Part shown: positions 1-39,630 of the stretch, piece by piece
Layout of the letters: every line of letters begins with the position of its first letter
Numbering within the stretch: position 1 is the stretch's first letter
Source: Desulfobacula sp.
Lineage (GTDB): Bacteria; Desulfobacterota; Desulfobacteria; Desulfobacterales; Desulfobacteraceae
Assembly (NCBI GenBank): GCA_013792075.1
Contig: VMSR01000126.1
Span: forward strand, 1 to 39,630
Direction of reading: 5' to 3'
DNA length: 39,630 nt
Made by a program: the position numbers and the translations under genes
The notes under the pieces: generated by a model
The model's input: the letters and a program-made list of their open reading frames with translations, nothing else
Told to the model about the DNA's origin: nothing
The model's database searches: none

Positions 1-288
1 GATAATGAAATCCTGCTCCATGCCGATATGCCGGGTGTCGATAAAAACGATCTTACCGTTAATATTGACAACGGTACCCTTTCCCTTTCGGGTATACGGA
101 GACTTCAGACCAAAGGGAATGCCACCTGGGAAGAATTTGGGAATGCGGAATATATAAGGCGGTTTTCTGTCCCCCCGACAATTGATGTCGAGCGCGTGGA
201 AGCGGAACTGAAAGAGGGTGTGCTGAAGCTTCATTTGCCAAAATCAGAAGCCGCAAAGCCCCGGCGTATCGAGATAAAAACCACCTGA
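1..288 (+). CDS. Hsp20/alpha-crystallin small heat-shock protein, 5' end outside window
   Basis: ATP-independent holdase chaperone that binds unfolding proteins in the cytoplasm. The reading frame is open from base 1, so only the C-terminal 95 residues or so are present. They cover most of the alpha-crystallin beta-sandwich: an HADMPGVDKNDL segment, a TLSLSG strand, the FSVPPTID strand, and the hallmark VEAELKEGVLKLHLPK, which corresponds to the family motif A-x-L-x-x-G-V-L. The short tail after the sandwich contains PRRIEIK, which resembles the I-x-I tail motif used for oligomer assembly. The true start lies upstream of the window, so its promoter cannot be judged. Family assignment is firm. 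Confidence 0.93.
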   Translation, partial: DNEILLHADMPGVDKNDLTVNIDNGTLSLSGIRRLQTKGNATWEEFGNAEYIRRFSVPPTIDVERVEAELKEGVLKLHLPKSEAAKPRRIEIKTT

Positions 289-341
289 AACCGTTTTGAC
301 AGAAAGGTTTTAGATGGGAAGTAAAAAAGGATTTATATAGA

Positions 342-503
342 ATGACCAGAGAAAATTCCAGAAAGGCAAAGCATAAAAGTCCTAAATTCAGAGAATCCTA
401 TGATGAGGATTTTCAAAGGGAAGATCGGATGGAAATCCAGATGCGCCGAAAAAAACTTGGTAAAAAATCCCGGCGGCAAAATAATCTTCGTGACAAATGG
501 TGA
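342..503 (+). CDS. Small highly basic/charged hypothetical protein (53 aa)
   Basis: I do not recognise this protein. It starts at an ATG 11 bases after an AAAAAAGG purine run that could serve as a ribosome binding site. It encodes 53 residues rich in Lys, Arg, Glu and Asp, with a C-terminal stretch containing RRKKLGKKSRRQ and no hydrophobic segment. The composition suggests a nucleic-acid-binding or ribosome-associated peptide, but that is inference. It lies between the hsp20 gene and the next small gene in the same direction, with 53 bp and 59 bp gaps. It could be a chance ORF; comparative conservation would decide. Confidence 0.45.
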   Translation: MTRENSRKAKHKSPKFRESYDEDFQREDRMEIQMRRKKLGKKSRRQNNLRDKW

Positions 504-562
504 GGCCAGGGGATTTTAACCAATTGAAATTTTACAAAAAGATAAGATATAAGGAGAATACA

Positions 563-736
563 ATGACCTATGATTTTTGTTTGGGGTGCGATGTTTTACT
601 CGCGCCCCGTGTTTACGAATGCCCTGTATGCGGATTTGATAATAGTTTTAATCAATACCAGGATATTATATCGGATGAAGCGTTTTTAAATGATTTTGAC
701 GGGGCGTTCACCTTGGAAGATGACCCGGTTTACTAG
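563..736 (+). CDS. Small zinc-ribbon-like acidic protein (57 aa)
   Basis: The chosen ATG sits six bases after a strong AAGGAG ribosome binding site (551-556); the longer upstream extension of this frame has no such site. The 57-residue product begins with CLGCDVLL and continues with ECPVCGFD, giving two CxxC knuckles about 14 residues apart, as in a compact zinc ribbon. The C-terminal half is strongly acidic (EAFLNDFDG, LEDD). Function is unknown; small zinc-ribbon proteins often act as adaptors. It is followed by a GC-rich hairpin at 760-794. I am fairly confident that it is a real gene and not confident about any role. Confidence 0.62.
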   Translation: MTYDFCLGCDVLLAPRVYECPVCGFDNSFNQYQDIISDEAFLNDFDGAFTLEDDPVY

Positions 737-759
737 ATTTTGAAACGGCATTGGAAAAC

Positions 760-794
760 AAGGGACCTGGGTAAGGGCATTTCCCTGGTCCCTT
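760..794 (+). terminator. Strong hairpin after the zinc-ribbon gene, possible terminator
   Basis: AAGGGACC at 760-767 is perfectly complementary to GGTCCCTT at 787-794, and an inner AGGG/CCCT pairing can extend the stem. No T-tract follows, so a classical intrinsic terminator is not proven. The rest of the 737-980 gap shows no clear promoter. Confidence 0.4.
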
Positions 795-980
795 GCACGT
801 CTTCTGAACAGCACATGTTTGGCACCTGAAAAGCTCAGGTCTTCATTAATCCTGCACGATTGTGTCCACCCATAAAATTAATCCTTTCCAAACCCCCGGA
901 TCTTTTGATATCGTGCCTCCAGAGCAGGTACTCGCACACATATCAATTGGGAATGAAGAATGGTAAAGGAGCATGATGGC

Positions 981-1388
981 ATGACCCCGTTAGACAACCA
1001 GCCAGGAAAATGGATGGGCAATGAAACCATTTTGTTTGTGGATGATGAAATCTATCTGGCAGAAGTGGGCAGGGAAATGCTTGAGGATTATGGGTACCAT
1101 GTGGATATCATGACAGATTCGGGCCAGGCCCTGGAGTGGTTCCAAAAGAATCAGGACCGATATGATCTGCTGATCACGGATTATACCATGCCGGGAATGA
1201 AAGGTACCCAGCTGGTTGAACAAATACATGTTTTACGACCGGAATTACCGGTTATCATGTGTACCGGTATCGAATTGGCATCTGAAATTTTCAAAGAGGC
1301 ATGCGTTTCTAAAATGCTGATGAAACCCTTTGATATGGAAGAACTGGTTAATGCGGTACGGGAGATCCTTGATAAACCAGGGAGCTGA
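981..1388 (+). CDS. Single-domain response regulator (CheY-like receiver)
   Basis: Stand-alone phospho-acceptor receiver of about 135 residues with no output domain. The acidic pair is in FVDDE, the phospho-acceptor Asp in LLITDYTMPGMKG, the conserved Thr in IMCTG, and the Lys in LMKPFD. An ATG at 960 is also in frame, but the ATG at 981 is preceded by AAAGGAG (965-971) at good spacing, so I prefer 981. It would relay phosphate from a histidine kinase, which is not encoded in this window, to a downstream partner by protein interaction. The HAD phosphatase gene starts about 20 bp downstream in the same direction, so the two may share a transcript. Confidence 0.88.
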   Translation: MTPLDNQPGKWMGNETILFVDDEIYLAEVGREMLEDYGYHVDIMTDSGQALEWFQKNQDRYDLLITDYTMPGMKGTQLVEQIHVLRPELPVIMCTGIELASEIFKEACVSKMLMKPFDMEELVNAVREILDKPGS

Positions 1389-1407
1389 ATTCCTGACAAG
1401 GATGTAT

Positions 1408-2259
1408 ATGAAAAAGGGCCTGTTTATAACCGATTTTGACGGTACCCTGCTCACCGATGAAAAGACCATTGCCCCCCAAGACATTGCCACCCTTTCCCGG
1501 TTGCAGGAAAATAATATTGTCACTGCCATTGCCACGGGAAGAAGCCTGTATTCATTTCAAAGGGCATTGAAGCAGATAAACCTGGAGGGCAATCGGCTGC
1601 CGGTGGACTATCTTATATTTTCCACCGGTGCCGGTATCATGGCCATATCAGGGGAATCCATGATACAGTCCCATGCAATTTCAGCAAGGGATATCAGAAA
1701 AATAACCCAATATTTTGATGCGGGCCAATTGGATTATATGGTTCATAAAGCCATACCAGACACCCGGTATTTTCTGTATAAATCCCATGGCAGAAAAAAT
1801 CCGGATTTTCAGGAACGGATTTTATTGTATCAACAGTTCTCAACCCCTTTAAAAAAGGGTCAGGCGTTGTACGATACCGCCACCCAGGTGCTGGCCATTG
1901 TTCCGGGAGGTTTGCCCCTATCCCGGGTGTCCGAAATCCGGGCAGACCTTTTTGAGTACAGCGTTATCCATGCCACTTCCCCATTGGATCATTGCTCTTC
2001 CTGGATAGAGGTCTTCAACAAACAGGTATCCAAAAGCATGGCAGCCGCATGGCTTGCATCCGCACTAAAGATCGAACAGGCAAATGTGATTTCAGTGGGA
2101 AATGATTACAATGATCAGGATCTTTTGGAATGGTCGGGGAAGGGATATCTGGTGGCAAACGGGGCCTGTGATCTGAAACCGCATTTTACTTTGGTTTCTT
2201 CCAATAACCATTGCGGGGTCAGTCAGGCAGCACTGATGTCACATCTGCTGGCCTGGTAA
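1408..2259 (+). CDS. Cof-type HAD-IIB family phosphatase
   Basis: Haloacid dehalogenase superfamily hydrolase of about 283 residues, probably dephosphorylating a small phosphorylated metabolite such as a sugar phosphate; the substrate cannot be read from sequence. Motif I is DFDGTLL with the nucleophile Asp near the N-terminus. Motif II is AIATGRS, the motif III Lys lies in NKQVSKSM, and motif IV is GNDYNDQDLL. The long cap between motifs II and III is the C2 type of Cof/YbiV proteins. I chose the ATG at 1408 because ACAAGGA ends seven bases before it; the ATG at 1402 is possible. The gene converges with the receiver-PAS gene on the other strand, with a 46-bp gap. Confidence 0.88.
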   Translation: MKKGLFITDFDGTLLTDEKTIAPQDIATLSRLQENNIVTAIATGRSLYSFQRALKQINLEGNRLPVDYLIFSTGAGIMAISGESMIQSHAISARDIRKITQYFDAGQLDYMVHKAIPDTRYFLYKSHGRKNPDFQERILLYQQFSTPLKKGQALYDTATQVLAIVPGGLPLSRVSEIRADLFEYSVIHATSPLDHCSSWIEVFNKQVSKSMAAAWLASALKIEQANVISVGNDYNDQDLLEWSGKGYLVANGACDLKPHFTLVSSNNHCGVSQAALMSHLLAW

Positions 2260-2305
2260 AATGCCAAAAATAAAAAAAGTGAGTCGATAGCTATCATTAC
2301 CCATG

Positions 2306-3304
2306 CTAGATATCAAAACCGTCTTTATCCGGATCGGTGATATCAAAGCCTGGATAGAGTTTCTCACAGCAATCCGGACAGATGCCATGGGAAAAAACAA
2401 TATCCGTAAAAAAATCTTCCACTGCCGTCCATCCGTCATTTTTATCCCGAATGCTTTTGCAGCTGGCACAGATGGCGAGCATATTCTTGGATTTGTTCCC
2501 CTGTTCCCGTAAAAATTTCTGATATCGTTTCCGAAGATCAATGAGTTTTGTGATATCTCTGACAACGGAGATGGCACCATTGTAATGGTTTTTTTCATCC
2601 GGGAGGGGACTTGAGGCAAGTTCCACATGAACAATTTTTTGTTTACTGTCACGCATCTGGATTTCGTATCGGCCGGTAAGCCCATTTTTGCAGGCTTTTG
2701 TCTGTTGTTCTATGATAACAAAGCTGTCCGGGGTGGACAATTCCTTTAGATTCATATTGCACAGGTCGTCTGAAGAATACCCCACCATATTGCAAAAGGC
2801 CTGGTTGGTGAAGGTCAGGTTTCCCTGTGCGTCCATTGTAAACACCCCTTCTGCAATCTGTTGGGTAATGGTTCGGTATCGGGCTTCACTTTTTTCAAGT
2901 TGTTTTCGGTATTGCCGGTTTTCCTCAACGAGCCGTTTGTTTTCAAGGGCTTTTCGAATCACATGGTGGATCATTTCCAGATCTTCAACGGGTTTGGTGA
3001 TATAATCCTTGGCTCCCATGCGAAGGGCATTGATGATATCTTCACGTCTCCCGGCACCAGAGACAACCACCATGGGGGTGTCCGGGCTTTTTTCACGAAT
3101 GGTGTTCATGACTTCAATGCCGTCTTTCTGGGGCATCCTTAAATCGGTGAGGACAACATCCACTTTTTCCTTGAAAAAGAGCGCCAGTCCAGTTTCGCCG
3201 TTTTCAGCCGTCAACACCCGATATCCCTCATCCTGGAAAAACGACAAGAGGCTGTCCCGGATAGAGAACTCATCATCTATTATCAATATGGTTTCTTGGT
3301 TCAT
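2306..3304 (-). CDS. Response regulator with PAS domain and C-terminal Cys4 tail
   Basis: A 332-residue protein. Residues 1-120 are a receiver (LIIDDEFS, phospho-acceptor in LTDLRMPQKDG, conserved VVSGAG, and TKPVED). A short coiled linker leads to a PAS domain at about residues 143-260 (YRTITQQIAEGVFTMDAQG and a PAC-like SPLPDEKNHYNGAISVVRDIT). The last 65 or so residues hold ICASCKSIRD and GICPDCCEKLYPG, a pair of cysteine knuckles that I know as a recurrent tail of signalling proteins in Deltaproteobacteria and relatives. There is no kinase, cyclase or DNA-binding domain, so the output is unknown; metal binding or redox sensing by the tail is inference. It is the last gene of the phoH-pgpH-ybeY-pdxJ strand block, 70 bp after pdxJ. 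Confidence 0.88.
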   Translation of the reverse strand: MNQETILIIDDEFSIRDSLLSFFQDEGYRVLTAENGETGLALFFKEKVDVVLTDLRMPQKDGIEVMNTIREKSPDTPMVVVSGAGRREDIINALRMGAKDYITKPVEDLEMIHHVIRKALENKRLVEENRQYRKQLEKSEARYRTITQQIAEGVFTMDAQGNLTFTNQAFCNMVGYSSDDLCNMNLKELSTPDSFVIIEQQTKACKNGLTGRYEIQMRDSKQKIVHVELASSPLPDEKNHYNGAISVVRDITKLIDLRKRYQKFLREQGNKSKNMLAICASCKSIRDKNDGWTAVEDFFTDIVFSHGICPDCCEKLYPGFDITDPDKDGFDI

Positions 3305-3374
3305 GGTGATTTCATTTGAGCGATAGTGGGTTCTTGATTCATCTTCACAGACTATATCAGTCTTTACCGCAAAG

Positions 3375-4094
3375 TCAAAGTTCTTTGATCAATTGTTTCA
3401 TATCCCTCACGGCCTGGTCGATGCCCGTGAAAACAGCTCTGGAGATAATCGAGTGGCCAATGCTGAATTCGCTGATTTCAGTGAGACCTGCAAATGCCTT
3501 AATGGAATTGTAGCAGATACCATGGCCGGCATTTACTCCCAGTTTTAATTTTGTTCCTATTTTGGCGGCATCCACAATTCGGCCAAATTCCATTTGCCGT
3601 TGCATTTCTGTGGTTGCGTCGCAAAAGGCACCCGTATGGATTTCGATCATGTCTGCATCAATTTTGTGGGCAATCTTGATCTGATCCAGATCCGGGTCAA
3701 TGAAAATACAGACCTTGATGTGCTCATTCTTAAGTGTACTGACAGCTTCCCGGATGGCATCCTGATGGGTGATCAGATCCAGTCCTCCCTCGGTGGTCAG
3801 TTCCTCTCTTTTTTCGGGAACAAGGGTGACGGTATCGGGTTTGATATCCAGTGCAAATCCCAACATTTCACTGCTAGCTGCCATTTCCAGTATGAGCCGG
3901 GTCTGCACCAACTGGCGCAATAGGCGAACATCCCTTTCCTGGATATGGCGCCGGTCCTCCCTTAAATGGACCACAATGGCGTCGGCACCTGCTGTTTCAG
4001 CTGCAAGTGCAGCAGCCACAGGTTCTGGATAGTGAATTCCCCGGGCCTGTCTCAGGGTTGCCACATGGTCTACGTTTACGGCAAGCTCAGCCAT
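3375..4094 (-). CDS. pdxJ: Pyridoxine 5'-phosphate synthase
   Basis: Last step of the DXP-dependent vitamin B6 pathway: condenses 3-amino-2-oxopropyl phosphate with 1-deoxy-D-xylulose 5-phosphate to pyridoxine 5'-phosphate in the cytoplasm. The 239-residue length matches the family. Diagnostic blocks are present in order: NVDHVATLRQAR at the N-terminus, HLREDRRHI, VPEKREELTTEGGLD with the catalytic Glu, IEIHTGAF, and LGVNAGHG, which forms the phosphate-binding end of the TIM barrel. The start MAELAVNVDHVA is the usual one. It follows ybeY by 17 bp and is probably cotranscribed. Companion genes such as pdxA are not in the window. Confidence 0.97.
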   Translation of the reverse strand: MAELAVNVDHVATLRQARGIHYPEPVAAALAAETAGADAIVVHLREDRRHIQERDVRLLRQLVQTRLILEMAASSEMLGFALDIKPDTVTLVPEKREELTTEGGLDLITHQDAIREAVSTLKNEHIKVCIFIDPDLDQIKIAHKIDADMIEIHTGAFCDATTEMQRQMEFGRIVDAAKIGTKLKLGVNAGHGICYNSIKAFAGLTEISEFSIGHSIISRAVFTGIDQAVRDMKQLIKEL

Positions 4095-4111
4095 GTTTTT
4101 TTCTCCATCAA

Positions 4112-4576
4112 TTAAAATGCGTTTAAATCACTATTTTTTTCAATGATGCGAAGCAGTTCAAGGCTTTTATTTTCCATGGCCGTGGCATCTGCCTCACAGG
4201 TTTCATGATCAAAGCCCAGCAAATGGAGTATCCCGTGTATTAACAGCTGGGAAAGTCGTTCCTCAATGGAAATATCTGCAGATACGGCTTCTTTCTCTGC
4301 TGTTTCCAGTGAGATGACCACATCTCCCAAAAGCCCGGGGGTGATATCGGAGAACTCGCCTTCCTGCATGGGAAATGCCAATACATTGGTGGGTTTACAA
4401 ATCCCCCGATAGGTTTGGTTGAGTTGCTCCATCTCTTCATCCCCCAGAATAACAATGGATATCTCATGGGTATCACAGCCCAAGGCGTTTAAGATCTGTT
4501 CGGTCTTTTGCGATATTAGGGATGTTGGGATTTTCGTTTTTTGCTGATTGTCTATCAGAATCTTTTGTTGCGCCAT
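4112..4576 (-). CDS. ybeY: Endoribonuclease YbeY (rRNA maturation factor)
   Basis: Single-strand-specific metallo-endoribonuclease involved in 16S rRNA 3'-end maturation and ribosome quality control. The 154-residue protein has the zinc motif H-x3-H-x5-H as HGILHLLGFDHE (His114, His118, His124) and the upstream conserved PTNVLAFP and GDVVISLE blocks. The N-terminal ILIDNQQK is the normal family start, which supports the ATG at 4576. That start lies inside pgpH, so the two coding regions overlap by 104 bp in different frames, an unusually long overlap. The order phoH-pgpH-ybeY is a widespread arrangement and indicates coupled expression. Confidence 0.95.
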   Translation of the reverse strand: MAQQKILIDNQQKTKIPTSLISQKTEQILNALGCDTHEISIVILGDEEMEQLNQTYRGICKPTNVLAFPMQEGEFSDITPGLLGDVVISLETAEKEAVSADISIEERLSQLLIHGILHLLGFDHETCEADATAMENKSLELLRIIEKNSDLNAF

Positions 4577-6848
4577 TTTTTTCTTTTTTCTTTTCCTGTG
4601 TTTTATCCGGATATTCGATGCGGCTGTGATAGATGCTGGTCAGAATATTGTTAAAGCTTTTGGCGATCTGGTGCAGGTCCTTTAGTGTCAGTTCGCATTC
4701 TTCAAGCTGTCCGTCTGCGAATATATCATTGATCAGTTCTTTTACACGGCCCTGGATTCTGGACGGGGTCGGGCGCTCAAGGGCGCGCACGGCCGCTTCA
4801 ACCACATCCGCCAGCATGACGATGCCGGCTTCCCGGGTCTGGGGCTTGGGACCGGGGTATCTGAAATCCTCTTCGTTGATTTTATCATTGCCGCTGTTCA
4901 GGCTTTTATTGTAAAAATATTTAATCAGGGAGGTGCCATGGTGCTGGAGAATACCGTCAATAATTTCATTGCCCAGCTTGTATTTTTTGGCCATTTCCAC
5001 CCCTTTTTTTACATGCTGGATCAGGATCAGTGCCGACATGGACGGGGAGAGTTTGTCGTGCCGGTTTTTGCCGTCTGCCTGGTTCTCAATAAAATACATG
5101 GTTTTATCCAGTTTTCCAATGTCATGGTAATAGCCCATTACTTTGGCCTGGAGACTGTTGGCGGTAGCCGCCGATGCGGCTGCCTCGGCCAGGGTGGCCA
5201 CAATCACACTGTGATTATAGGTTCCCGGGGCTTCGATCATCAGTTTTTTGATCAACGGCTGGTCCAGGTTGGAAAATTCGAGCAGCTTTGCTGCCGTGGT
5301 ATAGTTGAAAAGAATTTCGATCAGAGGGGTAAACCCGATGGTCAGGGTGGCGGCAAAGAGTCCGCCGCAGAAGGCAAAAAGCACCTCCTTTGCCAGAAAT
5401 ACAGGATCGGGTTGGGAGAGCGAGTAAAATTCCAGGGCAATGGCCAGAAATGAATTTAAAACGGCAAGCTTAAAGCCTGCCATGATAAAGTTTTTGCGTT
5501 CCTGTCGCTCATTGATCCAATGGGCGGAGGTGATACTGCTTAAAAAAAAGAAGATAAAAACTTCAAAACTGCCGCCAAAGGTAAGACAGCCAAGTACGGA
5601 AAGAACAATGGTGAAAAAAACGGCAATATCAAATCCCAGGAATAAACAGGTGATCATGGCACCCGCCTGGACCGGAACCACCATATAAAAAGAAGAAGCG
5701 GCAATCTCCCAGGCCATTTCAGGATGGGATGACTGGGCAATGTAGACGACAATCTTTGCAAAAATCAGATACAGAATAAGGCCCAGGACAAGAAAGATCA
5801 TGTGGGTATTATGGTCGTTTTTTAATCGTTTATGGTTCTTTAGGAAAAGAAAGTAGACAACAAGGATCAAAAAACAGGTGATCATTGCCGTTCCAGTGCC
5901 GGACATATAAATATCTTTTTCTACTACCTGCTCTTTTAGGGCGGTTAATTTGATCAGCTTGATTTTGTCCACCCGTTCTCCTTCCCTGACGATCATCTCT
6001 CCGGCTTTGATCTGGAACAGAATGGGCATGATCTTGGACTGGGCTTCGAGAATCCGTTTTTCAGTTTCATTCTTATTCAGGGTGATATTGGGCTGTATAA
6101 GCTTCTGGCATATATCCACAATGAGATCGGACAGGTTGTGATTGAGTTTTTTGAGCAGGGGCTGACCTTCAATTCGGACCATGGCCTTTGCCTGGTCGGG
6201 GCCGTAAACTATCTTCAGGTTGTTGACAGCCCGTTCTTCATTGGAGCTAATGGTTCTAAGATTGATCCCTTTGCTTTCCTCCTCAAGGAGGAGTTCCTTG
6301 TTGGCAACCACACCATTTGAAAGGATTTTTTCCACAATGGCTTTTATCCGGGTGTCGATATCAATGGAAAATTGGGCCTTATACAGAATCGTATATGCCC
6401 CGTTGCTGATTTCGATGCCCAGTTTTTTTTCAAATTCCGGTTTGGCCGCCAGAACCATGGCAAGGGTTGGGTCGGGTGTCTCGGAATTCTCCTGTTTGTC
6501 AAACAAGTTCCTGGCAAAGTCCATGGCGGCGTCAATACGGGAGAAAATATCCACGACCAGGTTGCTGTCATAGTCATACACGGTTTTGACCGCATATTTG
6601 ACCTGGTCTCTCCTGGCATCGGTGACTTCTTTATCTTCAATGAAGTAATTTTTAGGTGCTTTGATATCTCTTAGGGCTACATCCCCTATCTGATAGGAAT
6701 AAGAGACCTTATTCTGATCCGAAGCCTGGGAAACAGTGAATATAACGATAATAAAAACCAACATGAACCATAGCAGGTATGGGGTGGATAAAAGATATTC
6801 CCTGGTTTGCTTTAGCCAGTGATCACTTTTTGTTTTTTTCATAGGCAT
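4473..6848 (-). CDS. 7TMR-HDED membrane HD-domain phosphohydrolase (PgpH-like)
   Basis: Inner-membrane protein of 791 residues. PgpH homologues in Firmicutes hydrolyse cyclic di-AMP; whether this one has that substrate is inference. Order of parts: one N-terminal membrane segment (YLLWFMLVFIIVIFTVSQ), a large extracytoplasmic 7TMR-HDED region to about residue 310, a cluster of about seven membrane helices up to roughly residue 520, then a cytoplasmic HD domain. Metal-binding residues are visible in TYNHSV (His546), YYHDIGK (His575-Asp576), GILQHHG and MLADVVEA. The C-terminal tail after about residue 745 is charged and low in complexity, and is encoded by the DNA that also encodes the start of ybeY. 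Its start overlaps the end of phoH by 26 bp. Confidence 0.93.
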   Translation of the reverse strand: MPMKKTKSDHWLKQTREYLLSTPYLLWFMLVFIIVIFTVSQASDQNKVSYSYQIGDVALRDIKAPKNYFIEDKEVTDARRDQVKYAVKTVYDYDSNLVVDIFSRIDAAMDFARNLFDKQENSETPDPTLAMVLAAKPEFEKKLGIEISNGAYTILYKAQFSIDIDTRIKAIVEKILSNGVVANKELLLEEESKGINLRTISSNEERAVNNLKIVYGPDQAKAMVRIEGQPLLKKLNHNLSDLIVDICQKLIQPNITLNKNETEKRILEAQSKIMPILFQIKAGEMIVREGERVDKIKLIKLTALKEQVVEKDIYMSGTGTAMITCFLILVVYFLFLKNHKRLKNDHNTHMIFLVLGLILYLIFAKIVVYIAQSSHPEMAWEIAASSFYMVVPVQAGAMITCLFLGFDIAVFFTIVLSVLGCLTFGGSFEVFIFFFLSSITSAHWINERQERKNFIMAGFKLAVLNSFLAIALEFYSLSQPDPVFLAKEVLFAFCGGLFAATLTIGFTPLIEILFNYTTAAKLLEFSNLDQPLIKKLMIEAPGTYNHSVIVATLAEAAASAATANSLQAKVMGYYHDIGKLDKTMYFIENQADGKNRHDKLSPSMSALILIQHVKKGVEMAKKYKLGNEIIDGILQHHGTSLIKYFYNKSLNSGNDKINEEDFRYPGPKPQTREAGIVMLADVVEAAVRALERPTPSRIQGRVKELINDIFADGQLEECELTLKDLHQIAKSFNNILTSIYHSRIEYPDKTQEKKKEKNGATKDSDRQSAKNENPNIPNIAKDRTDLKRLGL

Positions 6849-7767
6849 CTATAATGTTTGAAACAAGGGGATGTCGGACCACATCTTCCTTGGTAAAGTA
6901 AATAAATTCAATCCCATTGATCCGGGTCAGGATTTTTTTGGCCTCAACCAGGCCGGATTTTTTCCCGGTTGGCAGGTCAATCTGGGTAATATCTCCCGTG
7001 ATGATGGCTTTGGACCCGTAACCCATTCGGGTTAAAAACATTTTCATCTGTTCGGAGGTTGTGTTTTGCGCCTCATCCAGAATGATAAATGCATTGTTCA
7101 ATGTCCGTCCTCTCATGAACGCAAGGGGTGCTATTTCGATTGTTTCCTGTTCAATATACGCCCTGACTTTTTCAAAATCAAGCATATCATATAGCGCATC
7201 ATACAAGGGCCGAAGATAGGGATTGATTTTTTCAGCCAGGTCGCCGGGCAGAAAGCCCAGGGCTTCACCCGCCTCAACCGCCGGCCGGGTCAATATGATT
7301 TTTTTCACCTCTCCCTTTGAAAAAGCCGCAACCGCCATGGCCATGGCAAGGTAGGTTTTTCCGGTTCCTGCCGGCCCGATTGAAAACAATATATCATTGT
7401 CTTTAATGGCATTGGTATAGGTAAGCTGGGTAAGATTCCTGGGAGAAATGGGCCTGTTTTTTGCCGTGACAAAAATGGTGGTTAGAAAAATATTTTTTAA
7501 GGATGTCTTGTTGTTCTGCTTTATGGTGTTGATGGCGGCATCAAGATCCGGCGCAGTCAGCGTAAATTTTTCCTTTAAGAGTTCATATAGCTGGCGGATC
7601 AGTATTTCTGCCGCATCCATGGCGTGGGCTTCCCCGGAAAGGGAAAGGGCATTGCCCCTGGAATTGATTGTGATATTAAATGCCCTGGAAATTTTTTCCA
7701 GGTGGGTGTTATGGTATCCAAAGAGTTTCTGGGTCAGTTCAATGTTTTGAAATTCAATCATTCTCAT
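6823..7767 (-). CDS. PhoH-like protein (PhoL), ATPase
   Basis: Cytoplasmic P-loop ATPase of the PhoH family, linked to RNA metabolism and frequently encoded next to ybeY. The Walker A motif is GPAGTGKT, Walker B is FIILDEAQN, and the family block ALGFLPGDLAEKINPYLRPLYDAL is intact. A KH-like N-terminal segment precedes the ATPase. The frame stays open upstream to 7866, but the usual family start corresponds to MRMIEFQNIEL, so I place the start at 7767, with 7761 also possible; this gives 314 residues. It is divergent from cvpA with about 120 bp between them and is the first gene of the pgpH-ybeY-pdxJ block. I find no convincing promoter for this strand. Confidence 0.93.
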   Translation of the reverse strand: MRMIEFQNIELTQKLFGYHNTHLEKISRAFNITINSRGNALSLSGEAHAMDAAEILIRQLYELLKEKFTLTAPDLDAAINTIKQNNKTSLKNIFLTTIFVTAKNRPISPRNLTQLTYTNAIKDNDILFSIGPAGTGKTYLAMAMAVAAFSKGEVKKIILTRPAVEAGEALGFLPGDLAEKINPYLRPLYDALYDMLDFEKVRAYIEQETIEIAPLAFMRGRTLNNAFIILDEAQNTTSEQMKMFLTRMGYGSKAIITGDITQIDLPTGKKSGLVEAKKILTRINGIEFIYFTKEDVVRHPLVSNIIDAYEKNKK

Positions 7768-7811
7768 GGCCAATAGGGTGCATTTTATTTGCCCAAAGGT
7801 CAATAAAAATC

Positions 7812-7840
7812 TTGACTTAAAATTCGGTAAGTTGTTATCT
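7812..7840 (+). promoter_or_regulatory. Sigma-70-type promoter for cvpA-mazG
   Basis: TTGACT at 7812-7817 and TTATCT at 7835-7840 are separated by exactly 17 bp and lie 48 bp upstream of the cvpA ATG in the divergent phoH/cvpA gap. Both elements are close to consensus. This is a pattern match; no start site is known. Confidence 0.55.
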
Positions 7841-7887
7841 GTAACCTCTTTGGAGCAATTTTGCATAAGCGATGGACAAGGGGAAAA

Positions 7888-8409
7888 ATGAACGGTTTTG
7901 ATGTGCTGGTCCTGGTGATTATTTCATTGTGTTCGATCCGGGGGTATTTTAAGGGATTGATTCGGGAAGTGTCGGGTATTATCGGTGTCATTGTCGGTTT
8001 TTATGGTGCCAATACCTATTATCCGAAATTAACCCCTTATCTGGAAACGCTGGTTGATACGCCCGGTACCAGGAGTCTGATTTGTTTTTTTGTTCTGTTC
8101 TGCGGCATTTTATTGTTCATCAGCCTTGTTGCCGGATTAATCCGTAAATTTTTAAGCCTTGTTTTTCTAGGGTGGGTGGACCGGTTTTTTGGGCTTGTTT
8201 TTGGCGCTGCCAAGGGGGTATTGATTGTCTCTGTCCTTTTTATCATGACCATGACCTTTATTCCTGCAGAGTCCCGGTTTTTATCCAATTCAAAATCAGT
8301 TCCCCATATTGCGCGGGTTTCAAGCGCCATGACACTTTTTATTTCCAAAAATATGAAAGCTGATTTTTTAAGCCACCTGGAAGGAATTCGAGCAAATTGG
8401 AAACCATAA
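7888..8409 (+). CDS. CvpA family inner-membrane protein
   Basis: Small polytopic membrane protein of 173 residues. The family is needed for colicin V production in Escherichia coli and is linked to envelope homeostasis; its molecular role is unclear. The N-terminus MNGFDVLVLVIISLCSIRGYFKG is typical (the D-x-x-x-x-x-I...GxxxG pattern), followed by about four membrane helices up to LIVSVLFIMTMTF. The ATG at 7888 is preceded by AAGGGG at good spacing, so the TTG at 7861 is rejected as the start. The stop codon overlaps the TTG start of mazG by 13 bp, which indicates translational coupling. Confidence 0.87.
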   Translation: MNGFDVLVLVIISLCSIRGYFKGLIREVSGIIGVIVGFYGANTYYPKLTPYLETLVDTPGTRSLICFFVLFCGILLFISLVAGLIRKFLSLVFLGWVDRFFGLVFGAAKGVLIVSVLFIMTMTFIPAESRFLSNSKSVPHIARVSSAMTLFISKNMKADFLSHLEGIRANWKP

Positions 8410-9182
8410 GTCCCCTCTTGGAAATTATTCGCCGGCTCAGGGGTAAAGACGGGTGTGCCTGGGACCAGAAACAGACCCCATTGACCATGTGGAGATGCCT
8501 GGCAGAGGAAGCATATGAACTCCAGGCCGCAATTGTCAATGATGACACGGATAACATCTGTGAGGAACTCGGGGATGTCTTGTTTCAGGTTTTGTTTGTC
8601 TTGGAAATATTTATAGAAAACGATCGAATTGAATTTTCCAGCGTGGTTGACGGGATTGCCGAAAAAATGATCCGGCGCCATCCCCATGTATATGGCACAG
8701 CCGTTGTCACAACCGAAGAAGAATTGCACCAGCAATGGGCGCAGATCAAATCCTGCGAGAAGAAAAAGGCCGCAAGTCCTAAAAAATCTGCTCTGGACGC
8801 TGTCCCCAAGGGCATGCCCGGGTTATTGAGGGCTTTGAAGGTATCCAAGGCTGCGGTCAGGGAGGGATTTGACTGGGAGAATATCCACCAGGTGCTGGAC
8901 AAGGTAAAAGAAGAAATACATGAGTTTGAAGCGGCATTGGAAAATGAAAGTCAGGATGCGGCGATGATGGAATTCGGGGATATCCTGTTTTCCCTGGTCA
9001 ATGTAGCCCGGTTTGCCGGTTTTCATCCGGAAACTGCCCTTTCCGGTGCTACCGCAAAATTTGAAGGCCGGTTCAGGCTGATGGAAACCGTTCTTGCCCG
9101 GGAAGGAATAGACCTTAAAACATTGTCTCCGGAAGAAAAAGAGCTGCATTGGCAAAGGGCAAAGCAGGTCTACGACAGGTAA
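8397..9182 (+). CDS. mazG: Nucleoside triphosphate pyrophosphohydrolase MazG
   Basis: Hydrolyses NTPs and dNTPs to the monophosphate and pyrophosphate, cleaning the nucleotide pool. The 261 residues match E. coli MazG in length. Two tandem all-alpha MazG domains are visible. The first has GCAWDQKQT and metal-binding acids in EEAYEL and EELGDVLFQVLF; the second has EGFDWENIHQVLDKVKEEIHEFEAAL and EFGDILFSLVN. Translation appears to start at TTG 8397, inside the end of cvpA; a purine-rich GGAAGGA lies upstream. The 3' end overlaps the convergent unknown gene by 13 bp. Confidence 0.94.
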   Translation: METISPLLEIIRRLRGKDGCAWDQKQTPLTMWRCLAEEAYELQAAIVNDDTDNICEELGDVLFQVLFVLEIFIENDRIEFSSVVDGIAEKMIRRHPHVYGTAVVTTEEELHQQWAQIKSCEKKKAASPKKSALDAVPKGMPGLLRALKVSKAAVREGFDWENIHQVLDKVKEEIHEFEAALENESQDAAMMEFGDILFSLVNVARFAGFHPETALSGATAKFEGRFRLMETVLAREGIDLKTLSPEEKELHWQRAKQVYDR

Positions 9183-9646
9183 TCGCCCCTCTGGAATTTC
9201 ACATATTCCGTCCTGGCAGCAACCACTGTCCGGGTTGCAATATCCCTGAGACCTTTATCGTCTGTGCCAAGGGACAATGATTCCTTGAGCAAGCTGTCTG
9301 CTTTTGTATTGATCTGTTCCAAAATAGGGGCAATGCTTTTTAAGGAGACGCCGGGATCCTGGAGCTTACTTGCGTATGTATCCAGAAGTCCCAATAAGGT
9401 GTCTGTTTTTCCGGAAACAATGGATGACTGATCCTGCATGCGCAAACCAATTGAATTAATTTCTCCCAAAGCGGGGGCTGTTGTATCTCCCATCTCAGGT
9501 GACTCCGTTGTGTCCTTTTGTTCCGTTTGAACAAGGGCCCGGGTCAGGACATTTTTAAAGTCCCCCGTTTTTTCCGCCGGTGGTTTGTTGGCGGTCACCC
9601 CACCCGTTGAATGTGTCAGCTCATTTATCTGATTGATACCTGCCAT
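9170..9646 (-). CDS. Flagellar-cassette-linked protein of unknown function (158 aa)
   Basis: I do not recognise a named family. The protein is soluble, with a disordered Thr/Pro/Glu-rich N-terminal half (about residues 1-70) and an amphipathic helical C-terminal half: DTLLGLLDTYASKL, SLKSIAPILEQINTKADSLLK and a final AARTEYVKFQRGDYLS. Such a helical C-terminus would suit a chaperone or anti-factor, but that is speculation. A strong AAAGGAGG site precedes the ATG. It is third in line after the DVU0524-like gene and flgM on the same strand, 157 bp after flgM, so a flagellar or late-gene regulatory role is the contextual guess. Confidence 0.7.
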   Translation of the reverse strand: MAGINQINELTHSTGGVTANKPPAEKTGDFKNVLTRALVQTEQKDTTESPEMGDTTAPALGEINSIGLRMQDQSSIVSGKTDTLLGLLDTYASKLQDPGVSLKSIAPILEQINTKADSLLKESLSLGTDDKGLRDIATRTVVAARTEYVKFQRGDYLS

Positions 9647-9803
9647 ACTGGCCTCCTTTTAGTTGAAGAGATAAAAAGCAAAAGACGTGCCAGGTTTTGG
9701 GACGGAATGTTTTTTGATGAAAATGCTTTTATTTCAGGCGGTTGGCGGGTTCTGTAAAAGAGGATGGTCCTGGGAAAATATGAAAAGGGAAAAAATTGCT
9801 CAT

Positions 9804-10112
9804 TTATCCCAGTTCATTCATGAGCGAACCGACCATTTTTTCCGCCACCTGTTCTGCATTGACAGTATATTGATTGGTCTGGACTTGCTGTTTTAAATCC
9901 GCCACCAGTTTTTTTCTATCGGCCGGTTCCGTATCCATTGCTGCCGATATCTTCTGGAGATCCTTGGTTGTCGGGGAAAGATTTAAGGTGTCGGCGGAAA
10001 TTTCATCGGCGGCTTTTTCCATTCGAGCGGGTGTCTGGGGTTTTGCGGCGGCGTTTCCCTGGTTTGCATATGTTTGATTGATATAATTGGGTGTTGAACT
10101 GGATATTTTCAT
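9804..10112 (-). CDS. flgM: Anti-sigma-28 factor FlgM
   Basis: Holds the flagellar sigma factor FliA inactive in the cytoplasm until the hook-basal body is complete, then is exported. The protein has 102 residues, as expected. The N-terminus is disordered and Ala/Pro/Asn rich. The sigma-binding half shows the family pattern: DTLNLSPTTKDLQKI, then DRKKLVADLKQQVQTNQYTVNAEQVAEKMV, matching the consensus R-x-x-x-V-x-x-L-K-x-x-I-x-x-G-x-Y-x-V-x-x-x-x-V-A. An AAGGAGG ribosome binding site precedes the ATG. It follows the DVU0524-like gene by 13 bp and is almost certainly cotranscribed from the sigma-28-like promoter, giving feedback control. Confidence 0.9.
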   Translation of the reverse strand: MKISSSTPNYINQTYANQGNAAAKPQTPARMEKAADEISADTLNLSPTTKDLQKISAAMDTEPADRKKLVADLKQQVQTNQYTVNAEQVAEKMVGSLMNELG

Positions 10113-10125
10113 GAAAAGTGCCTCC

Positions 10126-10548
10126 TTAGGATTCCATATTATTATCAGCTACCTGGCGAGCCAGTTCTGTCATTCTTTTCACAACAAACTGAGAGTCTTC
10201 AACAGACAGAGTTTGGGTGATTTTATTGTTGTTGTCGTCAATGGTTGTATAGGTGAACTGGGTCTTGCCTCTGGTAAAATTAATTTTTTTGCCAAGTTCT
10301 TTTTCGATCTGATTTGTGATCTGTTCTTCGTTTTTTTCCTTGGGCCCTTCATTGATGATCTTGTCTACAATATTGCTGGCAACTTTTTCAATGATGGCCT
10401 GTCGTTTCCCTTCCGAGGAGATGTTGACACTGTCGGCAGAAACTCTGTCGGCAACGCCAAATTTGTTTCTGCTCAGTATCTTGCCCTGGCTCAATTGTCT
10501 TGAGTAGACTTTCAGGACATTCTGTATTTGGTATGAAGGTATCTGCAT
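10126..10548 (-). CDS. FlgM-associated protein, DVU0524-like
   Basis: A 140-residue protein resembling the family found next to flgM in Desulfovibrio (DVU0524 and relatives); this match is from memory of the family, not from a search. It opens with QIPSYQIQNVLKVYSRQLSQG, continues with a segment DSVNISSEGKRQAIIEKVASNIVDKI that resembles the SLS/ISxEAK signature of FlgM-type proteins, and ends in ITQTLSVEDSQFVVKRMTELARQ. No signal peptide or membrane helix is present. It is the first gene of the flagellar cassette, with AAGGAG before the start and a sigma-28-like promoter just upstream. The biochemical function is unknown; a partner or modulator of FlgM is the contextual inference. Confidence 0.75.
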   Translation of the reverse strand: MQIPSYQIQNVLKVYSRQLSQGKILSRNKFGVADRVSADSVNISSEGKRQAIIEKVASNIVDKIINEGPKEKNEEQITNQIEKELGKKINFTRGKTQFTYTTIDDNNNKITQTLSVEDSQFVVKRMTELARQVADNNMES

Positions 10549-10569
10549 TTAAATTTCTCCTTAAAAGCC

Positions 10570-10597
10570 TTATCGGAAGGAGAAAATTAAAACTTTA
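10570..10597 (-). promoter_or_regulatory. Sigma-28 (FliA)-type promoter for the flgM cassette
   Basis: Read on the minus strand, TAAAGTTTT is followed by CCGATAA with TAAA-N17-CCGATAA spacing, one base longer than the classical TAAA-N15-GCCGATAA (equal to N16 before CCGATAA). It lies 22 bp upstream of the first cassette gene and begins 10 bp beyond the aldolase stop. Finding a FliA-type promoter in front of flgM fits the known autoregulatory logic. Confidence 0.65.
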
Positions 10598-10606
10598 GTG
10601 TTTATT

Positions 10607-11899
10607 TTAATCATCGAAATTACCGTCGGGACCCTTGTCAGAGATAATGCTTGCCGCCCTTTGAATGATTTTTTCCCGGCTCCATTCTGCTGGGTACTCT
10701 GTTTTTTTTGTTTTGTATCCAGGCATATGTGATTTTGTTTCTAAAATGTGTGCAATGAGAATATCGGCCGTATCAGTGGTATTAAAAACATCCGTAAGCA
10801 GGGTATAGACAAAGTTTTCCACATTCTTTGCCATCCGTAGCCGTATTTCCCGGGGCAGGGCTGACAGATGGCTTTCAAAGGGAAGGTTTAGTTTCTTGAC
10901 ATCACCGCCTTTTAAATTATGTGCATTTGCATAGGCAAGCATTTTGGACCACATTTCTTCGGTAACCCCCTGGTCCTTTTGTTTGATGAAATTTCCCTGG
11001 TCATCCAGGATGGCATTCCCGTAATCATTGACCTTCAAACCCCAGGAAATCATTTGCAGTGCTGTGGCAACATTGGCTTTGGTGGTGCGTGTTTTGGACG
11101 CAATCGCACGCAGTCTGTCGGAATCGTTACCCGAGGTGCCGTGCTGGGCACCGGATATCCCGTAAGGCGACAGGGCTTCGTGGATCTGGGCGGTGAGTTC
11201 AACGTTTATCCCTGTGCCGCTTTCTTCGATACCGTGGGTGGTACCGTTGTTCAATGCAATCCAGTCGGGGAAAATATTATGGGCATTGAGTCCCTGGATG
11301 AGGAACAAGGCTTCTTGGGCCGTGGAAAGCCCCTGGGTTCCCTTGATTTCTCCGACTTCTGTTTCAAGACCAGCCCACCCGGGTACAAAAGGATTCAGTT
11401 CAATGTTTGCCAGCAGGTTCTGATCGTCGGTCATATGGGATGCGTCAATGGCAATGGAGGTAATTCCGGCATCAAACAGGGACTCAATCTCAGGTTTGGC
11501 AGGCGCAATATCAGATGGGGATTTTATGCCAAAGTGGTCTGCATGGATGGCCACGGGTATGGTAATTCCCAGTTCATTCATGATGGCGTCGGTTTGTGTG
11601 GCCATATTCCACAGGCTCACAGGGCAATAGGCATTGGTGCCGCCTTCGGATCTGGCGATCTCGATGATGATGGCGGCATTGGCGCGTTGAGCGGCCGCCA
11701 GGGCGCCTCTCAGGACAAATGAACTCCTTGCATTTGCAGCAATGGTCATGCAATTGCCTTTTTTTAACATGGCCTGATCTATATATTTCCCGCTGACAAT
11801 AAGGGCTTTTGAATTGGGGAATCGTTTTTTTATATTTGGGGGTCTGCCGTAATCAAGGGCAGTTTCAAACGCTTTGGAATAGGTATGTGGAATTGTCAT
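10607..11899 (-). CDS. Class II fructose-bisphosphate aldolase-like protein (long variant)
   Basis: TIM-barrel zinc aldolase family member, expected to cleave or condense a ketose bisphosphate or related ketose; the exact substrate is uncertain. Family motifs are IPVAIHADHFG (His119, Asp121, His122), SIAIDASHM (His155), ALNNGTTHG and GAQHGTSGND. At 430 residues it is longer than standard FbaA (about 360), with an extra C-terminal helical region after about residue 330. The frame opens further upstream, but the ATG at 11899 follows GGGAGAG at the right distance. It is divergent from the TetR gene across a 318-bp gap that holds two matching palindromes, so control by that regulator is likely. 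Alternatives are tagatose-bisphosphate aldolase or a sulfosugar-type aldolase. Confidence 0.8.
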   Translation of the reverse strand: MTIPHTYSKAFETALDYGRPPNIKKRFPNSKALIVSGKYIDQAMLKKGNCMTIAANARSSFVLRGALAAAQRANAAIIIEIARSEGGTNAYCPVSLWNMATQTDAIMNELGITIPVAIHADHFGIKSPSDIAPAKPEIESLFDAGITSIAIDASHMTDDQNLLANIELNPFVPGWAGLETEVGEIKGTQGLSTAQEALFLIQGLNAHNIFPDWIALNNGTTHGIEESGTGINVELTAQIHEALSPYGISGAQHGTSGNDSDRLRAIASKTRTTKANVATALQMISWGLKVNDYGNAILDDQGNFIKQKDQGVTEEMWSKMLAYANAHNLKGGDVKKLNLPFESHLSALPREIRLRMAKNVENFVYTLLTDVFNTTDTADILIAHILETKSHMPGYKTKKTEYPAEWSREKIIQRAASIISDKGPDGNFDD

Positions 11900-11991
11900 G
11901 GTTCTCTCCCGCTTGGTGTATGGCTTTCTATCATCAGTATTATCTTCTTTTTTTGTCATGAAAATGAATCAAAATCAAGCAGTATTGAATA

Positions 11992-12007
11992 ATGAATATG
12001 CATTCAT
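11992..12007. promoter_or_regulatory. Palindromic operator, TetR site 1
   Basis: ATGAAT-ATGC-ATTCAT, a perfect 6-4-6 inverted repeat about 93 bp upstream of the aldolase start and 211 bp upstream of tetR. It shares both arms and spacing with the site at 12160-12177. The remaining DNA of the 11900-12217 gap is AT-rich with no ORF or further structure that I can support. Confidence 0.6.
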
Positions 12008-12130
12008 AAAAAATATTTTTATGAAATTCGGGTGGTGTTTTGTTTTATGGGCAAAGGACTATTTTCTAAGTCCATGTAAAGATAAGATAATTATTCTACT
12101 GAATTCTTTTTTATGTAAAATAATATGATC

Positions 12131-12159
12131 TTGACATTTATCAAAATCTTTTGTTAAAT
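12131..12159 (+). promoter_or_regulatory. Sigma-70-type promoter of tetR
   Basis: A perfect TTGACA at 12131-12136, 17 bp spacer, then TTAAAT at 12154-12159. The operator at 12160-12177 begins at the next base, so a bound repressor would cover the expected transcription start. Confidence 0.55.
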
Positions 12160-12177
12160 AATGAATTATTATTCATT
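12160..12177. promoter_or_regulatory. Palindromic operator, TetR site 2 (autoregulation)
   Basis: AATGAAT-TATT-ATTCATT, a perfect 7-4-7 inverted repeat directly downstream of the tetR -10 element and 41 bp before its start codon. The core ATGAAT-N4-ATTCAT is identical to site 1. Its position is typical for TetR-family self-repression. Confidence 0.65.
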
Positions 12178-12217
12178 TGACTTGGACGGGCAATATCCTT
12201 AAAAGGGTGATACAAGG

Positions 12218-12802
12218 TTGCAAAAAAACAAATCGGAAAAATACCATAATATATTGAACAGTGCGGGTGCCGTTTTTGCGGAATTCGGATTTCATAAAGC
12301 CACCATATCCCAGATAGCGGCCAAAGCCGGTGTCGCAGATGGTACATTGTATCTTTATTTTAAAAATAAGGATGATATTTTATATCAATTTATCAACTTT
12401 AAGACCCAGGATGTGTTTGAAAAAATGAATGCAGCCGTGGAAACGGGTCGGAATGCAGAAGCAAAGCTTCGCAATCTGATACGGTGTCATTTGCAGGAGT
12501 TCCAGAACGATAAAAACATGGCCATTATTTTTCAGTCGGAAGTTCGATATTTAAGGGATATTGAGTATCAAATCAAGGATATCTCAAAAATGTATCTGGA
12601 TCTGTTGTCAGATATTATTGAACAGGGCCAGATTGAAGGGTCCATGCGCCAGGACCTTTTTGTCGGGCTTGTGAAGCGGTTTATTCTTGGGGCTGTGGAA
12701 GGGGTTATTTCTACCTGGGTTTCAGCCCGTGGCAGATATGATCTGGTCTCCATGGCAGATCCCCTTGTGGATCTTTACCTGACCGGTGTCAGGGGAGAAT
12801 AA
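12218..12802 (+). CDS. TetR/AcrR family transcriptional regulator
   Basis: Dimeric repressor, 194 residues. The N-terminal HTH is clear: ILNSAGAVFAEFGFHKATISQIAAKAGVADGTLYLYFKNKDDILYQFI, with the usual GTLYLYF recognition-helix end. The ligand-binding half is helical and resembles the FadR/PsrA-like branch that senses acyl-CoA (short polar loop, then KMYLDLLSDIIEQGQIEGSMRQDL), but the ligand is not provable here. Translation starts at TTG 12218, with AAAAGGG ten bases upstream. It is flanked by the divergent aldolase gene and by the EMO-etfBA operon 128 bp downstream. The shared operator motif suggests that it controls itself, the aldolase and possibly EMO-etfBA. Confidence 0.9.
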   Translation: MQKNKSEKYHNILNSAGAVFAEFGFHKATISQIAAKAGVADGTLYLYFKNKDDILYQFINFKTQDVFEKMNAAVETGRNAEAKLRNLIRCHLQEFQNDKNMAIIFQSEVRYLRDIEYQIKDISKMYLDLLSDIIEQGQIEGSMRQDLFVGLVKRFILGAVEGVISTWVSARGRYDLVSMADPLVDLYLTGVRGE

Positions 12803-12884
12803 ATGCCATATAGTCTGTGAACGGTATAAATTTGTTGAATTGGGCTTTTTGCTTGACGGCAATGGTCATGTTTATTAAAGCTAT

Positions 12885-12898
12885 TGAGTTTATATTCA
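12885..12898. promoter_or_regulatory. Degenerate TetR-type site upstream of EMO-etfBA
   Basis: TGAGT-TTAT-ATTCA differs by one base in the left arm from the TGAAT-N4-ATTCA core of sites 1 and 2. It lies 33 bp before the EMO start. A TTGACG at 12853-12858 could be a -35 element, but no good -10 follows at standard spacing, so the promoter is unassigned. Confidence 0.35.
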
Positions 12899-12930
12899 TT
12901 TTGTAAAGAAATATTTGGGAGGTAATGTAT

Positions 12931-14994
12931 ATGTCTTCAATCATTGGTCCGGCGAGTTATAAATTGTTCGGAATTTTTCCGACCGCCATTCTCTCTTTTG
13001 TTTTACCGGTTATCGGTATCGGCTTGTTTGCCTATATCATGACCCGGCGGATTGCACCCCTGGTAAGGGCAGCACCGGACAATCGACTCGATCACATCGG
13101 CCTGCGCATTAAAAATCTTGTGGTCGTCTGGCTGGGGCAGATCCGCCAGCCCCGGTATATGCTGGCAGGTGTCCTGCACATTGTAATCTTCGCCGGTTTT
13201 TTGATTCTCTCTGTTCGGTCCATCTCCCTTGTGGTCATCGGATTGTCAGATGGTTTTGTCCTTCCGGGACTGGGCGGCTGGCTTGGTCATGTGTACAATT
13301 TTATCAAGGATTATGCCGCGACCTTTGTGTTGATTGCCTGTATTGTGGCAGCCGTTCGCCGGGGAATTTATAAGCCCAAACGGTATGCTGTTCCTGAAAA
13401 ATACGGTAAGGACCACACAGCAGAAGCCGTGTTTGTGCTGGGTATTATTTCGACACTCATGATATCTGAAAGTCTGTTCGAGGCTTCAGAACTGGCCTAT
13501 GCGTTAACGGTGGACGGCCAGTCGCATTTTCTGGCGCCCCTCTCCCTGGTCTGGATTTTTAAGGGCATGCTCACATCAGCCTCTCCTGGCTTTCTCCAGG
13601 GACTTCACATCTTCACCTACTTTGTGCACGATCTGGCTTTTTTCTTTTTCCTCTGCTTTTTGCCCCTGGGAAAACATTTCCACGTCATCACTTCGATTTT
13701 CAATGTCTTTTTCATGCGGGTCCAAAAGGGAAATATCAAACCCGTACAGCACGGCATTAATGATGAAGAGCTGGATAGCCTGGAATCTTTTGGTGTTAAA
13801 CGACTGGAAGATTTTACCTGGAAGCATATGCTCGATTTTCATTCCTGTGCAGATTGCGGAAGGTGTTCGGACCAGTGCCCTGCCAATGCCGTGGGCAGGC
13901 CGCTTTCTCCGCGGTTTATCACCATTAAGGCCAGGGATTTGATGTTCAAGAATTATCCGCTGTCCGGTGAAATATACAAGAGCAAATTATTGGTGGAAGA
14001 TATTTTTACGGAAGATGAAATCTGGTCCTGCACCACCTGCGGGGCCTGTGAGGAAGAATGTCCCCTGGGCATTGAGTATATCGATAAAATGGTGGACCTG
14101 CGCCGGGGTATGGTGGATGAAGGCATGGTTCCCCAGTCACTTCAGAAACCGCTCAAAGCCCTGGAAAAACGCGGCAATCCCTATGGCAAGATGGAGAAAA
14201 AACGGGCAGAATGGACCGAGGATGCAGACTTTAAAGCCAAGCATTCCATTAAGGATCTGGGAGAAGAGACAGCGGACACCTTGTACTTTGTGGACAGTAT
14301 TACCTCCTATGATGACAATATCCAGGAAATAGCCAGACGGACATCCATCATCCTCGAGAAAGCCGGTGTTGATTTCGGAATCCTGGGCAAGGATGAAAAA
14401 GACAGCGGCAACGAGGTGCTTCGGTTTGGTGAGGAAATGCTCTACCAGGATCTGAAACAGCAGAACACAGAGGCCATTCTGGCATCGGGTGTCCGAAACA
14501 TCGTAACGGCCGATCCCCACGCCTATAATGCATTGAAAAATGATTATAAAGGTCTTCCGGAGGTGAAGCATATCAGCCAGGTGGTGGCCCAGAAAATTGC
14601 AACAGGTGAACTGGAGCTTAAAACCTGCCAGGATCCGGACAAGGTGTATGTGTACCATGATCCTTGTTACCTGGGACGGCACAACGGGGTTTATGAAGCA
14701 CCGCGGCAGGCCATGGATGCCATTAACGGACTGACCCGGGTTGAGCTGGAGAAGAGTCGGGATCGGTCCTTTTGTTGCGGCGGCGGCGGTCTCATGCTTT
14801 TCTTTGAACCGGAAGAAGAAACAAGAATGGGTGTCTTGAGAGTTAACATGGCTGCAGAGGCCGGTGCAAATGTCATTGTAACGGCCTGTCCTTTCTGCCT
14901 GGTGAATATCCAGGATGCGATAAAGGTTGCAGGAAAAGAAGGACAGATGGAAGCCCTTGATTTTACAGAACTCATAGAACAACATTTGAAATAG
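12931..14994 (+). CDS. Membrane ETF:menaquinone oxidoreductase (EMO-type FeS oxidoreductase)
   Basis: Accepts electrons from reduced ETF and passes them to menaquinone, linking acyl-CoA dehydrogenation to the membrane. Order of parts in 687 residues: an N-terminal NarI-like membrane domain with about six helices up to residue 255; two [4Fe-4S] motifs, CADCGRCSDQCP (about 305-316) and CTTCGACEEECP (about 367-378); then two CCG (DUF224) domains. The second CCG is intact (HDPCYLGRHN, FCCGGGG, TACPFC), whereas the first has lost its cysteines (KDSGNEVLRFGEE and TADPHAYN). The ATG at 12931 is eight bases after GGGAGG and is preferred to 12925. etfB and etfA follow at 41 bp and 2 bp, which supports the function. 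Confidence 0.9.
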   Translation: MSSIIGPASYKLFGIFPTAILSFVLPVIGIGLFAYIMTRRIAPLVRAAPDNRLDHIGLRIKNLVVVWLGQIRQPRYMLAGVLHIVIFAGFLILSVRSISLVVIGLSDGFVLPGLGGWLGHVYNFIKDYAATFVLIACIVAAVRRGIYKPKRYAVPEKYGKDHTAEAVFVLGIISTLMISESLFEASELAYALTVDGQSHFLAPLSLVWIFKGMLTSASPGFLQGLHIFTYFVHDLAFFFFLCFLPLGKHFHVITSIFNVFFMRVQKGNIKPVQHGINDEELDSLESFGVKRLEDFTWKHMLDFHSCADCGRCSDQCPANAVGRPLSPRFITIKARDLMFKNYPLSGEIYKSKLLVEDIFTEDEIWSCTTCGACEEECPLGIEYIDKMVDLRRGMVDEGMVPQSLQKPLKALEKRGNPYGKMEKKRAEWTEDADFKAKHSIKDLGEETADTLYFVDSITSYDDNIQEIARRTSIILEKAGVDFGILGKDEKDSGNEVLRFGEEMLYQDLKQQNTEAILASGVRNIVTADPHAYNALKNDYKGLPEVKHISQVVAQKIATGELELKTCQDPDKVYVYHDPCYLGRHNGVYEAPRQAMDAINGLTRVELEKSRDRSFCCGGGGLMLFFEPEEETRMGVLRVNMAAEAGANVIVTACPFCLVNIQDAIKVAGKEGQMEALDFTELIEQHLK

Positions 14995-15035
14995 TGCAGC
15001 GTTTACAATAAAATTTATTTTTTAAGGAGACGATA

Positions 15036-15824
15036 ATGGAGATTTTGGTATGCGTCAAGCGAGTCCCGGATACTGCCGAGAACGAATTTGAACTCAATGG
15101 TGCAGGGAATGATCTTGACCGCGATGATCTGGTTTATTCGGTGAACGAATGGGACAATTATGCGGTTGAAGAGGCCATTCAGATGGTTGACAAAATGGGC
15201 GGTTCTGTGACCGTTGTGACCGTTGGTGATGACGAGTCAGAAGAAATTTTACGGCGTGAAATGGCCATGGGTGCCAACAATGGGGTTCTGCTTTCCGATG
15301 ATGCCTTTGAAGGATCAGATGGAAAGGGGATCGCCACCATTCTAAAGGCGGAAATTGAAAAGGGCAGCTACGACCTGATTCTCACCGGTGCCCAGGCAGA
15401 TGAAGGCGCAGGACAGGTTGGCGGTATGGTTGCGGCCATGCTTGATTATCCTTACGCCTCGCTGGTCAACAAAATCGATGTGATGGATGATAAAAAAATC
15501 AAGGTGGGAAGGGAGATCGAAGGGGGCAACCAGGAAATGAATGAAATTTCACTTCCCTGTGTTCTTTCCATCCAGACAGGTATCAATGAGCCCCGGTATG
15601 TGGGTATCCGCGGTATCAGAAAAGTTTCCAGCGTGGAAATTCCGGTAAAGAGTGCGTCTGACCTGGGGCTTGATGCCGCCAGCGTTGGCAGTGCCGGTGC
15701 CAAGACCCGCAGGGTGGATTATTTTGTCCCGGATATGGGGGAGGGTGCTGAAATGCTTGAAGGCTCCACAGAAGAGATTATCGCAAAACTGATCGAGAAG
15801 CTTAAAGCCAAAGGAGGACTCTAA
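15036..15824 (+). CDS. etfB: Electron transfer flavoprotein beta subunit
   Basis: Small subunit of ETF, the soluble FAD carrier between acyl-CoA-type dehydrogenases and EMO. The 262-residue protein begins MEILVCVKRVPDTAENEFELN, as in the family, with VYSVNEWDNYAVEEAIQM, LTGAQADEGAGQVGGMVAAML (the nucleotide-binding signature) and LPCVLSIQTGINEPRYVGIRGIRKV. AAGGAG precedes the start. It sits between the EMO gene and etfA, with only 2 bp to etfA. I cannot tell from sequence alone whether the ETF is bifurcating; association with EMO favours a simple electron carrier. Confidence 0.97.
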   Translation: MEILVCVKRVPDTAENEFELNGAGNDLDRDDLVYSVNEWDNYAVEEAIQMVDKMGGSVTVVTVGDDESEEILRREMAMGANNGVLLSDDAFEGSDGKGIATILKAEIEKGSYDLILTGAQADEGAGQVGGMVAAMLDYPYASLVNKIDVMDDKKIKVGREIEGGNQEMNEISLPCVLSIQTGINEPRYVGIRGIRKVSSVEIPVKSASDLGLDAASVGSAGAKTRRVDYFVPDMGEGAEMLEGSTEEIIAKLIEKLKAKGGL

Positions 15825-15826
15825 TC

Positions 15827-16795
15827 ATGACACAGATTTATGCCTATATTCCATTTAAGAACGGCAGTGCAGAAGATGTGGCCCTTGAGTATCCGGCAGC
15901 TGCAAAAAAAATAGATGCCGCAGCAATGCTCACGGCTGTTGTAACCGGTTCCGGGGCAGAACTTGATTCTGTTGCCACTGAAATGAGCAAGATTTACGAA
16001 CAGGTTATCAAAGTGGATAACCAGGCCCTTGCATATCCCAATGCAGAGGTTGTCAGAAAAGCATTGGTTAACATTATTCCCAAGGATGCCATTCTGCTGG
16101 TGGCCCATACCACCTTTGGCATGGACATTGCTCCCGGTCTTTCCGTGAAAATGGATGCAGCCTATGCCGCTGATATTGTTGATTTTGAAGGCATTGAAGG
16201 CACCCGTCTTAAAATGGTCCGCCAGGAACTGGGCGGTGCTGTTTCCACCCATGTGACGGCAGATATCTCTGCCGGTGCCGTCATCACCATCCGGCCGGGT
16301 GCCTTTGCCCCTGTGGATGGCGGTGCTGCCAATGGGACCATTACGGACAAATCCGCTGATGCAGGGGATCTTGCCAGTACGAGAAAATTTCTTGAAGTGG
16401 TTGAAGCTGAAGTCGGAGATGTGGATATCACCAAATCCGATGTATTGGTTTCCATTGGCCGGGGGATCGAGGAACAAGAGAATATTGAACTTGCCCAGGA
16501 ATTGGCCACTGCCATGAATGCGGTTGTTTCCTGTTCAAGACCCATTGTGGATGCCAAATGGCTTGAAAAATCACGCCAGGTCGGTACCTCCGGCCAGACC
16601 GTTAAGCCAAAGGTGTATATGGCAATGGGAATCTCCGGATCCTTCCAGCATTTGGGCGGCCTAAAGGGGAACCCCTTTATTGTGGCGGTTAATAAAAATC
16701 CAAAAGCCCCTATTTTTCAGGTGGCGGATGTGGGAATAGTGACAGATATTCTTGAGTTCATGCCGGAATTGACCGAGGCAATTTCAAGTCTATAG
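15827..16795 (+). CDS. etfA: Electron transfer flavoprotein alpha subunit
   Basis: Large subunit of ETF that carries the redox-active FAD. The 322-residue protein has the conserved C-terminal FAD domain: LVSIGRGIEEQENIELAQELA, SRPIVDAKW, GTSGQTVKPKVYMAMGISGSFQHLGG, then FIVAVNKNPKAPIFQVADVGIVTD. The N-terminal half is the more variable ETF alpha/beta fold. It is the last gene of the operon, 26 bp before an intrinsic terminator, so EMO-etfB-etfA forms a closed transcription unit. Confidence 0.97.
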   Translation: MTQIYAYIPFKNGSAEDVALEYPAAAKKIDAAAMLTAVVTGSGAELDSVATEMSKIYEQVIKVDNQALAYPNAEVVRKALVNIIPKDAILLVAHTTFGMDIAPGLSVKMDAAYAADIVDFEGIEGTRLKMVRQELGGAVSTHVTADISAGAVITIRPGAFAPVDGGAANGTITDKSADAGDLASTRKFLEVVEAEVGDVDITKSDVLVSIGRGIEEQENIELAQELATAMNAVVSCSRPIVDAKWLEKSRQVGTSGQTVKPKVYMAMGISGSFQHLGGLKGNPFIVAVNKNPKAPIFQVADVGIVTDILEFMPELTEAISSL

Positions 16796-16820
16796 TTTGT
16801 ACCTGCAGTTGTGTTAAAGA

Positions 16821-16857
16821 AAGGGCCCTGGTGTGATTTGCAGGGCTCTTTTTTTTT
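16821..16857 (+). terminator. Rho-independent terminator of EMO-etfBA
   Basis: GGGCCCTG (16823-16830) pairs with CAGGGCTC (16841-16848) with one G-U pair and a 10-base loop; two A-T pairs extend the base and nine Ts follow. This is a textbook intrinsic terminator. Confidence 0.9.
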
Positions 16858-17029
16858 GCCGCAAATCAAAGTTAGTCCTTTGTAGTCGGCATTCAATGCG
16901 TTTGGATGGATCTGATTTATTCAATTTGACTTAGATTCCGGTATCATGTAAAAGTTGGACAGATAGAAGCTTGCCGATATTTCATGGAAGCGGTACAAGA
17001 CCGCTTTGGCCTGATTTTAGGGAAATGCG

Positions 17030-18409
17030 ATGGCTGATATACTTATAATTGATGATGACCCGATTATTTGCGATGTCCTCGTGCAAATGATGGAGCAGCT
17101 ATACCATAAAAGCCGTTTTTCCCTGACCGGCTACCAGGGACTTGATCTGGCAAAAAACAATGGATTTGATATTGTTTTTTTGGATGTGAATCTGCCGGAT
17201 GCCAATGGGCTGGATCTGATCAAAGAATTGAAAAATACACCCTCTTTCCCGGAAGTCATCATCATCACAGGCGAAAATAATCCCCACGGTGCGGAACTGG
17301 CCATTTCCAGCGGTGCCTGGAATTACCTTGAAAAACCGTTTTACCGGCAGGAAATTAATCTCCAGGTAAGGCGTGCACTCCAGTTTCGGAGAGAAAAGGG
17401 ACGGGTATCAAGCTCCGGGGGATTGAAGCGGAATCACATAATTGGTGAATCAGAGGGTATAAAATTGTGTCTGGAACAGGCGAGCGTGGCTGCCCATTCC
17501 GACGTTCCCGTGCTCCTGACAGGAGAAACCGGTACGGGTAAGGAATTGTTTGCCAAAACCATTCATCTTAATTCTGACCGCTGTGAAAAAAATTTTGTCA
17601 TTGCTGATTGTTCTGCCATGAACCCGGCAATTGCCGATAAAATGTTATACGGCAGTGTCGACCGACTGGGGGATGGTCGAAAGGTTTACCGGCCCGGGCT
17701 TCTCGCCAGCGCAGATAAAGGTACTTTGTTTCTGGATGATATTTCGCGGCTGTCCCTGACAATTCAACAGGCTTTGGTTCTGGCCATAGAACAGCAGGCC
17801 TTTGTTCCAGTGGGCGGGCTTCATACAGAAACCAGCGATTTCAGAGTTGTTGCCTCAACTCCCGGGGACTCTGATAGGGACCTAGGGTGTTTTCAAAAAG
17901 ATTTTTTGTTCGGTTTGAAGGGGATCCACATCCATCTTCCCAGCCTGGGGCAGCGGCAGGAGGATATCATCGCCATTGCCATTTATTATATGGACAGGTA
18001 TTGTAAAAAATATGGAATTGAGCCCAAAGGGATCTCCCCTGAATGTCTGAATCTCATTTCCAGCTATCCCTGGCCCGGGAATGTTATGGAGCTGATCAAT
18101 GCCATGGGAAAGGCGATTGCTTCGGCCAAAAAAGAACCAACCCTGTATTCTGTTCACCTGCCTTCCCAGATAAAGGCAGCTGCAATGGAAAATTTGGCTC
18201 CCCGGGAAGAAAGAATGCGGATGGGCATGGGGGAGGATGTTTTTAAAGATGGTTTTATACCCCTGAAGGCATTTGCCCGCCAATGGGAACAATGGTATCT
18301 GGAACATCTTTTTGCCCATGTGAATAAGGATGTGAACAAGGCCTGTGAAATAGCGGGGATTTCAAAGTCAAGTCTATATGCCCGCTTAAAACGATACAAT
18401 ATTCATTAG
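17030..18409 (+). CDS. NtrC-family response regulator with degenerate AAA+ domain
   Basis: A 459-residue protein with receiver (Asp8-10, phospho-acceptor Asp52, Thr80, Lys102), AAA+ domain (about 135-365) and Fis-type HTH (KDVNKACEIAGISKSSLYARLKRYNI). Walker A is intact (GETGTGKE, 165-172). The sigma-54-contacting GAFTGA loop, expected at about 212-217, reads RLGDGR with no gap in the alignment. Walker B is LFLDDI instead of LFLDEI. Both arginine-finger positions of the usual FRxDLYYRL are lost (FQKDFLFGL, Gln289 and Gly295), and the sensor-II Arg of GNVREL is Met353. It probably no longer remodels sigma-54 polymerase and may act as a plain DNA-binding switch. It is monocistronic, downstream of the etf terminator. 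Confidence 0.9.
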   Translation: MADILIIDDDPIICDVLVQMMEQLYHKSRFSLTGYQGLDLAKNNGFDIVFLDVNLPDANGLDLIKELKNTPSFPEVIIITGENNPHGAELAISSGAWNYLEKPFYRQEINLQVRRALQFRREKGRVSSSGGLKRNHIIGESEGIKLCLEQASVAAHSDVPVLLTGETGTGKELFAKTIHLNSDRCEKNFVIADCSAMNPAIADKMLYGSVDRLGDGRKVYRPGLLASADKGTLFLDDISRLSLTIQQALVLAIEQQAFVPVGGLHTETSDFRVVASTPGDSDRDLGCFQKDFLFGLKGIHIHLPSLGQRQEDIIAIAIYYMDRYCKKYGIEPKGISPECLNLISSYPWPGNVMELINAMGKAIASAKKEPTLYSVHLPSQIKAAAMENLAPREERMRMGMGEDVFKDGFIPLKAFARQWEQWYLEHLFAHVNKDVNKACEIAGISKSSLYARLKRYNIH

Positions 18410-18434
18410 ATTCCCACCGATTCAGCCCTGCTGG

Positions 18435-19082
18435 TTAAAAGACCAGATCGTCAAATACAACCGGGATTTTTGTTTGCACCTCTTTGAGCAGAGGAAGCAT
18501 GAGCGCCACCATCTGGGGGTGGGATGCCTTGGCACATCGCAGGGCAAACACATGCCGCCACTCTCTGATATTGGCTTTTACCACAATTTCGGTCTTCAGG
18601 CTGTTGGGCAGTATCTCCCGGGCATGCTGGGCTTTCCATCCATTTTGTAATAGGGTTTTGTAATCTGATTCTGCCCGGGCCATGGCCTGCATCCACACCT
18701 GTTCTGCCGGGGTGAACCCGGGTGGAACAGAGGCGTGTTCCGGCCAGCTGCCCACCAGTCGATCGCTGCACCAGACCGGCCGGATAAATTCCATTTGCCC
18801 GTCATATTTCACATACCGGGTGGATTCCTGGGCAAAACTGCAATGGCGGTGCCGCACCAGTTCATGGGTCACGCCCCTGTTGGTAACAAGTTTGACAACC
18901 ATATCCCCGAATTCAATCATGGCATGGTGTCCGCTTTTTACCAGCATCGCCACAAATCGTTCAGCCGAGTCCCCTGTGATCTTGTCCTCGGATTTGTAAC
19001 AGGTTCTGCCTGCTTTTTCCATTAGTTGAAGGCCGTTTTCCGGCAGTCCCAGGAGTTCGTGGGTTTGTTCGATAATTTCCAT
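18435..19082 (-). CDS. thyX: FAD-dependent thymidylate synthase ThyX
   Basis: Makes dTMP from dUMP using methylene-THF and reduced FAD, replacing ThyA. The 215-residue protein carries the ThyX signature RHRxxSxxxxSxRY as RHRHCSFAQESTRY, plus AGRTCYKS near the N-terminus, the LLPNSLKTEIVVKANIREWRHVFALR-type block (here ILPNSLKTE...), and the closing AKASHPQMVALM. The ATG follows the larA stop codon with no intervening base, so translation is coupled to larA. Being the last gene of a hydroxyacid-oxidation operon is an odd context for a nucleotide biosynthesis enzyme. Confidence 0.96.
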   Translation of the reverse strand: MEIIEQTHELLGLPENGLQLMEKAGRTCYKSEDKITGDSAERFVAMLVKSGHHAMIEFGDMVVKLVTNRGVTHELVRHRHCSFAQESTRYVKYDGQMEFIRPVWCSDRLVGSWPEHASVPPGFTPAEQVWMQAMARAESDYKTLLQNGWKAQHAREILPNSLKTEIVVKANIREWRHVFALRCAKASHPQMVALMLPLLKEVQTKIPVVFDDLVF

Positions 19083-20336
19083 TTACTTGCTTTCCAGGAT
19101 CAGGGGAACCGTCAGACCGCCGTCCATTAAAAACAGAACGGATGCATCCTTGCCTTTTTCTTTAAGGGCAAGGTCAATGGCTGTCTGGAGATCGGAAAAA
19201 GGGGTGATGAACAATTTTGAAATTATTTCTGGCGCCACATCGGTCACGCCCCACATCTGCGCCCACAGACCGATTTCCGCCATTTTGGCGGCCTTGTGAT
19301 ATCCCAGAACATATCCCTGTTCAATTTTATCCAAAGCGGCCTTGGGGGTGTCGCAGGAACCCAAGAGATCGGCAAAGGCTTTGCCGCCGATGCCGTCCCG
19401 GCATTTGGCCACCAGGATCATGATGCCGTTTTTTTTCAGGGCCAGTTTGGCATTGTCAATGCCCTTCTGGGCCTGGTACAGATCGATATCCTGGGGAAAT
19501 TTTACCACAGAGACCACAATATCGGCCTTTTCCTTTAGGGGGGCTGCAAAAACTTCATTGGCCTTTTCAATGGCGGCATGGAAGGAATCATGGATATGAC
19601 CTGCACAGGTGGCATAGACCTTGTGGTGTTTGTCCAGAACCGTCATGATGGAAAAAATTTCCTGTTTAACGGTCTTGATGGCGTCCATCATGTCTTCGTG
19701 CACGGGGTTGCCGTCCAGGGAAAGAGCCCGTGCCTCAGGCACCAGTGCCAGCTTATGGTTCTGTTCGATGGTCTTAAATCCTGCGATGCCCGGCAGAAAG
19801 GATTTCCTGCCCCCGGTGTATCCGGCAAAATAATGGGGCTCCACCGAAGAGATGATAATAAATTTATCCGCTTCCACCCCGGCCTTGTTCACATACATCT
19901 GAGTCCCGTTGGAGGAGGTGCCCAAAAAGACCTGGTCTTCTTCTTTTCTGGCATCATGGACAATGATATGCCCCTTGATCTGCTCATAATAGGGGCCAAA
20001 AATCTGATAATACTCTTCTTCTGTCGGGCCCCTGTGGGCACCGGTTGCAATGATGAAGTTATAGTTTGTCCGGCCCAGGTCATCAAAAATCACATCCAGC
20101 ACTTTTTGGGTGGGGGTGGGCCGTGTGGCATCATTGACAATCACCAGCACCTGTTTGGCGTCCCCAAGAAATTCTGTAAAATTTCGAGAATTAATGGGAT
20201 TTGCAATGGCGTGGGCGATGACGGCATCCTCATCGCTGATTTCAACATCATTGGCTTCGAGCAAGCTGACCTTGATGCGGTCATCAATAACAGCGGACAT
20301 TACGCCCTCTCGTCCATAGGGTACATCTATCTGCAT
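19083..20336 (-). CDS. LarA-family nickel-dependent 2-hydroxyacid racemase
   Basis: Racemases of this family, founded by lactate racemase LarA, use the nickel-pincer nucleotide cofactor. The 417-residue protein has the diagnostic VNDATRPTPT, IATGAHRGP (catalytic His region), EPHYFAGYTGGRKSFLPGIAG (second His plus the cofactor-attaching Lys), and the C-terminal domain ending VLFLMDGGLTVP. AAGGAG precedes the start. No larB, larC or larE cofactor genes are in the window, so the cofactor must come from elsewhere. Its position between the dehydrogenase/polyferredoxin pair and thyX suggests that it interconverts L- and D-lactate for a D-specific dehydrogenase, but other 2-hydroxyacids are possible because the family is broader than lactate. 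Confidence 0.85.
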   Translation of the reverse strand: MQIDVPYGREGVMSAVIDDRIKVSLLEANDVEISDEDAVIAHAIANPINSRNFTEFLGDAKQVLVIVNDATRPTPTQKVLDVIFDDLGRTNYNFIIATGAHRGPTEEEYYQIFGPYYEQIKGHIIVHDARKEEDQVFLGTSSNGTQMYVNKAGVEADKFIIISSVEPHYFAGYTGGRKSFLPGIAGFKTIEQNHKLALVPEARALSLDGNPVHEDMMDAIKTVKQEIFSIMTVLDKHHKVYATCAGHIHDSFHAAIEKANEVFAAPLKEKADIVVSVVKFPQDIDLYQAQKGIDNAKLALKKNGIMILVAKCRDGIGGKAFADLLGSCDTPKAALDKIEQGYVLGYHKAAKMAEIGLWAQMWGVTDVAPEIISKLFITPFSDLQTAIDLALKEKGKDASVLFLMDGGLTVPLILESK

Positions 20337-20347
20337 TGAATTCTCCT

Positions 20348-21295
20348 TTAGCGTATGGGCCCCAGGGCGTTCATTTTTACAACAAAGGTATCAATCTCTG
20401 CCTGGAACAGCGCCTTGTCTCCGGCGGCAATTTCTACCAGATGCACCCTTTCAGGATCGATTTTTACTGTTTCAAGGGTTTTTTGAAGATTTTTGATCAT
20501 GCGTTTTGCATTTGTATTGCCCTTGTGCGCACAGTCCCCTTCGGGGCAGCAGGCCACAAGGACCCCCCAGGCGTTGCTCAGGAACGGGGCCATGAGCAAT
20601 TGAGCCTCAAGACGTCCTGCGCACATATTCACCAGAATTTCATAGGCATTGTCCTTTGTTTCCGATTCCGGCAGCCGGGAGGCCTGGAGATCCGGATAAT
20701 AGGACCAGTTGCAGGCAAAGACAATGGCTTTGGCCGATGAATGGGATCTTAAAAAATCCCCGGCCTTTTGGGTCAGTTCTTCCCGGCTGGTGCCAAAATT
20801 ATTTTTTATTTTAGCAGCGCCTGCCGGGCAGGCTTCCACACAGATACCGCAGGACTGGCATTTGGAAGGATCGGTTTCAATACCGGTTTCCTTGTGACTT
20901 CTTGCCTCGTGGGGGCAGGCGCCCACACAGATCAGGCATCTGGCACAATTGAGCTGGGTGATGGAAGTGGTGCCGGGGCCTGAAAGGCCCATTTCCATAA
21001 GGTCTTTTTTGGCATCTGTAAAGACTTCGGTCAGGGTAACGCCCGAGGAGCAGGCCGCCTCACACCGCTTGCAATAAAAACAATTGAACAATTTTTCCGC
21101 AGCCTCTGGCGTGGGCGCAACCTTTCCCGATAGCAGGCCGAAAGCCGTGATGATTTTGCCCCTTGGCGCATCGGATTCCCATCCGGTAAACTTAAACATG
21201 GGACAATGTTCAAAACAATATCCACATCTGATACAGCTTGCCAGGGTACCCGCCCATTTTTCTAAATGCGTGAATTTTTTTTCTGTGGTTTCCAT
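20348..21295 (-). CDS. Polyferredoxin with MvhD-like domain, partner of the FAD dehydrogenase
   Basis: A 315-residue electron-transfer protein. Residues 20-90 form a GlpC/LdhB-type pair of clusters (CIRCGYCFEHCP and CFYCKRCEAACSSGV). Residues 115-165 are a two-[4Fe-4S] ferredoxin (CARCLICVGACP, CQSCGICVEACP). From about 200 onward there is an MvhD/FlpD-like domain: FACNWSYYPD, NMCAGRLEAQLL and ACCPEGDCAHKGNTNA. The usual second Cys of the first CxxC is Ser here. The CCG domains of true LdhB/GlcF are absent. MvhD normally connects hydrogenase or formate dehydrogenase to HdrA, so delivery of electrons to an Hdr-like complex is the inference. It lies 17 bp after the dehydrogenase gene and 11 bp before larA. 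Confidence 0.82.
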   Translation of the reverse strand: METTEKKFTHLEKWAGTLASCIRCGYCFEHCPMFKFTGWESDAPRGKIITAFGLLSGKVAPTPEAAEKLFNCFYCKRCEAACSSGVTLTEVFTDAKKDLMEMGLSGPGTTSITQLNCARCLICVGACPHEARSHKETGIETDPSKCQSCGICVEACPAGAAKIKNNFGTSREELTQKAGDFLRSHSSAKAIVFACNWSYYPDLQASRLPESETKDNAYEILVNMCAGRLEAQLLMAPFLSNAWGVLVACCPEGDCAHKGNTNAKRMIKNLQKTLETVKIDPERVHLVEIAAGDKALFQAEIDTFVVKMNALGPIR

Positions 21296-21312
21296 TCAGA
21301 CGTCCTCTTTTA

Positions 21313-22747
21313 TTAGCTGTTCACGGAATATCTCAGGTCGGTGGCCGTTACCCAATCCTCAGGGGCCTCCATGAGTTTTCCAGGATTCAGTATGTTATTG
21401 GGGTCCAATGCGCGTTTTATGGTCCTAAGCAAGGAGAGTGAATCGGCTTTTTCAATCTTGAATGCAGCCGCCTTGGAAAGACCGATGCCGTGTTCTGCAC
21501 TGGTGGTACCGTTGACGGATCTTACATATTCATAGATTTCAGTAATGGCTTTTCTGGCGGACTGCCATTGGTCTGCACGTCTTGTGTCCATCAGTATTTT
21601 GGTGTGCATGCAGCCCGACCCGCAATGGCCGTAGGCCGTCATGATAATATTGTTTTTTTTTGGCCACCTCATGGATTTTTTCGGCCATTTCCGCCATCTT
21701 GGAATAGGGGACGGCCATGTCATCGGCCAAAGAGGTGGACGACAGATTGTCATCATATTTGGACAGGGCGGGAAATAATTTTTTCCGGCCCAGAAATATT
21801 TTTGCCCGTTCCTTGGGATCATAGCTTGAATGCAGGTCTTTGCCGTGGTGGCGTTCACAGATACGTTTCATTTTGTTGATTTCGTAGTCAACGGCTTCTT
21901 TTACCATGCCGTCTGCCTCAAAAATAAGGGCTGCCGCCACTTCCTTTAGCCCCAGGTTCATGGTTTTGTTGACCGCCTTGATGGCAATGGAATCCACAAG
22001 CTCCAGCATGGAAGGGATGGCCCCGGACCCCATGATGGACCCAATGGCCTCTCCTGCATCCTGCAGCGAGTCAAAATTGGCAATTCCCATGCACCGAAAT
22101 TCCGGGATGGGCACAAAGCTTAAGGTGGCCTCCACAACAATTCCCAATGTTCCTTCGGATCCGACCATGAGCTTGTGGAGCTGATACCCGGACGCTTCCA
22201 CCCGGGTTCGGGCACCTAGGTTTACCAAACTGCCGTCGGGCATGACCACCTTCATGCCAAGGACGGCATCCCGGGTGGCCCCGTATTTTACCGATCGAAC
22301 GCCACTGGCATTGTTGGCAATCTCTCCGCCAATGGTGGCGATTCTGGAGGAAGCCGGTGTCGGCGGATAAAAAACCCCGTATGGTTTTAAGGCCATGTTA
22401 AGATCATCGTCCACAACGCCTGGCTCCACCCGGCAGTATACATCGGGCATATTGATTTCCAATATTCTATTCATGCCTTTCATGTCCAGAATAATACCCC
22501 CCTGGATCGGCACAGTCTGTCCGCACATGCCCGATCCGCCGCCCCTTGGGGTGACAGGGATGAGTGCCTGGTTGGCATATTCCATGATTTGCTGAACCTG
22601 CAGGGTGGTGTCCGGTTTGACAATCACCCAGGGCATTGCATGGTGAACAGATGAATCAGAACCATATATATAAAGGTCTGACGGATCCGACTTGATATTT
22701 TTCTCTCCGACAATCTCTCTTAATCTGGGTTCGTCAACCGATTTCAT
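21313..22747 (-). CDS. FAD-linked 2-hydroxyacid (D-lactate-type) dehydrogenase, frameshifted at an A9 run
   Basis: GlcD/Dld-family flavoprotein oxidising a 2-hydroxyacid. The FAD-binding half is in the frame starting at 22747 (PRGGGSGMCGQTVP, IGGEIANNASGVRSVKYG, MVGSEGTLGIV). The C-terminal half, with MTAYGHCGSGCMHTKIL and SAEHGIGLSKAAAF, is in another frame ending at 21313. The break is at a run of nine A on the coding strand (21653-21661). With eight A the protein reads continuously as AKKNNIIMTAYGHCG and gives a normal 477 residues. It is either a sequencing error, a real inactivation, or slippage. The usual GHxGDGNxH appears as GHCGSGCMH, an unusual variant. First gene of the operon with the polyferredoxin, larA and thyX. 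Confidence 0.85.
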
Positions 22748-22877
22748 TCCAAGTCCCCTTTTTATGAATCATTTTGATTTGTGCACCCCTTTTAATGATA
22801 AATGCCACATACTTCCATAAACGTATAAAAATTTCAATGCAATTTGTTCCTTGTTCGAGGAATAAAAAACTCATGCC

Positions 22878-22906
22878 TTGGCAAACCGGTTTCCAGGGGG
22901 TATAAT
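22878..22906 (+). promoter_or_regulatory. Sigma-70 promoter of the RACo-like pair
   Basis: TTGGCA (22878-22883) and a perfect TATAAT (22901-22906) separated by exactly 17 bp, 91 bp upstream of the first RACo-like start. It lies in the gap divergent from the dehydrogenase operon; I see no equally good promoter for the opposite direction. Confidence 0.7.
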
Positions 22907-22921
22907 TCCCGGGAGTCGGTT

Positions 22922-22954
22922 ACTGTTTTTTGACCCATAGGAACTGTTTTTTGA
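22922..22954 (+). repeat. Direct repeat ACTGTTTTTTGA x2, 21-bp period, in the RACo-like leader
   Basis: Identical 12-mers at 22922-22933 and 22943-22954, two helical turns apart, lie just downstream of the promoter and within the expected 5' leader. A further TGACCCAT repeats at 22931-22938 and 22962-22969. They could be paired binding sites for a regulator on one DNA face. Confidence 0.55.
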
Positions 22955-22997
22955 TCTGGTATGACCCATTCAACGGACGCTTTTGCGAGGATATAAT

Positions 22998-24935
22998 ATG
23001 ACCTATACAATAAAATTTTTACCCCAGAATGCTACCATTAAAGTGAAAGAAAACGAAAGCCTGATACGGGCGGCCATGGAGGCTGGCGTGCATATCAATG
23101 CCTCCTGCGGCGGGACCGGGGTTTGCGGGAAATGCCGGGTGCATATAGAAGGAGGAGAGGTTGCAGGCGGCGTGTCCGAGCACCTGTCCCCGGAAGACCA
23201 GGCCCTGGGCTATCGCCTGGCCTGTATGTCCACTGTTATCTCGGATCTTGTGGTGAGAATCCCGGTGGAATCCCAGATGGAGACCAGTCGTCTGAACCAG
23301 AAAACAACGGGGCGTCACACGGCCAAGGCCATGTTTACCAATGTGGATGAACTTCGGGAAAACGGATTGTTTATTCCGCCGGTGGAAAAAATTTATTTGG
23401 AGATGGACCCGGCCAGTGAAGGGGACAACCAGGCAGATGTGGCAAGAATTATCAACCATCTGCGCATGAAGCACGACGAGCACCGACTGACCATGGGCCT
23501 TGGCCTGATACGTAAAATTCCCGATATCATCCGGCAGGGAAATTTTAAGGTAACCGCCACCATTGTCCGGCCGGTTCGTAAGGATGGGAAAAACAGAATC
23601 ATCAATATCGAGCCCTTTGATACCAGCGACAGAAATTTTGCCATTGCCATGGACATCGGAACCACAACGGTATATGGCCAGGCCCTGGACCTTAAAACAG
23701 GGGAGGTTCTGGCCCAGCACGGGGAGTTCAACAGCCAGATCTCCTATGGAGAAGATGTGATTTCCAGGATTGTTTTTGCGGAAAAAGGTGACGGCCTTGA
23801 AATTCTCCACCAGAAGGTTGTGGAGACCATCAACAAAATTATCGAAAGAATCGTCAAGAAAGCCGACATCGGCATCCATGAAGTGTCCACCATTACCCTG
23901 GCCGGCAATTCCACCATGACCCAGCTGCTGTTGAAAATCAATCCCAGTTACATCCGGAAAGAGCCCTATGTGCCGGCATCCATAATGTATCCGCCCTTTC
24001 GTGCCACAAAGATCGGCCTTTGTCTTTCCGATCATACCATTGCCCTTATTTATCCCGGTGTCTCCTCCTATGTGGGCGGGGATATCATTTCCGGCATCAT
24101 GGCCTCTGGCATGTATTTGACAGAGGAGCTGACCCTGTATATGGACATTGGTACCAATGCGGAAATCGCCATCGGCCACAAGGACTGGATGGTCTGCACG
24201 GCTGCCTCGGCCGGACCGGCCTTTGAAGGCGGGGGTGTAAAATTTGGAATGCGGGCCACCAAAGGGGCCATTGAAGATTTTTCCATAAATCCCATCACCT
24301 ATGAACCCATGATTATCACCGTGGGCAACTTGCCTGCCAAGGGGATTTGCGGGTCAGGGTTGATCACCCTTGCCGCCAAACTTCTGGAAACCGGGGTGAT
24401 TGATTCCCGGGGCAAATTCAACCAGAACCTTTCCACCCCCCGTATCCGGCAAACCGATGATATCTGGGAATATGTGCTGGTGTATAAGGAAAATACCCAG
24501 ATTGACCGGGACATCGCCATCACAGAGCCGGATCTGGACAATTTGATCCGGGCAAAAGGGGCCATGTATTCTGCCGCCCTGACCCTGTTGGAAGAGATCG
24601 GACTTAAGATCCATGACATTGAGAGAGTCATCCTGGCAGGGGGGTTTGGTTCGTTTGTGGATCTTGAATCTGCCATTACCATCGGGCTGTTACCGGAAAT
24701 TGAGCCTGCCAGGGTCACCTATCTTGGCAACGGGTCCCTCCTGGGATGCCAGATCAATTGCCTGACCAACTCCCTTCGCAGGAATGTGAGCGAGGTGGTG
24801 AACATGATGACAAATTTTGAGCTGGCATCCACCGCCTCTTACATGGACCATTATATGGGGGCCCTGTTCATGCCCCATACAGAGCTCAATTATTTTCCAA
24901 AGGTCAAGGCCCGTTTGGAAGGACTGCGCAAATGA
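22998..24935 (+). CDS. RACo-like corrinoid-activation ATPase with N-terminal [2Fe-2S] ferredoxin
   Basis: Reductive activators of corrinoid proteins use a [2Fe-2S] domain and an ASKHA ATPase to return Co(II) to Co(I). In 645 residues: ferredoxin cysteines Cys37-x5-Cys43-x2-Cys46 and Cys76 (SCGGTGVCGKC, RLAC); linker and middle region to about 210; then the ASKHA domain with AMDIGTTTVYGQALD, TLAGNSTMTQ, MDIGTNAEIAIG, GICGSGLITLAAKLL and VILAGGFGSFVDLESA. The ATG at 22998 follows GAGGA at good spacing; a TTG at 22983 is rejected. A second DUF4445 gene overlaps its stop by 4 bp. No corrinoid protein or methyltransferase gene is in the window, so the target is unknown. Confidence 0.86.
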   Translation: MTYTIKFLPQNATIKVKENESLIRAAMEAGVHINASCGGTGVCGKCRVHIEGGEVAGGVSEHLSPEDQALGYRLACMSTVISDLVVRIPVESQMETSRLNQKTTGRHTAKAMFTNVDELRENGLFIPPVEKIYLEMDPASEGDNQADVARIINHLRMKHDEHRLTMGLGLIRKIPDIIRQGNFKVTATIVRPVRKDGKNRIINIEPFDTSDRNFAIAMDIGTTTVYGQALDLKTGEVLAQHGEFNSQISYGEDVISRIVFAEKGDGLEILHQKVVETINKIIERIVKKADIGIHEVSTITLAGNSTMTQLLLKINPSYIRKEPYVPASIMYPPFRATKIGLCLSDHTIALIYPGVSSYVGGDIISGIMASGMYLTEELTLYMDIGTNAEIAIGHKDWMVCTAASAGPAFEGGGVKFGMRATKGAIEDFSINPITYEPMIITVGNLPAKGICGSGLITLAAKLLETGVIDSRGKFNQNLSTPRIRQTDDIWEYVLVYKENTQIDRDIAITEPDLDNLIRAKGAMYSAALTLLEEIGLKIHDIERVILAGGFGSFVDLESAITIGLLPEIEPARVTYLGNGSLLGCQINCLTNSLRRNVSEVVNMMTNFELASTASYMDHYMGALFMPHTELNYFPKVKARLEGLRK

Positions 24936-26503
24936 GCCCCAAAGGGTCTGGCAATGGATTTGTCAGGACCCTGGAAATTGAAAAACCGGTCCTGGGAAAC
25001 AATACGGCCGATGCCCAGCGCCTGGAGCAGGCCCTGAAAAAAAATCTGGGAAATCAGATGGGCAACAGGGGCGTAAGTATCCCTTTGTATCTGCTGCAAA
25101 AACTTCCCTCCCGGCTTCGGGCCTGGGATTACAAAGCCAGGGCAATTCTATTCAAGGATCGTAGGTCCTGGCACCTGGTGGACCTGCTGGCCCCGGACAG
25201 CCTGCAGCCGGTGCTGGGTGCGGCCATTGATATCGGCACCACCCGGATTGTGATCCGGCTTGTGGATCTTGAGGGGGGGCAGACCCTGGGTGAGGTCGGG
25301 TTTGACAATCCCCAGGCGGCCATTGGCCCGGATGTGCTGGCCCGGATCCATCATTCCCATAAACCCGGCGGCCTTGACCAGCTCCGAAGTCTGGTGATGG
25401 ATGCCGTGAATGCCAATTTGTCCGGGCTCTGCCGGGCCAACGGATGGGATACCCAGGACATTTACCTTGTGACCGGGGCCGGCAACACGGCCATGACCCA
25501 TTTGTTTTTAGGTCTTGAGGCATTTGAGATCATCCGGGAACCCTATATCCCCTGTGTGAATATACTGGATACCCTTTTGGCCAGAGAGGTGGGCCTGGAT
25601 ATCCATCCTTGCGGCCTGCTCTTTTTGTTTCCCAATATCGGGTCCTATTTTGGCGGAGATCTTGTTGCCGGGATTTTATTTGCCGGTCTGGACAAAAAAC
25701 AGGCCCCCTGCCTCATGGTGGATGTGGGCACCAATGCCGAGATTGTGGTGGGCAGCAGGGACTGGCTCATCGCCTGCGCTGGTGCTGCAGGCCCTGCCCT
25801 GGAAGGCGGGGTCAGCAAAATGGGCATGACCGCAGGGCCCGGTGTCATTGATCGGGTGACCCTTGATCCTTCCACCCGAAAGATGTGTATCCATACCATT
25901 GAAGAAAAAAAGCCCGTGGGCATCTGCGGTTCGGGCATGATTGATCTGGCGGCAGCCCTGTTTGTATCCGGCAGGATCGATATCCGGGGGAAATTTTCAG
26001 AAACAGCCTGTGGGAACCAGCTCAGAAAAGAGGACGGACTTCTTTCCTTTGTCCTGGTGGACAGGGCCAATTCCGGTACAGGCCGGGATATTGTCTTAAC
26101 CCAGGTGGACCTCAACTCTTTGACCAGTTCCAAGGCAGCCATGTACACCATACTGGAGGTGATCGTCAAAAACACGGCAGGCCTTGAATTTGAAGCCCTT
26201 GAAACCTTTTACGTGGCAGGCACCTTTGGGTCTTTTATCAATCCGGATTCTGCCATTTCCATTGGCATGCTCCCGGACATAGACCGGTCCCGGTTTCAGG
26301 TTCTGGGCAACTCTTCTCTGGGCGGGGCAGCGCTTTTGCTCCTGGATACTACTGCCCATGACAGAATTATGGAGATCCGCCAATCGATCACCTATATTGA
26401 ATTGAACGTGAACCAGGAATTCATGAACATGTTTTCCGGAGCCAAGTTTTATCCCCACACGGACCGGTCCAGGTTCCCATCTGTTTCCATTGACTCGGCA
26501 TAA
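24932..26503 (+). CDS. RACo-like ASKHA protein lacking the ferredoxin domain
   Basis: A 523-residue paralogue of the preceding gene. It has no [2Fe-2S] cysteines: the first 95 residues match the middle region of RACo, and the ASKHA domain starts at about residue 97 with AAIDIGTTRIVIRLVD. It keeps VTGAGNTAMTHL, MVDVGTNAEIVVGSRDW, GAAGPALEGG, GICGSGMIDLAAALF and YVAGTFGSFINPDSA. The start overlaps the upstream stop in ATGA, which implies translational coupling and roughly equal expression. It may form a heteromer with the first protein and borrow its ferredoxin, or have another ATPase role. Both ideas are inference. Confidence 0.84.
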   Translation: MSPKGSGNGFVRTLEIEKPVLGNNTADAQRLEQALKKNLGNQMGNRGVSIPLYLLQKLPSRLRAWDYKARAILFKDRRSWHLVDLLAPDSLQPVLGAAIDIGTTRIVIRLVDLEGGQTLGEVGFDNPQAAIGPDVLARIHHSHKPGGLDQLRSLVMDAVNANLSGLCRANGWDTQDIYLVTGAGNTAMTHLFLGLEAFEIIREPYIPCVNILDTLLAREVGLDIHPCGLLFLFPNIGSYFGGDLVAGILFAGLDKKQAPCLMVDVGTNAEIVVGSRDWLIACAGAAGPALEGGVSKMGMTAGPGVIDRVTLDPSTRKMCIHTIEEKKPVGICGSGMIDLAAALFVSGRIDIRGKFSETACGNQLRKEDGLLSFVLVDRANSGTGRDIVLTQVDLNSLTSSKAAMYTILEVIVKNTAGLEFEALETFYVAGTFGSFINPDSAISIGMLPDIDRSRFQVLGNSSLGGAALLLLDTTAHDRIMEIRQSITYIELNVNQEFMNMFSGAKFYPHTDRSRFPSVSIDSA

Positions 26504-26672
26504 AACAACAAAAGAGTCAGTTATATTTTTTGGTTTTTAACACTCGGTTTACAGGCCACAGCCCTTTCAAAGGTGCCTGAATGTATATACAAGCCAGTTT
26601 TTTTCTGATAAACAATTGGGATGAACGGTTGAGATAAAAATATTTTACACCCTCTGCAGGAATCAAAAGATC

Positions 26673-28295
26673 ATGAAAAAAATAGTCGAATGTGTCCCCA
26701 ATTTTTCAGAAGGCCGGAACCAGGAAACCATTGACGCTATTTCCGATGCCATCCGTAATACACCCGGTGTAAGCCTTTTGGATGTAGATCCTGGCAAATC
26801 CACCAACCGGACGGTTTACACCTTTGTGGGGGATCCTTCGGCCGTGGTGGAAGGGGCTCTCAATGCCGCCCGGGTGGCAAGAAAACGCATTGACATGCGA
26901 ATTCATACCGGTGAACACCATCGCATGGGGGCAATGGATGTCTGTCCCTTTATCCCGGTGGCCCATGTGACCATGGCAGAATGTGTGGCCATTTCCAAGG
27001 AGTTTGCCCGGCGGGCAGCCGAAGAACTGGGCATTCCCATTTATCTGTATGAAGAATCCGCGACCCTGGCATATCGCAAAAAACTGCCCCAGATCCGGGA
27101 AGGCCAATACGAGGCCATTAAAGACCGCATTGTCACCCCTGAATGGAAACCCGATTTCGGACCTGCCGAGTTCATCCCCCAATGGGGGGCCACGGTCACC
27201 GGGGCAAGGGGATTCCTCATTGCCTATAATGTCAATCTTTTGTCCACCCCCAACCAGGCCCACCGGATTGCTCTGAACCTTCGGGAGGCAGGACGCGGTC
27301 CCGAAGAACCGGGATACTTCAATGAGGTCAAGGGCATGGGCTGGTACGTGGAGGACTACAATCTGGCCCAGGTAACGGTGAACCTGAACAATTATCGGGT
27401 CACCCCTCCCCATCTTCTGTTTGAGGAGGTAAAAGAACAGGCTGCCCAACTCAAGGTAGGGGTAATTGGTTCTGAAATTGTGGGGGTGGTGCCCCTGGAT
27501 GCCATTCTTTTGGCAGCCCATTATTATATTGAAAAAGAAAACCTTTTTGTTTTGGAAGAAGACCAGAAGGTCCGCCTGGCTATTGAACGCCTGGGTCTTA
27601 ATTCCGTGGCCCCCTTTAACCCAAAAGAAAAAATCATTGAATACATGATTGCCCAAAGCCCTGCTGAACCCCTGGCAGGTCTGAGTGTCCGAAAGTTTAT
27701 CCAGGAGGTGGCCAAAAGAAGTTCAGCCCCTGGCGGCGGGTCTGTTTCTGCCGCCATTGCCGCCATGGGAGCGGGTCTGGGATCCATGGTGGCCAAGCTC
27801 ACCCTGGGGGTCAGAAAATTTGAGGATGTGGATGCCAAAATGAGAACCCTGGTGCCGCCCCTCCATGAAGCTGCCAATGCCTTGATCCCCATGATTGACG
27901 CCGATACCAATGCCTTTAATGACTATGTGGCTGCCCTGGGCCTGCCAAGGGGAACCCGGGAAGAGATATCCTACAGAGAAGAACACCTTCAGCAGGGTCT
28001 TAAAAAGGCCATTGAGATCCCCCTGTCCACCATGATTATCGGGGACCAGGCCTGGGATGCCATGGTTGAAGTGGCCCGCCACGGCAACATCGCCTCCCGG
28101 TCCGATGTGGAGGTGGGGGCAAGGGCCCTTGAAATGGGTATCTGGGGCGCCTATAAAAATGTTGTGATCAATATGGCGGATATCAAAGATGAACCCTATA
28201 AAAAAGAGACCCTTGCCAGGGCAAAAGCCCTGAAAGACAGGGCGGCAGAAATGAGTGCCCGGGTGCTGGATATCATTGAGAAAAGGTTGCCCTAA
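26673..28295 (+). CDS. ftcD: Bifunctional glutamate formimidoyltransferase / formimidoyl-THF cyclodeaminase
   Basis: Transfers the formimino group between formiminoglutamate and tetrahydrofolate and deaminates it to methenyl-THF with ammonia release, feeding the folate one-carbon pool. At 540 residues it matches the two-domain animal FTCD in length. The N-terminal transferase shows ECVPNFSEGRN, RTVYTFVGDP and GEHHRMGAMDVCPFIPV. A short linker near residue 330-340 leads to the cyclodeaminase with SSAPGGGSVSAAIAAMGAGLGSMVAKLT and DADTNAFNDYVAALGLPRGT. A modest GCAGGA lies upstream of the ATG. No histidine-utilisation genes are adjacent; proximity to RACo-like proteins suggests one-carbon metabolism more generally. 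Confidence 0.95.
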   Translation: MKKIVECVPNFSEGRNQETIDAISDAIRNTPGVSLLDVDPGKSTNRTVYTFVGDPSAVVEGALNAARVARKRIDMRIHTGEHHRMGAMDVCPFIPVAHVTMAECVAISKEFARRAAEELGIPIYLYEESATLAYRKKLPQIREGQYEAIKDRIVTPEWKPDFGPAEFIPQWGATVTGARGFLIAYNVNLLSTPNQAHRIALNLREAGRGPEEPGYFNEVKGMGWYVEDYNLAQVTVNLNNYRVTPPHLLFEEVKEQAAQLKVGVIGSEIVGVVPLDAILLAAHYYIEKENLFVLEEDQKVRLAIERLGLNSVAPFNPKEKIIEYMIAQSPAEPLAGLSVRKFIQEVAKRSSAPGGGSVSAAIAAMGAGLGSMVAKLTLGVRKFEDVDAKMRTLVPPLHEAANALIPMIDADTNAFNDYVAALGLPRGTREEISYREEHLQQGLKKAIEIPLSTMIIGDQAWDAMVEVARHGNIASRSDVEVGARALEMGIWGAYKNVVINMADIKDEPYKKETLARAKALKDRAAEMSARVLDIIEKRLP

Positions 28296-28396
28296 CCCAA
28301 TAAAAAATACCCTTGGTTGATGCTTCCATAAAGACACCTGGAAACAAAGATATCTCCAATTCGGGAAGGTATTAAAGTTTACCAACTTTTTTTGGG

Positions 28397-28446
28397 ACGC
28401 AGATGAGCGCAGATTTTAATCCATGAAAATCTGCGCTCATCTGCGT
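28397..28446. repeat. Perfect 21-bp inverted repeat (8-base loop) after ftcD
   Basis: The left arm (28397-28417) and right arm (28426-28446) are exact reverse complements around an 8-base loop. Within each arm CGCAGAT occurs twice with a 10-bp period. No T-tract follows, so it is not a classical terminator, though it could end or protect ftcD mRNA. The CGCAGATGA-type wording is one I associate with intergenic palindromic repeats in several bacterial genomes. The rest of the 28296-28666 gap holds only a weak 6-5-6 inverted repeat and AT-rich DNA before dctP. Confidence 0.85.
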
Positions 28447-28526
28447 TCTGAGCAGACTATTCAATCGCATTTATTGAAATTTCTTTCTGCTTCATCAACT
28501 GGGCAATGCTATTTTTCAGGGGAATC

Positions 28527-28543
28527 GTAAGGGATTTCCTTAC
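28527..28543. promoter_or_regulatory. Inverted repeat upstream of the TRAP operon, possible operator
   Basis: GTAAGG-GATTT-CCTTAC is a perfect 6-5-6 inverted repeat 124 bp before dctP. It could be an operator or a small RNA hairpin. No consensus promoter is recognisable nearby, so function is open. Confidence 0.3.
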
Positions 28544-28666
28544 AATAAGATCAGAAAATTTCCAATTTCGAATTAAGTTTGATTAAGATAAAGAGAATAA
28601 CAGTTTAAATTTTTTAAAGCGAATAAACGTTGTTGGTTCTTTTTACTTCAATCAAGGGAGATTTAA

Positions 28667-29665
28667 ATGAAAACAAAAGTGTTGTTGTTGTTGGTTTCTG
28701 CCATGGTTCTCGTTGCTGCTGCAACCGCGATGGCAGAACCGATCGTCATTAAGTTCAGTCATGTGGTAGCCGTGGATACGCCAAAAGGCCAGGCTGCTGA
28801 GTATTTTAAGAAATTGGCAGAAGAGCGCACCAATGGCGCGGTAAAAATAGAGGTTTACCCGAACAGTCAGCTCTACAAAGACAAAGAAGAAATGGAGGCA
28901 CTCCAGATAGGGTCTGTACAGATGCTGGCCCCCTCCCTGGCCAAGTTCGCCCCCCTGGGTGTTAAAGAATTTGAAGTCTTCGACCTGCCTTTCATCTTTG
29001 ACGGATACGATGACCTGCACAAGGTCACTCTGGGACCTGTCGGCAAAAAATTACTGAACAAGCTTGAAGTTAAGGGGATACTCGGTTTGGCTTACTGGGA
29101 CAATGGATTTAAAGTCATGAGTGCCAATAAACCCCTGAAGACACCTGCCGATTTCAAAGGCTTGAAGATGCGTATTCAGTCGTCTAAGATCCTTGATGCC
29201 CAGATGCGCGTACTGGGGGCCATTCCCCAGGTTATGGCCTTCTCAGAGGTTTATCAGGCCCTGCAAACCGGTGTTGTGGATGGTACAGAGAATCCGCCGT
29301 CCAATCTCTATACCCAGAAAATGTTTGAAGTGCAAAAATATGTTACCGTCTCAAATCATGGTTTTCTGGGATATGCTGTTATCGTGAACAAGAAATTCTG
29401 GGAAAAAATACCGGTTGAAATCCGTACCCAGCTTGAAGGAGCAATGGCCGATGCTACCGTGTTTGCCAATAGTATTGCCAAACAGAAAAATCAAGAAGAC
29501 CTGGCGTCTGTGAAAGCATCCGGCAAGTCGGAAATGATCGTGCTCTCCGAACAGGAACGGAAGGTATGGAAGGATGTTCTGGTAAAAGTGCATACCGACA
29601 TGGCCGACCGTATCGGAGCCGACCTGATCCAGGAAGTTTACCAGGCAATCGGAGTTAAAAAATAG
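28667..29665 (+). CDS. TRAP transporter solute-binding protein DctP
   Basis: Periplasmic substrate-binding protein of a tripartite ATP-independent transporter for organic acids. A 23-residue signal peptide (MKTKVLLLLVSAMVLVAAAT... ending AMA) is cleaved before EPIVIKFSHVV. The DctP fold is clear: TPKGQAAEYFKKLAEERTNGAVKIEVYPNSQLY, LGLAYWDNGFKVM, and GLKMRIQSSKI, whose Arg normally contacts the substrate carboxylate, followed by FSEVYQALQTGVVDGTENP. The strong ribosome binding site is AAGGGAG. It leads a dctP-dctQ-dctM operon. C4-dicarboxylate or a similar carboxylic acid is likely; the exact ligand cannot be read. Confidence 0.93.
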   Translation: MKTKVLLLLVSAMVLVAAATAMAEPIVIKFSHVVAVDTPKGQAAEYFKKLAEERTNGAVKIEVYPNSQLYKDKEEMEALQIGSVQMLAPSLAKFAPLGVKEFEVFDLPFIFDGYDDLHKVTLGPVGKKLLNKLEVKGILGLAYWDNGFKVMSANKPLKTPADFKGLKMRIQSSKILDAQMRVLGAIPQVMAFSEVYQALQTGVVDGTENPPSNLYTQKMFEVQKYVTVSNHGFLGYAVIVNKKFWEKIPVEIRTQLEGAMADATVFANSIAKQKNQEDLASVKASGKSEMIVLSEQERKVWKDVLVKVHTDMADRIGADLIQEVYQAIGVKK

Positions 29666-29771
29666 GAGCCTGTTTCGGAAAACGCCTAAAAAATGCCGAT
29701 GTACACGTGTGCACCGGCATTTTTGGTCCGAAGCATTGGATTGGAAATGTTTCTATAGAGGATACACAAGG

Positions 29772-30419
29772 ATGCTAAAATTTCTCGATCACCTGGAAGA
29801 ATGGCTGGTGGCCAGTCTGATCGGTGCTGCAACACTGATTATTTTTCTGTCTGTCCTGCACCGATACGCAAGCGGGTTGCCCATACCGGTGGTTCAGGAC
29901 TGGCTGCTGACGATCAATATGAGCTGGACCCAGGAATTGTGCATTTACATGTTCATATGGATGGCCAAGTTCGGTGCTGCATATGGTGTGCGAACCGGCA
30001 TACATGTCGGGGTTGATGTGTTCATCAACAGTCTGCTGGAAAAGACCCGGGCCAAGTTTGTTGTTATCGGTCTGAGCGGCGGAGCCCTTTTTACCGCCAT
30101 TGTCGGTACCCTGGGTTTCACGTTCGTCTGGGAGGTCGGGATGCGCTATGCCGTAGCAACTGCTTTCGGATTTAACTGGCCGGACCTGACCTCTGGGCCG
30201 GTTTCTCCTGATCTGGAATGGCCGGTCTGGATTTTCTATTTGGCAATCCCGCTGGGGTCCTACCTTATGTGTTTTCGTTTCCTCCAGGTGATCCGGAAAT
30301 TTATCCGCACCGGCCGGCTGCCCCAGACAGACACATCCCATGTCGACGGCCTTGCAGACGATTTTAATTTTGGGGACACCCCGGCCGCCCCGGCCGGCAT
30401 ACAAGGAGGAAAACCATGA
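29772..30419 (+). CDS. TRAP transporter small permease DctQ
   Basis: Small membrane subunit of the TRAP transporter, 215 residues with four predicted helices (LVASLIGAATLIIFLSVLHRY, WTQELCIYMFIWMAKFGAAYG, FVVIGLSGGALFTAIVGTLGF, VWIFYLAIPLGSYLMCFRFL). SWTQELCIYMFIWM is the family signature around the second helix. I place the start at ATG 29772 after AGAGGA; the upstream GTG extension lacks support. The hydrophilic C-terminal tail after residue 185 is Pro/Asp rich. Its stop overlaps the dctM start by 4 bp. Confidence 0.9.
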   Translation: MLKFLDHLEEWLVASLIGAATLIIFLSVLHRYASGLPIPVVQDWLLTINMSWTQELCIYMFIWMAKFGAAYGVRTGIHVGVDVFINSLLEKTRAKFVVIGLSGGALFTAIVGTLGFTFVWEVGMRYAVATAFGFNWPDLTSGPVSPDLEWPVWIFYLAIPLGSYLMCFRFLQVIRKFIRTGRLPQTDTSHVDGLADDFNFGDTPAAPAGIQGGKP

Positions 30420-31693
30420 GCGCATTGATAATCTTCATGTTATTGGCCTGCCTGATGCTGACCGGCATGCCGATCTCAATCTCCCTGGGTCTGACGGTTT
30501 TAACCTTCCTGTTTACAATGACCACTGTGCCCATTGAATCCGTGGCAATGAAATTGTTCACCGGGATTGAAAAATTCGAGATCATGGCCATCCCGTTTTT
30601 TATCCTGGCGGGCAATTTTCTCACCCATGGCGGCGTGGCCAAGCGCATGATCCGGTTTGCTTCCGCACTGGTGGGTCACTTTACCGGAGGCCTTGCCCTG
30701 GCCGGAATTGTTGCCTGCGGTTTGTTTGCAGCGGTCTCTGGTTCCAGCCCTGCAACCGTGGTGGCCATCGGTTCAATTCTGCTGCCGGCCATGGTCAAGC
30801 GGGGGTATCCCATGAAATTCGGGGTCGGTGTGATCGGAACCTCCGGATCACTGGGAATCCTCATTCCGCCGTCCATAGTCATGGTTATTTATGCCGTATC
30901 GACCAATGCCTCCATCGGAAAATTGTTCATTGCCGGAATTATCCCCGGGGCACTGCTGATGTTCTTGCTGATGCTGGTCACCTGGCTTGTGGCAAAAAAG
31001 AGGAACTACCCGCGCCTTCCCCGGGCAAGTTTTGCAATAGTGGTCCAGACTTTTCGTGAAAGCATCTGGGGGTTGCTGCTGATCGTAGTGGTGATCGGCG
31101 GTATTTATTCCGGGATGTTCACTCCCACAGAGGCTGCCGCAATGAGTGCGGTCTATGCCTTTGTCGTGTCGGTCTTCATTTACCGGGACATGACCCTGAA
31201 AGATGTTCCCCGGACCCTATTGAGTTCGGCGAACATGTCGTCCATGATCCTCTATATCATTACCAATGCCGTTCTCTTTTCTTTTTTGCTCACCTCCGAG
31301 CAGGTTCCCCAGCAGCTGACTGCCTGGATTACCGGCATGGGGCTGGGAAAGATCGGCTTCCTGATCATGGTCAATCTGTTGCTCCTTGCTGCCGGAAACT
31401 TCATGGAACCCTCTTCCATCCTGCTGATCACAGCCCCCCTGCTTTTTCCCATGGCCATGCATCTGGGAATAGATGAAATTCACCTGGGGGTTCTTATGAC
31501 AGTCAACATGGAGATTGGTATGATCACTCCGCCCGTGGGTCTCAACCTGTATGTGGCTTCGGGGATCTCCCATCTGGGGTTGACGGAAACCACCAAGGCC
31601 TGCGCCCCGTGGATATTTGTAATGCTGCTCTATCTGATTTTGATTACCTATGTACCGGCCATCTCATTGTGGCTGCCCAATTTATTGTTTTAA
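30416..31693 (+). CDS. TRAP transporter large permease DctM
   Basis: Sodium-coupled transport subunit of the TRAP system, 425 residues with about 12 hydrophobic segments. Family blocks are visible: GMPISISLGLTVLTF, FFILAGNFLTHGGVAKRMIRFA, CGLFAAVSGSSPATVVAIGSILLPAM, LGILIPPSIVMVIYAVSTNASIGKLFIAGIIPG, YSGMFTPTEAAAMSAVYAF and a final MITPPVGLNLYVASGI. The ATG overlaps the dctQ stop and follows AAGGAGG, giving tight coupling. With DctP and DctQ it forms a complete transporter. Confidence 0.95.
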   Translation: MSALIIFMLLACLMLTGMPISISLGLTVLTFLFTMTTVPIESVAMKLFTGIEKFEIMAIPFFILAGNFLTHGGVAKRMIRFASALVGHFTGGLALAGIVACGLFAAVSGSSPATVVAIGSILLPAMVKRGYPMKFGVGVIGTSGSLGILIPPSIVMVIYAVSTNASIGKLFIAGIIPGALLMFLLMLVTWLVAKKRNYPRLPRASFAIVVQTFRESIWGLLLIVVVIGGIYSGMFTPTEAAAMSAVYAFVVSVFIYRDMTLKDVPRTLLSSANMSSMILYIITNAVLFSFLLTSEQVPQQLTAWITGMGLGKIGFLIMVNLLLLAAGNFMEPSSILLITAPLLFPMAMHLGIDEIHLGVLMTVNMEIGMITPPVGLNLYVASGISHLGLTETTKACAPWIFVMLLYLILITYVPAISLWLPNLLF

Positions 31694-31724
31694 TTATGAA
31701 GAACGACCAAGGGGTGTTGATAAA

Positions 31725-31967
31725 ATGATACAGACAAAAAGCGAACCATCATTAATTGATCTGCTGTCCAAAAGAGAGCTTCAGGTTTTGAAACACCTGG
31801 CCCAGGGATGCACCAATCACGAAATCGCCGATGTTTATGAGATCAGCGTTAAAACAGTGGATACCCATCGGCTGCGATTGTTGAAAAAGCTCACCCTAAG
31901 AAATAATGCGGACCTGACGCGCTTTGCCATTCAGCATCAGGTCTGGCAGACGGGGGCGGGTGTTTAA
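31725..31967 (+). CDS. Stand-alone LuxR/GerE-type HTH regulator (80 aa)
   Basis: A minimal transcription factor that consists only of the LuxR-type DNA-binding domain: LLSKRELQVLKHLAQGCTNHEIADVYEISVKTVDTHRLRLLKKL, matching the family in every helix, with no receiver or ligand domain. The frame is open upstream into dctM, but the ATG at 31725 follows AAGGGGTG at good spacing and gives a natural 80-residue protein similar to GerE in size. It starts 31 bp after dctM, so it is probably cotranscribed with the TRAP genes and may regulate them. Confidence 0.8.
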   Translation: MIQTKSEPSLIDLLSKRELQVLKHLAQGCTNHEIADVYEISVKTVDTHRLRLLKKLTLRNNADLTRFAIQHQVWQTGAGV

Positions 31968-32209
31968 GCCACCCGTCCCAAATTTTTAAGAAGTCGCTTT
32001 TGGGTGCACAATATGCTATGTTCCCGGTCGGGGCAGAGGCCTGCTTTTTTTACGGGAAAATTGCATGACCATGACAAAAGAACAAAAAAGAGGGGCTGAT
32101 TTCAGAATCGGCCGGACGGAAACGATCAGAAAAGAACAATGGAGAAACAGTCAATGAAACGATCGGTCAGCGGGGGCCCGGCCGCAAGGATCAGGAAGAC
32201 CCGGACACC

Positions 32210-34177
32210 ATGACCATTGCCCTGATTTATCCCCCCACCTGTGACCCCACGGCCCCCTATCTTTCCCTGCCCACCCTTGCGGCCTGGCTTCGTGCCCACG
32301 GAAAGAAGGTGCTGCCCGTGGACGCCAATATAGAGGCCTACGACCGCCTGCTCCAGGGGAAGGCCATGGCCCGGATGGTGCAAAAGATTTGTTCAGCCCA
32401 TAAACGCCTTGATCAAAAATCCTCTTTGGATCACAGGGACCAGATGCACTATTCAAGGCTCTGGGAGGTGGCAGGTGACCTGTCATGGGTGACCGACAGC
32501 ATTGATGATGCCGTATCCGTTCTCAGGGACAGGACCGGCCAGCGGTTTTTCCACCCGCCCGCATATGAACGGGCCGTCCAGACGGTTCAGGCAGGCTTGG
32601 CTATTATCAGTGCGGCCTACAGCCCTTTGCTCGTGGACTTTACCGGGTACAGGACCCCGTTTTCACTTTTGACCCCGGAACAGATCCGGTCAGATGCCGA
32701 TCCTGAAAAAAATCCCTTCCATGACGGTTTCCAGGCTGTGGCTGACCGCATGAAAGCAAACAAGGTTAACCTGATCGGTATTTCCCTGGCCTTTCCCGGC
32801 CAGATCCAGCCGGGATTTTCCCTGGCCTATCATCTTCGACAGCAGCTTCCCGGGGTCCACATCACCGTCGGCGGGCCGGCCATTACCCAGATCCTTGTGC
32901 GCCAGACCCCGGAAAATCAGACCCGGATACTGGGCCCCTTTGATTCGGCTGTGCTCTATGAAGGGGAAGACGCACTGCTGGACCTTGTCAATATGCTGGA
33001 ACAAGGAGAAGTGCCTGAACGGATTATCTTCGGCCGGACCGATACCCCTCTTGCACACCTGCCACCCCCTGATTTTGAGGGACTTCCCCTGGAGGCCTAT
33101 TTTTCCCCGGAGCTGGTCCTTCCCTATGATCCGACCCGGGGCTGCTATTGGGGCCGCTGTGCCTTCTGCCATTACGGCCTGTGCCGGAAGGGAACCGCAA
33201 AATATCGCCAGCGGAAGGTTGGGGATATGGTGGCCCATTTAAAAGAGATGGCTGCCCGCTGGGGGTGCAGAAATTTTTATTTTTCCCAGGATGCTTTTCT
33301 GCCCAAGACAGCCCGAAAACTTTCCCTGGCCCTCCAGGCATCGGATCTTAAGATTCACTGGTCCACGGACATGCGGCCGGAGCCGGAACTGACCGAGGAG
33401 GTATGCAAGGATCTTGCGGCAGGCGGAGCCCTGTCCATGGCCCTGGGCATTGAATCGGCCTCGCCCAGGCTTTTGAAGTTGATCAACAAGGGAATCTTTG
33501 TGGACAGAATGCAGGCGGCCGTGGAAAATCTTGGTGCAGCCGGTATTGCCGTGGAAGCCATGTGTTTTAACGGGTTTCCCACTGAAACCCCTGCCGATGC
33601 CATGGCCACCCTGGGATTTATACGGACCTTGAAAGAAAAGATCGCCCTGTTTATCTGCGGCCGGTTCGGGCTGTGGCATGGTTCCCATGTGGCCCTTCAT
33701 CCGGAGCTTTACGGAATCCGACGGATATGGCAGATGAAAGGAGATGAACTTGGAACAGGGCTGTTTTATGAATCCCGGGTTCCCCGGTCTCCTGGGGATC
33801 AGGACCGCATTGACGGGGCCATTGACCGGCTGTCAGATCTGTGGTGGCTCCATGATTATCCCTGGGCAGGCGCCTTGTCCACGGCCCACACCCTTTTGTG
33901 GTATGCCCGAAAAGGGGCTGATGTGTTCCGTCGCCATGCGGCAGTCCCGGACCAGGTGGCACTGCCCCAAGAAAAGTCAAATCTGAAAAGCCGGTTTAAC
34001 ATGAAGCAGATGATGGCCAGGGCCGGGGAGAATGAAGCCAGGATCTGGCAGACACTGGTCCATGGGCAGGAGACCGTCGGCAGGGAACCCTATGAAGCTC
34101 TGGCCGCATCATTGCCCCGGGCCTATCCCATGGACGCGGGAAGGCCGGCCCGGTTGAAAAAAGTGAAGAGAAAATGA
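32210..34177 (+). CDS. B12-binding-domain radical SAM protein
   Basis: A 655-residue putative radical SAM enzyme with an N-terminal cobalamin-binding-like Rossmann domain (IALIYPPTCDPTAPYLSLPTLAAWLRAHG, ITVGGPAITQ, LYEGEDALLDLVNML), then the SAM barrel. The cluster motif is RGCYWGRCAFC, that is C-x4-C-x2-C at about residues 316-324 instead of the usual C-x3-C-x2-C. Downstream barrel blocks are FYFSQDAFLP, IHWSTDMRPEPEL, ALGIESASPRLLKLINKGI and EAMCFNGFPTETPADAMATL. The reaction is unknown; the subfamily includes methyltransferases and peptide- or lipid-modifying enzymes. It is monocistronic, or coupled to a 19-codon ORF (32154-32213) whose stop overlaps its start. It converges on yaeQ with a 6-bp gap. 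Confidence 0.87.
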   Translation: MTIALIYPPTCDPTAPYLSLPTLAAWLRAHGKKVLPVDANIEAYDRLLQGKAMARMVQKICSAHKRLDQKSSLDHRDQMHYSRLWEVAGDLSWVTDSIDDAVSVLRDRTGQRFFHPPAYERAVQTVQAGLAIISAAYSPLLVDFTGYRTPFSLLTPEQIRSDADPEKNPFHDGFQAVADRMKANKVNLIGISLAFPGQIQPGFSLAYHLRQQLPGVHITVGGPAITQILVRQTPENQTRILGPFDSAVLYEGEDALLDLVNMLEQGEVPERIIFGRTDTPLAHLPPPDFEGLPLEAYFSPELVLPYDPTRGCYWGRCAFCHYGLCRKGTAKYRQRKVGDMVAHLKEMAARWGCRNFYFSQDAFLPKTARKLSLALQASDLKIHWSTDMRPEPELTEEVCKDLAAGGALSMALGIESASPRLLKLINKGIFVDRMQAAVENLGAAGIAVEAMCFNGFPTETPADAMATLGFIRTLKEKIALFICGRFGLWHGSHVALHPELYGIRRIWQMKGDELGTGLFYESRVPRSPGDQDRIDGAIDRLSDLWWLHDYPWAGALSTAHTLLWYARKGADVFRRHAAVPDQVALPQEKSNLKSRFNMKQMMARAGENEARIWQTLVHGQETVGREPYEALAASLPRAYPMDAGRPARLKKVKRK

Positions 34178-34183
34178 CAAAGG

Positions 34184-34741
34184 TCATCCTGTTTTGCGTG
34201 TGGATTGGTTTGTTTGTAATGGCACCCAGGGCACTTCGCATTCCCCGTTTTCAGCGGCAACATAGGCTGTCTCCCCTGAAAGGGTGACGGAAAGATCCAT
34301 GGTCCGTTTCACCAATTTTGCCAAAGCCTGTATCCCTGCCCATTGGAATTGAACGACAGAGATCGGCAGTTCATTGAATTTTGCCTGTCCCTGGGTCCAC
34401 CAGGTGTCGGATTTTAAATTAAAACTATACACCTTCACCCGTGGCGAAAGCCGGGTGGCTTTTTTGATTCTGTCAACGGCAGGCTCCCCCATATCGATCC
34501 ACAAGGATAGCTGGCCCTCCAGGGTGTGCGCCCAGATATCCGGCTCTTCTGCTGCGGAAAGTCCCTTTGTAAAACTTAAGGGGTCCCGGGCATTCATGCA
34601 GAATGCCAGAACACGTGCCATCATTCGCTCAAGTGTCTCTGAAGGGTGTTGGGCCATTGTTAGATTGAGTGTGTCGTAATGGTCCTGCTCGATATCTGCC
34701 AGGGTAATTTTTAATTTATAAATTGTCGGTTTTAATGCCAC
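34184..34741 (-). CDS. yaeQ: YaeQ family protein
   Basis: Compact protein of the PD-(D/E)XK nuclease-like superfamily with no settled function. From the GTG at 34741 the 185 residues follow the E. coli YaeQ pattern closely: ALKPTIYKLKITLADIEQDHYDTLNLTMAQHPSET, RMMARVLAFCMNA, FTKGLSAAEEPDIWAHTLEGQLSLWIDMGEPAVDRIKKA, and ALAKLVKRTMDLSVTLSGETAYV. AGGGGTGG precedes the GTG, and the longer upstream reading has no counterpart in the family. It is divergent from the exporter adaptor and convergent with the radical SAM gene, so it stands alone. Confidence 0.92.
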   Translation of the reverse strand: MALKPTIYKLKITLADIEQDHYDTLNLTMAQHPSETLERMMARVLAFCMNARDPLSFTKGLSAAEEPDIWAHTLEGQLSLWIDMGEPAVDRIKKATRLSPRVKVYSFNLKSDTWWTQGQAKFNELPISVVQFQWAGIQALAKLVKRTMDLSVTLSGETAYVAAENGECEVPWVPLQTNQSTRKTG

Positions 34742-34925
34742 CCATCCACCCCTATAAGTCGTAACTGTAAAATGGCAGTGGTACATCCACGGCCTGGTGC
34801 ATGATAACACGGAATTTGCAGGAGCAGATATTTATTTTGTCGTTTGGAATAGGATTGTAAAGTTTAAACCCCCGTGGTATGAGGCTTGTATATACGAACC
34901 CTTTTATCTTAGACGGATATTCCCA

Positions 34926-36080
34926 ATGCCACGTATAAAATTTCGCTGGATCATTCTTGTCATTGTTTTTGCCGGAGCAGGTGTTTTTGCCTGGCACTAT
35001 ACCCGGCCCAAACCCATATCACTTGTGGTAAGACCCGTGGAAAAAGGATCTGTGGAAAAAACCGCCTCCAACACCCGAGCCGGGACGGTGAATGCCTGCA
35101 GACGGGCCAAATTATCCCCGGGTATCGGCGGGCAGATCGCAAAACTGCCGGTCAAAGAAGGGGATAGGGTTGTCAAGGGGCAGTTGCTCCTGGAATTGTG
35201 GAACAAAGACCTCATGGAAGAAGCACAATTTGCCGGAAGGGAAGCCGAGGCAATGGCGGCACGATCCAAAGCCGCCTGCACCCGGGCCCAGATCGCCCAA
35301 CGGGATGCCCGCCGCATGGAGGCACTTTATAAAACCAATGCGGTTTCCTTTGAAAAAATGGACCGGGCCGTAACCGAATTCAAGGCAATAACATACGAAT
35401 GCACGGCTGCCCGAGTCTCTGTCCTGATGAGCCGCACCCGTGTGGAGGTGATTCTGGCCAACCTGGAGCGAACCCGGCTGATGGCACCCTTTGATGGGGT
35501 TATTGCGGAGATCAACGGCGAATTAAATGAATATGTAACCCCTTCTCCGGTGGGCATCCCCACCCCGCCTGCCATTGACCTGGTCGATAATACCTGCTTT
35601 TATGTGGCCGCTCCCATTGATGAAGTGGATGCACCCCTCATTCGGGTGGGCATGGTTGCAAGGATCAGCCTGGACGCCTTCCCGGATCAGCAGTATGGGG
35701 GGAAAGTCCGCAGGGTGGGCGTATTTGTCGTGGATCGTGAAAAACAGGCACGGACCGTTGATGTTGAGGTGGAATTTACCCACCCTTCTGACATGGAAAC
35801 CCTGCTGGCAGGATACAGCGCGGATGTTGAAATTCTCCTTCAGGTTCATCCGGATACCCTGCGGATTCCCACCGAGGCGATTTTAGACGGTAACCGGGTG
35901 TTTGTTTTCCGCCCAGACCCGGGTATGATCCAGGAGAAAATAATTGTCCCCGGTGTTTCCAACTGGGATTTTACACAAGTTCTGTCCGGCCTTGAAAACA
36001 CGGATCAGGTGGTGGTGAACGTGGACCAGGCCGGTGTGAAAGATGGTGCCAAAGGGGTGGTTTCAGGGGAATCCAAGTGA
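34926..36080 (+). CDS. HlyD/MacA-type membrane fusion (adaptor) protein
   Basis: Periplasmic adaptor of a tripartite ABC export system, 384 residues. An N-terminal membrane anchor (FRWIILVIVFAGAGVFAWHY) is followed by a lipoyl-like half (GIGGQIAKLPVKEGDRVVKGQLLLELWN), a helical hairpin rich in Ala/Arg/Glu (about residues 95-180), the second lipoyl half (NLERTRLMAPFDGVIAEINGELNEYV) and beta-barrel and membrane-proximal domains ending VVVNVDQAGVKDGAKGVV. I start at ATG 34926; the 43-residue upstream extension is not family-like. Its stop overlaps the ATPase start by 4 bp. Confidence 0.88.
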   Translation: MPRIKFRWIILVIVFAGAGVFAWHYTRPKPISLVVRPVEKGSVEKTASNTRAGTVNACRRAKLSPGIGGQIAKLPVKEGDRVVKGQLLLELWNKDLMEEAQFAGREAEAMAARSKAACTRAQIAQRDARRMEALYKTNAVSFEKMDRAVTEFKAITYECTAARVSVLMSRTRVEVILANLERTRLMAPFDGVIAEINGELNEYVTPSPVGIPTPPAIDLVDNTCFYVAAPIDEVDAPLIRVGMVARISLDAFPDQQYGGKVRRVGVFVVDREKQARTVDVEVEFTHPSDMETLLAGYSADVEILLQVHPDTLRIPTEAILDGNRVFVFRPDPGMIQEKIIVPGVSNWDFTQVLSGLENTDQVVVNVDQAGVKDGAKGVVSGESK

Positions 36081-36757
36081 TCCGGCTGTCTCACATCGAC
36101 CGGGTGTTCTTCGTGGGAGAAGAGCAGGTCCATGCCCTGGCAGATGTCTCCCTGGAAATAAGCGCCGGTGAATATGTCGCTGTCATGGGGCCGTCCGGGT
36201 CCGGCAAATCCACCCTTCTCAATATTCTCGGGTTGCTGGACAGGCCCACAAAGGGCCTGTACCAACTGGAGAATGATCCGATTTCCGCCCTGTCCAATGA
36301 ACAGCAGGCACAGGTCCGGTTGAATAAAATCGGGTTTGTTTTTCAATTTTTTCATCTCATCCCCCGGCTGACGGCTGCGGAAAACGTGGAATTGCCCCTG
36401 ATACTGGCTGGCATTGATCCTGGCCAAAGAAAACCAAGGGTTAGGCAAGCCCTGGAGTCCCTGGGACTTTCCGACAGGGCCAGGCACCGCCCGGACCAGC
36501 TCTCCGGCGGCCAGCGCCAGCGCGTTGCCATTGCACGGGCAACCATCATGCGGCCGTCCCTTATCCTTGCAGACGAACCCACGGGTAACCTGGACCGCAC
36601 CTCTGGCAATGAGGTCATTCAAATTTTGGAAGACCTGAACCGATCCGGCATCTCCCTGATTGTTGTCACCCATGATCCGGCCCTGGGGGAACGTGCCAAA
36701 AGGAATATTGTCATGACAGACGGTCAGATCCTGTCTGACAGGCAGCAGGCCCCATGA
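36077..36757 (+). CDS. MacB/LolD-type ABC transporter ATP-binding protein
   Basis: Cytoplasmic ATPase of 226 residues that drives the exporter. Walker [11 protein letters not shown]-loop [22 protein letters not shown], signature [14 protein letters not shown], Walker [13 protein letters not shown] and the H-loop His in VVTHDP are all intact, so it should be active. The H-x-L-x-D-V-S-L-x-I opening and ENVELPL wording place it in the MacB/LolD/FtsE subgroup. Translation starts at GTG 36077 after GGGGA and overlaps the adaptor stop; its own stop overlaps the first permease start (ATGA). Confidence 0.95.
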
Positions 36758-37959
36758 AACTTGAGAATACCTTACACTTCAGCATCCAGGCGCTTTTTGG
36801 ATATCCGGCCCGGACCCTGTTGGTCCTGCTGGCCATGGCCATGGGGGTTGCATCTGTCATGGTGCTCACCTCTCTGGGGGAAGGGGCGCGACTCTATATC
36901 AACCGGGAATTTACCTCTCTTGGGACCAACATTCTCATTGTTTTGCCCGGTCGATCCGAAACAACGGGCGGCCCTCCCCCTCTCCTGGGCCAGACCCCCC
37001 GGGATCTCACCCTGGAAGATGCCCTGTCCTTGAAAAAAAGTCCGTTTGTTGCCAAGGTAGCACCCATTGTCATTGGCTCTGCGCCGGTCTCCTGGCGGCA
37101 AAAAGACCGGGAAGTCACCATCCTGGGGACCACGGCCGATATGTTTGATATCCGGCAATTGACCATGGGGCAGGGTGCTTTCCTTCCTCCGGGTGACCCG
37201 TCCAGCGGATCGGGTATCGCTGTAATCGGGTATAAAATCAAAAAAGAATTGTTCGGCAACCAGTCTGCCCTGGGAGAGTGGATCCGGATTCAGGACTGGC
37301 GGTTCCGGGTCATTGGTGTGCTTGCCAAAAAAGGACAATCCCTTGGAATGGACATGAGCGATCTGGTCATCATCCCGGTGGCGTCTGCCCAGTCCCTGTT
37401 CAACACAGAAGCCTTATTCCGCATTATGATCCAGGCCAAGAACCGGAATGCTATTTCCACGGCCAAGGACGCCATATTGAGAATCATCCAGGACCGGCAC
37501 GATGGTGAAGACGATATTACGGTCATCACCCAGGATGCCATCCTCTCCACCTTTGACCGGATATTCACCGCCCTGACCTTTACCATTGCCGGGATCGCGG
37601 CTGTCAGCCTCGGGGTTGCCGGTATCCTGATCATGAATGTCATGCTCATATCGGTTTCCCAGCGGAAATCGGAAATCGGATTGTTAAAAGCCCTGGGTGC
37701 AGGCTATTCCCAGATTTTGCAGGTATTTCTTGCCGAAGCTGCCATATTGTCCATGACCGGTGCGCTCCTGGGTCTGGTCCTGGCGTTTCTGGGAACCTAT
37801 ATCATTGCAAGGCTCTTTCCGTATTTTCCGGTTCATATCCCCCCATGGTCTGTTGCGGCATCTGTTTTGACCGCCCAGGTTACAGGCCTGATATTTGGTG
37901 TCCTGCCGGCCAGGAGAGCGGCTGCCATGGACCCTGTTTCGGCATTGTCCAGAAGGTAA
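36754..37959 (+). CDS. MacB-type ABC transporter permease, first copy
   Basis: FtsX/MacB-family inner-membrane permease of 401 residues. One N-terminal helix (ARTLLVLLAMAMGVASVMVLTSLGEGARLYI) leads to a large periplasmic domain (about residues 45-265, containing LTLEDALSLKKSPFVAKVAPIV), then three C-terminal helices (TIAGIAAVSLGVAGILIMNVMLISVSQRKSEIGLLKALGA and beyond), ending PARRAAAMDPVSALSRR, as is characteristic for the family. It lacks the fused ATPase domain of E. coli MacB, which is supplied by the preceding gene. A paralogue follows 24 bp downstream. Confidence 0.92.
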   Translation: MKLENTLHFSIQALFGYPARTLLVLLAMAMGVASVMVLTSLGEGARLYINREFTSLGTNILIVLPGRSETTGGPPPLLGQTPRDLTLEDALSLKKSPFVAKVAPIVIGSAPVSWRQKDREVTILGTTADMFDIRQLTMGQGAFLPPGDPSSGSGIAVIGYKIKKELFGNQSALGEWIRIQDWRFRVIGVLAKKGQSLGMDMSDLVIIPVASAQSLFNTEALFRIMIQAKNRNAISTAKDAILRIIQDRHDGEDDITVITQDAILSTFDRIFTALTFTIAGIAAVSLGVAGILIMNVMLISVSQRKSEIGLLKALGAGYSQILQVFLAEAAILSMTGALLGLVLAFLGTYIIARLFPYFPVHIPPWSVAASVLTAQVTGLIFGVLPARRAAAMDPVSALSRR

Positions 37960-37983
37960 AACCAGGGAGAAAAGAATATACAG

Positions 37984-39183
37984 ATGCGGTTTACCGATGC
38001 CATAAACCTTGCACGAAGCGGGGTGTTCAGCCAACGGCTCAGAAGTTTTCTCACGGCCCTGGGGATTGCTGTGGGCATTGCCTCTGTGGTGCTGCTGACA
38101 TCCATTGGAGAAGGAATTCACCACTATGTTTTGTCGGAATTCACCCAGTTCGGAACCAATTTGATCGGCATTAACCCGGGGGTTACCACAACCCATGGAA
38201 CCCCCGGCGCCATGATCAGCAATGTCCGGCCCCTGACCCTGGAAGATGCCCTGGCCCTGAACCAGATACCCGAGGTCATGGGCATGGTTCCCCTGGTGCA
38301 GGGGAATACCCCGGTTGAATACAAAGGGAAAACAAGGCGCACCTATGTGTTCGGGGTCGGGCATAAGGTGCCGGAAGTATGGCAGATGCGGGTTATGGGC
38401 GGCCGGTTTCTTCCGGATGACGATCCCCGCTCGGCCCGTGCTTTTGCGGTCCTGGGCAGCCGGGTGAGAGAGGAGTTGTTCGGCACCCAGAATCCTTTGG
38501 GAAAAAGGGTGCGCATTGGCGGAGAACGCTATCGGGTCATCGGGCTGATGGAATCCAAGGGGCAGATGCTCGGATTTGATTTGGATGATGCCGTCTATAT
38601 TCCCGTGGCCAGAGCCCTTGCCATGTTTAACAGGGAAAGCCTCATGGAAATCGATATCCTCTACACCAAGGGCATCAGCGCAGACCAGGTGGTTAAAAAA
38701 ATAAAAAACACATTGATCCGCCGCCACGGGACCCAGGATTTCACCATCACCACCCAGGAACAGATGATAGCGGTCCTGGGATCGGTATTGAATATTCTTA
38801 CCCTTGCCGTGGGGGCGTTGGGCGGAATTTCCCTGTTTGTGGGAGGGATCGGCATCCTGACCATCATGACCATTGCCGTCCAGGAAAGAACGGCTGAAAT
38901 CGGGTTGCTGCGTGCCCTCGGGGCAGGCCAGGGCCAGATTCTCCTGCTCTTTATCGGGGAGGCCATCACCCTGTCGGCCATTGGCGGGTTTGCAGGTCTT
39001 ATTTTGGGAATGGGGGGCGCCTGGCTTCTGGGGCTTGTCGTTCCCGCTCTGCCCACCCAGACCCCCCTGATTTACGTTGTCCTTGCCGAGTTGCTGGCGA
39101 TTTTTATCGGTCTTTTGTCCGGGGTTGTTCCCGCCTTTCGTGCGGCTCGCCTTGATCCGGTAGAGGCCTTGCGCAGCGAATAA
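37984..39183 (+). CDS. MacB-type ABC transporter permease, second copy
   Basis: Paralogue of the upstream permease, 399 residues with the same layout: helix FLTALGIAVGIASVVLLTSIGEGIHHYV, periplasmic domain with LTLEDALALNQIPEVMGMVPLV and SARAFAVLGSRVREELFG, then three C-terminal helices with ERTAEIGLLRALGAGQGQILLLFIGEA and the ending AFRAARLDPVEALRSE. The two permeases probably form a heterodimer with one ATPase type. No outer-membrane TolC homologue is encoded here. An AGGGAGA element lies 15 bases before the ATG, a rather long spacing. Confidence 0.92.
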   Translation: MRFTDAINLARSGVFSQRLRSFLTALGIAVGIASVVLLTSIGEGIHHYVLSEFTQFGTNLIGINPGVTTTHGTPGAMISNVRPLTLEDALALNQIPEVMGMVPLVQGNTPVEYKGKTRRTYVFGVGHKVPEVWQMRVMGGRFLPDDDPRSARAFAVLGSRVREELFGTQNPLGKRVRIGGERYRVIGLMESKGQMLGFDLDDAVYIPVARALAMFNRESLMEIDILYTKGISADQVVKKIKNTLIRRHGTQDFTITTQEQMIAVLGSVLNILTLAVGALGGISLFVGGIGILTIMTIAVQERTAEIGLLRALGAGQGQILLLFIGEAITLSAIGGFAGLILGMGGAWLLGLVVPALPTQTPLIYVVLAELLAIFIGLLSGVVPAFRAARLDPVEALRSE

Positions 39184-39378
39184 TAAAACAGGACACTAAA
39201 CTTCCGATTTTTCCTGAATTCTAAACATCACTGTCACCGCCCCTGATGTTTTCCAGAAATTATAATCGAAATACCCATAAAACCAATAGGTTCAGCGGCG
39301 CCATCCTGCTGGCATATTAAATGCTTTTATGTTTTTTTATGTTTTGGGAGAATGACTTTTAAAAAGGAGAAGATTAGG

Positions 39379-39630
39379 ATGCAGTGGAAATTCTGGGAAA
39401 AAAATACAATAGAAAAAGGTGTTAAGCTTTCCAAACCCGAGGATCTGTACTCTTGTGTGGGAAAATATCTGGTGGTCAATCTTGAATATGATCCCGACTG
39501 GGTATGGCAGCTGAAATCTGTAGCAATGAAAAGAGAAAACACCAAGAAGGTGCTTGATTTTCGTGCCTTTGATCCATTGAGTGCCAATTTGAGGGGAATA
39601 CAGGTACTCAATTATAAATCTTTGGACGAA
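39379..39630 (+). CDS. Hypothetical protein, 3' end outside window
   Basis: I do not recognise this gene. The ATG follows AAAAAGGAG, a strong ribosome binding site, and 84 codons are open to the end of the window. The visible part is soluble and charged, with segments such as GKYLVVNLEYDPDWVWQLK, VLDFRAFDPLSANLRGIQVLNYKSLDE, and alternating aromatic residues suggesting a beta-rich fold. No signal peptide or metal motif is seen. The 195-bp gap before it contains a lone TATAAT at 39261-39266 without a matching -35. Confidence 0.65.
   Translation, partial: MQWKFWEKNTIEKGVKLSKPEDLYSCVGKYLVVNLEYDPDWVWQLKSVAMKRENTKKVLDFRAFDPLSANLRGIQVLNYKSLDE

Follow-up and report, generated by a model that had tools for sequence, protein, structure and literature searches.

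A conserved flavoprotein, polyferredoxin and LarA-family racemase operon as a candidate malate-oxidising system of Desulfobacteraceae

The question raised by this locus is which 2-hydroxyacid is oxidised by a FAD dehydrogenase encoded next to a polyferredoxin and a racemase, and where its electrons are delivered. The genes lie in the window, the whole stretch of 39,630 nucleotides that was analysed (contig VMSR01000126.1 of a Desulfobacula sp. assembly, GCA_013792075.1). On balance, the operon probably encodes an NAD-independent malate-oxidising system, which would take over the role of malate dehydrogenase across a large part of the Desulfobacteraceae. It looks like a previously undescribed way of oxidising malate, in place of the usual malate dehydrogenase that is missing from many members of the family. 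In the proposed mechanism, LarA would interconvert L-malate and D-malate, and the GlcD-type flavoprotein would oxidise malate to oxaloacetate on its FAD. The polyferredoxin would receive the electrons at the GlcF/HdrC-like dicluster of its N-terminus and relay them along four [4Fe-4S] clusters to the FlpD domain ([2Fe-2S]), which may dock on an acceptor, plausibly a complex of the HdrA type.

The operon and its conservation

Profile searches confirm three genes on the minus strand. The first is a GlcD-type FAD dehydrogenase gene (21313..22747, with the gene start at 22747), followed by the polyferredoxin with a C-terminal FlpD/MvhD domain (20348..21295), which is defined by its ORF, profile scores and predicted fold, and by the LarA-family nickel-pincer racemase (19083..20336). 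The neighbours are assigned by profile scores. The thyX gene (18435..19082, minus strand) directly follows larA and is its downstream neighbour in the genus, but it is not part of the proposed system. Two AcsV-type corrinoid activators (22983..26503, plus strand) are divergent neighbours and are regarded as context only.

The search for orthologues of the three-gene set, proposed with the initial annotation, returned 62 loci with all three genes, and the gene order and strand are kept in every one of them (62/62). This count pools two overlapping retrievals, so that some genomes are counted twice, and leaves out nine further loci without the full set. Such conservation rules out a chance association. 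The polyferredoxin itself is present in 69 of 86 Desulfobacteraceae genomes. Literature searches combining lactate racemase, larA, glcD and heterodisulfide reductase, or FlpD, glcD and lactate, gave no matching paper, and no description of the gene set was found in the literature searched.

Among the 41 loci that the second retrieval gave, 24 have AcsV genes. An obligatory link with AcsV or the Wood-Ljungdahl pathway was considered and rejected, as the operon stands next to ftcD in three Desulfobacter-like loci, where the 18-19 kb covered contain no AcsV. Two loci of Desulfobacter-like genomes (L138 and L139) encode proteins of 913-919 aa with CoA_binding and Succ_CoA_lig domains and a weak citrate-synthase match; by these domains, an ATP-citrate lyase in such genomes is suggestive only.

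The flavin dehydrogenase and its iron-sulfur partner

The FAD_binding_4 and FAD-oxidase_C domains of the GlcD/Dld superfamily are both present in the dehydrogenase, spread over two ORFs. The ORF at 21539-22747 holds FAD_binding_4 (139.8 bits) and FAD-oxidase_C, the end of which falls in the ORF at 21313-21858. The FAD dehydrogenase of the initial annotation is retained, with the correction that its gene is not a single ORF in the assembly but is cut in two. The frame breaks at a run of nine A (21653..21661, minus strand). The site is in frame in four loci of the same genus, whose longest A runs are 5, 5, 5 and 8, and because these relatives are in frame, a programmed frameshift is not supported. 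The break is either an assembly slip or a recent real slip, which cannot be told apart. The dehydrogenase gene of another locus (L052) is also split, at a different site.

The relatives of the GlcD-type flavoprotein are mostly D-specific. The equivalog cut-off of the GlcD model (TIGR00387, 567.9) is not reached by two intact orthologues, which score 388.9 (L044) and 380.7 bits. The motif GHCGSGCMH (coding region 21602..21630, minus strand) is invariant in all 18 aligned orthologues, and the GHxGDGNxH active-site motif of the GlcD/Dld superfamily is absent. The solved relatives carry GHAGDGNLH (7qh2), GHVGDGNFH (8jdc) and AHAGDGNLH (9qgz) at this position, and the motif of the operon dehydrogenase is unusual. 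The structure prediction of the dehydrogenase has a mean pLDDT of 49.7, and no reading is based on it. Both the atypical motif and the missed equivalog cut-off would suit the same architecture acting on another 2-hydroxyacid (2-hydroxyglutarate, tartrate, glycerate or similar), as would a racemase that falls under every cut-off scanned. Such a substrate is nevertheless unlikely, since the aconitase, the malic enzyme and the mdh exchange described below favour malate.

The polyferredoxin begins with a predicted HdrC/GlcF-like 2x[4Fe-4S] part (residues 18-86; 21038..21244, minus strand; Fer4_8 55.6 bits), continues with a second predicted 2x[4Fe-4S] part of ferredoxin type in its middle (residues 116-160; 20816..20950, minus strand; Fer4_9 at 116-160 and Fer4 at 140-160) and ends with the FlpD/MvhD domain (residues 191-312; 20360..20725, minus strand). 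The initial annotation had proposed that an MvhD-like domain replaces the CCG domains of LdhB/GlcF. This is confirmed by the FlpD score (102.7 bits for PF02662, whose cut-off is 22.3), by the profile search, in which no CCG domain matched the polyferredoxin, and by the GlcF model, which covers only residues 13-92. The predicted fold agrees with the MvhD/FlpD assignment: in the moderate model (pLDDT 75.4, pTM 0.51), the only four Foldseek matches with E <= 0.001 are all MvhD-type chains (5odh_D, 5odc_D, 8rvu_F and 7bkb_F). Within the CNWC, MCxGR and CxxxxC motifs of the domain four Cys are invariant, and in all 15 aligned members Ser replaces the second Cys of CNWC. The ferredoxin and FlpD parts together (residues 107-314) align with the C-terminal end of HdrA2 at 104.9 bits.

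Malate and lactate as substrates

The racemase matches Lar_N (176.8 bits) and LarA_C (67.9 bits) and has the NPN-binding and catalytic residues of the LarA superfamily; larC (PF01969), a gene of NPN synthesis, is found in the genome at G000:C266. The best-scoring model is the LarAH6 malate racemase (NF052593), with 380.0 bits against a cut-off of 500. The lactate racemase model (NF033504) reaches 292.9 bits against a cut-off of 460, which is 87 bits less. The LarAH6 score is 369-383 bits in four orthologues and lies below the cut-off in 5/5 members scanned. The specificity residues of Mar2, as given in a passage of PMC7583248, are Tyr172, Lys173, Gln293 and Lys351. Three of them (Tyr, Gln and Lys) are kept in the racemase by residue alignment, with Phe at the position of Lys173, and Gln and Lys stand at the LarA positions Val297 and Trp358. 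In another passage of that paper, the in vivo roles of such enzymes are named as an important remaining question.

The locus had initially been read as a lactate system, in which LarA racemises lactate, the GlcD-type enzyme forms pyruvate and FlpD feeds an Hdr complex. This reading draws on the D-lactate dehydrogenases among the GlcD-type relatives (8jdc and LctD, 7qh2) and on the PDB sequence search, where the closest solved LarA is a lactate racemase (206 bits), with Mar2 slightly farther (200 bits). It is opposed by the racemase scores, although both are under their cut-offs, by the Gln and Lys at Val297 and Trp358, and by the lack of a lactate permease among the window proteins scanned; it also leaves the mdh exchange without a reason. 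Lactate was therefore dropped as the leading reading and is now considered improbable.

The genome context points to malate. In four loci an aconitase gene lies divergently upstream of the operon, with a malic enzyme gene beyond it, and two of these loci (L060 and L063) have an acetyl-CoA hydrolase/transferase on the far side of the operon. Genes of the NAD-malate dehydrogenase type (Ldh_1_N above cut-off) are scarce in the family: they occur in 12 of 35 Desulfobacteraceae genomes, compared with 21 of 23 from other families, and Mqo was found in 0/35 of the Desulfobacteraceae. Among the 86 Desulfobacteraceae genomes, 47 have the polyferredoxin with no Mdh match, and 38 of these 47 also have no Ldh_2. 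Against the malate reading stands the overlap of the polyferredoxin with Mdh: strict mutual exclusion was tested and does not hold when tandem Mdh pairs are included. An Mdh-family match is present in 22/69 genomes with the polyferredoxin and 5/17 without it, 12 genomes have neither, and the polyferredoxin and a tandem pair occur together in 19. The only Mdh type exclusive of the polyferredoxin is the solitary one, known from just two genomes (G022 and G455). In G022, which has no polyferredoxin, a canonical mdh (480 bits with TIGR01763, whose cut-off is 352) lies divergent to AcsV1 at exactly the locus of the operon, and its sister genome G031 has glcD-flpD-larA at that site. Two further findings speak against the malate reading. 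In the genomes G475 and G488 larA adjoins AcsV1, and glcD and flpD are absent. Malic enzyme is present in 74 of the 86 genomes, including the source genome, and therefore provides an alternative way out for malate.

Malate oxidation in Desulfobacter postgatei may not be NAD-linked, but a passage in the literature points in the opposite direction and speaks against the malate reading. That passage, in PMC12137691, refers to the 1983 Desulfobacter postgatei paper (Brandis-Heep et al.) for the assay of an NAD-linked malate dehydrogenase. Desulfobacteraceae bacteria are acetate oxidisers, as a passage of PMC7699770 has it for Desulfobacter postgatei, and the TCA cycle, when it serves to oxidise acetate, includes the oxidation of malate. 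Should the family carry out this step with a racemase, a FAD dehydrogenase and an MvhD-type wire, its annotated TCA cycle would have a gap filled by the operon, the energetics of sulfate-dependent acetate oxidation would have to be re-examined, Hdr-type complexes may have a new electron donor, and a malate-type LarA would gain a physiological role.

The electron outlet and known systems

The MvhD-type outlet of the initial annotation, in which electrons may enter a bifurcating Hdr complex, is upheld with respect to the FlpD/MvhD domain and the presence of HdrA in the genome, so that neither of the two observations named there as refuting it was made. HdrA stands next to MvhD at nine loci elsewhere in the source genome, but not next to the operon. 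At the source locus, profile searches found no hdrA in the operon or among its neighbours. The bifurcation itself is less well favoured. Electrons at potentials near -170 to -190 mV would not suffice on their own to reduce ferredoxin with a mild second acceptor, which makes bifurcation less likely than confurcation or direct transfer. In favour of an Hdr-type outlet, one locus (L078) has metV-metF 20 bases upstream of glcD, and another (L075) encodes an HdrA-like FlpD protein facing larA.

Malate may also be the substrate of a system that delivers its electrons to EtfAB or menaquinone rather than HdrA, with FlpD docked on another partner. On the opposite strand of the window, an etfBA pair and a CCG iron-sulfur protein are encoded 2.3-6.2 kb past the operon's 3' end, and etfA recurs near the operon in 11 of the 41 loci that the second retrieval gave. 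The altered Cys of FlpD and the lack of hdrA in cis speak for the same outlet, and the potential of malate suits menaquinone. Nevertheless, the solved FlpD/MvhD relatives found belong to Hdr complexes, and in the Etf-linked lactate dehydrogenase the Etf genes sit inside the operon. Such an exit has a real chance of being correct, somewhat short of even, and the Hdr-type exit of the proposed mechanism is plausible. The most extended form of the malate reading is rather doubtful. Here, Desulfobacteraceae including Desulfobacter would complete the TCA cycle although they have no known malate dehydrogenase: the racemase would convert L- into D-malate, the GlcD-type enzyme would oxidise it at the new Cys-containing motif, and the HdrC-ferredoxin-MvhD wire would lead to a confurcating HdrA complex, possibly shared with methyl-tetrahydrofolate oxidation.

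Parts of the operon resemble several known systems. As in GlcDEF and LdhA/LdhB, a flavoprotein with FAD_binding_4 and FAD-oxidase_C stands beside an iron-sulfur partner whose N-terminal dicluster is GlcF-like, but FlpD takes the place of the CCG domains, GHCGSGCMH that of GHxGDGNxH, and the GlcD equivalog cut-off is missed. Among the solved relatives of the dehydrogenase, LctD of the electron-confurcating lactate dehydrogenase LctBCD (7qh2) ranks second with 249.8 bits; unlike LctBCD, the operon has no etf gene, and the partner is a polyferredoxin with FlpD. The ferredoxin and FlpD part matches the C-terminal end of HdrA2, and its FlpD fold is that of MvhD in Hdr complexes (5odc, 7bkb and 8rvu), whereas the polyferredoxin lacks the HdrA flavin domain, has an HdrC/GlcF-like dicluster fused in front and carries Ser for the second CNWC Cys. 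The racemase shares with Mar2 (LarAH6; 6d6z) the NPN and catalytic residues and the Tyr, Gln and Lys of the specificity set, but differs by the Phe at Lys173 and by its 380 bits against the LarAH6 cut-off of 500. Finally, the proposed conversion of malate to oxaloacetate would be the reaction of Mdh and Mqo, carried out by unrelated proteins with other cofactors and another acceptor.

Operon layout and distribution

The genome (G000) comprises 308 contigs totalling 5.3 Mb, of which the window is contig 224. The operon lies on the minus strand and is transcribed in the order GlcD-type FAD dehydrogenase (22747 to 21313), polyferredoxin (21295 to 20348) and LarA-type racemase (20336 to 19083), with thyX directly after larA on the same strand. 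The intergenic gaps of 17 bases (glcD-polyferredoxin) and 11 bases (polyferredoxin-larA) make the arrangement operon-like. Gene coordinates and domain matches bear out the three-gene set of the initial annotation, and the dehydrogenase is present as claimed, although not as a single intact frame in this assembly, where it breaks at nine A (21653-21661, minus strand). This site is in frame in the same-genus relatives examined, some of which have eight A. On the plus strand, two AcsV corrinoid activator paralogues stand in tandem (22983-24935 and 24932-26503), the second without a Fer2 match. A further plus-strand stretch (12925-16795) encodes etfBA and a 689-aa CCG iron-sulfur protein, recurs near the operon in relatives and is a possible Etf:quinone route.

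Near relatives are Desulfobacula, Desulfotignum, Desulfospira, Desulfamplus, Desulfocicer, Desulfobacterium and unresolved Desulfobacteraceae. Among 58 relatives searched, the polyferredoxin was found at E <= 1e-80 in 33 of the 35 Desulfobacteraceae genomes. The other 23 genomes, from different families, gave about 1e-22 at best, and that to the tail of larger proteins. The polyferredoxin occurs in 69 of 86 Desulfobacteraceae genomes, and in 40 of the 42 with at least 90% completeness and at most 5% contamination. Scanning named genomes yielded 41 close loci (L043-L083). Three of these carry labels from outside the family, namely Proteobacteria (L053), Deltaproteobacteria (L061) and Desulfarculaceae (L073); the last corresponds to G011 in another genome collection, where it is placed in Desulfobacteraceae. 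The search for orthologues of the three-gene set found gene order and strand kept in all 62 loci holding all three genes, a count which combines two overlapping retrievals and leaves out nine loci without the full set.

AcsV genes occur in 24 of the 41 loci, and ftcD replaces them as the divergent neighbour in three Desulfobacter-like genomes. Aconitase is divergent upstream of the operon in L055, L060, L063 (Desulfobacula) and L070, with malic enzyme past it; at the opposite end of the operon, an acetyl-CoA hydrolase/transferase is found in L060 and L063. Pfam was used to check one member of each of these neighbour clusters.

Racemase, dehydrogenase and substrate

The best model for LarA is the malate racemase LarAH6, which scores 87 bits higher than lactate racemase, yet below its own cut-off; the same holds for LarAH6 as the best, sub-threshold model in four orthologues scanned. 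At the specificity positions described in PMC7583248, LarA has the Tyr, Gln and Lys of the malate racemase Mar2 (6d6z), whereas Lys173 of Mar2 is replaced by Phe. All 53 distinct orthologue sequences have the Tyr-Phe pair, 52 the HKA stretch and 49 the Gln; the four misses at Gln may be a pattern artefact, since one such Desulfobacter-like sequence has Ser-Gln-Lys-Ala there. Against the malate reading counts the PDB sequence search, which ranks lactate racemase (206 bits) slightly above Mar2 (200 bits). Of the initial annotation's reading, the FlpD/MvhD-type outlet is supported, lactate as the substrate is not, and HdrA is a plausible acceptor.

Dehydrogenase orthologues are highly conserved (mean column identity 86%, 18 sequences) and share GHCGSGCMH where the lactate dehydrogenase LctBCD (7qh2) and the solved relative 8jdc have GHxGDGNxH and another, 9qgz, has AHAGDGNLH. 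In a phylum-wide sample of 395 genomes, the corresponding coding pattern occurs in one, namely G000, the sole Desulfobacteraceae in that sample. The redox potentials are about -170 mV for malate, about -190 mV for lactate and -320 mV for NAD. On these values, malate oxidation with NAD is unfavourable, and it is reasonable to use an FAD/Fe-S route that ends at a better acceptor. The operon is best read as a racemase-coupled, NAD-independent malate-oxidising system of Desulfobacteraceae.

Other routes for malate

Ldh_1_N, which covers NAD-malate and L-lactate dehydrogenases, exceeds its cut-off in 21 of 23 other-family genomes but in only 12 of 35 Desulfobacteraceae, and Mqo was found in none of the 35 searched. 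A canonical Mdh query matches 27 of 86 Desulfobacteraceae genomes: as a tandem pair in 22 (one piece only in G497), as a solitary gene in two (G022, G455) and as L-Ldh-like proteins of 30-32% identity in G025, G031 and G450. In the one pair scanned, only the second member passes the Mdh equivalog. Such tandem Mdh-like pairs were seen at L098, L100, L103, L104 and L108; at L112 the pair adjoins metF, metV, mvhD and Hdr-like genes.

The polyferredoxin occurs without an Mdh match in 47 of the 86 genomes, 38 of which, G000 included, also lack Ldh_2. Five genomes have Mdh only (G022, G455, G015, G493, G495) and twelve have neither. Both occur together in 22 genomes (19 pair-type), which rules out exclusion over all Mdh types and speaks against plain replacement. 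Malic enzyme, present in 74 of the 86 genomes including G000, offers malate an alternative exit.

A local exchange is seen between two sister genomes. In G031, AcsV2-AcsV1 is divergent from glcD-flpD-larA, whereas in G022 (97% complete, 1% contaminated), where the polyferredoxin was not found, it is divergent from a canonical mdh at the operon's place (L109 9674-10621). This Mdh shares 55% identity with the pair type and 76-81% with the Mdh of four other-family genomes, whose examined flanks (at most about 1.5 kb) show no AcsV. The most economical interpretation is that one malate-oxidising unit has been substituted for the other. The loss in G475 (L133) and G488 (L134) is of another kind: larA still lies beside AcsV1, glcD and flpD are absent and Mdh has no match. 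LarA may have a role of its own.

Acetate oxidation via the TCA cycle requires oxaloacetate from malate, directly or via pyruvate, and so the operon would matter most in Desulfobacter-like genomes. We infer that genus g8 is Desulfobacter, since normal citrate synthase was not found in 15 of its 19 genomes, as expected of ATP-citrate lyase users, among which PMC7699770 places Desulfobacter. The polyferredoxin is present in 13 of these 15, all of them without a close Mdh; an L-Ldh-like protein occurs in G025 and Ldh_2 in G464. Of the remaining two, G455 has a solitary Mdh without polyferredoxin, and G454 (56% complete) has neither. Mqo was not found in the four of the 15 searched, and malic enzyme-type matches occur in 14. 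Proteins of 913-919 aa from genomes without citrate synthase (L138 424-3162, plus strand; L139 1767-4523, minus strand) combine CoA_binding and Succ_CoA_lig domains with a weak citrate-synthase match, and are possibly a divergent ATP-citrate lyase.

The electron outlet and known Hdr systems

The N-terminal dicluster of the polyferredoxin resembles HdrC and GlcF, and its residues 107-314 correspond to the end of HdrA2 that joins ferredoxin and MvhD parts (alignment of 104.9 bits). As initially annotated, the C-terminal domain is of MvhD type without CCG: the domain search gave no CCG match, and the structural matches of the FlpD part of the predicted model are MvhD chains from solved Hdr complexes. 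Across 15 aligned polyferredoxins, 16 cysteines of the ferredoxin parts and four of FlpD never vary; in all 15, Ser replaces the second Cys of the CNWC motif of MvhD. Two other FlpD proteins of G000 (L007, L009) have a TGA codon at this position, perhaps encoding selenocysteine, and a third (L003) at a different Cys. One or two in-frame TGA codons each are found in seven of the 12 FlpD matches of G000 (L001, L003, L004, L006-L009) and perhaps likewise specify selenocysteine, which PMC2702500 reports for Desulfobacterium autotrophicum MvhD.

Candidates for the anticipated HdrA-like partner exist elsewhere in the genome: HdrA models match beside FlpD at nine other G000 loci, the matched stretches being cut by locus ends. 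With malate or lactate as donor, bifurcation would need a strongly oxidising partner for ferredoxin to be reduced; an HdrA partner would therefore more likely act as a confurcating or collecting hub than as a bifurcating one.

Genes metV and metF lie ahead of glcD in the same orientation in L076 (Desulfocicer) and L078 (Desulfobacterium), in L078 at a distance of 20 bases. The MAG that contains L078 also contains L075, where larA is faced by an HdrA-like protein with FlpD at its end, and metF and metV lie behind this protein. This neighbourhood fits, without proving, an HdrA-type hub; the known metVF complex includes MvhD and HdrABC, as described in PMC6085437. In Desulfobacterium autotrophicum, according to PMC2702500, the lactate dehydrogenase is named LdhAB, and mvhD follows the HdrA and HdrL genes, all but one.
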